Shown piece by piece: positions 1 to 43,098 of a stretch of DNA of 43,098 bases. The DNA lies in contig NZ_JH597768.1 in assembly GCF_000243315.1 (NCBI RefSeq), forward strand, positions 160,269 to 203,366, read 5' to 3'. How positions within the stretch are numbered: the stretch's first letter is position 1; every line of letters starts with the position of its first letter. The DNA comes from Metallosphaera yellowstonensis MK1. Its GTDB lineage: Archaea > Thermoproteota > Thermoprotei_A > Sulfolobales > Sulfolobaceae. Below the pieces are notes generated by a model, which worked only from the letters and a program-made list of their open reading frames with translations, was not told where the DNA came from and ran no database searches. The translations under genes were made by a program, and so were the position numbers.

Positions 1-1
1 G

Positions 2-795
2 CTGAAGGGAGTCAAGGAGATAGACGTCTCAATAGACTGGACGACCAAGACCTGGTACGGGAGACCGGTGGGGGGCTCGGGAGTTCGGAGGAGGGAAACT
101 CTTGGAACTACGCAACTGCGACGACTAAAGATGGGAAAGTGCTCCTACTAGCTTTCATCACTCAAGTCAAGGGGATGACTAAGGAAGAGGTCGTGAAGGC
201 CCTCGTGGAGCAAGTCGTCGCCGTGGGGTTCAAGGTAAGTTTGATGACTCTCGACGCTGGTTTCTACACGATTGACGTGCTCAACTTCGTTTCGCAGTTC
301 AAGTACGTAATCGGAGTTCCTGTTGGTGATGTTAAGGTCTACCAGGAGTTTGACGGCGAGTACGAGACGAACAGTAAGAGGCACAGGAGGGACGAGCAGG
401 TCGAGTTCAGGCTCCTCGTGTACAGCGAGGAGAAGGTTAAGAGAAAGAGGAAGACTCTCGTTTACTTCGCTAGGGCTACGAACCTCGACCTACCGAAGGG
501 GGAGGTGTTGGACTTGTACAACAAGGTGAGGGGTCCCATAGAGACCTCTCACCGGAACGTTAAGGCCTTTCTCCCCTTCACCAGTTCCACCAAGTTCGTC
601 TTCCGCACGTTGATCTTCGTGCTGGCCGTGGTCCTCTACTCCCTGTACACCGTGTTCAAGGGGGAGGTGAGGAGGGAGGAGTTCAGGGTACTCCTAATAC
701 TCTTGTTTTCTGATGATTTATTCAATCTAAAAGATTTTCTATTTAAATCAATAGAACCGCTTATTAATAATATAGATTTATTTTCAAGGAGGTGA
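2..795 (+). pseudogene. DDE transposase, frameshifted and cut by window edge
   Basis: Transposase of an insertion sequence in the IS4/ISH3-like DDE superfamily. The 5' end lies outside the window. Bases 2 to about 78 read in one frame (IDVSIDWTTKTWYGRP, which holds a candidate first Asp), and the rest reads in another frame from about 76 onward (SSEEGNSWNYATATT, then LLLAFITQVKG). The switch falls at a run of six G at about 71-76, so one base was gained or lost. The second Asp is in TLDAGFYTIDV, and the third acidic residue lies in YNKVRGPIETSHRNVK, close to the Y-R-E-K signature of IS4-type enzymes. The last 30 codons are much richer in AT than the rest, so the original C-terminus may be altered or the element boundary may lie nearby. 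The exact IS family is not certain. Confidence 0.75.
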
Positions 796-940
796 TTTTG
801 GGTCTACCGTTACGGACGGGGTCTCAGGTGTCAAAAGATGAAAAATTAGATATGTTTATTCTTTCATATTTCCTTTAAACCTTTTCCTTCATTAGATAGA
901 GAAGGTTTTCCTTTATCATTTACATCGGTCATGATTTAGC

Positions 941-1004
941 TTATAAATAAAGTAAAGAATTAATGGTGAGAATCCCTTTTAAGCGATTATTCTTAATAAT
1001 CAAG
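941..1004 (+). promoter_or_regulatory. Promoter region of coxMSL
   Basis: A TATA-like stretch (CTTTTAAG, 976-983) sits about 26 bp upstream of the ATG at 1005, the spacing expected for a leaderless Sulfolobales transcript. A second TATA-like stretch (TTATAAAT, 941-948) would instead give a short leader. This is why the start at 1005 is preferred over the ATG at 963. The stretch 796-940 between the transposase relic and this site holds no recognisable gene. Confidence 0.45.
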
Positions 1005-1847
1005 ATGTATCCACCGCAGGTGGGCTATTTCAGGCCCGAGAGTTTAGGAGAAGCGTTGGAATTTTTAGAGAGGGAGGAAGCAAAGGTACTAGCTGGTGGG
1101 CAGAGCCTTATACCAATGTTAAAGTTGAGAGTTCTACGTCCTAAATATCTCGTAGATATAGGAGGCCTTAAGGAACTCTCTTACATCAAGGAGGGAGACA
1201 CGATCAGTATAGGCGCCACAACGAGACACTTTGAACTTGCGTCGCGTAGGATTAGAGGATTGGAGATTTTACAGGAGGCCGCTTCAAAGGTAGGTGACGT
1301 TCAGGTCAGGAACGTAGGTACAATAGGAGGGAGTGTATGTAACGCTGATCCAGCAGCCGACTACCCCGCCGTGCTTACGGCGTTGGACGCAACCATGAAG
1401 GTTAGATCCAAGAAGGGGACCAGGGAAGTCAAGGCCCATGACTTCTTCAAGGGACCCTTCTCTGTGGACCTGAATCCAGGTGAAGTGCTCGAGGAGATAA
1501 GGATCCCAAGGCTAGAAGGCTATCGTCAAACTTACAGGAAGGTAGTAAGGAGGGCGGGAGATTTTGCCTTAGCGGGGCTGGCACTGGCCATAAAACTGGA
1601 CTCCGGGGTGGTAAAGGACGTTAGGATAGCTTTCACTGGAGTATCTCAGGGACCACACAGAGCTAAAGAGGCCGAGAAGGTATTGAGGGACAGTAAGCTC
1701 ACGAAGGACGTGATAAAGAGGGCATCCGAAGCGTCCACGTCTGGAGCTAATCCTCCATCTGACTCCAGGGGCTCTTCCTGGTATAGATTAGAGGTAATGA
1801 AAAGATTACTCCAGACCTCCTTGGAGGTGATGGCAAATGAAAGTTGA
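1005..1847 (+). CDS. coxM: Molybdenum hydroxylase FAD-binding subunit (CoxM/CutB type)
   Basis: Medium, FAD-binding subunit of a xanthine-dehydrogenase-family molybdenum hydroxylase, which passes electrons from the Fe-S subunit to an acceptor. It shows the two FAD-contact motifs of the family: [13 protein letters not shown] near residue 30 and [17 protein letters not shown] near residue 105. The 280-residue length from the ATG at 1005 fits the family (about 280-290). An ATG at 963 would add 14 atypical residues and I consider it less likely. The gene opens a medium-small-large operon and overlaps the small subunit by 11 bp. In Sulfolobales such complexes include the glyceraldehyde oxidoreductase of the branched Entner-Doudoroff pathway; the substrate here is inferred only. 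Confidence 0.9.
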
Positions 1848-2325
1848 ACCAGATCAGAAGGTAAGGATAAACGTGAAGGTAAACGGAGTATTGCACGAGG
1901 CCGAAGTGGAACCCAGGAAACTTCTGGTTGACTTCCTTAGAGACGACTTGGGTCTGACGGGAACTAAAGTCGGCTGCGACACTACAACTTGTGGTGCTTG
2001 TACGATATTACTCGACGGGAGATCAGTAAAGTCCTGCACGTTATTGGCTGTGCAGGCCCACGGTAGGGAGATCACTACCATAGAAGGACTCTCGTCAGAC
2101 TCAAAACTCTCCCCGGTGCAAGAGGCGTTCAAGGATAATTTCGCTCTGCAGTGTGGGTTCTGCACCGCAGGAATGATAGTTCAGGCCACGTTCCTTCTCT
2201 CCCAGAAGAAGGATATGACTGAGGAAGAAATTAGAGACTCGATCCACGGTAACATCTGTAGATGTACAGGTTACCAAAACATAGTTAACGCCATAATGGA
2301 TGCTTCTAGGAGGATGAAAGCATGA
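1837..2325 (+). CDS. coxS: Molybdenum hydroxylase [2Fe-2S] subunit (CoxS type)
   Basis: Small electron-transfer subunit with two [2Fe-2S] clusters. The plant-ferredoxin-like N-terminal cluster is held by Cys47, Cys52, Cys55 and Cys67 ([10 protein letters not shown], later SC). The C-terminal helical domain provides Cys106, Cys109, Cys141 and Cys143 (CGFC and CRC). The 162-residue length is normal. The start is supported by a strong GGAGGTGA Shine-Dalgarno inside the end of coxM. It overlaps coxL by the ATGA arrangement, so the three subunits are almost certainly co-translated in fixed ratio. Confidence 0.95.
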
Positions 2326-4562
2326 GTTACTCGGGTAAGTCAGTAAAGAGACTATACGACGACAAGTTCGTGACAGGGAGAAGTACATACGTAGACGACC
2401 TAAAGATAAACGCCCTTTACGCTGCTTTCGTGAGGAGCAACTACGCCCACGCAGTGATAAAGAGAGTTCACAAGGAAGACGCACTGAAGATGAGCGGCGT
2501 AGTGACAGTATACACGGGCGAGGAGTTAAACAGGGTGATAAAGGAAGGAATAGGGCCGTGGACTACCTACATCGACCCTAGACCCTGGAAGATACCCAAG
2601 TGGAGGTTCGCACAGGGAGAGGTTAAGTATGCAGGAGAACCGGTTGCCGTTGTTTTAGCCACTGACAAGTATAGGGCGAGGGACGCGGCAGAGGCTATCA
2701 CGGTAGACTATGAACCTGTGGATGCTGTAGTTTCCATGGAGGAAGCGAAGAAGGACAAAGTGCTGGTCCATAAGGAACTGGGCACAAACTACGGCTATAA
2801 GAACGACTTCGTGGCAGGAAATCCAGAGAAGGCTTTGGAGAGTGCGGACCACAGGAAGAAGGTAGAAATTGGGAACAGGAGACTCATTCCATCCCCCATG
2901 GAACCAAGAGGGATAGTGGCTAGCTATGATGGGTCTAACCTTTCCGTGTGGTACTCTACACAGATACCTCACTTCGCGAGGGCTGAATTCAGCAGAATCT
3001 TCGGGATACCACAGAGCAGAATAAGGGTTGTAATGCCTGACGTGGGAGGAGGGTTCGGGAGCAAGGCACACATTATACCGGAGGAACTTGCCGTTATAGC
3101 TTCCTCAATGATGTTAGGTAAACCCGTAAGGTGGACAGCCACCAGGACAGAGGAGATGATGGCCACGAACTCTAGGCACAACGTCTTCAGGGGTGAGATA
3201 GGATTCAACAACGACGGTACACTTGTGGCCATAAACGGCACTCTAGAGGTAGAGTTGGGGGCCTATCTCACATACACTGAAGGGATACAACCAACGATCA
3301 TTCCGCTGATGATCCCAGGTCCCTATAGGGTCAGAGATCTGAAGATAGAGAGCAGGGCCATCTACACCAATACTATTCCCATTACCATGTATAGGGGAGC
3401 TAGCAGGCCAGAGGCTACCTTTATTATCGAGAGACTCATGAGCACTGTAGCCGACGAGTTGAAGCTGGATGACGTCACTGTCAGAGAGAGGAATCTTGTC
3501 AGAGAGGATCAGATGCCCTATACTAATCCCTTCGGACTGAAATACGATACTGGGGATTACCTTACGCTTCTGAGGGAAGGAGTGAAGATCCTAGAGTACA
3601 ACTCCATGAAGGAGTGGGCTAGGAAGGAGAGAGAGAAGGGGAAAAGAGTTGGAGTGGGACTAGCGTACTACCTTGAAATATGTGGCTTCGGGCCCTGGGA
3701 GTACGCAGAGACCAGAGTCACGGAGGATGGAGGTGTGATAGTAGCCATAGGTGGTACTCCTCACGGGCAGGGAACCGAGACTGCAATCGCTCAACTTGTA
3801 GCAGACGAGCTTCAAGTGCCAATAGAGAGAGTGAAGGTGATCTGGGGAGACAGTGATGCTATACCTGCGGGAACTGGGACTTATGGTTCCAGGACTGTGT
3901 CCATAGCAGGTAGTGCGGCCGTCACAGCGAGCAGACAGGTTCTGGAGAAGATGAGGAGAGTTGCAGCTAGGGCGATGAAGGCAGACGTGGAGGAGATAGA
4001 GTACAAGAACGGAGAGTTCGTCCACAAGAGAGAGGGTAAAAAGATGAGGTGGGAAGAAGTCTCCAGGCTGGGTTATAGCGGTAAGGAACCGGGACTTTCA
4101 GCTAGCGTCACACTGGAGGGTGACGTTACGTTCCCGTATGGCATACACATGGCTATAGTAGAGGTGGATGAGTACGGGATGGCTAGGGTCAAGGAATACA
4201 GGGCATACGACGATATTGGGAGAGTTATTAATCCAGCGCTAGCTGAGGGTCAGATTCACGGAGGAGGTACTCAGGCTGTTGGTCAGGCCCTATACGAGCT
4301 CGCTGTGATAAACGAGAACGGACAGCTAGCTGTTACTTACGCTGACTATTACGTCCCCACAGCTGTCGAGTCTCCCAAGTTCAAGAGTTACTTCGCAGAG
4401 AAGTATCATCCGTCCCCCTATCTCACTAAGACTAAGGGCGTTGGAGAGGCTGCACTCATTGTAGGTCCGGCAGTGATAGTTAGGGCGTTAGAGGACGCAA
4501 CTGGTGGAAAGTTCGACTTCACACCAGTCATTCCTGAGGAGATATTGAAGAAGATGAAATAA
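2322..4562 (+). CDS. coxL: Molybdenum hydroxylase molybdopterin subunit (aldehyde oxidoreductase type)
   Basis: Catalytic large subunit that binds molybdopterin cytosine dinucleotide and oxidises aldehydes or a related substrate. Family motifs are GGGFGSKAH, the active-site loop [19 protein letters not shown], and the catalytic Glu in GVGEAA near the C-terminus. The loop lacks the AYRCSFR signature of true form I CO dehydrogenase, so CO oxidation is unlikely, and the YRGA-RPEA form is typical of aldehyde and glyceraldehyde oxidoreductases. The 746-residue length is normal. The start follows a GGAGGATG Shine-Dalgarno. The stop is followed by a T-rich tract (about 4574-4591) that could terminate the transcript. 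Confidence 0.92.
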
Positions 4563-5011
4563 TACCACATTAGTCTTTTTCTCTTTTCTTCAGCAGTTAT
4601 GGGATTTCTAGTTAGGTGTAGTCTTGAAGTCAAGGCAAAATCTAATAACTGCTGTTTTCTTTTTCAATTTCCTCCTCTTTCAAGGCACTATAACTATCGA
4701 GTCAAACATTGAACTTTAGGTTTTTGTTGAACTCTATTCAGAGGACGGTCATACGGTGGGAGGATTCCCTAAGTCTTAATTCGGGGTCGATCAAGGCGGT
4801 ACGTATTATGTTCGCTATAACTGTGCATATCTCTTGTAGTAGCGGGAAACGGTTAATGCTCAAATTCGTGAGCAGCCCGTCTTCCTGCGTCTATATAGTC
4901 AGTTACATATAAAGGTACCTAAAAGTGTATGAATGTATTGCTATTTAAGTACTTTACATCGAAGATAGCAAAATTTATAAGATTAAACCTGCTTAGTTAT
5001 CTTGTGATACC
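4563..5011. other. Intergenic region, possible gene relic and promoter
   Basis: No convincing gene. Bases 4709-4912 are open in one frame. A short part of the product (IKAVRIMFAITVHIS) vaguely resembles the helical end of DDE transposases, so this may be an old IS relic, but it cannot be shown from sequence alone. A TATA box (AATTTATAA, 4972-4980) precedes the small membrane gene at 5012. Confidence 0.3.
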
Positions 5012-5215
5012 ATGAAAATCTTAAAGGTCTGTTCTTGTGGGTTTCTCTCGTTCATGGGGGTTCTAGTGATGCTTTTGGGAATAACAGGGGAGCTAAGCTA
5101 CTTCAAATATTCTCCAGATGTCCCATTCTACCTGGGCGTACTTCTCCTAACTCTAGCCTCGATCATTGGCTTCTCCATGAAATCTCCCGATGAGTCTCAA
5201 GAACCTTGGCCTTAA
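5012..5215 (+). CDS. Small two-helix membrane protein, unknown
   Basis: Predicted 67-residue protein with two hydrophobic segments (about residues 10-28 and 38-55) joined by a short polar loop, followed by an acidic proline-containing tail. Two cysteines lie at residues 8 and 10 (CSC), at the membrane entry. A TATA box at 4972-4980 puts transcription start a few bases before the ATG. I do not recognise a family. It stands alone between the coxMSL and sulerythrin operons. Confidence 0.55.
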   Translation: MKILKVCSCGFLSFMGVLVMLLGITGELSYFKYSPDVPFYLGVLLLTLASIIGFSMKSPDESQEPWP

Positions 5216-5305
5216 ACCCAGTTTAAATTAGAATAGCTCTTAAATGGTATGAAGAATCGACTCGAAACTTTTTTATATTGTGACTCTCCTATACCTATAG
5301 GGACC

Positions 5306-5740
5306 ATGAAGAACCTTAAAGGAACCAAAACCGAACAAAACTTCAAACACGGATTCCAAGGGGAATCCATGGCCAACAGGAGGTACCTATACTTTGCAAA
5401 GAGAGCCGACGAAGAAGGCTATCCAGAGCTTGCTGGGTTGTTGAGAAGTATAGCTGAGGGAGAGACCGCGCACGCCTTCGGTCATCTGGATTTCATCAGA
5501 CAGGGAGGCTCGGTGGATCCTGCTACGGATAAACCCATAAAGACCATTGAGGAGATGTTGGAGTCTGCCATAGCTGGAGAGACCTACGAGTGGACTCAAA
5601 TGTACCCAGGCTTCGCCAAGACGGCCAGGGAAGAGGGCTTCGATGAGGCCGCTGAGTGGTTTGAAACCCTAGCGAGGGCAGAGAAAAGCCATGCCGAGAA
5701 GTTCACTCAAGCCCTAAAGATGCTTAAAGGGGAAAAATAA
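5306..5740 (+). CDS. Sulerythrin (rubrerythrin-like diiron protein)
   Basis: Four-helix-bundle diiron protein that probably reduces peroxide or handles iron in the cytoplasm. It closely matches the Sulfolobus sulerythrin pattern: [59 protein letters not shown] and [12 protein letters not shown]. These supply the Glu and His ligands. It lacks the C-terminal rubredoxin domain of classic rubrerythrin, as sulerythrin does. The start at 5306 gives 144 residues, beginning MKNLKGTKT as in known sulerythrins. A TATA box at about 5269-5278 makes this start leaderless, so an upstream ATG at 5249 is rejected. It is the first gene of an operon with a CCG-domain Fe-S protein and DUF3501. Confidence 0.95.
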
Positions 5741-5742
5741 AG

Positions 5743-6942
5743 TTGTACACCCTCAACAAAGATAACCCATCTTTTTTTGATACCAAGAAATTACAGTCAG
5801 AATTCGTAAGGCAAGCCACTGTGTGTCACGGATGTAGGCTTTGTTTCAATTACTGTCCAGCCTTTCCCAAAATGTTTCAGTACACAGATAAGAAGGGACC
5901 GTCCAATCTAACCTTAGAAGATCTCTTTGACGTTGCAACTGACTGTTTCCATTGTAACATGTGCTTTGTGAACTGCCCCTATACTCCCCCACATGAGTTC
6001 AACATGGACTTTCCACACCTCATGAGCTGGGCCTGGTTATACTATAAGACCAAAACTGGACTTTCCCTGAAAGACAGGCTCTTCGAGATGTTGGATACAG
6101 CCAACTTGGTCAGGCCTCTGGCTAAGAAGTTCTTGGAGGGTGGGAAGGAATTCATGGGTATAAGCCCTGAAGCACCATCCCTAAGGCTTGCAGACAAGGG
6201 ATTCATCTCCAGAGTTAAACCTAAGAGGGTTGAGAAACCCGTAGCAAAGGTGGTTCTCTTCCACACCTGCTTGGTAGAGAACTTTTACCCTGAGATAGGT
6301 GAGGACCTCGTTGATGTGTATAACTCGCTGGGTATAGAGGTAGTTACAGAGAACTTCAGTTGTTGCGGTGCCCCCATGTTGGACGTAGGCGACGCTGAGA
6401 GACTTAAGAAGAACGCTGAGAGGAACTACAGGTCGATATCAGACTACGTTAAGAGAGGATACGACGTGGTCTCTCCCATACCCACTTGTACCCTGATGTT
6501 GACTAAGGAGTACCAATACGTTCTCGACACCCAACCTATCAAGGTCTATGACGCCATGGAGTACTTGATGAAACTAAAGAAGGAAGGAAAAGTGGACTGG
6601 AAAGGTGAGTTGCCCAAGTCTGTGCTCTATCATTCTCCTTGTCACCTGAAATTCCTCAAGGTTGGTATCCCAGGCGTTCAGGCCATGAGAAGCCTGAAGA
6701 TGAGAGTGGAGATGGCGGATAAGGGTTGTTCTGGAATAGACGGCGGGTGGGGACTGAGGAACTACAATAAAGCTAAGGTCGTTGGGGCAAAGATGATGGA
6801 TGCTTTCGCTCACAGCGAGGCGGAGATCTTCGCTACCGAGTGCCCTCTGGCTGGACTTCAAATAGAGAAGGCCTCAGGTAAGAGGGCAGTGCATCCCATT
6901 ACGTTGCTAAAGGAGGCGATAAAGAGTGATAAGAGTGGATGA
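5743..6942 (+). CDS. Fe-S oxidoreductase with CCG domains (GlpC/HdrD-like)
   Basis: Predicted soluble electron-transfer protein of 399 residues. The N-terminus binds two [4Fe-4S] clusters through Cys28, 31, 34, 38 and Cys68, 71, 74, 78 (CHGCRLCFNYCP and CFHCNMCFVNCP). The C-terminal half carries cysteine-rich CCG-type modules (NFSCCGAPMLDVGD; CHLKF; KGCSGIDGGWGL) as in heterodisulfide reductase HdrD and GlpC. In the last module the usual CCG reads GCSG, so one cysteine ligand is replaced. The start codon is TTG, two bases after the sulerythrin stop. The same trio with rubrerythrin and DUF3501 is known in bacteria, suggesting this protein delivers electrons to the diiron protein. Confidence 0.9.
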   Translation: MYTLNKDNPSFFDTKKLQSEFVRQATVCHGCRLCFNYCPAFPKMFQYTDKKGPSNLTLEDLFDVATDCFHCNMCFVNCPYTPPHEFNMDFPHLMSWAWLYYKTKTGLSLKDRLFEMLDTANLVRPLAKKFLEGGKEFMGISPEAPSLRLADKGFISRVKPKRVEKPVAKVVLFHTCLVENFYPEIGEDLVDVYNSLGIEVVTENFSCCGAPMLDVGDAERLKKNAERNYRSISDYVKRGYDVVSPIPTCTLMLTKEYQYVLDTQPIKVYDAMEYLMKLKKEGKVDWKGELPKSVLYHSPCHLKFLKVGIPGVQAMRSLKMRVEMADKGCSGIDGGWGLRNYNKAKVVGAKMMDAFAHSEAEIFATECPLAGLQIEKASGKRAVHPITLLKEAIKSDKSG

Positions 6943-7495
6943 TGTCCTTCCTTGGCAGGAATACGAAAAGGTCAGACAGGATAGGATTAGGAGATCGGCC
7001 CAACTGAAGAAGACCAGGAGGATCGAACTGGGAGACCGTATGTCCATCCTGTTCGAAAATAGGGAAACTGTACTTCAACAGGTTCAAGAGATGGTATACC
7101 TGGACAAGCTGAGTAAGCCTGAGGAAATAAGAAGGGAAATACAGATATACAGTTCCTTGCTTCCGTGTGGAGGAAAGGTAAAGGCGTCTCTATACATTTA
7201 CGCTGAAAACGAGGAGGATTTAAAGAACGTCTTCAAGACGCTCCCAAAGATATACGACAGTATATACCTAAAGGTAGGAAACAAGCTAGTGCACGGAGAG
7301 CCTGAGGCCGGAAGGGAACAGGGTGAGGCCTTCAGCACCGTTCAGTATCTGACCTTTGACCTTGAAGGAAACAGGGACACGAACATGGAGGTCATTGTAC
7401 TCCACGAAAATTACAGATTCACCGCGAAGATCCCCTCGGAGCTGGCACAAAAGCTCATACAGGAAGCGTACCAGGAGTGTCCCAAATTATCATGA
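6926..7495 (+). CDS. DUF3501 family protein
   Basis: The 189-residue protein has the N-terminal pattern I associate with DUF3501: a conserved Tyr-Arg stretch (EYEKVRQDRIRRS), KKTRRIELGDRMSILFENRE and QVQEMVYLDKL, followed by a beta-rich C-terminal part. No enzymatic motif is apparent. It begins at GTG 6926 after a GGAGGCGAT Shine-Dalgarno and overlaps the Fe-S oxidoreductase by 17 bp. DUF3501 genes elsewhere sit beside rubrerythrin and CCG-domain proteins, so a shared redox or peroxide role is likely; the molecular function is unknown. Confidence 0.8.
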   Translation: MIRVDDVLPWQEYEKVRQDRIRRSAQLKKTRRIELGDRMSILFENRETVLQQVQEMVYLDKLSKPEEIRREIQIYSSLLPCGGKVKASLYIYAENEEDLKNVFKTLPKIYDSIYLKVGNKLVHGEPEAGREQGEAFSTVQYLTFDLEGNRDTNMEVIVLHENYRFTAKIPSELAQKLIQEAYQECPKLS

Positions 7496-7570
7496 GATAT
7501 CTCTTGTTTTTCTAGATTTCTTTAAATCCAACTACTTGAAGTTTATAAGTAAATCCTAAAGTTTAAGCCT

Positions 7571-8581
7571 ATGAGACAACACAGGGCGACGTTGGCGTAC
7601 GCACTGGCTACGTACTCCTTCGTACTTCCGGCCTTCGCGTTTAAGGAGTTGGAGTATGCCGAGTGGGAGGTGTTCTTCCTTACCTCCCTACCCTTTGTGG
7701 GCAGACTATTTGGCTCACTTGAAACCAGGAGGTTGGTATCGAAGCTGGGAACCGTCTGGACTTACAGGGTATCTCTAGCAGGACTGGCAGGTTCGTCAAT
7801 GATCTCCTCGAGTTTCACCCAATTTGGAGAGCAACTGGCCATTAGACTCTTAGTGGGAGTTCTCTTCGGGATAATGACCTCCTTGGCAGTCTATGAGGCC
7901 ATGGAAGGGAGATCTCAGAAGGGAGGGGTGATGTTCAGCGGGTGGGCCTTGGGATGGAGCTTGGCCGGGACCACGTACTTACTGGCAGGCTCTTGGAGTG
8001 CAACTATGTTGATCGGAGGACTCGTTATCCTTTCACTTCCGCTGTTCCGTGGCGAGAACAGGGAGTTGGAAGTAATACAGGTTACCAGTGTTAGTAGTAA
8101 AGGGATCTTGGTCTTTTTGCTCTCATTCGTACCGTCGTTCACGCTCTCCGTTGCACCGTATTTCCTAGAGATAAATGGACTTCCGTGGGTGTGGATCATC
8201 CCGTCTTACGCAATGGCCATACCTTCATATTATCTCTTGCCAGTTCTTGCTGACAAGATTGGGTTCCACAGAACCCTTATGCTCACCGTCTTGGTTGCAG
8301 TAATGAGTGGGACACTATTCTTCCAGAAATTATTTTTCATGCTAATGCCCTTTACCTTCTTCGGTCTAGGTTTGAACTCCCTGGCCCCTAAAATAGCCCT
8401 GAGATACGGAGTTGACTCCAGAAATTCAGGAGTCGCAGTGAACACTGCGGGACTTGGAGGACTCATGTACTCCATGTTTCCCTCAATGATGGGCTTCGAT
8501 GGCCTCTCCGATATAATGGATGCGAGCTTGGCCTCGCTTCTGATTCTCTCCTCGAAAAGAGTTAAGACAAAAGTTTCTTAA
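7571..8581 (+). CDS. MFS-like permease
   Basis: Polytopic membrane protein of 336 residues with about ten hydrophobic helices arranged in two halves. It carries a short charged intracellular loop after helix 2 (ETRRLVSKLG) resembling the MFS A-motif position and a similar loop in the second half (LADKIGFHRT). It is shorter than usual MFS carriers (about 400), so one or two helices may be missing. A TATA box (GTTTATAAG, 7541-7549) predicts a leaderless start, so it is probably transcribed separately from the sulerythrin operon. The substrate cannot be told. Its end overlaps the convergent DUF1404 gene by 20 bp. Confidence 0.75.
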   Translation: MRQHRATLAYALATYSFVLPAFAFKELEYAEWEVFFLTSLPFVGRLFGSLETRRLVSKLGTVWTYRVSLAGLAGSSMISSSFTQFGEQLAIRLLVGVLFGIMTSLAVYEAMEGRSQKGGVMFSGWALGWSLAGTTYLLAGSWSATMLIGGLVILSLPLFRGENRELEVIQVTSVSSKGILVFLLSFVPSFTLSVAPYFLEINGLPWVWIIPSYAMAIPSYYLLPVLADKIGFHRTLMLTVLVAVMSGTLFFQKLFFMLMPFTFFGLGLNSLAPKIALRYGVDSRNSGVAVNTAGLGGLMYSMFPSMMGFDGLSDIMDASLASLLILSSKRVKTKVS

Positions 8582-9119
8582 ATACGTACCCTATAACTCC
8601 AAATAATACACTATTCATTATTAGAAACATAACATATGCCACTCCATAAAACTGACCAGTAGTGAATGGAGAGAACTGTACTAAAGGAGGAGAATAAACT
8701 GGATAACCTAAGACAAGCAAAACGGCTAATAACGTGTCTCCTATCATATAAAGTACGAAGATAGTAATCTTTTCTAAGATCCTCATTCTCTTCAGTCCTG
8801 CCCCTAAGAGGAAACCCCCCAGAAGCATTGAGGTGTAATCTGCGAGAGTCCAGGTTGGGTATAAGGCGGAGTAGACGAAGAGGACAGGAAGATGAAAGAG
8901 AACTGGAGGGATCAAACCCGTGTAAGCTATAGGTCTCCACACATTTCCTCTGAAACCGAAGTAACCTAGGATTGCCCCAGAGGTAAATAGCGAGTAGTGG
9001 GAGAGCATGAGTATGAGGGGATCTTTAGAAAGGAGTGAGAGGGTAATAGGGTTGACCACACCCGAGGCAAGAAAAATGGAAATCGTGTATGAAAAAAACC
9101 TTGTCTTACTCTCCAGCAA
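8562..9119 (-). CDS. DUF1404-like membrane protein of the sox operon
   Basis: Membrane protein of 185 residues with about six hydrophobic helices and a basic C-terminus (FKKLLS). It matches my recollection of DUF1404, a Sulfolobales membrane family often beside terminal oxidases. It starts at TTG, eight bases after an AGGTG Shine-Dalgarno formed by the end of soxC, with only six bases between the genes, so it is the last gene of soxA-soxB-soxC. A role in assembly or as an accessory subunit of the oxidase is inferred. Calling it SoxD would be premature. Confidence 0.7.
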   Translation of the reverse strand: MLESKTRFFSYTISIFLASGVVNPITLSLLSKDPLILMLSHYSLFTSGAILGYFGFRGNVWRPIAYTGLIPPVLFHLPVLFVYSALYPTWTLADYTSMLLGGFLLGAGLKRMRILEKITIFVLYMIGDTLLAVLLVLGYPVYSPPLVQFSPFTTGQFYGVAYVMFLIMNSVLFGVIGYVFKKLLS

Positions 9120-9125
9120 AACGTT

Positions 9126-10832
9126 TCACCTTACATAAACTATGTAGTGGTAGAGTTGTACTGCAATCCCCCACAGGAAGAGTAGTATTCCTAAATCCAT
9201 CCCTGCATAGGTTGCCTGCGGGCCTACGCTTGGCAACCTCCACATGATGGCGGTTTGGATCGCGGTAACTACGAGGATTACTGGGAGGGCGAATAGGGCT
9301 ATCGTCTTTCTGAACCTCAACTCCGAAGCCGAAATCGTGCCTGAGGCCATGGTGGGTTTACCCTTAATGAACGCCCTGGCCATCCTGAACACCATGAAAC
9401 CTGCCAGGACACCCAGAGGAACGGTGAACATCAGGTTGATCATAACTGGATGCATAAGTAACTCTCCGAAGCTGCCGGCAAATAGCAGAGAAACTACTGC
9501 TGTTCCCAAAATAGAGGTCGGCCCAATTTTTGGAACGGTCTCTTTGCTATTAAGAGACGGTAATGACTTTGTATCTTTTGATCTACCAGTCATTAATATT
9601 ATTAAACCAACAATAACGGCAGGTACGCCTAGCACCTCGATCTGCTGAGAAGTGGGGGCAGGAACTCCTGGAGCTAAATAGCCCCACACACTAAGTTCAA
9701 TGAGCGAGATCCAAGCTACAGTCATGACCCAGGTCCAGAACTTCCTGTTCTTGAGGAACATGTATTCGCTGTTCTCAAAGAAGGGCATGAGGATCACGAC
9801 TAGTAGTACAATAGTTAGGATGGAAAGTGCTTGGGCCGGACTCATGGCCTGGCCGTTAGGCAACTCGAAGTCCACGAACTTGTACAGGAACAGGAAGAAC
9901 CACGGGGGATAAGGCTGAGTGGACAGTGCGGCTGCTGTCCCAGGCTCTGGTGCTGGGTAAGGATTTATCACTATGGGTAGTCCGTTGATGTTGGCCAAGA
10001 GATCTGGCACAAAAAGTATTATGCCCCAGGTCATTAGGACTATTGAGGTCATATACACTACGTTCCTGGGCCACCATTCGTTGAATTTGGACCACTCTTC
10101 CTTAGTATAGAAGGCGGGAACTTTCGGCTTCTCCTTACTCGAGGGTGTCATCCCGTACCTCTCCGACATGAGGAAGTGAACCCCAAATAGTGCACCTATC
10201 AGGAACACCATGATGATGTGCCATCCGAGGAGTCTGTCGAAAAGCTCGGATCTAACCAGCGGATTGCTGGAGGTCGCGGCGTCTCCACCAGGACCGAAGA
10301 GCCAATTGGCTATCGTAGTGGCCCCAGGGAATCCGGTACCCACCAAGAGGCTCTCCCCTATATTAATTGCGTTAATTCCCAGGACATCACTTACTAGGCT
10401 GTACCCGAAGAATGAGGCACCCATAGTTAATGCAAGCAGAAGGACTCCAGTCACCCATTGAAGCTCCCTGGGTTTCTTGTAAGCACCTTTGTAGAAGTTC
10501 CTGAACATATGTATGTATGCAAGGATTATCATTATGTAGGCACCATAAAGGTGACTGAAGAGTATCACGGACCCGTAAGGAACAGAATTAATGATTGTTT
10601 GGGTCTGGGCGTATGGATTGGCAGGCATGTAATAGAGAAGCAAGAAGAGTCCCGTGATTACAGTGTAAATGAAGGCTCCTGTTACCATCGCACCTAACCA
10701 ATAAGAAATGTTGTACATATAGTCTGGCGTCTTGAAGAATGGAGCCTCCGTCACTCCCACTCTGTCCAGAATTTGGTCTATGAGCCCATTCCTCCTTCCT
10801 TCGTCCCTCTTCTCCTGTGCTGTCTCAGTCAT
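9126..10832 (-). CDS. soxC: Cytochrome b subunit of the quinol oxidase (SoxC)
   Basis: Cytochrome b homologue of 568 residues that carries two b/a-type hemes in the SoxABCD quinol oxidase. The two His pairs are visible in SHLYGAYIMIILAYIHMFRN and LLGWHIIMVFLIGALFGVHF. The Qo-site PEWY motif of bc1 complexes reads PPWF here (YPPWFFLFLYKF), so the Glu is absent. The protein fuses cytochrome b and subunit-IV-like parts and has a hydrophobic extension with further helices. It starts at ATG 10832 after a perfect GGAGGTGA site and overlaps soxB by 8 bp. Confidence 0.92.
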   Translation of the reverse strand: MTETAQEKRDEGRRNGLIDQILDRVGVTEAPFFKTPDYMYNISYWLGAMVTGAFIYTVITGLFLLLYYMPANPYAQTQTIINSVPYGSVILFSHLYGAYIMIILAYIHMFRNFYKGAYKKPRELQWVTGVLLLALTMGASFFGYSLVSDVLGINAINIGESLLVGTGFPGATTIANWLFGPGGDAATSSNPLVRSELFDRLLGWHIIMVFLIGALFGVHFLMSERYGMTPSSKEKPKVPAFYTKEEWSKFNEWWPRNVVYMTSIVLMTWGIILFVPDLLANINGLPIVINPYPAPEPGTAAALSTQPYPPWFFLFLYKFVDFELPNGQAMSPAQALSILTIVLLVVILMPFFENSEYMFLKNRKFWTWVMTVAWISLIELSVWGYLAPGVPAPTSQQIEVLGVPAVIVGLIILMTGRSKDTKSLPSLNSKETVPKIGPTSILGTAVVSLLFAGSFGELLMHPVMINLMFTVPLGVLAGFMVFRMARAFIKGKPTMASGTISASELRFRKTIALFALPVILVVTAIQTAIMWRLPSVGPQATYAGMDLGILLFLWGIAVQLYHYIVYVR

Positions 10833-12471
10833 TTAGTTCACCTCCTGTTTTCACACCTTTAGAAGGAGAAGCATTTAACGTGGCATTAAATTTAGGTTCG
10901 ACTCCTTTTACTTCCTGACCACCTTCACCCAACATTACTCCAATACTGGGGCCTGACACTGAAACTCCTACAGTTCTGGAGGTGGAGTACGTTAAGAACT
11001 CCACTAGGGCAGAACCTATGGCCATCACAATACCTGCTATTCCTACTTCTGCAAGCAGGGATATTGCTAAATTGTAAGGATAGAACACCGTAGGGTAAGC
11101 TATGACTCTCCTTAGCATGCCCATGTAACCTTCCACGCTCATGAGATACCCAACTGTAGCGAAAGGTATGGTCCATAGTAGGATACCGGCGTTTATCATC
11201 ATCGAAGTCTGCTTACTATAGTCGAAACCTGGCCTCACAGTTCTCAAGAGATCCAAGAACACTGCAGTGAATCCCATTAATATCAAGGTCCAAATGACCA
11301 GGTGGAAGTGGCCCACCACGTAGTAGGTATTGTGCACTATGGGATTAATGGGTAACATGGGTAGAGGAACCGCCTGAACTCCACCTAAAATGAAACCCAC
11401 AAGGGCCATGAGTGTGGCCATCCCTACAGGATCCCGGAAGTTATACCCCTTGCTCAGAAGAACCGTGAGTCCCAAGTTGAGAACTGTTAGACCTGAACCC
11501 GAAGCTAGAATCAACGTTGACAGATTTATCCAGAGCCTTACTAGAACTGGTATTGGAAAGGTTTGAAGGTGATGTACCCATATCAACATAGAGCCTATGG
11601 CGAGGAGGTATATGTTCCACCTGGCCCACTTCTCACTGAACAGTTCCCTACCTGCAAACTTAGGAACATAGTAGTAGAGCGCCCCAAAGAGCGGGAAAGG
11701 TACATAGTACACCACTGGGTGACCGTAGAACCAAAAGAGAACCAGCCAAAGGAGCGTATTGACAGGAACCGAAGCCAAGAAGTATAAGGAGTACCAAAGC
11801 TCTGCTGCAGTGAGGGCCGGAAGAGTCAAGGCTATTATCACAGCAAAAGCCACACCGTACGCAGCGAATATACCCAACTTCTGACCTCTGGGTTTCGTGG
11901 CGTATGCGTCACCGACAAGCACTATGGTAGCGATAGTTTGGGCCATGGAACTTAAGGCTAATGCGAGGTAAGCTATGCCTATCATTGCTCCTCTATACAG
12001 CAGGAAGGCGTGGAAATTCGAGTTGTCCTCTATTGCAAGGGGAGGGTACATGTACCACCCCATGTCTGGCCCGCCCAGGAGGGCGAATAAGAGCCCCAGG
12101 TTACTGATCCAAAACAGGGCAGACATCAGTCTTGTCCTTCTAATGGAGAGGCCATCCTTATACATGGAGTACGCTATTACCGCTATGGCAGCATTCGGTA
12201 CTAGGCCCAACATGGCAGACCAACCGTGGAGGGTTAAGAACGAGTAATAGGTTACACCAACCTGAGGGCTGTTTGCGGGATAGGTAAGGTAGGTTCTCAG
12301 ATTCATCGCAGCCATCCCAACTACAGCAAGCCAAGCTAAAGATCCCGCAAAGTATTGCCAGATAACTCCAGTAGTATTGGATGGAGAAAGTATTGCCTTA
12401 ACGTTCTTCCAGGAGAAAAATGACAAGTAACTTGTTACTTTGCTCAAAACAGTCCTAACGTTTACGCTCAT
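10825..12471 (-). CDS. soxB: Heme-copper oxidase subunit I (SoxB)
   Basis: Catalytic subunit of the aa3-type quinol oxidase, with 548 residues and about 12-14 helices. Ligands can be seen: low-spin heme His in LTLHGWSAMLG, the CuB His-Tyr pair in GHPVVYY, CuB histidines in WVHHLQTF, and the heme histidines in VVGHFHLVIW. It reduces O2 to water with quinol electrons and pumps protons. The start at 12471 follows a GGAGGTGG site; the gap to soxA is one base. The C-terminus extends past the last helix with a polar, glycine-rich tail. Confidence 0.95.
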   Translation of the reverse strand: MSVNVRTVLSKVTSYLSFFSWKNVKAILSPSNTTGVIWQYFAGSLAWLAVVGMAAMNLRTYLTYPANSPQVGVTYYSFLTLHGWSAMLGLVPNAAIAVIAYSMYKDGLSIRRTRLMSALFWISNLGLLFALLGGPDMGWYMYPPLAIEDNSNFHAFLLYRGAMIGIAYLALALSSMAQTIATIVLVGDAYATKPRGQKLGIFAAYGVAFAVIIALTLPALTAAELWYSLYFLASVPVNTLLWLVLFWFYGHPVVYYVPFPLFGALYYYVPKFAGRELFSEKWARWNIYLLAIGSMLIWVHHLQTFPIPVLVRLWINLSTLILASGSGLTVLNLGLTVLLSKGYNFRDPVGMATLMALVGFILGGVQAVPLPMLPINPIVHNTYYVVGHFHLVIWTLILMGFTAVFLDLLRTVRPGFDYSKQTSMMINAGILLWTIPFATVGYLMSVEGYMGMLRRVIAYPTVFYPYNLAISLLAEVGIAGIVMAIGSALVEFLTYSTSRTVGVSVSGPSIGVMLGEGGQEVKGVEPKFNATLNASPSKGVKTGGELND

Positions 12472-12472
12472 C

Positions 12473-13006
12473 TCAAACCACCTCCAAGGTCCCGGTCATA
12501 TACGAGAAACCGTAACCGGCATATTCAGGTTCCCTCCACGTATAGTTACCAGGTTGGCTGGGAGTGACGAAGTATACATAACTGGGTTCTCCTGGTATTG
12601 CGTTCACGTTGACCACACCGTCGGGCAATCTCATGAAGAATCCGGTTATGACCTGTGGTGAATTCAAAATGATTACGACTGGTTGGTTAGGTTGTACCAC
12701 TATCAAATTGGGTTGGAAGACATCTGAGAAGGTGCTGTTTTGGTAAGCGGTCATGTTGACAACGAGAACACCGTTTATTACCTCAGAAGTCCCGTTGGCA
12801 GGGGGATGTCTTTGAAAGTTAATCACTGCCTGTTGAGCGAATGGAGGAAGGCCTGAGAACAAGGGAAGTCCGTACCTTATACTGGTACTGGAACCGTTAG
12901 TCACCTCGACGACAGACCAAGAGAAGAACACCGCAACCATTATTAGCATTATTACGAACCAGGCTAACTCCGCGTTATGGAGAAACTTTTCCTTGAGGTC
13001 TCCCAA
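12473..13006 (-). CDS. soxA: Oxidase subunit II without CuA (SoxA)
   Basis: Subunit II of the quinol oxidase, with 177 residues: one N-terminal membrane anchor (about residues 14-33) and an external cupredoxin domain. The CuA site is lost. The segment that in cytochrome c oxidases reads C-x-E-x-C-G-x-x-H is EPEYAGYGFSYM here, and the preceding His position is Thr in SPQVITGFF. This fits a quinol rather than a cytochrome c oxidase. The start is TTG at 13006, with a GGGTG Shine-Dalgarno upstream and an in-frame stop two codons before it. It is the first gene of the leftward sox operon. Confidence 0.92.
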   Translation of the reverse strand: MGDLKEKFLHNAELAWFVIMLIMVAVFFSWSVVEVTNGSSTSIRYGLPLFSGLPPFAQQAVINFQRHPPANGTSEVINGVLVVNMTAYQNSTFSDVFQPNLIVVQPNQPVVIILNSPQVITGFFMRLPDGVVNVNAIPGEPSYVYFVTPSQPGNYTWREPEYAGYGFSYMTGTLEVV

Positions 13007-13284
13007 CCTTTAACACCCTTTTATCATTCTAAAATGTAGGAGGGACCCCCTTTTTAACTTTTCTATTTTAACTTAATTTAAGTTTAACTTGTTCACCTTT
13101 TTTGCTTATAAAAATAAGTTTAACTAAAACGTAAATATATTAAACATGGATCAAGATATAGTTGAGCTTATTAACTTTTTTTATTTAAAATTTAAACTTC
13201 TGAAGAACACTGTTATATCTGATAAGATCTATTATAACAAAATATTTAAACCTTCTTTGGCGTCTTAGTAGTATACGTGGGATT
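13007..13284. promoter_or_regulatory. Divergent soxA / soxL promoter region
   Basis: AT-rich region of 278 bp between the two sox transcription units. A TATA box (AATATTTAAA, 13241-13250) serves soxL with a leader of about 13 bases. On the other strand GTTAAAAAGG (about 13050-13060) fits soxA with a leader of about 23 bases that contains its Shine-Dalgarno. An 11-bp direct repeat (TAAGTTTAACT) occurs at 13079-13089 and 13115-13125, and a related inverted form lies at about 13065-13090. These are candidates for a shared regulator binding site. Confidence 0.55.
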
Positions 13285-14259
13285 ATGGGAAGGCACTTCG
13301 CCCTCAAGAGAGATGACTTAATCTTCGCTTTTCGCCTTCTAGGAAAGATGAGGGACCCCAAGACCAAGTTCAATGAAAGGAAGTTCGCCGAGAAGGGTAG
13401 AGACTACCTTTACAATTACGCAGAACAGAACGCCGGCCCCTTGAATCCTGGGAGGAGAATGTTTCTGAAGGGGGTTCTCATAGGAATAGGTGCTCTTGCC
13501 GTCGCCAGTGCAGTCCCCGTGGTCTCTTATCTTAACCAGCCCCCGGTGTATCTCAAGAACTTTCCTTGGATAATTATAGTTGATTCTGATGGAAATCCTG
13601 TGGAAGCTTCAAAACTTCCTGTAAATGATCCATCAATTTTACTATTTCAATACCCAATGGAAGGTGACATAACCTTCCTTCTAAATCTGGGCGACTCGAA
13701 CGATAGCCCAATAGCCATCCCACCAACTCAAGTAGTAATCCCTGAGGACGGGAGCACCTACACTTTCCCTGGAGGCGTAGGCCCAAATAAGTCCATTGTG
13801 GCTTATAGCGCCATATGTCAGCACTTAGGCTGTCAACCTCCGGAAATCCACTTCTATCCACCTAAATACTTGGCTCCAGGTGGACAAGTACCCAACTTCC
13901 TTCCAACAGTTGCCTATCAGGCTGCTGTGAGTGCTGGGGCTAGCTCAGTCATACACTGCGATTGTCACGGTTCGACCTACGATCCCACTAAGGGAGCCGC
14001 CGTGCTTACAGGTCCTACCCTAAGGCCCTTACCTTACGTTGAACTCTATTGGGATTCCAATACTGATTATCTATATGCTGTGGGCATGAACCTCAAGGCC
14101 CCTGTGATCATGGGTCAGCCGTCAGATCTTGCCAGCTTTGCTTATCTCTCGTCCTTCAATCCGCAGACCGGTTGTCCCAAGATGTTGTTGAGCAAAGGTC
14201 AGACTCCAACACAATGCTACTCAAGGCTTAATAATGAGGGAGATACCTTCAATTCATGA
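13285..14259 (+). CDS. soxL: Rieske iron-sulfur protein (SoxL type)
   Basis: Rieske [2Fe-2S] protein of 324 residues that accepts electrons from quinol beside the cytochrome b subunit. Cluster ligands are Cys178 and His180 in CQHLGC and Cys225 and His228 in CDCHGSTY; Cys183 and Cys227 form the usual disulfide. A twin-arginine type anchor, GRRMFLKG followed by a hydrophobic helix, lies at about residues 57-80, so the folded protein is probably exported by Tat and stays tethered. The first 55 residues are a charged cytoplasmic extension; a start at 13348 is also possible. It is transcribed away from soxABC and followed directly by small membrane genes. Confidence 0.92.
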   Translation: MGRHFALKRDDLIFAFRLLGKMRDPKTKFNERKFAEKGRDYLYNYAEQNAGPLNPGRRMFLKGVLIGIGALAVASAVPVVSYLNQPPVYLKNFPWIIIVDSDGNPVEASKLPVNDPSILLFQYPMEGDITFLLNLGDSNDSPIAIPPTQVVIPEDGSTYTFPGGVGPNKSIVAYSAICQHLGCQPPEIHFYPPKYLAPGGQVPNFLPTVAYQAAVSAGASSVIHCDCHGSTYDPTKGAAVLTGPTLRPLPYVELYWDSNTDYLYAVGMNLKAPVIMGQPSDLASFAYLSSFNPQTGCPKMLLSKGQTPTQCYSRLNNEGDTFNS

Positions 14260-14269
14260 GGTGTCACAG

Positions 14270-14377
14270 ATGACTAAATTAGGAATAATGATTCTTTCCC
14301 TCATATTCGGAGGGACTGCAGGGATAGCCATTTTCATTGCGGTGAATATGTTATGGAACTCGTCACCAATAAGGTGA
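14270..14377 (+). CDS. 35-residue single-helix membrane peptide
   Basis: Short open frame between soxL and the next membrane gene. It has an ATG seven bases after a GAGGTG Shine-Dalgarno that begins inside the soxL stop codon. It encodes MTKLGIMILS, then a hydrophobic segment to about residue 28, then WNSSPIR. The stop at 14375-14377 directly abuts the GTG start of the following gene. The tight spacing and good ribosome site argue that it is real. Small hydrophobic subunits (SoxD-like) are known in the Sulfolobus SoxABCD quinol oxidase, and this peptide is a candidate for such a role; homology is not shown. Confidence 0.6.
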   Translation: MTKLGIMILSLIFGGTAGIAIFIAVNMLWNSSPIR

Positions 14378-14572
14378 GTGGAAGTGAACGACAGAGCAAT
14401 AGTCCTAATAACTGCAGTGGGTGCTATATTCTTCTTAGTACTTTCAATCCCGCTGAACATATTCTCTGGGCTGCAACTGGGCGTGGGCAATGCCACTGAA
14501 CTAGCTGTGGCCCTATACATCATCCTTACCTCGGCCGTGTTCGTAATAGTGTTCAGAAAGTTCAGGGGATAA
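14378..14572 (+). CDS. Small two-helix membrane protein of the soxL operon
   Basis: Predicted 64-residue protein with two hydrophobic helices (about residues 8-28 and 38-58) and a basic end (FRKFRG). It starts at GTG 14378, immediately after the stop of the 35-residue peptide; a GTG two codons later (14384) is an alternative. Because it is co-transcribed with the Rieske gene, an accessory role in the oxidase is likely. I do not recognise a named family. Confidence 0.6.
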   Translation: MEVNDRAIVLITAVGAIFFLVLSIPLNIFSGLQLGVGNATELAVALYIILTSAVFVIVFRKFRG

Positions 14573-14637
14573 AGAGCTTATAAACCGATAAATAAAAAGT
14601 TTTTTATATAGTATCAATTTAGACATTACTGGTCAAG

Positions 14638-15051
14638 ATGAAGCTGGAGGAAACAGTCTACAGATTCATGGATCTGGTGGCAAAAAACAACTATGTCACT
14701 GGACTCTCAATTCTACAGCTTCTAACCCTAACTGCGCTCTATTCTGCTGGGATGGCCATACCTATTTTTAACCTGGGTTTACAGGGATCAGCAATAACTG
14801 CTCACATCTACGGAGCCATAACTGTGGCAGTCCTGAGTCTCCTGATCCTTGCCGCATCGTGGAGGACTAGTGACCTAAGGCTCAGGGTCTTAGCCCTCTT
14901 CAACTTCCTGTTCGTATTGATGGCAGCGTTTGAAGGCCTCTTCTACTTCGGCGGCTTCGTTGATCCGTCTTACGCTTTAGGCATGGGAATAGGGTTCATC
15001 GGTGCTCTCTTTAGCAATTCGGCCTTGCTATTCTATAGTATCTCGCATTGA
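14638..15051 (+). CDS. Four-helix membrane protein, paralog 1
   Basis: Predicted 137-residue membrane protein with four hydrophobic helices and a short charged N-terminus (MKLEETVYRFMDL). A TATA box (TTTTTTATATA, about 14598-14608) gives it its own promoter with a leader of about eight bases. It is similar in length, helix layout and several positions (HIYGAI against HISFAM after helix 2; EGLFYFGG against AGGLLFYS) to the next gene, so the two look like diverged tandem copies. A His at the start of helix 2 is shared. Their place between the sox genes and the DUF2173 pair suggests a respiratory role. Confidence 0.65.
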   Translation: MKLEETVYRFMDLVAKNNYVTGLSILQLLTLTALYSAGMAIPIFNLGLQGSAITAHIYGAITVAVLSLLILAASWRTSDLRLRVLALFNFLFVLMAAFEGLFYFGGFVDPSYALGMGIGFIGALFSNSALLFYSISH

Positions 15052-15103
15052 AATTATGCATAAAATTTTTTAAAACCATTTTTGATAATGTTATGGGTTA
15101 GTC

Positions 15104-15496
15104 ATGTCTATAATTAGCGTAGGACCTAAGTCTAAGGTTACAACATCACTTGCTATGGCCGAGACTGTGTTTTTAACAGGTGCGTTCATAGCAGGACTGG
15201 CAACACTGCTCTACGATAAGTTCCCTCTCCAGCAGAGTTGGCAGTCCTTCATCCTATCGCTTCACATAAGCTTCGCCATGCTCACAGCTTTCTTCGGAGT
15301 GGCTCTTTATACGGCAACATCTAGGGAGAGAAGGAGGGGTCTCGCCCTGTTGGGTATGGCTAACGCCATTTTCATAGGGATAGCAGCTGCTGGAGGTCTT
15401 CTCTTCTATAGTACTCTTGACTACGTATATTCGTACGTTATGGCGCTGGCTTTCGTGGGGGCATACGTAACTGCAGTATCATGCATATTTTACTAG
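15104..15496 (+). CDS. Four-helix membrane protein, paralog 2
   Basis: Predicted 130-residue protein with four hydrophobic helices and the same topology as the upstream gene, including a conserved His near helix 2 (LSLHISFAM) and a basic loop (SRERRRG) between helices 2 and 3. A TATA-like stretch (TTTTTTAAAA, about 15066-15075) precedes the ATG at 15104 with a leader of about eight bases. It has no recognised family name. Conserved histidines in helices could bind heme or a quinone, but this is only a possibility. Confidence 0.65.
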   Translation: MSIISVGPKSKVTTSLAMAETVFLTGAFIAGLATLLYDKFPLQQSWQSFILSLHISFAMLTAFFGVALYTATSRERRRGLALLGMANAIFIGIAAAGGLLFYSTLDYVYSYVMALAFVGAYVTAVSCIFY

Positions 15497-15605
15497 TTAA
15501 ATTATATCAACTATTTTTTGGAATTGATGTAAGAAGCGTAGTTTAACTCTGATAAATAAAGAAAGAAAATTTTAAAAGATTTTCTGCAGAAGATGACAAG
15601 AGAAC

Positions 15606-15908
15606 ATGGAATTTAATAAAGTTCCAGGACTGAAGGCGGTGTACTCGGTGAAGGGAGATGACTTAGTGAAGGTTTATGGCGAAGAGATTAACCTAGACAC
15701 TAAGAAGCTGGTCTCCTTCCTCAAGGAGAACGCTAAGATAGGAGAGGAGGAAGCGAGGAAACTAGACATGGGCACTCTCTTAGGGTTCGCAATGATCCTG
15801 GATAATCTGGGGGTAGCCTACATGGGGGGTTACGTAATGTTCGTTGATGCGGTGAAGACTAATTGGAACACTGTCTTAGATGCCTTCAAGGAGGTGTTGG
15901 TTAAATGA
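15606..15908 (+). CDS. DUF2173 (roadblock-like) protein
   Basis: Soluble protein of 100 residues. The order of segments (PGLKAVYSVKGDDLVKVYG, GTLLGFAMILDNLGVAYMGG, then FVDAVKTNWNTVLDAF) resembles DUF2173, a roadblock/longin-like fold common in sulfur- and iron-oxidising prokaryotes. It overlaps the following, homologous gene by four bases. A TATA box (AATTTTAAAAG, about 15568-15578) predicts a start near the ATG. A regulatory or scaffold role near the respiratory chain is inferred. Confidence 0.7.
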   Translation: MEFNKVPGLKAVYSVKGDDLVKVYGEEINLDTKKLVSFLKENAKIGEEEARKLDMGTLLGFAMILDNLGVAYMGGYVMFVDAVKTNWNTVLDAFKEVLVK

Positions 15909-16360
15909 AGATCAGGGGTTACATAGGACACGTTAGAGTAGACGATAATTGGAGGGTTGTGGAAAAGGTTAACGTTCCTGACCAATTGGTAGAGATACTG
16001 AAGTTTAACGTTGAGAAGGGTAATCAGGAGGCTAGAGAGCTAGGATTCTCCAAACTTAACGGGTTTGCCATGATGGGATCAGTTAAAAGTCTCACCTTTA
16101 TGAAAAATGAGGCTATTATGGTTGAGACTGAGAAGGCGGATTGGCAGGAACTCTTCGTCCACTATGTATATATGAAAGGCTGGTTGGCCCTAGGGATAAC
16201 GCTCGTTATACTATCAATGATACTCTACTATATGGCCTTCTTCACATCTTATCTGGATTACTTCGCTAATCTTCCAAGGTTGTATCTTCCAACCATCCTC
16301 CTGATCGTAGGCTTAATCATGATACCTTCGTCAAAGACCAAGTTTTCCTATAGGCTATGA
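15905..16360 (+). CDS. DUF2173-like domain fused to two membrane helices
   Basis: Protein of 151 residues. Residues 1-90 align with the upstream DUF2173 protein (NVEKGNQEARELGFSKLNGF against NAKIGEEEARKLDMGTLLGF, and a shared W in the C-terminal helix). Residues about 95-145 form two hydrophobic helices separated by a short loop, ending in a basic tail. The soluble domain is therefore anchored to the membrane. Start ATG 15905 overlaps the previous stop (ATGA). The two may form a heterodimer, one partner supplying the membrane anchor. Confidence 0.7.
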   Translation: MKIRGYIGHVRVDDNWRVVEKVNVPDQLVEILKFNVEKGNQEARELGFSKLNGFAMMGSVKSLTFMKNEAIMVETEKADWQELFVHYVYMKGWLALGITLVILSMILYYMAFFTSYLDYFANLPRLYLPTILLIVGLIMIPSSKTKFSYRL

Positions 16361-16579
16361 GATTTTTTACTCTAATCTACTTATTAGTATGGTCTTCTTA
16401 GGGATTGAAAGCCCTTCAACATTAGGGATAAAGTATCAGGATAGAACTTCAGTGATACGCCTTACTTAAAGCAAAGATCTTTATGGCCTCACCTTTCCCT
16501 ATAGCCCTGAATTGATGGTGATAACAGTGAACCGCCTGAAGAGGTACACTCAGTCCTCTAGGTCGGAGAGAGGCCAGCT
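16361..16579. other. Intergenic region without recognised gene
   Basis: The 219 bp separate the end of the DUF2173 pair from a convergent membrane gene. No protein-coding frame of note is visible. It contains a weak TATA-like element (ATCTTTATGG near 16470-16480) and a G+C-richer tail (16500-16580) with GTGATAA and CTGA words reminiscent of a C/D box RNA, but the boxes do not fit the canonical pattern. Confidence 0.3.
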
Positions 16580-17149
16580 CTATTGGTTACGTGTATCTGC
16601 CTTGAAATAATTTATCAGCTTAGACAGCTCGGCATAGGAGAACATACCTGCTGCAGTTACTGCCAATGAGAAAGGTATAACTCCTAGGATTATGTAGAGG
16701 ACAGTTGAGACAAGGAGTATTCCTGAGGCTATTTTCAACCCTTTAAGGTTGAACTGATTCGAAATTCGAAGTATTTCAAACGAGTATTCGAATATATAAC
16801 TTAGAACTAAAAGCAGGCCTATTAACGCAAGGATTGACGATATTTCTACCTGAAAACCCAACCTCGCAGTCACAGAGAATAATGTGTTAAGTATGTCTCC
16901 TACCACCAAAACATAGAAAAGGTTAACAGCTAGGCTATATTCTTGCCCCATATTTGAGAAGGATCTCCTATTCAGTAATCCGAACATCATGAGGAAGAGG
17001 AACGCCAAAAGGAGGGGAATCCCAGATAATAGTAAATCAGTACCGGCCTCGTAAGCTACGGCAAGGAATGTGGAATAAAGTACCAGAGAGAGCAGACCCC
17101 TTTTAAGTCCCTCGTATGTCCTTAAGTTTAGCTTAGGTTTTTTTGGCAT
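16580..17149 (-). CDS. Membrane protein, possibly DUF996 family
   Basis: Predicted 189-residue membrane protein with five to six hydrophobic helices and a basic N-terminus (MPKKPKLNLRTYEGLKRG). The layout recalls archaeal DUF996 proteins, but the match is from memory and weak. A TATA box (CTTTTTAAGAG, about 17170-17180 read leftward) gives a leaderless start at 17149. It lies downstream of citrate synthase on the same strand but has its own promoter. Confidence 0.6.
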   Translation of the reverse strand: MPKKPKLNLRTYEGLKRGLLSLVLYSTFLAVAYEAGTDLLLSGIPLLLAFLFLMMFGLLNRRSFSNMGQEYSLAVNLFYVLVVGDILNTLFSVTARLGFQVEISSILALIGLLLVLSYIFEYSFEILRISNQFNLKGLKIASGILLVSTVLYIILGVIPFSLAVTAAGMFSYAELSKLINYFKADTRNQ

Positions 17150-17191
17150 GATTAGAAAAGAGTCTATCTACTCTTAAAAAGGAAAAAGAAA

Positions 17192-18328
17192 CTAACCTCT
17201 CAGCTCTATGGGTATTACTTCCCTCCTTATTGGACCTACGTATAATGCTCTGGGCCTTATTAGCCTATGTTGTTCCTCCACATACTCTATTACGTGTGCT
17301 GTCCACCCTAGTGTTCTTGAAAGGGCGAAGAGAGACGTGAACATGTATACCGGAAAGCCTAGGGCGTAGAACACTACGCCAGAGTAGAAGTCTGTGTTGG
17401 GAAAGATGTGTTTCTGAGAAAACATCTGGATCCCTAGTTCTTCCACCTTCTGTGCTATCTCGAAGTATTTCTTGGCCTCCTGATTCCTCTCCGATAGCTG
17501 TTTCGCAAATCTTTTGAATAATTTTGCCCTGGGATCATATGTCTTGTAAACCCTGTGGCCGAATCCCATGAGCCTTGCCTTCCCTTCCACTATCTTCTTC
17601 TGGAACCACTGATCTGTATTCTCTGGAGAACCTATTTCTAAGAACTGTTTGAACGCCTCCTCTGCTGCACCCCCGTGGAGAGGTCCCTTCAGGGCAGCTA
17701 ACGCGGCGACTACACAGGAGTACATATCGGAGAGCGTAGAGGAAGTTACTAAAGCTGCAGTGGTAGACGCTGGAACCTCGTGATCGGCGTAAAGTATTAG
17801 GGAAGCATCCATGGCTTTCACCTCCTCTGTGGAGGGTGTCCTATTAAAAGAGGCCTCCAGGAAGCTCCTAGCGAAACTGTCAGAAGGTTCAGGTATCCTC
17901 GGCTTCTTTCCTTCCTTTGCCCTCAACACGTTAGTGACGACCGTGGAGGCCCTGGCTATCACCTTTATTGCAGTCTCCCTGTTGGTGACCTTGTTCCAAG
18001 GAGATCCATATATGGAAGAAAGAGCGGAGAAAGCGGTCTCCATCATCCCAACTGCGTCTGAGTCCCTTGGAAGACCGTAGATCATATCAATAACCTGCTG
18101 GGGAATCTCATAACCCTCATTCAGGAGAACCCTTATTCTCTGCAACTGAATCTTGTTGGGGAGATCACCGTAAAGCATAAGGTACACTACTTCTTCGAAG
18201 GTTGTGTGATCCACCAAGTCATCAATGTCGTACCCCCCGTACCTGAGGATGCCGTTCTCTCCATCAATATATGTGAGCGAAGTCGTCTTAATGTAAACGT
18301 TCTCTAGACCTCTGCTTATCTGGCTCAT
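17192..18328 (-). CDS. Citrate synthase / 2-methylcitrate synthase
   Basis: Condenses acetyl-CoA or propionyl-CoA with oxaloacetate. The three catalytic regions are present: GPLHGGAAEE, GFGHRVYKTYDPRA and the Asp in PNTDFYSG; the CoA-binding C-terminus is EYVEEQHRLIRPRALYVGP. The 378-residue length and the start MSQISRGLENV match Sulfolobus citrate synthase, which is known to accept both acyl-CoAs. The ATG at 18328 has a GGAGTGA site at good spacing; a GTG at 18337 is less likely. Neighbouring methylisocitrate lyase and PrpD genes favour at least partial use in the methylcitrate cycle. Co-transcribed with a CBS-domain gene. Confidence 0.93.
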   Translation of the reverse strand: MSQISRGLENVYIKTTSLTYIDGENGILRYGGYDIDDLVDHTTFEEVVYLMLYGDLPNKIQLQRIRVLLNEGYEIPQQVIDMIYGLPRDSDAVGMMETAFSALSSIYGSPWNKVTNRETAIKVIARASTVVTNVLRAKEGKKPRIPEPSDSFARSFLEASFNRTPSTEEVKAMDASLILYADHEVPASTTAALVTSSTLSDMYSCVVAALAALKGPLHGGAAEEAFKQFLEIGSPENTDQWFQKKIVEGKARLMGFGHRVYKTYDPRAKLFKRFAKQLSERNQEAKKYFEIAQKVEELGIQMFSQKHIFPNTDFYSGVVFYALGFPVYMFTSLFALSRTLGWTAHVIEYVEEQHRLIRPRALYVGPIRREVIPIELRG

Positions 18329-18329
18329 C

Positions 18330-18755
18330 TTAGTCACTCCCCACGAACTCCTCTCTCTCGACGTCAGATATGGCCTTTAATACATGTGATTCCCTTATTA
18401 TGTCCCGTACTGAGATAACTCCTACTAGGTTACCCTTAGAGTCCACCACGATTAGATGTCTCAGATTCCTCTCAGCCATCTTCTTTACTGCGGTGTATAT
18501 TGTATCATCCTCCTTGACAGTTACGAGGTTTTTAGTCGTACCGAGCTCCTCAACCGGTTGATCTAAACTAATCCCCCTGGCTAAGCCTCTGATTATGTCT
18601 CTCTCAGTTATGATTCCAGCCAACTTCCCCCCCTCCGTTATAATTACCGAACCCATGTTGTTTGAGGCCATCAGTTTTACCGCGTTAATGGCAGGAGTTC
18701 CTTTCTCCAATGTCACCGGATTTTTACTTATCAGGTGTTTTACTATACTCACCAT
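18330..18755 (-). CDS. CBS-domain pair protein
   Basis: Protein of 141 residues made of two CBS domains: the first at about residues 8-60 (NPVTLEKGTPAINAVKLM through ITERDIIRGLA), the second at about 70-125 (VTVKEDDTIYTAVKKMAE through VISVRDIIRES). Such Bateman modules bind adenine nucleotides (AMP, ATP, NADH or SAM) and sense energy state. It stands directly upstream of citrate synthase, with only one base between its stop and the synthase ATG, so it may regulate that enzyme. A TATA box (ACTTTTATAATT, about 18775-18787 read leftward) starts this two-gene unit. Confidence 0.9.
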   Translation of the reverse strand: MVSIVKHLISKNPVTLEKGTPAINAVKLMASNNMGSVIITEGGKLAGIITERDIIRGLARGISLDQPVEELGTTKNLVTVKEDDTIYTAVKKMAERNLRHLIVVDSKGNLVGVISVRDIIRESHVLKAISDVEREEFVGSD

Positions 18756-18788
18756 AAGAGATATAGTACTTTTCGATAATTATAAAAG

Positions 18789-19613
18789 TTATGCCAACTC
18801 CTTATCTAACTTTTCGTAATAGTCATAACGGATTACCTCGTATTGTTGCTTTCTTGTCATCATTTTGTCCATCAGGTTCTTCTGAGTTCCTTCTGCCAAG
18901 AGAACCTTAAGTGCGTCCTCCATGGCCTTCGCGGCGACTCTGAATATAGTTACTGGGAATATCACATAAGTATAACCCATCTCCCTGAATTCTTGGGCAG
19001 TTATTAGTGGTGTCTTCCCGAACTCCGTCATGTTGGCCAGGAGAGGTGCATTGACTTCCCTTGAGAACTCCCTAAACTCCTCCTTAGATTGAAGAGCCTC
19101 TGGGAATATTATATCGGCACCCGCTTCCAAGTAGGCCTTAGCTCTCTCTATGGCATCCCTTAGACCGAGGATCGCCCTAGAGTCCACTCTGGCGATAATT
19201 TTAGCCTCCCTCCTGGCTCTCACAGCGGCCTTTATCTTGGACACCATCTCGTTATGAGGTATTACCTCCTTTCCGTCCAGGTGACCACATTTCTTCGGCA
19301 GTCTCTGATCCTCTATCTGAATTGCGTCCGCCCCTGCTCTCTCTAAAACCCTTACTGTCCTGTAGACGTTGAGGGCCTCTCCGAAACCCGTATCTGCGTC
19401 GACTATCATGGGGATCTCCGTAACCTCCCTTATCCTCCTCACCATATCTGCCAGCTCGTACATGTCTATGATCCCTATGTCGGGCAAACCCATGGAGGAG
19501 GTTAGGGCTCCGCCTGACAAGTAAACCGCCTTGAACCCTACCCTCTCAGCCAAGAGAGCAGTGAAGGGATTGAATACTCCAGGCACTATGGTGAATTCCT
19601 TACCAAGAGGCAA
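18789..19613 (-). CDS. prpB: 2-Methylisocitrate lyase (PrpB-like)
   Basis: Member of the isocitrate lyase/PEP mutase family that cleaves 2-methylisocitrate into pyruvate and succinate. The substrate loop carries KKCGH (LPKKCGHLDGK), the signature of methylisocitrate lyases, and the metal site is in VDADTGFGEALNVYRTV and IQIEDQ. The 274-residue length is typical. The start is TTG at 19613 with a GGAGGTGAG Shine-Dalgarno, overlapping the prpD-like gene by 14 bp. Confidence 0.9.
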   Translation of the reverse strand: MPLGKEFTIVPGVFNPFTALLAERVGFKAVYLSGGALTSSMGLPDIGIIDMYELADMVRRIREVTEIPMIVDADTGFGEALNVYRTVRVLERAGADAIQIEDQRLPKKCGHLDGKEVIPHNEMVSKIKAAVRARREAKIIARVDSRAILGLRDAIERAKAYLEAGADIIFPEALQSKEEFREFSREVNAPLLANMTEFGKTPLITAQEFREMGYTYVIFPVTIFRVAAKAMEDALKVLLAEGTQKNLMDKMMTRKQQYEVIRYDYYEKLDKELA

Positions 19614-20877
19614 TGGAACTCACCTCCTCCATTCTCTCCAGGTCCCATACTTTCTCTATTACACCCTTAGGTAATCCCAGTTGAAGGGCCTTTTCTTCGA
19701 CCTCTTGATCGCTCATGGGGTTCTTATAGTGTCCCCTCGGGATTCTCACCTCCTTCTCGAAGGTTCCCCTGTCCGTCTCCACTATCAACCTGGTAGGTAA
19801 CTCCTTCGGGTAAACCTTGGTGTAGTCCTCCCTTTCTACGACGTTAACCTTCTTCATGAGCTCCGTCACCATCTTATCGCCTATTAGATCGTAAGAGTCC
19901 AACCACATCCTCTTGGTCAGGAGAGAGACGGAGACTATGTAGGGGAGGCTGTGGTCTGCAGTCTCCTTGTTCTTAGGATCCCACTTCCCCTCATCGGCTA
20001 ATATTGTTTTACCAGCCTCGTAGGTCTCCACCACGATTCTCTTTATGTTCCCTGTGTACTCCAGTTGTAGTGCTGCCTCGACAGCGGCCTGGGCGTGATA
20101 CTCCACAGGATACTTCTTGATATAGGTCTCCAATATCTTAGAGACACCCATCTTTTTCAGTGCTTCCTCGTTCAGATCTGGCGCTACCACGTTCTTGAAT
20201 CCCATCTTTCCAGAGAAGGGCCTTGAGGGACCCGTGAAACCTGACTTGGCCAATACGGCTGAGAACAAAGCGTTCCTGACAGCCTCCGCCGCTGCTCCTG
20301 CCTTCCACATACTCAGACTCCCAGACCTAGTCTCCCTGAGAGCTACGTGTGGAATTAACGATAACGAAATGGCGTTTACCATCTGCTCAGCGTTCAGTCG
20401 TAACAGTTTTCCAGCCATAACTGCCGCTCCCACTTGGAGGAAATTGACGTGATCGAAACCTTTCTTCCTCAGGGAGGTGGAGTCGCAGAGCCTTGTGGAA
20501 ACCTCATACCCTAAGGCTACAGCCGTTATAACCTCCTCACCTCTGCCTCCTAGGGCTATTGCACCTCCTATCATGTCACTGGGATGAAGCGGCTCCAGGG
20601 AAAGGTAAGTGTCGTTGAAGTCCAGGTACCTAATGAGGAGAGTGTTATAAAAAGCGGCCATGTCGTACGACGCTGTTCCTCCACCCAGAAGAGCTCCTCT
20701 CCCTTGGAAGTCTGGCAAAACTTCCCTGACTACCTTGGCGGGGGGCGAGTTCCTGGAGGCATAAGCTACCGCTAGGGAGTCTATGAACCTCCTCTTTACC
20801 TCGTGTACCACCCTCTCGGGGAGATCAGAGGGTGAAATTGAGACCGCGTGTTGAGCTATTTGCTCGGCAAGTTCCAT
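19600..20877 (-). CDS. prpD: MmgE/PrpD family 2-methylcitrate dehydratase
   Basis: Cofactor-free dehydratase of the MmgE/PrpD family, 425 residues, likely dehydrating 2-methylcitrate. Family features are the helical N-terminal domain with the motif RFIDSLAVAYA, YLDFNDTYL, GYEVSTRL, and the C-terminal AEDEGKWDP-like region (ADEGKWDPKNKETADHSLPY). A TATA box (ATTTTTTAAATC, about 20900-20911 read leftward) gives a leaderless ATG at 20877. First gene of a prpD-prpB unit, followed by the CBS-citrate synthase unit. Confidence 0.88.
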   Translation of the reverse strand: MELAEQIAQHAVSISPSDLPERVVHEVKRRFIDSLAVAYASRNSPPAKVVREVLPDFQGRGALLGGGTASYDMAAFYNTLLIRYLDFNDTYLSLEPLHPSDMIGGAIALGGRGEEVITAVALGYEVSTRLCDSTSLRKKGFDHVNFLQVGAAVMAGKLLRLNAEQMVNAISLSLIPHVALRETRSGSLSMWKAGAAAEAVRNALFSAVLAKSGFTGPSRPFSGKMGFKNVVAPDLNEEALKKMGVSKILETYIKKYPVEYHAQAAVEAALQLEYTGNIKRIVVETYEAGKTILADEGKWDPKNKETADHSLPYIVSVSLLTKRMWLDSYDLIGDKMVTELMKKVNVVEREDYTKVYPKELPTRLIVETDRGTFEKEVRIPRGHYKNPMSDQEVEEKALQLGLPKGVIEKVWDLERMEEVSSIASW

Positions 20878-20947
20878 AGTTTATAATGGTGATACAAAGA
20901 TTTAAAAAATAAGTTGAATGTCAGAACTTCATTCGCTAGTTTTAAAT

Positions 20948-23212
20948 CTAAAAACTCTCCACCTTTTGTACTTTTCTATTCAAAAACCTTAACACGAACT
21001 CTGGAGTTATGGGAACCTCTATCTCACTTAAGTTGACGCCTAGAGCGTCTTCCAAGGCGTTCGCTATAACTGCATAAGGAACGGTGGCACCACCTTCTGC
21101 TACTCCCTTAGTTCCAAGGGGGGTGAACGGAGATGGTGAGACCAAGTGGTGTATCTCTATATCAGGTACCTCCATCGCCGTGGGAACCCAGTACTCTGAC
21201 AGGTTGGACTGCAGTGGTACTCCAGATGAGTACGAAATCAGCTCATAGAGGGCTGCCCCTATTCCCATGGCAGTCCCGCCCATGAGCTGTCCGTCTACAA
21301 TGAGAGGATTTATCAGGTTTCCACTATCGCTCACCACTACGTACTTCTTGATCTTGATAAAACCGGTCTCTGGATCAACCTCGATCAGGGCACCGTGGGC
21401 GTTAACACCGTAGGTGGAAGAAAAGTTGACCCTCCTCTTCTCATCAGCTACGTTCACGTTAGGAGAGTTGAAAACTTCGGTCGCCTCGAGTCCCATATCT
21501 TCCAGAGGGACATGATATTTATTGTAAATGATGTTAGCAGCCTCCTCCAGAGGAAACGTCCTCCCGCCAACCCTCACTAAACCCTCTTTTATCTCGATCT
21601 TGTCGACCTCCACATTGAAGATCTTCGCCAATAAATCTCTCATCTTGTCCAGGAGTTTGAGCGAGGCCTTGTACACAGCGCTCACTCCCACAACGGAGAA
21701 CCTACTTCCGTAAAATCCAGTACCTGGTGGACCCGACGTGTCGCCCAGGATCACTTTGACCTTATCCATCCCTATTCCTAGGACATGAGACACCACCTGG
21801 GCGATAGTGGTCTCGTGTCCCGTTCCCATGGAGTTCGTGCTCATGACTACAGTTACATCCCCCCCACTCTCCATCTTTATGTAAACCCCCTCGTAGTAAG
21901 GGGTTCTAGGTTTTCCCACCACTAAGGTTTGAAACGCTAAAGATGAACCTGGCTCCAGAGCCAATGCGACCCCGATTCCCTCCCACCTGGACGACTTTTG
22001 GCCTAAGGCCTGCCTTAACACCTCCAGGGTTCTAACGTAATCACCGCTGTCGTACACGGCACCAGTTATGGTAGTGTAAGGAAGCTCGGTGATGAAGTTC
22101 TGCTTCCTTATCTCCCATTGGTCTAAGTTTAGATCCCTTGATAAGGAACTCACCATATTCTCCAAGACGAGCACAGCTGGGGGGATACCGAGTCCCCTGT
22201 AGGGTCCAGTTGGTGGTAGATTTGTAAGTATTCCATTTATCTTAAAGCGTAAATATTTAATCCTATAGGCCCCGGTCAGGTGGTAGATTTGTCTCAGGAT
22301 AGGGAGAGGCTGATAAGTGTGCATATAAGCCCCGAAGTTTTCTAACAACTCCACATCCATTCCCAATAGCTCCCCTCCCCTAAACAACAACTTGGCCCTG
22401 TATTTCCTATCTGGACCGTGGACCGCAGCTGTCACGTGTTCCGTTCTGGTCTCCACGAACTTGACGGGCCTTCCCGATAATATGGAAGCCATTGCTGTCA
22501 TGACTAGAGGTTTAAGGAAGATCTTCCCTCCAAATCCTCCTCCGGAGTCTGGGACTATTATCCTAATCTTACTTCTCGGGATCTGAAACACTATACTCAA
22601 GGCAGTCCTAAAGACCTGAGGAACCTGGGTGTTGGAGTAAACGGTCAGGGCCTGATCTACAGGATTATAATCCGCTATGACCCCGTTTGTCTCAATGGGC
22701 ATTGGGGACACCCTGTGGACCCTGAAACTTTTCTCCACCACCTGATATTCCCTCGGATGTTCACCGTACTCGAAGAGGTCCTGGTATACCAAGTTTGTAC
22801 CCAAATCCTCGTGAACTAGCTCCTTGTCCATCAGGGCGTCTTCAGGAGTAGAAATGGGATCCAAAGGTTCGTATTCAACCTCGACCCTTTCCTTGAGGTC
22901 CTCAGCCTCGTACCTGTCTCTCCCCAGCACTATTGCTATGGGTTCTCCCACGTATCTTACCTCTCCCGTTGCTAGAGGGTATTCCTTGGGAGCCTTATCG
23001 AAGAAGAAGTTAGGGAGAGGATTAGTCTTCAAACTGTCCTGCGTTATCACCTCCACCCCTTCCCTAGGAAGGACTCTGAACCTAGCCCTGGGGTAAATTG
23101 ACCTGACTACTGCCATGTGAAGCATTCCAGGGAGGGACAGATCGTCTATGAACCTACCCCTGCCGGTCAGGAACCTGGGGTCCTCTACCCTCCTCAGGGG
23201 TTTACCTATCAT
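20948..23212 (-). CDS. Orphan CoxL-type molybdopterin subunit
   Basis: Large subunit of a xanthine-dehydrogenase-family enzyme, 754 residues, homologous to but clearly different from the one at 2322-4562. Motifs are GGGFGGKIF, the active-site loop GPYRGLGIPP, FYGSRFSVVG and the catalytic Glu in KGVAEGGA. No medium (FAD) or small (Fe-S) subunit gene lies nearby, which is unusual, since these enzymes need both. It begins by ATGA overlap with an acyl-CoA dehydrogenase gene, so the two are co-translated. It may borrow the small subunits encoded at 1005-2325, or act with another electron carrier. The substrate is unknown, perhaps a heterocyclic or CoA-linked aromatic compound. Confidence 0.88.
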   Translation of the reverse strand: MIGKPLRRVEDPRFLTGRGRFIDDLSLPGMLHMAVVRSIYPRARFRVLPREGVEVITQDSLKTNPLPNFFFDKAPKEYPLATGEVRYVGEPIAIVLGRDRYEAEDLKERVEVEYEPLDPISTPEDALMDKELVHEDLGTNLVYQDLFEYGEHPREYQVVEKSFRVHRVSPMPIETNGVIADYNPVDQALTVYSNTQVPQVFRTALSIVFQIPRSKIRIIVPDSGGGFGGKIFLKPLVMTAMASILSGRPVKFVETRTEHVTAAVHGPDRKYRAKLLFRGGELLGMDVELLENFGAYMHTYQPLPILRQIYHLTGAYRIKYLRFKINGILTNLPPTGPYRGLGIPPAVLVLENMVSSLSRDLNLDQWEIRKQNFITELPYTTITGAVYDSGDYVRTLEVLRQALGQKSSRWEGIGVALALEPGSSLAFQTLVVGKPRTPYYEGVYIKMESGGDVTVVMSTNSMGTGHETTIAQVVSHVLGIGMDKVKVILGDTSGPPGTGFYGSRFSVVGVSAVYKASLKLLDKMRDLLAKIFNVEVDKIEIKEGLVRVGGRTFPLEEAANIIYNKYHVPLEDMGLEATEVFNSPNVNVADEKRRVNFSSTYGVNAHGALIEVDPETGFIKIKKYVVVSDSGNLINPLIVDGQLMGGTAMGIGAALYELISYSSGVPLQSNLSEYWVPTAMEVPDIEIHHLVSPSPFTPLGTKGVAEGGATVPYAVIANALEDALGVNLSEIEVPITPEFVLRFLNRKVQKVESF

Positions 23213-24405
23213 GCGGGGATCCCCAGAAACTTGCGGTAGAAGTGCCTCGCCGCGGAAATCCTCTGGATGTCGTTAGTGCCCTCATATGTCTTCAAGATCT
23301 GAACGTCCCTCAACATTCTCTCCAGGCCAGTGGACGTAGTGACTCCGTATCCTCCGTGAACTGTCATAGCCCTCAAAATTATCCTCTCCGCAGCCTCTGT
23401 GGCAGAGAACTTGGCTAGGGAAGCTACCATAACGTACTCTTCCTCCTTTCCCTTGACCAGGAGGTTCCCCGCCCAGTAGGTCAGCAACCTAGCCTGAAAT
23501 AGCTCTGCCATGGATTCTGAGAGCTTTTGCTGAACCATCTGAAAGGAAGCGAGGCTCTGTCCAAACGACTTTCTGTCTACCGAATATTGCACCATCTTCT
23601 CCAAGGCAGCCTGGCCTATTCCAAGAGCCTGAGAGGCCACGATAGTCCTCGCATAATCGAAGGAAGATACGGCGTATTTGAATCCCATGTCCACTTGTCC
23701 CACAACGTTCTCCTCGGGGACCTTTACCTCGTTGAAGCTGATCTCTGTAGTGTGCGATGCCTTCAGACCGGTGGTCTCTATCCTTCCTTCGACTTTGAAC
23801 CCTGGAAAGTCCTTCTCTACAACGAACATAGTTAGTCCCTTCCATCTCGGAGTCTGTGGCTGAGACGTCCTTGCAGTGACTATGATATAGTCCGCTAAGT
23901 CCCCATTGGTTATGAAGATCTTCCTTCCCGTTAGTATATAATTCTCTCCCACTTTCTTGGCCACCGAAGTTATGCCTGCCACGTCGGTCCCAGCACCAGG
24001 CTCGGTGTTGGCAAACGCTGCTATTCTCTCTCCCTTGGCCACAGGTGGAACGTACTTCTTCTTTAACTCCTCACTCCCGAACTTCAGGATGGCGTTGGTG
24101 AACATCCAGTTTATCAGGAGGAATGTAGAGACTGAGGGCCAAATCCTGCTTATCTCCTCCGTAGCCACAATCAGGGAGAGGTAATCGGCCCCTGAACCTC
24201 CGTATTCCGCAGGCACGTCGAGACCGTTGAGACCTAACTCCCTTATTTTTTCCCTAACTACTCCTAAGTCACCGTTCCTCTCACCCTCCTCCACTCTATT
24301 GGCCACTTCCCTTTCCATGAACTCCCTTATTGTAGACCTGAGAAGCTCGTGATCCTGAGTTAACTCCACCTTAAAGTCCTCCACTTCCTTGAAAGGGTAA
24401 ACCAT
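23209..24405 (-). CDS. Acyl-CoA dehydrogenase
   Basis: FAD enzyme of 398 residues that introduces an alpha-beta double bond in acyl-CoA thioesters. Family signatures are visible: the substrate/FAD stretch NTEPGAGTDVAGI, KIFITNGDLADYIIV, QALGIGQAALEKMVQYSVDRKSFG in the helical domain, and the catalytic Glu in TYEGTNDIQRI near the C-terminus. It overlaps the orphan CoxL gene by ATGA, so a dehydrogenase-hydroxylase pathway on one CoA-linked substrate is plausible. The upstream aminotransferase ends nine bases before it. Confidence 0.92.
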   Translation of the reverse strand: MVYPFKEVEDFKVELTQDHELLRSTIREFMEREVANRVEEGERNGDLGVVREKIRELGLNGLDVPAEYGGSGADYLSLIVATEEISRIWPSVSTFLLINWMFTNAILKFGSEELKKKYVPPVAKGERIAAFANTEPGAGTDVAGITSVAKKVGENYILTGRKIFITNGDLADYIIVTARTSQPQTPRWKGLTMFVVEKDFPGFKVEGRIETTGLKASHTTEISFNEVKVPEENVVGQVDMGFKYAVSSFDYARTIVASQALGIGQAALEKMVQYSVDRKSFGQSLASFQMVQQKLSESMAELFQARLLTYWAGNLLVKGKEEEYVMVASLAKFSATEAAERIILRAMTVHGGYGVTTSTGLERMLRDVQILKTYEGTNDIQRISAARHFYRKFLGIPA

Positions 24406-24414
24406 GGATCTCGC

Positions 24415-25668
24415 CTAAATCTGTTCTATTTCCTCCTTTATCACTTTAGTTGCTTTCATTGCCAACTCCTCCTCTATGACCAAAGGTGGCAGAAGCCTCA
24501 CCACCGACTCTCCTGCACCTATGGCTAAGACCCCCCTTCTGAAGGAATTGAGCAAGACCTTGCTCAGGCCCTCTGGATACGGCCTTCCACCCTTCCTCAG
24601 ATCTACCCCGAGCATCAGGCCCAATCCTCTCACCTCCTCCACGTAAGGAGATTTGATGTCATTGAGTTTATCTGCAATAGCCTTACCCACCTCACTCACG
24701 TGATCCAAAAGCCTGGGAACCTCCTCAAGAACCACCTCTGCTGCGGCTAAGGCTAATGGGTTTCCTCCGAAGGTGTTAGCGTGAGAACCTCTGGGTAGAT
24801 CCATCAGCTCCTCCCTTCCAACCACTGCTCCTAGGGGGAGTCCCCCACCTAATGCCTTCGCTAAACACACTAGGTCTGGGTCGACAGAGAAGTGCTCAAA
24901 CGCGAACATCTTCCCCGTCCTTCCTATTCCAGTTTGAACCTCGTCAAGAATCAAGAGTATTCCATGTCTCCTTGTGAGAGACCTCAACTGCTGAAGGAAG
25001 TCCTTGGGTGGAACCACGACTCCTCCCTCTCCCTGTATGGGTTCCAACAGTACTGCCGCAACGTCGTTAGGGTCCACCACCTTATTTAGAACCCAGTCCT
25101 CCAGATAGGAAATAACTTCTGCTGAACAGTCATCCCTGCACAGAGGATTGTGCTTGTCTGGATAAGGAAGTAGTAGAGTGGATGGCAGAAGCGGTGAAAA
25201 CATGGATCTTTGAACGTACTTACTGGAGGTGAAAGACATGGAACCGAAGGTCCTACCATGGAACGAGTTGATGAATCCCAGGATATATTGTCTTCCAGTG
25301 CTAGCCCTAGCTATCTTTAGACTGGCCTCAACGCTCTCAGTACCGCTATTTGTGTAAAACACCTTCGTAGACCAAGGGAAGAAACCTGTCAATCTCTTGG
25401 CTACCCTGACGGCCAGCTCATAATAGAAATCGGTCAGACTGTAGTGCAAAAATTTCTCCATCTGTGTCTGAATAGCGTTTAAGACCTTCCTGTTCCTGTG
25501 GCCTAGGGCCATAACGCCTATGCCCGCATTCATGTCTATGTATACCCTCCCCTCAATGTCATACACCAGGGAGCCCTCAGCGTGGTCTATTACCAGGGGA
25601 TACCATCTACTGAAGGACTGCATGAGGTACTTTGAATCCTCCTCCACGACTTCAGAAACGGAGACCAT
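24415..25668 (-). CDS. Class III aminotransferase (GabT-like)
   Basis: PLP-dependent aminotransferase of 417 residues from the 4-aminobutyrate / beta-alanine / acetylornithine group. PLP-binding features are TNSGTESVEASLKIAR, SFHGRTFGSMS, the Asp in LILDEVQTGIGRTGK and the Schiff-base Lys in LAKALGGGLPLG. A TATA box (TATAAATAT, 25691-25699) gives a leaderless ATG at 25668. It is the first gene of a unit with acyl-CoA dehydrogenase and the orphan CoxL, so it probably converts an omega-amino acid to a semialdehyde for further oxidation. Confidence 0.9.
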   Translation of the reverse strand: MVSVSEVVEEDSKYLMQSFSRWYPLVIDHAEGSLVYDIEGRVYIDMNAGIGVMALGHRNRKVLNAIQTQMEKFLHYSLTDFYYELAVRVAKRLTGFFPWSTKVFYTNSGTESVEASLKIARASTGRQYILGFINSFHGRTFGSMSFTSSKYVQRSMFSPLLPSTLLLPYPDKHNPLCRDDCSAEVISYLEDWVLNKVVDPNDVAAVLLEPIQGEGGVVVPPKDFLQQLRSLTRRHGILLILDEVQTGIGRTGKMFAFEHFSVDPDLVCLAKALGGGLPLGAVVGREELMDLPRGSHANTFGGNPLALAAAEVVLEEVPRLLDHVSEVGKAIADKLNDIKSPYVEEVRGLGLMLGVDLRKGGRPYPEGLSKVLLNSFRRGVLAIGAGESVVRLLPPLVIEEELAMKATKVIKEEIEQI

Positions 25669-25789
25669 AAATATATATAAAGATTAGAGATATAAATATC
25701 GAACATGACTAATCGTTTCAATGAGTCCCCATTAAACATCTTTAAACCTTTCTCGGTAATTTTATAACTTTCTAGATAAATTAGATAAT
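25669..25789. promoter_or_regulatory. Divergent promoters of aminotransferase and acyl-CoA dehydrogenase
   Basis: Two TATA boxes facing away from each other: TATAAATAT at 25691-25699 (leftward, for the aminotransferase) and ATTTTATAACT at about 25759-25769 (rightward, for the acyl-CoA dehydrogenase). Each is about 26 bp from its ATG, so both transcripts are predicted to be leaderless. About 60 bp between the boxes are available for a shared regulator. Confidence 0.6.
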
Positions 25790-26950
25790 ATGGACTTCTC
25801 TTTCTCGGAGGAAGAGAGAATATTCCAAGAAAACCTGAGGGAATTCCTCAGCAAGGAACTGAGGCCCATGATGCGAAGGATCGACAGTGAGGGAATTCCG
25901 CACGAGTTCGTTAAGAAGGCTGCGTCGCTGGGGATATGGGCTATGCCTGTGTCCCAGGACGTGGGGGGTCAGAGGGCCTCCTTCGTGTTGAGCTCCATCG
26001 CGGCTGAGGAGATAGCTAGGGCCGATTTCAGCATGGCCACTGCGGTGTTGTTCCTGCTTGAGAGCGGATGGGGATACGTCCTCGACAAGTATGGCTCCAA
26101 GGAGCTCAGGGAGGAGGTGCTCCCAAGGGTGACCTCAGGGGACTGGTTCCTGGGCATAGCTTCCACAGAACCAACAGGAGGGAGCGACGTCTCGTCCATA
26201 AAGACGGGGGCGGTAAAGAGGGGGAAAGAATATGTTATGAACGGCCAGAAGATCTACATAAGTGGAGTGTTAGAGGCTAAAGAATGGGGAGGAGGCCACT
26301 TGACTCTAGCCAAGACGAAACAGGAGGTTGGACACAAGGGAATAACCATGTTTTACGTGCCTATATCTATGGAGGGTGTCGAGGTTACCAAGATAGAGAA
26401 CATGGGAAGATCCGGTATATCCTCTGGAATAATAAGGTATAATGACGCCAGGGTTCCTGAAAGATATGTAGTTGGGGAAGAGAACAGGGGGTTCTATTAC
26501 GCCATGGACGGCTTCAATCACGCTAGGGTTCTGGTTGCGGCTGCATGTGTGGGAGCAGCTGAAGCCATCTTGGATATCGGGTTAGAGTACATTAAGTCCA
26601 GGGAGGTTTTCTCCAAGAAACTGAAGGACTTTCAGAGCATAGCCTTTGAGGCGGCTGAGCTCAGGACTAAGCTGGAGATGGCTAGGCTCCTCACATACAA
26701 GGCTGCATGGATGATGGACACTAACCCAGGTTCTGAGGAAGCGCCCATGTTTGCGGCCATGAGTAAGCTTGTAGCTCCTCAGACGGCGTTTGAGGTAGTC
26801 AAGGCGGTGATGATGTGGATGGGCGCTTACGGATACACTAGGGACGCACTTATTGAGATGGGCTTCAGGGGAGTGGTCTCTTACCTAGTTGGGGCTGAGG
26901 GAGCTATGAACGTCATGAGACTCATTATCTCTAAGAGACTCCTAGAGTAA
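25790..26950 (+). CDS. Acyl-CoA dehydrogenase, second
   Basis: FAD-dependent acyl-CoA dehydrogenase of 386 residues. It shows STEPTGGSDVSSIKT (FAD/substrate loop), KIYISGVLEAKEWGGGH, and a C-terminal EGAMNVMRL that corresponds to the catalytic Glu region, although the usual YEGTN reads GAEGAMN. This departure, and limited similarity to the copy at 23209-24405, suggest a different acyl substrate. The ATG at 25790 is leaderless according to the TATA box 26 bp upstream. Transcribed divergently from the aminotransferase unit. Confidence 0.9.
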   Translation: MDFSFSEEERIFQENLREFLSKELRPMMRRIDSEGIPHEFVKKAASLGIWAMPVSQDVGGQRASFVLSSIAAEEIARADFSMATAVLFLLESGWGYVLDKYGSKELREEVLPRVTSGDWFLGIASTEPTGGSDVSSIKTGAVKRGKEYVMNGQKIYISGVLEAKEWGGGHLTLAKTKQEVGHKGITMFYVPISMEGVEVTKIENMGRSGISSGIIRYNDARVPERYVVGEENRGFYYAMDGFNHARVLVAAACVGAAEAILDIGLEYIKSREVFSKKLKDFQSIAFEAAELRTKLEMARLLTYKAAWMMDTNPGSEEAPMFAAMSKLVAPQTAFEVVKAVMMWMGAYGYTRDALIEMGFRGVVSYLVGAEGAMNVMRLIISKRLLE

Positions 26951-27107
26951 TGTAAAGGTCAAACTTCGTCGGTCAAGAGGTCGATACAATCCAAAGAGCT
27001 AATGCCCCCTCCATAGTTGACGAGATCCTGGCAACGTCTGTGAGGAGCTTCGCCTGAGGACTATACCGAAGAATCGTCGTAGAGGTGACTCCAGGAGGTC
27101 AGACCGT

Positions 27108-27464
27108 TCATCCCTCACGGGAATAGGATAAGGCCGAGGCCACCGCAACTATCAGTCCCTTCGAGTCCCTGACTACAATGTGATAAAGTGACGTGATCTT
27201 TCCAGGAGATTCCTCTATGGCCTCGACTGTCAAAGTATCACCGATGGTTACTGGTCTCCTGAAGGTAATGTTGACGTTGAGGGCCACAGCCCTCCTTTTC
27301 TGGTTGCTGACCTCCTCAAAGGCGGTGTCCACTAGGGCAAATATCACAGCTCCGTGAACCGTACCGTGAATGTTACCGTGAGATTCATTGGTCTTCAGCG
27401 ACATCCTTACGTAACCGTCTCTCTCCTCATCCGTGACAACTCCTAGGACATCTCGGAAACTCAT
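27108..27464 (-). CDS. Hotdog-fold thioesterase (PaaI-like)
   Basis: Single hotdog domain of 118 residues. The catalytic-region motif is HGNIHGTVHGAVIFALVDTAF, with the Asp or Glu on the central helix expected to attack acyl-CoA, followed by strands ALNVNITFRRPV and DTLTVEAIEES. PaaI-type thioesterases release stalled acyl-CoA intermediates. It lies convergent with the acyl-CoA dehydrogenase at 25790. The 157 bases between them contain no clear gene. Confidence 0.85.
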   Translation of the reverse strand: MSFRDVLGVVTDEERDGYVRMSLKTNESHGNIHGTVHGAVIFALVDTAFEEVSNQKRRAVALNVNITFRRPVTIGDTLTVEAIEESPGKITSLYHIVVRDSKGLIVAVASALSYSREG

Positions 27465-27545
27465 GACCTTTCAATAGCTAAGGGAGAGTGGCGCTTATGA
27501 ACGCTTCTCTAGTTTTTTAAGTCCTCAGGTAAATTTAAAGAGCAA

Positions 27546-27950
27546 ATGGATTCAGTGAAACTCGCGGCGTCCTTACTGGCCGTGGCCTTCTTGATAGCCG
27601 CAGCGGTAGAATTAAACTTGAGGGAATCTCTTGGGGAGAGCGTCCAACAGATTTTGAGCCTGAGACAATCATTGAAGAATCCGTCGCTTAAAACGGTCTC
27701 TGAAACAGCGAGTAACATAACGTTCTCGCTCCAAAATCCGTACAACTTGACTATCTATGTTTACAGTGTGACCGGGCCCTACGTCTCCCTGGAGAGGCCT
27801 AGTGTTATACCTCCTCTCCAAAACGGGACTTTTACCCTCAAGATAACTAACTTTTCGGCCTTCGAATCCCTCGCCAAATCTAGGGAGGAGAACATCACAC
27901 TCCTCATAGGACTAGCCCAATTCAACTTTACGGTGGAGGTTAACCTATGA
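27546..27950 (+). CDS. Exported or membrane-anchored protein, unknown
   Basis: Predicted 134-residue protein. Residues about 5-20 form a hydrophobic helix (ASLLAVAFLIAAAV) that can be a signal peptide or anchor. The rest is predicted to be outside and rich in short beta-like segments with several Asn-x-Ser/Thr sites, consistent with an archaeal surface protein. The TATA-like TTTTTTAAGT (about 27511-27520) fits a leaderless ATG. It overlaps the next membrane gene by ATGA, so the pair probably acts together. No family recognised. Confidence 0.65.
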   Translation: MDSVKLAASLLAVAFLIAAAVELNLRESLGESVQQILSLRQSLKNPSLKTVSETASNITFSLQNPYNLTIYVYSVTGPYVSLERPSVIPPLQNGTFTLKITNFSAFESLAKSREENITLLIGLAQFNFTVEVNL

Positions 27951-28477
27951 GATATCCCTTGACTTCCCTATACTACCTTTCGGTAATATTGATTTCAGCT
28001 GTTCCTCTGCCCTGGTGGTTCTACAGCGTGGGAGGAATAGTCTCCGTATCCGATTCTCCCTTTCAAGTACTGGTCTATTTCATGGGGGACAGACTCCTCC
28101 TTTCAGATGTCATAACCTTCCTGCTGACTGGGTTCAGGATATACGTGATATTCGTTGCCATAGGATATCTGTTAGAGACCATGAGGGGAAATCCAAAGAT
28201 CTACTCCACGATGTTCTGGTTCCCCGTACTTTACGTCCTAGACCCTGTGATAATATACGTCGTCTTCCTCTTTCTGCCCAAACTTCTGGGGTTTCCTGCC
28301 AACTACCCTCTCCTGATCTGGGGAGAAGAGACCTTCACGTCATCGTATATGGGTAACCAGATAAGAGCGGAAGTGATGAGCTACCCAACTATCATGTATT
28401 GGGCCGCACTGGCATCTGCAGTTTTATACATCCCCTCCAGGCTTGAGATGAGGAAGAACAGGAAAGTAATGAAGTAA
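27947..28477 (+). CDS. Polytopic membrane protein, unknown
   Basis: Predicted 176-residue protein with four to five hydrophobic helices and a positively charged C-terminus (EMRKNRKVMK). It starts at the ATGA overlap with the preceding anchored protein. The pair may form a small membrane complex. I do not recognise the family, and nothing in the sequence suggests an enzyme activity. Confidence 0.65.
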   Translation: MRYPLTSLYYLSVILISAVPLPWWFYSVGGIVSVSDSPFQVLVYFMGDRLLLSDVITFLLTGFRIYVIFVAIGYLLETMRGNPKIYSTMFWFPVLYVLDPVIIYVVFLFLPKLLGFPANYPLLIWGEETFTSSYMGNQIRAEVMSYPTIMYWAALASAVLYIPSRLEMRKNRKVMK

Positions 28478-28511
28478 TTAGAGTTTTAATTGTCTGTCCA
28501 TATCCTTACCC

Positions 28512-28958
28512 ATGAGGTTCAACACCCTCGAAGATCTCCAGTTGTATTTGGAAGAGGGAGATCCAGTCTTCAGGATGTTGCAGGCTAAAATAAGGTCTAT
28601 CAAGCCTGGGGAGGCGGTAATTGAAGTACCGTATAAGGAGGAGATAACAAGGAGAGGTGGCGTACTTAACGGAGGGATGATAATGACGATAATGGATTTC
28701 GCAGGGGGTGTAGCTGTGGCTACAATCAATGATGGAGACGACCAAGTGACTCAAGAGCTGAAGGTCAATTTCCTGGAACCCATGTACAGGGGGCCTTTTC
28801 AATGCACCGCAAAGGTGATAAGGAAGGGCTTCACTGCCGTAGTGGTTGAGATAGAGCTAAGGGACTCACAAGGCTCTTTGGGAGCCAAGGCTTTGGGAAC
28901 TTGGTATCTAATTAGGGGAAGAAGAGTGAGGGCTGAGGATATCAGGAACCACGATTAA
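28512..28958 (+). CDS. Hotdog-fold thioesterase, second
   Basis: PaaI/YbgC-like hotdog protein of 148 residues. The active-site helix is [20 protein letters not shown], in which the usual HGG reads LNGG and the catalytic Asp is in MDFAGG. Later strands [17 protein letters not shown] are typical. It has its own promoter (AGAGTTTTAATTG, about 28481-28491, leaderless). It differs from the copy at 27108-27464 in length and in the active-site residues. Its end overlaps the convergent HxlR gene by 17 bp. Confidence 0.85.
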
Positions 28959-29280
28959 GGACCCACTTCTCTCCCCACTGCCCCATCTGTTTGAAGAGCG
29001 ATTCCAAATCCTTTCCTTTCTGCGTCAAAGTGTACTCAACTTTAAACGGTCTGGTAGCCACGACCTTCCTTTCAACTATTCCTGATTCCTCCATGAACTT
29101 CAATGTGGAGGAGAGGGTCTTAGAGCTCAAACCGGTCAACCTGAGGAGCTGATTGAAACCTTTAGGACCGTCAAAGAGATACCTGAGTACGATCAACCTG
29201 GACTCTGTGCCTATAATCTTTATGGTCTCCACAATAGGACATATGCTCTTGACCTCTTCACCAGGTGATCTAGACTCCAT
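28942..29280 (-). CDS. HxlR-family transcription regulator
   Basis: Winged-helix regulator of 112 residues with the HxlR layout: N-terminal [11 protein letters not shown], recognition region [21 protein letters not shown], wing [19 protein letters not shown] single Cys near the N-terminus (CPIVET) could sense thiol or electrophile stress, as in some HxlR proteins. It is divergent from a CDGSH iron-sulfur gene across 65 bp that hold a shared TATA-like stretch, so it probably controls itself and that gene. Confidence 0.88.
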
Positions 29281-29345
29281 TTAGTTCCTTAAAGGTAAGC
29301 TCAGTCTTATATAATTTATCTTCTAAATCAGCTTTAGGAAATAAA
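29281..29345. promoter_or_regulatory. Shared promoter of HxlR and CDGSH genes
   Basis: The 65-bp divergent spacer contains CTTATATAATTTA (29308-29320), which is nearly symmetrical and lies about 26 bp from start sites on both sides, so one AT-rich core may serve both directions. A short inverted repeat CTAAA/TTTAG (about 29323-29337) lies beside it on the CDGSH side. Confidence 0.5.
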
Positions 29346-29552
29346 ATGCCCAGGTTAGTAAGGCACGATAGAAACTTTCCGTACCAGGTCAAGACGAACT
29401 CTGGAGAGGTCTTATGGATATGTGCCTGCGGTCTCTCCAAGAACAAGCCGTTCTGCGACGGTTCCCACAAAAAGACTCAAGATGAAAATCCCAATGAGAT
29501 CTACGTATATGAAGGCGAGTCCAGAACTAGACTAACACCGCTCTATTTATAA
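29346..29552 (+). CDS. CDGSH iron-sulfur domain protein
   Basis: Small mitoNEET-like protein of 68 residues with one CDGSH domain. It binds a [2Fe-2S] cluster through Cys26, Cys28, Cys37 and His41 (CACGLSKNKPFCDGSH). Typical roles are electron or cluster transfer and redox sensing. It is preceded by a divergent HxlR regulator and ends six bases inside the convergent acyl-CoA synthetase gene. A single domain means it should function as a homodimer. Confidence 0.93.
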   Translation: MPRLVRHDRNFPYQVKTNSGEVLWICACGLSKNKPFCDGSHKKTQDENPNEIYVYEGESRTRLTPLYL

Positions 29553-31376
29553 AGAAAAAATCTTTTTTATGTGATCTAAAGCCCACGGGTTCTCTAGGGA
29601 AGAGACGTCCCCCAGTTCCCTTCCAAGTATCACGTTCCTGATCAGCCTCCTCATTATCTTGGCATTCCTAGTTTTTGGAAGCTCAGGTACCACTTTAACC
29701 TCTGAGGGAGACAGAGCCTTTCCTATTCTCTCCACAGCATACGCTAGAATTTCCTCTGTCAACTCCCTCGACTCCTCCTTGGGCACGACTAGACAGACTA
29801 TCTTCTCCCCCTTCATAGGATCCGGTATTCCCACACAGGCAGACTCCACTACCTTAGGATGGGAGTTTATAACGGCCTCGATCTCTCCGGGACCTACCCT
29901 CTTCCCCGCCACCTTTATGGTGTCATCACTCCTCCCCACTATGTAAAAGTGACCCTCCTCATCACGCATGGCCAGATCTCCGTGAACCCATACTCCCTCC
30001 CACTTGGACCAATAGGTCTTTAGATATCTCTCCTCATCCCTCCAGAACCCTCTGGTCATCCCAGGCCAGATGCTCATGACCACGAGTTCACCCTCCACGT
30101 TGGGCGGAGCTGGTTGTCCCGATTCCAGGAGTACCTCAGCCCTTATTCCAGGAGAGGAACCGTTAAAACCAGAAGGCTTCATCTCCTTTACTACGTAGTT
30201 TCCCAAGATCCCACCGGAGATTTCTGTCCCGCCGGAGTAGTTTATAACTGGAGCCGAAGTAACCTTCTGTATCCACGTCCAATTTTCTGGATCTATCGGC
30301 TCTCCTGTATTACCCACCACTCGCACTTCTAGCCTAAGGTCAGGAGACTGACTCCTGAGCGTCCTTATGAGAGTTGCAGACATTCCCAGAATTGAAAGAC
30401 TAGTACTTTCAATAAACTGAGATAGTGTGACAGCAGAAGGAACACCATCAAATAAGGCCACATTAGATCTCAGGAGTAGAGATCCGAAGACTAGCCAAGG
30501 TCCCATCATCCACCCCATATCGGTGATCCACGAAACAGTCTCTCCCTTACGTACGTCGAAGTGAAAATACATATCTGCGGAGGCCTTAATGGGGAACCCG
30601 CCATGAACGTGAACACATCCTTTAGGTCTCCCAGTTGTACCTGAGGTGTATACTATCATCATGGGATCTTCAGCTTCACTCTCCTCATATCCGTCCCCGC
30701 CAGTCTTAAAGACGTCCTTAAGATCGTGATAGTCCTTAATCTCCTTCCTTCCTTCGTTAAGGGCGACTTTGGTGACCCTCAGCTTCTCCAAGTTTTTTGA
30801 GAGATCTATCTCTCTGCCTTTCCTCTCGTAGGAGGTTACGGTGAATATCACTTTACTCTCACTGTCCTCAATCCTGACCCTCACAGGCTCCTCTCCAAAC
30901 CCCGAGAAGAGGGGAACAGCTATCATGCCTGCTCTGACTATCCCCAACATCACGGGCACTATCTCTGCAGTCATAGGCATGTAAACTGCTACCCTGTCTC
31001 CCTTCTTCAGCCCAGCCTTTTTCAGCCAGCTGGAGACGGACTTAGTCTTGCTGAGAAGTTCATCGGGGTAAATCACCTTAACGTCTCCCCTCTCATTGAA
31101 GGAGATGACAGAGGTTCCCTCCAACTCTAACATGTCGGTTACATTGAGCCTAGATCCTAAGAACCACTTCGCCCATGGCTTTCCCTTAGAAATGTCTAGG
31201 ATCCTCTCCGGTTCTCTCCTGAACTTCAATCCTAAGACCTTGAGGAAGACAGGCCAGAAAGTCTCTGGAGCTCTCCACGTCCACTCAATAAATTGGGATA
31301 GGTCCATCCCTCTTTCCGCGAGCCACTTGGCTACGTTGCTCTCCTCTAACCACTCTCTGCCAGGTATCCAGGTCAT
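29547..31376 (-). CDS. Acyl-CoA synthetase (acetyl-CoA synthetase-like)
   Basis: AMP-forming acyl-CoA synthetase of 609 residues. The P-loop-like motif is VYTSGTTGRPKGCVH; other signatures are WITDMGWMMGPW, NYSGGTEI, VHGDLAMRDEEGHFYIVGRSDD and the C-terminal lysine region RNAKIMRRLIR. It activates an organic acid to its CoA thioester. It is the last gene of a five-gene operon with two thiolase-fold and two DUF35 proteins, joined by an ATGA overlap to the upstream DUF35 gene, so it probably supplies their CoA substrate. Substrate unknown. Confidence 0.92.
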   Translation of the reverse strand: MTWIPGREWLEESNVAKWLAERGMDLSQFIEWTWRAPETFWPVFLKVLGLKFRREPERILDISKGKPWAKWFLGSRLNVTDMLELEGTSVISFNERGDVKVIYPDELLSKTKSVSSWLKKAGLKKGDRVAVYMPMTAEIVPVMLGIVRAGMIAVPLFSGFGEEPVRVRIEDSESKVIFTVTSYERKGREIDLSKNLEKLRVTKVALNEGRKEIKDYHDLKDVFKTGGDGYEESEAEDPMMIVYTSGTTGRPKGCVHVHGGFPIKASADMYFHFDVRKGETVSWITDMGWMMGPWLVFGSLLLRSNVALFDGVPSAVTLSQFIESTSLSILGMSATLIRTLRSQSPDLRLEVRVVGNTGEPIDPENWTWIQKVTSAPVINYSGGTEISGGILGNYVVKEMKPSGFNGSSPGIRAEVLLESGQPAPPNVEGELVVMSIWPGMTRGFWRDEERYLKTYWSKWEGVWVHGDLAMRDEEGHFYIVGRSDDTIKVAGKRVGPGEIEAVINSHPKVVESACVGIPDPMKGEKIVCLVVPKEESRELTEEILAYAVERIGKALSPSEVKVVPELPKTRNAKIMRRLIRNVILGRELGDVSSLENPWALDHIKKIFSL

Positions 31377-31804
31377 TTCGTCTTTACCCTGAGAGGAATT
31401 CCGTATTCCATTATTTCAACTTCGCTACCCGCCTTTAGCTCCCCCTGCACACTTCCCAAGAGTCCTCCACTGCATCCCCTAAATCTAATCAACCCTATAA
31501 CCAAGGGCTTCTCCAACCTTCTTCCTTCATCGTCCTCATAGATTATTGTAAACGTATCTAGATACGGTCCCTTAGCCTCCACGTATTCTCCGTTCTCTAC
31601 GAAGCAGTCCTCACAGTACATTCTGGGAGGTACGTAGATTCTTCCGCACTTGGTACACTTCCTTCCCAATATCTTACCTTCCTTGAGTCCGTTGAGAAAC
31701 ACCTCTCCGTCTACACCCAGCGTGTAAACGTAGCTCTCCACTTCCATTACATCCTTCCAGCTCAGAAGTGACGTTTCCTTACTTATCTTGTCCCAAGACA
31801 TCAT
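31373..31804 (-). CDS. DUF35 zinc-ribbon/OB-fold protein, copy 2
   Basis: Acyl-CoA-binding-like DUF35 protein of 143 residues. The N-terminal zinc ribbon is CTKCGRIYVPPRMYCEDC, followed by an OB fold (TFTIIYEDDEGRRLEKP, VIGLIRFRG). The ATG at 31804 overlaps the stop of the previous gene and follows a GAGGTGGT site; a longer version starting at 31864 would sit inside the neighbour and is rejected. DUF35 proteins bind and position CoA substrates for thiolase-fold enzymes. Its zinc-ribbon coding segment is identical in DNA to that of copy 1. Confidence 0.88.
   Translation of the reverse strand: MMSWDKISKETSLLSWKDVMEVESYVYTLGVDGEVFLNGLKEGKILGRKCTKCGRIYVPPRMYCEDCFVENGEYVEAKGPYLDTFTIIYEDDEGRRLEKPLVIGLIRFRGCSGGLLGSVQGELKAGSEVEIMEYGIPLRVKTK
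31599..31702. repeat. 104-bp identical repeat, copy A
   Basis: This 104-bp stretch is identical base for base to 32096-32199. It encodes the segment FLNGLKEGKILGRKC through YCEDCFV of DUF35 copy 2, including the whole zinc ribbon. The flanking sequence of the two genes is clearly diverged. The edges are sharp, as expected from recent gene conversion. Confidence 0.95.
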
Positions 31805-32310
31805 ACCACCTCGAAACACTCTATGTCGTTTATACTCCCGGTCCTCTCTTCTCTGGGCTTCCACCTGGCCTTCACGATCTTGCCAAAAATAGTCATGTTC
31901 CTCACATCTTCATAGGAACAGCATATCCTGTGAAACAGTCCTGGGTAAACGTAATCCCTTGCGGTAGAGGGGAAGAGCCTTATCGTTCCCACGATCTCTG
32001 GATGGTCTAGCCTCTCCCTGGTCCAGGATATGAAACTAGCCACAGCAGTCATCACAACTCCCTCGTCCTTCACCTCCACCCACAGGCTCGTGGGGACGAA
32101 GCAGTCCTCACAGTACATTCTGGGAGGTACGTAGATTCTTCCGCACTTGGTACACTTCCTTCCCAATATCTTACCTTCCTTGAGTCCGTTGAGAAACACA
32201 CTCAGAGCCTGTCCCGCAGTGTAGGAGTATCTAGCCTTCGGCTTGTCCTCCACTACTGGATGACGCTTCAAGTCCTCTTCCTTTAATGGATGTACCGTCA
32301 CGCTAATCAC
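31801..32310 (-). CDS. DUF35 zinc-ribbon/OB-fold protein, copy 1
   Basis: DUF35 protein of 169 residues with an N-terminal helical part, the zinc ribbon CTKCGRIYVPPRMYCEDC and a C-terminal OB fold (VVMTAVASFISW, EIVGTIRLFP, FGKIVKARWKP). It follows the thiolase-fold gene by one base. It shares only the zinc-ribbon stretch closely with copy 2; the rest is diverged. Two different DUF35 proteins with two different thiolase-fold partners suggest a hetero-oligomeric complex. Confidence 0.88.
   Translation of the reverse strand: MISVTVHPLKEEDLKRHPVVEDKPKARYSYTAGQALSVFLNGLKEGKILGRKCTKCGRIYVPPRMYCEDCFVPTSLWVEVKDEGVVMTAVASFISWTRERLDHPEIVGTIRLFPSTARDYVYPGLFHRICCSYEDVRNMTIFGKIVKARWKPREERTGSINDIECFEVV
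32096..32199. repeat. 104-bp identical repeat, copy B
   Basis: Identical to 31599-31702, 497 bp away in direct orientation, inside DUF35 copy 1. See copy A for the encoded segment. Recombination between the copies would delete 497 bp and fuse the two genes in frame. Confidence 0.95.
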
Positions 32311-32311
32311 C

Positions 32312-33487
32312 TCAGTTCCTCATGACTATCACTGTGGAGGCCTGCATGAGATCACCCCACGCCTGAGCTACCCCAGTGTGAACTGACTTCTTCACCTGCA
32401 TCCCACCTGCGGTACCCTTGAGTTGCCAGTAAATACTTATCGTCTTCATGAGTCCAGCAGCTGCTATTGGGTTGCCAACTCCTAAAAGTCCCCCTGACGG
32501 GCTACTTGGTATTTCACCGTCCACATCGAAAAATCCCTCCCTCATGAGTGTGGGGGCTTCTCCCTTCTTGGCCAAGAGGAGCCCTTCCAAGTGATGGAGT
32601 TCCTTGTAGTCGAAGGGATCATAAGGCTCTACGACGTCTATCTCCTTCTGTGGCCTCTCTATACCGGCCATCTTGTAGGCCATCCTGGCCGCGTTCTCCA
32701 GGTATCTAGGATAAGCTAACTCCCTACCTGGCCAGGAGGTGTTGTCCAACGTCCAACCCACTCCTTCTACCCATATCGGTGTGTCGGTATATCTCCTTGC
32801 TATATCTCCGCTGACGAGTACCATGGCTGCCGCTCCATCACTCACGGGACTGACATCGAGGAGTTGAACTGGCCACACCAGAACCTCACTCTTTAGCACG
32901 TCGTCAACAGTTATATCTCCTCCCAACTGAGAGTATTGGTTCTTCTTGGCATTTCTCTTGTTCTTCACAGAGACCAAAGCTATGTCCTCCTTGGAGACCC
33001 TGTTCACGTTCATGTACCTGTGCATCTCCATGGCGAAGATCCATATTAGATTCGGGTTCAACGGTTTCTCGGTGATGGGATCCCAAATGTATCTGAATAC
33101 CGACTGGGGATGAGGTCTCCCAGGGCTCATCTTCTCTTCGGCCACGGCAAGAACCTTCTGGCATAATCCGCTAGCTACGTGATACCATGCTGATATGGCA
33201 GTCATCACCCCAGTTGCACCTCCCACGTACACTCTGCTGACAGGCTTTCTCACCCCACCAGCCCCATGGGCCAAGTATTCCCCTTTCATGTGAACCCCGT
33301 CGAAGGCATCGGGCGCACTTCCTATTACGACACAGTCCACGTCCCTGAGCTCAAGTCCGGCCTCGTCCAAAGCCCTCCGACTTGCCTCCCACGCCAATTC
33401 CTGTGGGGTATCCAGCATCCTCCTCCTGAACGGGGTCATCCCAGCACCTATAACTGCGACGGGCCTGAACCTCAGGTTAGTCCTCAT
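32312..33487 (-). CDS. Thiolase-fold protein without catalytic Cys, copy 2
   Basis: Thiolase-superfamily protein (SCP2/lipid-transfer type) of 391 residues. The start at ATG 33487 overlaps the upstream stop by ATGA; a start at 33535 would lie inside the neighbour. The fold is recognisable in AVIGAGMTPF, SDGAAAMVLVSG, SPSGGLLGVGNPIAAAGL. The nucleophilic Cys of thiolases is missing: the position reads VGGATGV (about residues 88-94). The usual GHP His is Asn339 (GNP), and the HDAF His position is Tyr289 (EPYDPF). It cannot be a normal thiolase. Ltp2-type retro-aldolases of steroid degradation, which partner DUF35 proteins, have the same kind of losses. Confidence 0.88.
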   Translation of the reverse strand: MRTNLRFRPVAVIGAGMTPFRRRMLDTPQELAWEASRRALDEAGLELRDVDCVVIGSAPDAFDGVHMKGEYLAHGAGGVRKPVSRVYVGGATGVMTAISAWYHVASGLCQKVLAVAEEKMSPGRPHPQSVFRYIWDPITEKPLNPNLIWIFAMEMHRYMNVNRVSKEDIALVSVKNKRNAKKNQYSQLGGDITVDDVLKSEVLVWPVQLLDVSPVSDGAAAMVLVSGDIARRYTDTPIWVEGVGWTLDNTSWPGRELAYPRYLENAARMAYKMAGIERPQKEIDVVEPYDPFDYKELHHLEGLLLAKKGEAPTLMREGFFDVDGEIPSSPSGGLLGVGNPIAAAGLMKTISIYWQLKGTAGGMQVKKSVHTGVAQAWGDLMQASTVIVMRN

Positions 33488-34602
33488 CTCGACATCACCG
33501 CTACTGAACCCGTGAAAGTGAAGAATCCCCTCCAACTGCCGACTATGGCAGATTCTTCGCCTTCCCTCATGTACTCCACAGCGTCGAGGAGCAGGGATAA
33601 GCCAGATGCCTCGAGGGGATAACCCTTAGCCAGAAGACCTCCCTTAGGGTTCACGGGCAGATAACTTCCGGGATGGAAATAACCCTCCCTCAACTTCTCG
33701 ACCACATCCGTGATGCCCAGGGCCTCCAGATGTTCTAGTTCCTTGTGACTGTACCTATCGTCCACGAATATTCCCCTGAATTTAAGGGGAGACTCCACTC
33801 CAGCCATGAGGTACGCTCTCTCCGCAGCCAGTCTCATATACCTCGCCTCCCCTAACGTGGCCAGCTCGAGATTGGAACTGTCGGTGGCGAACCCTATTCC
33901 GTGTATCCATATGGGAGTATCACTGAATCGCCTAGCCACAGTCTCAGAGGCTAGAACTACCACGATGGCGGCGTCTACGGGTTGAGCTATGTCGAGCCTA
34001 GTGAACGGGGTGAGGACGTAATCTTGAGAGAGTACGTAATCCTTATCGATCCTCGCTGCATAGGGAGCTTTACTACTAGAGAGCCCTGCGCTCTTGTTCT
34101 TACTCACAACCTCCGCTAGATCTGCCCTAGTAGCCTTACCGCGGCTCAGGAACTTGGTTGCATCAAGTGCAGCCACGAAATGAATGTTGGGAACTTTGGC
34201 ACTCCTCACGTATATGGGATCCTCGGAGAGCTTAACAACGTCGCTAAAAGTGATAATGTCGCTGGGTTTGGCGTGAGATTCCACGACCACGACGTCCGCT
34301 AACCCTGAGGTTATTTGCATGACTCCGTGTGCCACCCCTTGAAGCCCGTCCCCAGCCACAGTCATTGTGGGCCTCATGGCACCCCCTATGGGATCCGGAG
34401 CAAACTCATCGGAGATTGAAATCCCTTCCCAGAAGTCTTCCTGACACGAGATGAAGGTGTCCACATCCTTCCTAGGATCCATGCCTCCTGCATCATAATA
34501 GGCCCTAGACGCAGCCTCGAACATCATCTCCCTGAAAGAAAGGTCGTGGACGTGCGGTGAGAAACCATACCAACCCACCCCCACGACTGCCACTTTCTCC
34601 AA
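33484..34602 (-). CDS. Thiolase-fold protein without catalytic Cys, copy 1
   Basis: Thiolase-fold protein of 372 residues and the first gene of the operon. The Cys position reads VAGDGLQG (about residues 82-89) with no Cys. The GHP motif reads GYP (Tyr328 in LLAKGYPLEASG), and the HDAF region reads VDDRYSHKE. The second catalytic Cys near the C-terminus is also absent. The start is TTG 34602, and a TATA box (ATTTTAAAAG, about 34623-34633 read leftward) makes it leaderless, so the TTG is well supported. It is paired with the next gene, probably as a heteromer. Possible roles are a C-C lyase/aldolase on a CoA substrate or a non-catalytic partner. Confidence 0.87.
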   Translation of the reverse strand: MEKVAVVGVGWYGFSPHVHDLSFREMMFEAASRAYYDAGGMDPRKDVDTFISCQEDFWEGISISDEFAPDPIGGAMRPTMTVAGDGLQGVAHGVMQITSGLADVVVVESHAKPSDIITFSDVVKLSEDPIYVRSAKVPNIHFVAALDATKFLSRGKATRADLAEVVSKNKSAGLSSSKAPYAARIDKDYVLSQDYVLTPFTRLDIAQPVDAAIVVVLASETVARRFSDTPIWIHGIGFATDSSNLELATLGEARYMRLAAERAYLMAGVESPLKFRGIFVDDRYSHKELEHLEALGITDVVEKLREGYFHPGSYLPVNPKGGLLAKGYPLEASGLSLLLDAVEYMREGEESAIVGSWRGFFTFTGSVAVMSR

Positions 34603-35120
34603 GTTCTCACAATAATTGTTAGGATTTTAAAAGTATTAAAAGTTTCCTAAGATTATATTATCCATCGCCTAAATGGTGATTCAAGCCTCCATTGCGATCA
34701 TTTCGTTCCCGTGGCTTGAGACAATGGTAATTGAGCATACATGGACGACGTAATATCTTGGAGATGAGCAGGAGGTTCATGTCGCGTTCGAAATCCTGAA
34801 GTAGTACTCAACTCAGCCCCTAAGTCAAGCTGGGGGGTCCCCTCGTCTCAGCGGATTACCCTCGTTTAAGAGATATGGTTTAGCGAAGAGAGCCTGAATC
34901 GCCTTTGTCAATAGTTTCAGCTAAATCGTAAAATTTACATTATTTAATATTATTTAAGATTCCTAAACTCTTTAACGCTATCAAGTAAGCTGGGGCACTA
35001 TGCCTGTCAAAACCCTTCTCTCATCACTTTCTCATGTTCTTCCGAGTTTGTAGTACCCTTAGGATTAACTAAGATTACAGTAATTATGGGAATCTTAGGG
35101 AGGTAATATAGGGAAGTCGG
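34603..35120. other. Non-coding stretch with degenerate mobile-element traces
   Basis: About 500 bp without a believable gene. The first 30 bp carry the promoter of the thiolase-fold operon. A 24-bp stretch at 34675-34698 recurs at 43032-43055 with three differences. The remainder alternates GC-rich and AT-rich pieces, as expected for decayed insertion sequences. Confidence 0.4.
34675..34698 (+). repeat. 24-bp dispersed repeat, copy 1
   Basis: GGTGATTCAAGCCTCCATTG plus CGAT; 21 of 24 bases match 43032-43055. Both copies read GDSxLHCD in one frame, and one of the three differences is silent. Both lie beside transposase relics, so they may be traces of the same element family. Confidence 0.4.
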
Positions 35121-36104
35121 TATTGTGAGAAGTTTTTCGACGTCGACCTGCTGAAAGGGTACGGAAAGGGACTGATCGAGTTCGCTAGGGAGAGTCTGTC
35201 GGGGAGGTCAACAGGCTGGGAGTGGATAGGGGAAGGGGAGGAGCAGGAAGGTTAACTGGCCTGATCCTCGTGGTCCAGACGGAGGGTCAGCGTGAGGAAT
35301 AGGGCCGAGACGTTCGGGTTGGAACGTGAATCGATGGGGCGTTGGGAGAACTTGGGGACGCGTGGAGGTCCTGTCAGGCTGGTGAAGGGACCTGTCATCG
35401 TGGACGACATCGTGGACCACAATGCTCAGGGGGACGTGAGCCCCCGAGAACTACTGGATCTACTGCCACACCCACGGGAGGTTCGAGAGGGCCGAGCTCC
35501 TCACGATCGCCGTAGTGGACCTCGGGCAGGACGTTCACGGTTTCCCCTACGCCGTGAGGAAGACGTTGAATTTGTGAGGGTCACCGAGTTCAAGACCAAG
35601 ATCGACGTGGCCAGATGTTGGACGTGCTCAAGGAGCCCTTCCGGTAGCCAGGGTCGTCTTCGACCCCAGTACTGTCCGAGAAGCTCGTGACGGACAACGT
35701 GGTGTCTGAGCTCAAGTCCAACCGAGCCCAGGGTCTGCCCGGGGGACCCTCTGGGAGGGGCACCTCCCAGTGGGATACCCCCTGGAGTCTACTTCGTCTC
35801 CCTGACCCTGGGAGGCCGAGTGGTCACGGTGAAGTTGCTCGTCCGGGAACACGACTCCGGGACACAGGCCAGGTACCTCTACACGACCGACCTCTCGCTC
35901 AGCGGGGAGGAGGTCTGGAGGATGAGGTGGGAGATCGAGGACCTCCAAGGGACGTCAAGACCCTGGGACTCCTCGTTCTGGAGGAGGGAGAAGATTAAGG
36001 GCTACCTCACGATCTTCACCATCAACAACGTCGTCAGGGAGCTGGTGGGGGAGCTGAACCTGAGGAGCGTGGAGGCGTTCCTCAGGTCCTCAAGCGCCGT
36101 TTAG
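35121..36104 (+). pseudogene. DDE transposase relic with several frameshifts
   Basis: Remains of a DDE transposase spread over all three frames. Pieces in order: FFDVDLLKGYGKGLIEFARE (from 35121), VIVDDIVDHN (first Asp), NYWIYCHTHGRFERAELLTI in another frame, VVDLGQDVHGFPYAVRK, then VVTVKLLVREHDSG, and RMRWEIEDL continuing as RDVKTLG in a further frame (third acidic residue, R-x3-E-x6-K spacing), and KGYLTIFTINNVVRELVGEL to the stop at 36102-36104. At least four frame disruptions mean it is inactive. It is GC-rich compared with the following region and unlike the transposase at the window start. Confidence 0.75.
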
Positions 36105-36354
36105 CCTGACCGCCGGGGCTGATGAAAATCTTTAAGTTACGTTAAAGTCCCATAACTGCTGTAACTAAGATACTGCTTAATCCTGATAACTTACGCTGGG
36201 TTTAGGGATGTTAATAAGTTTGAAAACAAGCTGTAACTTAAGCCGGTTTAGTAGAGTAAGAGTAGTGAATCTCATCAAGGTTTTATTGGGGAAATAGGTC
36301 AAGGGAAACTGCTAATGAATAAAAAACTTTATGTTTTTATTAGTAAGGTTTGTT
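36105..36354. other. Intergenic region and HEPN promoter
   Basis: Transition from the GC-rich transposase relic to AT-rich sequence. No gene is visible. The word GCTGTAACT occurs at about 36159 and GCTGTAACTT at about 36230. A TATA-like AACTTTATG at about 36326-36334 lies 26 bp before the ATG at 36355. Confidence 0.35.
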
Positions 36355-36759
36355 ATGCATGAATTACATTACGTGTTCTGTAAGAGAGCTTTAGAATACT
36401 TAAAAGCATCTGAAGATTCTTTAAATAAAGGTTTATATGACGTTAGTGGTGTATTGACCCAAATATCTGCGGAACTTTCAATTAAGGCTACAATACAATT
36501 TTTAGGATATTCATTTCCAGAAACACATGAAATTAGGAAACTACTTAGTATCTTATCTTCTTTAACTTTAAGAGATGAAATACAAAACTTTGTTAAGTCT
36601 AGAAGGGGAGAATTAATACTTTTAGAGAACGCTAGAACAAGAGGACAGTATTTATCTTACGGTTTAGATAGGGAAGATGCAGAAGTTTGTTTAAATATTG
36701 CTAAGGAGATTATTAATTTAATGAAAAAGATATGGGGGAATAAGTGGTGTTCGGATTAG
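36355..36759 (+). CDS. HEPN-domain protein of an MNT-HEPN pair
   Basis: Helical protein of 134 residues with HEPN-type features: LHYVFCKRALEYLKASEDSL at the start, a middle segment with ETHEIRKLL, and SYGLDREDAEVCLNIAKEII near the end. The R-x4-6-H RNase motif of toxic HEPN proteins is not visible, so it may be a nucleotidyltransferase partner rather than an RNase. The ATG at 36355 is preferred because a TATA-like site lies 26 bp upstream; 36331 would add eight residues. It overlaps the MNT gene by 16 bp. AT-rich base use sets it apart from the central part of the window. Confidence 0.82.
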   Translation: MHELHYVFCKRALEYLKASEDSLNKGLYDVSGVLTQISAELSIKATIQFLGYSFPETHEIRKLLSILSSLTLRDEIQNFVKSRRGELILLENARTRGQYLSYGLDREDAEVCLNIAKEIINLMKKIWGNKWCSD

Positions 36760-37079
36760 AAAGAATAGAATTTTTGGAGAAAAATTGGAGAAAAATTGCT
36801 GAGACAGTTCTACATAAATCTAGGGAAATAGCTAATGTAAAAGAGGTAATAGTTTTCGGCTCAGTTATTAAGGGCAAAACCATGGGTGCAAGTGACTTAG
36901 ATCTCGCCCTAATTATTAGGGGACTAAATAAGAGCGAGATAAGCAAACTATTAATTAAAATCCATTCAGCCTTACCAGACGAAATTTCAGAAATAATAGA
37001 TTTAACCATAATTGCAGAAGAAGATGAGGACGATTTTCTAAAATTTGTAGGTAATAATTATGTTATAATTAGTGACTAA
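36744..37079 (+). CDS. Minimal nucleotidyltransferase (MNT) of an MNT-HEPN pair
   Basis: Nucleotidyltransferase-fold protein of 111 residues. The active-site motif G-S-x-D-x-D reads VFGSVIKGKTMGASDLDLAL, with a third acidic residue in IIDLTIIAEED. Such MNT proteins act as antitoxins that AMPylate their HEPN partner in known toxin-antitoxin pairs. It starts at GTG 36744. The order here is HEPN then MNT, overlapping by 16 bp, consistent with translational coupling. Confidence 0.88.
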   Translation: MVFGLERIEFLEKNWRKIAETVLHKSREIANVKEVIVFGSVIKGKTMGASDLDLALIIRGLNKSEISKLLIKIHSALPDEISEIIDLTIIAEEDEDDFLKFVGNNYVIISD

Positions 37080-37483
37080 TGGAAAATAATTAATATAATT
37101 GTATTTCTATAGAAACTGACTTTTTAAATATCTAATTTTCATAATAGCTGTAACGAGTTTATAACTTCTCTAAATGCAAAATATAGAAAAATATTGAGAA
37201 AAGCTTGTATTATTCGAAATAAACCTAGCCTTTGTCTCGTTTAATCTTCTAGGCTTCTTATTAATTAACTACACTCGGCATGCTTAGCTCAATAGCTCTC
37301 ATTACTAGTTTACACTAGATTTATCCAATTTTCTAATTATTATTTTATTATTATAATAGCCATTATGAAAAAAGACTATATAATCAGAAAGTTAGAAGCT
37401 TATCAGATTTACTAGCATTGGATTAAATAATGAATATCATATATAACTGGTATAACTGGACTGCTGGAGCTAATTTGTGTTTA

Positions 37484-37534
37484 CCCGTGGCGTAACTTAT
37501 CCTTACTTTTAATTACTTTTAATTCCGCCACGGG
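37484..37534 (+). repeat. Long-loop inverted repeat upstream of IS110 transposase
   Basis: Nine-base arms CCCGTGGCG (37484-37492) and CGCCACGGG (37526-37534) pair perfectly around a 33-base AT-rich loop. The arms are much richer in GC than the surrounding sequence. Candidate stem of a structured RNA or element end. Confidence 0.6.
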
Positions 37535-37557
37535 GAACCTATATAGGTTTTATTAGT

Positions 37558-37580
37558 CGAGGAGAGTAATACTCTCCTCG
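37558..37580 (+). repeat. Perfect hairpin before the IS110 transposase start
   Basis: Ten-base arms (37558-37567 and 37571-37580, CGAGGAGAGT and ACTCTCCTCG) with the loop AAT. It is followed by GGCTGGGGA and the ATG at 37592. It may be part of a structured non-coding RNA, or act on transposase translation. Confidence 0.7.
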
Positions 37581-37591
37581 GCTGGGGAAAC

Positions 37592-38546
37592 ATGGTCGAC
37601 TTAGAAACTGAAGTAAAGTCTTCGGAAGAGGGCGTGACAAACCCCTACCGTCGGACTGAACATTGTGACAAAATTCACGCATATAGGTGTGATAAAGAGG
37701 TAGGGGTAATAGGAATAGATATATCAAAAGATCATTAGGGGGAGGGTGAGAAAATACGAGAACAAAAAGGAGGGTTATGAAGAGATACTTAAAATGAAAC
37801 CTTGCACAATAGTCCTAGAGCCTACCGGAGTATACGCAATAAGGCCTTCACAATACTTCAAGGAGAAAGGGATAAAAGTTAGTCCAAACGCGTTATCAAG
37901 GGAAAAGGAGTTTAGAGGAAAGAAAACAGATTTTTACGACGCGGAAAAATTAGAAAACATGGTTGATAAGGCCAAGGAGTACGAGTTTAACTCCTTGAGG
38001 GAACTGGTAACACTCTACCTCTTCCTAAAGGACATAGAGGTAAAGTACAAGAATAGGTTAAAGAGGACACTATTCCTAGTAAGTGATAACGATAAGGTAA
38101 ACAAGGATAGGTTAGAAAAACTTGCGAAAGGAGATTTTACACGAGAAGAGCTCTACCAACTTGAATATACCCCCTTAGTGCTTGAGGAGATCAAAATCTT
38201 GGCTAAAAACCTTCTTGAGATTCAAGAGAGGTTGAAGGAGGTTAGGAGGATGATTGAGGGGCAAGTTCCTCAAGATCATGTCCTATTGACGATACCGGGT
38301 GTTGGGAGGCTTGCAGCTGGTATTATTATTGGTATTGTTGGTGATATTAGGCGTTTTCCTAAACCAGAGTCCTTTGTGGCTTATTGTGGTTTAGATCCCG
38401 TAGTTGAGAGGAGTGGAAGAGCTGTAATAAGTAGGGGGATTTCCAAGAGGGGTAATAAGTACTTGCGTAGCTTGTTCTACTTTTTGGCAGTGAGGAATTA
38501 TTCTAGGAATCCAACCTTATTTAGGACTTTTTCTTACGCTTACTAA
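37592..38546 (+). pseudogene. IS110-family (DEDD) transposase, disrupted
   Basis: IS110-type recombinase with a RuvC-like DEDD domain and a C-terminal domain with a catalytic Ser. The N-terminal part reads from ATG 37592 to a TAG at 37736-37738 and includes the first catalytic Asp in VGVIGIDISKDH. The frame then jumps: from about 37746 it continues VRKYENKKEGYEEILKMK, TIVLEPTGVYA (acidic residue), KTDFYDAEKLENM (Asp pair), and TIPGVGRLAAGIIIGIVGDI with YCGLDPVVERSGR, SRGISKRGNKYLR (Ser region). Some residues between the pieces are missing, and the C-terminus stops about 30 residues early (FRTFSYAY). It is therefore a damaged copy. Confidence 0.85.
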
Positions 38547-38607
38547 AGAATCATTAACTATAGATAGTGAAAAATGTTTATAGATGCATAAAAACATAGT
38601 CTTTAAT

Positions 38608-39027
38608 ATGCCAGAACATCCTGAACATCCAGGTAGGGAACATCCTGGTAAAGAACATCCGACAAAAGAACATCCAGGTAAAGAGATCAGTTTAGATGAT
38701 TTAGCAAAAACAATAGAGGACTTTGTAAAAATGGATTCTGAGCTAAAAGGCGGATATTTTCTAATTTATGATACGGCAACTAATAAGCCATTGGCTCTTA
38801 AATTACAAAGAGTACATAAAGATAGATTATCAAAAGTTTCTGAAAACAAATATTTTGCATGTGCAGATTTTATATCATCAGAAGGTAAATTATATGATTT
38901 GGATTTCTTCGTAGAGAGTATGCACGATCAGTTGAAAGTTACTGAAATTTCTATACATAAGGAACAAGGTGTACCAAGGTATAACTGGGTAGAAGAAGGA
39001 GGAATATGGAAAAAAGTTAAAATCTAA
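38608..39027 (+). CDS. His-rich metal-associated protein
   Basis: Predicted soluble protein of 139 residues. The N-terminus is a run of EHPG-like units (PEHPEHPG, REHPGKEHPTKEHPGKE), giving five regularly spaced His-Pro pairs that could bind metal. A folded domain follows (GGYFLIYDTATNKPLALKLQ, YFACADFISSEGKLYDLDFF, ITEISIHKEQG-like end). I recall similar proteins beside heavy-metal ATPases. A TATA-like ATGTTTATAGATG (38570-38582) favours the start MPEHPEHP at 38608 over the ATG at 38584. First gene of the metal module. Confidence 0.7.
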   Translation: MPEHPEHPGREHPGKEHPTKEHPGKEISLDDLAKTIEDFVKMDSELKGGYFLIYDTATNKPLALKLQRVHKDRLSKVSENKYFACADFISSEGKLYDLDFFVESMHDQLKVTEISIHKEQGVPRYNWVEEGGIWKKVKI

Positions 39028-39065
39028 TTTCTTATCTTTTTTATTATTAAATTATAATGAAGCTA

Positions 39066-39296
39066 TCATAGTTCTCTTATTTCTCCGACTAGATAACCTG
39101 CACTATTGATTTTTTCTCTTATTTCCTTTTCTATTTTACTTAAATCAGATTTATCATTTACATCTAAATATGCTAAGCCCTCATTAAGATTAATGTTTAT
39201 ATTTAATATACCCTTAATCTTCTTTAACCTATTAGTTACGTTTATTACACATCCTTCACATTCCATACCTTTAATTTGAACTACTAATTTTCTCAT
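39066..39296 (-). CDS. Heavy-metal-associated (HMA) domain protein
   Basis: Small CopZ-like metallochaperone of 76 residues with one ferredoxin-like HMA domain. Metal-binding motif GMECEGCV (C-x2-C) is near residue 12, followed by VTNRLKKIKGI and a beta-alpha end. A TATA box (ATTTATATAAAT, about 39317-39328 read leftward) lies 26 bp before the ATG at 39296, so this is chosen over the ATG at 39314. It probably delivers Cu(I) or a related ion to the ATPase at 39765. Confidence 0.88.
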   Translation of the reverse strand: MRKLVVQIKGMECEGCVINVTNRLKKIKGILNININLNEGLAYLDVNDKSDLSKIEKEIREKINSAGYLVGEIREL

Positions 39297-39338
39297 ACTA
39301 TTACTATTCTCCATTATTTATATAAATATTTAGCTTGA

Positions 39339-39710
39339 TTATCCTTTACTTACTTTATTGGAGTTAAGTATAGGACAATCGTAGTGACCAGTATAATCTG
39401 CTGCCCATTTAAGTAAGGGAATTACTGCCTTTCTTAATCTTTTGCCTTCAGTTGTTAAAGAATATTCAACTCTAGGTGGAGACGAATTAATTATGACTTT
39501 TTTAACTAATCCCATACTTTCCATTTGTTTCAATACATCAGATAAAGCCTTAGGACTAATCCCGTCAATTCTATTTAATATACCGTTAAAGCCAATCTTT
39601 TCTTCAACTCCTATTATATTTAGTGTTAGAAGAAACCATTTTCTTGAAATAACGTTTATAGTATCGACTAGTGGACATATTTGCTTAGTAGCTTTATTAG
39701 ACTTTACCAT
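39339..39710 (-). CDS. HxlR-family regulator of the metal module
   Basis: Winged-helix HxlR regulator of 123 residues. It has an N-terminal CPLVDTINVISRKW, recognition region FNGILNRIDGISPKALSDVLKQ and wing SSPPRVEYSLTTEG. Two cysteines (CPLVDT near the start and YDCPIL near the end) could bind metal or form a redox switch in the dimer. It is divergent from the P-type ATPase gene, and a perfect palindrome lies just upstream of its ATG, so autoregulation and control of the pump are likely. Confidence 0.88.
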   Translation of the reverse strand: MVKSNKATKQICPLVDTINVISRKWFLLTLNIIGVEEKIGFNGILNRIDGISPKALSDVLKQMESMGLVKKVIINSSPPRVEYSLTTEGKRLRKAVIPLLKWAADYTGHYDCPILNSNKVSKG

Positions 39711-39764
39711 ATTACTAACTATAAACTTTATAGTTTATATATTTTTGTAACTATCTTAACACAT
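39711..39764. promoter_or_regulatory. Overlapping divergent promoter with 9+9 bp palindrome
   Basis: Perfect inverted repeat AACTATAAA-C-TTTATAGTT at 39717-39735, between the TATA box and the start of the HxlR gene. TATA-like TTTATATATT (39734-39743) is about 26 bp from both the HxlR ATG (39710) and the ATPase ATG (39765). The palindrome is a good HxlR operator candidate that would block both promoters when occupied. Confidence 0.75.
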
Positions 39765-41864
39765 ATGACAACTCAGAATAAAGAGTTAAGAATAGAAAGG
39801 TTTTATGTAGGGGGCATGGCTTGTAGTTTTTGTGCTTCAACAATAGAGAAAGGATTAAGTAAAGTTAACGGTGTGGAATCTGCAAGAGTTTTTCTAGAAT
39901 CAGGAGAGGTTATAATTAAATATGATAAATCCTTAGTTAGTCTAGAACTATTAAAAAAAGAAATAGAGAGATTAGGTTATTATGTTTTTGATAAAACTCT
40001 TGATTCATCAGCAGTATTGAAAGATTCTAAGAGAAGAGCTCTAATAAGCTGGCTCTTAACAATAATTTCATTTCTATTAACTTTGCCTATGATGATAAAT
40101 GTATACACATTACCCTATTACATATTTTATGTTAACATACTAATTGTAACGTTTAGTTTGTTTTACATTGCGTTACCTATTCATGAAGGAGCTTTAAATG
40201 CATTAAAAAAGGGAATCTTAAACGAGCATGTTTTATATGGAGTAGCGGGAATTTCCGCGTATATTTTAGGTCTCATTGGCATTCTAAATCCTAATCTTAG
40301 GACATTCCTTTTCATTTCTGCTTTGCTTACTTCTTTACATCTAACTTCAGGGTGGATGGGCGCTATATTACGATATAAAGCAGAAAAAGCTTTATCAAAA
40401 ATTGTAGAACTTAGACCTCCAATTGCACATTTAATTGATGGTAGAGACGTTCCTATAACTCAATTAAAAAAAGGAGATGTGGTTATCGTTAAGCCTGGCG
40501 AGAAAATACCGTTAGACGGAGTGGTAATAGATGGAGAGAGTGAAGTATCTGAGGCTATAATAACTGGAGAGTCTGAGCCAGTAATTAAGAAAGTTGGAGA
40601 TACTGTAATAGGAGGCTCTACTAACGGCAATGGGTATTTAACAATTAGGATAACTAATGACTATTCAACTAGTTATTTAACAAGAATCCTTGGATTAGTA
40701 AATGAAGCTAAACAAGGAAAATCCAGAATGATGACATTTTTCGATAAGGTTGTAGATAGAATATGGGTTCCATTTGTTTTAACGATTTCTTTCTTAACAT
40801 TTCTTGGTTGGCTAATTGTAGGCCATTGGGTATATGGAATTATAAACGCATTATTAGTTATGGTAATAGGCTATCCTTGTGCAATAGGCTTCTCTTATCC
40901 TTCAGTAGACCTTTCATTATATGAAAAATATATAAATTTAGGAATTCTCATAAAAAATATTAATATTTTAGAAAAATTTAGTAACATAAAGGCTATAATT
41001 TTAGATAAGACCGGAACTTTAACTTATGGTTTACCAATAGTAAAGGAGTTTTATGGTGATATTAAAGCTTTAACTTATGCAGCTTCTATTGAGAGATTTT
41101 CTTCACATCCCATCGCAAAAGCAATAATACAATATTCTGAGAAAAAAGGTATTAGATTTTTAGAAGTTAAAAATTTCAGGGAAATAATCGGAAAAGGAGT
41201 TATGGGAGAGATAGAAGGGAATAAGGTATTTATAGGAAGGAGAGAAGCTGCGAATTGTGATGTAAATAATGAAGATATAAATATAGTAATTTGCGTTAAC
41301 GGAAGACTGGTAGGGGGATTTATAATTAAAGACGTTCTTAGAAGTGATGCTGAAGAATTTGTAAAAGAAATTAGAAAGCTCGGAATAAATCCAATAATGC
41401 TTAGTGGAGATAAGGAGAACATAGTTAAAATAATTGCAGAGAGTATTGGCATAAAGGAGTTTTATGGAAATTTATCACCAGAGGATAAAGTAAAAATTGT
41501 TAAGGCTATTAGAGAGAAATTAAACGGAAATATCATGATGATTGGAGATGGGATTAATGATGGTGGAGCCTTAGCATTCTCTGATATATCAGTTGCCATG
41601 GGTAATGCTGTAGATATATCTAAAAATGTAGCGGACATTATATTAGTAGGTAATAATTTTAGCTCGCTACTTTTAATGCTTATAAAGAGGAATAGACTAG
41701 CCAAAGCTCCGGCATTAAATGTTATAATAGCATTATCTTATAATGCAATAGGAATACCGTTAGCTATTTTAGGTATATTAAGTGGACCCTTAGCAATGTT
41801 AATAATGATATTAAGTTTAATTTCAGTATTTGCTAATGCTAGACTATCTATGATATATGCGTAA
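39765..41864 (+). CDS. P1B-type heavy-metal ATPase with YPC motif
   Basis: Metal-transporting P-type ATPase of 699 residues. An N-terminal HMA domain has Cys20 and Cys23 (GMACSFCAS). Four helices follow, then the actuator TGESEPV, two helices with the transport motif, the phosphorylation site DKTGTLT (Asp414), HP motif SSHPIAKA, and GDGINDGGAL (594-603). The usual CPC transport motif reads GYPCAIG (Tyr370-Pro371-Cys372), so the first metal-binding Cys is Tyr. Helices 7-8 contain SYNAIGIP. The ATG at 39765 is leaderless by the TATA box; an ATG at 39681 would add 28 residues overlapping the regulator and is rejected. Metal specificity is therefore uncertain. Confidence 0.93.
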   Translation: MTTQNKELRIERFYVGGMACSFCASTIEKGLSKVNGVESARVFLESGEVIIKYDKSLVSLELLKKEIERLGYYVFDKTLDSSAVLKDSKRRALISWLLTIISFLLTLPMMINVYTLPYYIFYVNILIVTFSLFYIALPIHEGALNALKKGILNEHVLYGVAGISAYILGLIGILNPNLRTFLFISALLTSLHLTSGWMGAILRYKAEKALSKIVELRPPIAHLIDGRDVPITQLKKGDVVIVKPGEKIPLDGVVIDGESEVSEAIITGESEPVIKKVGDTVIGGSTNGNGYLTIRITNDYSTSYLTRILGLVNEAKQGKSRMMTFFDKVVDRIWVPFVLTISFLTFLGWLIVGHWVYGIINALLVMVIGYPCAIGFSYPSVDLSLYEKYINLGILIKNINILEKFSNIKAIILDKTGTLTYGLPIVKEFYGDIKALTYAASIERFSSHPIAKAIIQYSEKKGIRFLEVKNFREIIGKGVMGEIEGNKVFIGRREAANCDVNNEDINIVICVNGRLVGGFIIKDVLRSDAEEFVKEIRKLGINPIMLSGDKENIVKIIAESIGIKEFYGNLSPEDKVKIVKAIREKLNGNIMMIGDGINDGGALAFSDISVAMGNAVDISKNVADIILVGNNFSSLLLMLIKRNRLAKAPALNVIIALSYNAIGIPLAILGILSGPLAMLIMILSLISVFANARLSMIYA

Positions 41865-42007
41865 AATTACTTAAAATGTTCTAAAATCTTTATTTTTAAA
41901 TTTTATTAGTTATGCTTTGTTGATCTCTTCAATTTATTTCATAAGCATGATATGATACACTGAGAATTTTTCAGTAATTAATATTTATTTCAACGTTATT
42001 CGCAAGC

Positions 42008-42897
42008 TCACACCCTAATACCCGGAGCTCTACCAACTAAAGAATTAGCCAAGTGGACCATCCATGCATAAGCCCAGAACTTGAGCTTAGCCTCAACCAC
42101 TTGTCCTAAAAAACTTGTAGCCCTAACAGATTCCCCAAAAGTACGCTTCACAGCAGAGAATAAGGACTCAATCCTCCACCTAACACCATAACCCTTCTCC
42201 TCCCTCCAACGATTATAACCCAACCTCTTGAACTCCCTTACAGCCTTTCTCCTAGCAGGATGGCCACGCCTAGTAGAAGCGTTCTTCCTAGGTGGGACAA
42301 CAACCTCAACCCCAGTCTTGTAAACCTCATTAGCATCATAAGCTTTATCTCCATAAAACTTCTTGACCTTCTTTCCCTTATCTTGTAAATCCTTAACTGT
42401 CTTAACTGCAGTCTCAACCTCGTTGCTGGTTACTTCAGCGTTTATTACGTTGAATTGGTCCTTATCAATTACTATTTCGATTTTGAGGAATTTTGAGTCC
42501 TTGGTTTTACCCCACTTGGCGATAATGTATTGTCCTCCCTTGTTTGTGCTTATTCCCGTTGCGTCTGCTATTACTTCAAGTTGGTCATTTGCCTCTGGGA
42601 ATTTTATGTTCATGTTTCTTACTCTTTCCCATATTGTTGAGTAGTCTAGGCTTGATGATTTTCAGTCTCTCTAGTGCTCTCAATACTCCTTCTATGGCCC
42701 TATAAGGTAGGAAGATGTGGAGGAATGCTAGGAATTCGTTGAACTCCTTTGGTGCCTTGTAGGTTTTCTTGGCATGCCTATTCTCCTCTGCTAGTAAACC
42801 AGTGTTCGAAGACGTAGAAGGGGAACATTAGGGTATATCTCGTTATAACGTTCTCGTCGTACTTGTGCCAATCCCTCTTGTACTTACTCTTTCCCAT
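42008..42897 (-). pseudogene. IS5-like transposase, two frameshifts
   Basis: DDE transposase gene in three pieces read leftward from ATG 42897: MGKSKYKRDWHKYDENV to about 42800, then HAKKTYKAPKEFNEFLAFLH and LERLKIIK to about 42660, then SLDYSTIWERVRNMNIKFPE to the stop at 42008. The catalytic residues are in the last piece: IADATGIST, YGDKAYDANE, and YGVRWRIESLFSAVKRTFG with the Y-x2-R-x3-E-x6-K signature. Two frame disruptions near 42800 and 42660 make it inactive unless recoded. It flanks the AT-rich metal module on the right. Confidence 0.85.
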
Positions 42898-43098
42898 GGG
42901 TAATACTCGGTATAATTATTTATAAATTTTTGTATAATTCTGAAGTAGCCCACAAAGCATTATTAGTTAGCGTTAATAGTGATATAATTATGAGAAAAAG
43001 AATTGTGCTTTCGATTCTTATGATGGCTTTGGGCGATTCAGGTCTCCATTGCGATTTCTATTTGTTTCTATAGAATGAAAGTGACTTAATTGATCCTA
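42898..43098. other. Right-edge non-coding stretch
   Basis: AT-rich flank of the transposase relic. A short frame (42990-43073, 27 residues) begins MRKRIVLSILMMALGDSGLHCDF and stops at a TAG. It includes the 24-bp repeat at 43032-43055 shared with 34675-34698. No gene can be supported. Confidence 0.35.
43032..43055 (+). repeat. 24-bp dispersed repeat, copy 2
   Basis: Matches 34675-34698 at 21 of 24 bases; see that entry. It lies at the right edge of the window, so the extent of the match downstream cannot be followed far; the eight bases after the match already differ. Confidence 0.4.

Follow-up and report, generated by a model that had tools for sequence, protein, structure and literature searches.

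The orphan CoxL gene and its partner

In Metallosphaera yellowstonensis MK1 a gene for a CoxL-type molybdopterin-binding large (L) subunit stands alone beside an acyl-CoA dehydrogenase gene. The locus raises two questions: from where such a subunit obtains its FAD-binding (M) and Fe-S (S) partners, and what it does next to an acyl-CoA dehydrogenase. The window, meaning the whole stretch of DNA analysed, comprises 43,098 nucleotides.

Both genes lie on the minus strand. CoxL (754 amino acids, 20948-23212) has the domains Ald_Xan_dh_C, MoCoBD_1 and MoCoBD_2, each above its Pfam cut-off in the domain search. The dehydrogenase AcDH1 (398 amino acids, 23209-24405) has its best PDB matches among acyl-CoA dehydrogenases of the short-chain type; with all three acyl-CoA dehydrogenase domains and the catalytic Glu375 present (YEGT, in YEGTND), it is an acyl-CoA dehydrogenase. 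The stop codon of AcDH1 and the start codon of CoxL overlap as ATGA at 23209-23212 (minus strand), which suggests translational coupling. A search for M and S genes found none adjoining CoxL, the closest being about 19 kb away in a trio at 963-4562. The preliminary description of the locus was exact in the coordinates of both genes and had correctly reported the ATGA overlap and the absence of a FAD or Fe-S partner nearby.

Conservation of the pair

CoxL orthologs were found in 16 of the 31 Sulfolobaceae genomes searched, the window's own and 15 others. The latter are 61-76% identical to CoxL while all remaining matches in the 31 genomes reach at most 40%, leaving a clean gap. The neighbourhood is readable in 15 of the 16 genomes, window included; the remaining ortholog (G021) is on a contig of only 3.2 kb. 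The preliminary description had proposed a search for the same pair elsewhere, and this was borne out: AcDH directly precedes CoxL in every readable locus (15/15), with a spacing of -4 to +12 bp, and the 4-base overlap is retained in 12 of them.

The pair occurs in five genera of the thermoacidophilic family Sulfolobaceae (g1, g6, g5, g4 and g8) and its surroundings vary by genus. An aminotransferase gene and methylcitrate genes are found in the window's genus and other genes in g4 and g8. The genes etfB-etfA lie directly before the pair in g6, with an Fe-S protein and a 2-oxoacid:ferredoxin oxidoreductase after it, and divergent ETF genes are located near the pair in g5. In three ortholog pairs dN/dS was 0.03-0.12 for CoxL and 0.02-0.07 for AcDH, and both proteins are under purifying selection. 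The constant adjacency in differing surroundings, together with these ratios, indicates that the pair is kept by selection and excludes decay. An accidental pairing, or a decaying CoxL gene as the preliminary description had considered, would be in line with the absence of CoxL from one member of g6 (G015) and from the genera g11, g9, g7, g10, g3 and g2. It is nevertheless extremely improbable given that CoxL is intact in 15 loci, with low dN/dS and invariant catalytic residues.

Among 398 genomes of the phylum no CoxL ortholog was found outside the family, only paralogs of at most 40% identity, several of which adjoin branched-chain amino-acid transporters or aromatic-type genes. A pattern-based scan of genome contigs matched M. 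javensis only, and the open-access papers searched contained nothing on the AcDH-CoxL pair itself. In G098 (L099:7900-14064), from a distant family within the phylum, an orphan gene resembling CoxL (38% identity) comes after an AcDH gene (35%), and thiolase, DUF35 and enoyl-CoA hydratase-like genes come next. This is possibly an independent pairing.

The dependence between the two genes is one-sided. AcDH1 orthologs are present without CoxL in g11, g9, g7, g3 and G015, and in G015 the row etfB-etfA-AcDH1-FeS-oxidoreductase is intact with CoxL alone missing. In the loci read, no CoxL of this subfamily was found without an adjacent AcDH. The CoxL-linked AcDHs do not form one clade in the AcDH tree; its starred branches require at least five changes, and the linked copies of G004 and G020 are deep-branching. 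The occurrence of AcDH1 without CoxL in several genomes and the shape of the tree both imply that CoxL keeps its AcDH neighbour and that AcDH does not need CoxL, which makes CoxL an add-on step, dispensable for the AcDH reaction. ETF is very likely the acceptor for AcDH, since its genes lie next to AcDH in two of the genera that have the pair and also in one that lacks it.

These observations also bear on the possibility that CoxL and AcDH form a direct complex of their own, with the FAD of AcDH, or ETF, in place of the M and S subunits. The ATGA overlap and the gene order etfB-etfA-AcDH-CoxL in g6 agree with such a complex, but in known XOR-family enzymes the electrons leave the molybdenum centre via [2Fe-2S] clusters, which AcDH lacks. 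Moreover, AcDH is retained where CoxL is absent, and the AcDH orthologs with and without a linked CoxL show a consistent difference in one column only (268, L or F), so that no partner-specific surface is visible. The complex is therefore very improbable, and the idea that AcDH stands in for the M subunit was rejected, since there is neither an Fe-S route nor such a surface.

A near-identical but shorter duplicate of the CoxL-linked AcDH is found in G020 (L105:6714-12295), beside a second molybdenum-hydroxylase M-S-L set with an L gene that is divided between two ORFs.

Source of the M and S subunits

The window's genome has five L, two M and two S genes, and only one L gene has its own M/S pair. 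A free-standing M/S pair (M2/S2) is located at C10:789192-790483 (L083:5127-6535) and is closest to 4zoh_B (5.5e-128) and 4zoh_C (3.7e-94). It adjoins a gene for a MocA-like cytidylyltransferase that scores below the model cut-off. The M and S genes were read directly in four genomes (G000, which is the window's own, G004, G007 and G011), and in G004 and G011 CoxG-like genes, recognised by eye from the sequence without an NCBIfam match, also lie beside them. The free-standing pair and the MocA-like gene would constitute a shared molybdenum-hydroxylase module that is conserved in Sulfolobaceae.

There is a precedent for such sharing. Working with S. tokodaii, Wakagi et al. (2016; PMC4726530) purified the enzymes GAOR2 and GAOR3 and showed that an M/S pair of this family is shared by two distant L genes. 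The orphan L subunit is the rule in the genomes studied here and orphan status as such is already published; CoxL is an orphan because most L genes in these genomes are. It has no adjacent M or S gene, and a free-standing M/S pair of the 4ZOH type is present in the genome, as for the orphan L subunits of GAOR2 and GAOR3. G004, whose genome is one contig and includes the AcDH-CoxL pair, has seven L genes but just a single M gene and a single S gene, neither of them beside an L gene (the completeness is 91%, so a missed M/S pair is possible but unlikely). CoxL quite probably assembles with M2/S2.

The preliminary description had the right idea in proposing that CoxL shares M and S subunits, but the source that it named, at 1005-2325, is probably wrong. 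These M and S genes (plus strand) exceed the cut-offs of NF041019 and NF041020, and the accompanying L gene (2322-4562, plus strand) scores 1313 bits with NF041018 (cut-off 790). Since all three subunits pass their NCBIfam cut-offs, the M and S genes belong to a complete GAOR1-type glyceraldehyde oxidoreductase trio. What favours the trio as the source is its position 19-20 kb from the pair in every genome of the genus searched. Against this, the trio has its own L subunit, the single M/S pair of G004 is of the free-standing M2/S2 type, and the free-standing pair is the one that serves GAOR2 and GAOR3 (PMC4726530), making the trio a quite improbable donor. The preliminary description had also held that dedicated M and S genes elsewhere would speak against its reading; such subunits do exist elsewhere in the genome, but they are shared and not dedicated.

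The plug-in principle proposed for S. tokodaii is thereby supported across many genomes, with one M/S module serving up to seven catalytic subunits. A further orphan L gene of the window's genome, on contig C10 (L053:9704-12096), shares 4 bases with an ORF of 98 amino acids and has 2-oxoacid oxidoreductase-like genes nearby.

CoxL as a divergent L subunit

The AlphaFold model of CoxL (pLDDT 84.7) matches L subunits of the XOR family in Foldseek with E-values down to 5e-67. The protein has the catalytic Glu706, Arg339 of the YRG loop, GGGFG at 224-228, GSR at 502-504 and Gln196, and E706, GG-FG and GSR are present in all 15 orthologs. With its domains, catalytic glutamate and cofactor motifs, CoxL is an L subunit of an XOR-family molybdenum hydroxylase. 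The Gln of the GQG motif, a common but not absolute criterion, is replaced by an invariant Thr464 in 15/15 orthologs.

CoxL resembles GAOR2 (STK23390/STK05620/STK05610, PDB 4ZOH) and GAOR3 of S. tokodaii in being an orphan L subunit, in fold, in the catalytic glutamate and in the M/S family present in the genome. However, it is only about 37% identical to them, it is coupled to an acyl-CoA dehydrogenase gene, and most of the pocket residues named in PMC4726530 are replaced. In nearly all 15 orthologs the changes relative to GAOR2 are Y190V, D292P, D293L, S330P/A, A334L and R336I, and the pocket as read from these substitutions is more hydrophobic than that of GAOR2. A strongly conserved insertion, EPGSSLAFQTLVVxKPRTPYYEG (about 420-442), is found where the GAORs have a short loop. 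GAOR1, the cutABC trio at 963-4562, also has an XOR-family L subunit but is 35% identical to CoxL and has its own M and S. With the glyceraldehyde oxidoreductase model NF041018 CoxL scores 498.6 bits, below the cut-off of 790. What is new is thus an L subfamily at most 40% identical to any other L subunit found, with an insertion, a changed pocket and an obligate AcDH partner.

Aerobic CO dehydrogenase was rejected as an identity for CoxL. Domain order and fold are the same, but identity is about 30%, the score with TIGR02416 is 401 bits (cut-off 991), and the aligned loop reads YRGLGIP without the active-site Cys found in the YRCSFR loop of CO dehydrogenase. "CoxL" annotations in Sulfolobales should not be taken to mean CO oxidation. 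SSO1209 of S. solfataricus, annotated as the large chain of CO dehydrogenase, may be a CoxL ortholog.

The preliminary description had proposed a new route in which the molybdenum enzyme acts on a CoA-linked compound. In the version considered here, CoxL together with the shared M2/S2 would hydroxylate a CoA thioester that AcDH produces or consumes. Molybdenum hydroxylases are not known to hydroxylate simple enoyl-CoAs, which counts against this route. There are XOR-family precedents: 4-hydroxybenzoyl-CoA reductase (1rm6, which is among the Foldseek matches at 3.1 A rmsd) and 2-furoyl-CoA dehydrogenase HmfABC (PMC6678421) act on CoA thioesters, although both have dedicated M and S subunits. 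The route also accords with the more hydrophobic pocket, the conserved insertion and the constant presence of an AcDH next to CoxL at all loci read. The score with the 4-hydroxybenzoyl-CoA reductase model TIGR03194 is, however, 318 bits against a cut-off of 994.55, there are no ring-degradation genes beside the pair, and AcDH1 is present without CoxL in many genomes. Taken together, the route is unlikely. Its stronger form is decidedly unlikely: here CoxL would represent a new subfamily of molybdenum hydroxylases whose substrate is the CoA-bound compound that AcDH consumes or releases, with electrons passing to ETF or quinone. If true, it would mean that the shared M/S module has been plugged into acyl-CoA catabolism.

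Role of the pair

The reading that we favour, and consider somewhat better than an even bet, is that CoxL is the L subunit of an LMS molybdenum hydroxylase with shared M2/S2 that would work in one catabolic unit with AcDH, most likely on an aldehyde. Lacking M and S subunits of its own, CoxL would borrow the FAD subunit (M2) and the subunit with two [2Fe-2S] clusters (S2) of the genome, in the manner of GAOR2 and GAOR3 of S. tokodaii. The molybdenum centre would oxidise the substrate with Glu706 as base, and the electrons would leave via S2 and M2. The tight coupling of AcDH and CoxL suggests that both enzymes act in one catabolic unit, which may handle short or branched organic acids and the carbon skeletons of amino acids. 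AcDH would desaturate an acyl-CoA with ETF as acceptor. The molybdenum enzyme would oxidise a companion compound, small and hydrophobic and most likely an aldehyde, and activation of the resulting acid would then give acyl-CoA.

That a small hydrophobic aldehyde is converted to an acid entering acyl-CoA catabolism with AcDH is suggested by the pocket polarity and the gene context, but only tentatively, with rather less than even confidence. The insertion in CoxL is unlike anything in known aldehyde oxidoreductases, and both it and the invariant Thr464 count against an aldehyde. The AcDH-CoxL pair is a clean and testable gene pair that ties an orphan molybdenum subunit to acyl-CoA metabolism.

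Neighbouring genes

A class III aminotransferase gene (24415-25668, minus strand; NF004426 above cut-off) ends 9 bp upstream of AcDH1 and is probably the first gene of the AcDH1-CoxL unit. It is found next to the pair in the window's genus only. The same is true of the methylcitrate-cycle genes downstream of CoxL, all on the minus strand: a MmgE/PrpD-like gene of the 2-methylcitrate dehydratase family (19600-20877, below the NCBIfam prpD cut-offs), methylisocitrate lyase PrpB (18789-19613, TIGR02317 above cut-off), a CBS-domain protein (18330-18755) and citrate/2-methylcitrate synthase (17192-18337, TIGR01800 and NF041157 above cut-off). The preliminary description mentions neither the aminotransferase gene nor these downstream genes. 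A TATA-like element, TTTTTTAAAT, is seen in the sequence at 20900-20909 (minus strand), its centre about 27 nt upstream of the PrpD start, and suggests that the methylcitrate genes are transcribed from a start of their own.

In Metallosphaera the carbon might drain into propionyl-CoA and the methylcitrate cycle. The case for this is weak because these genes adjoin the pair in one genus only and are preceded by the TATA-like box before prpD. Oxidation of methylmalonate semialdehyde by CoxL during valine breakdown was considered but discarded, since it would give methylmalonate instead of propionyl-CoA, at odds with the methylcitrate genes.

A second acyl-CoA dehydrogenase gene, AcDH2 (25790-26950, plus strand), is divergent from the aminotransferase gene. 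It is found in the same place in five relatives and is conserved beside the unit in the genus. Further along the window, two neighbouring DUF35-like genes contain a perfect direct repeat of 104 nt (31599-31702 and 32096-32199), giving an identical stretch of about 35 amino acids in both proteins, which looks like recent gene conversion or a local duplication.
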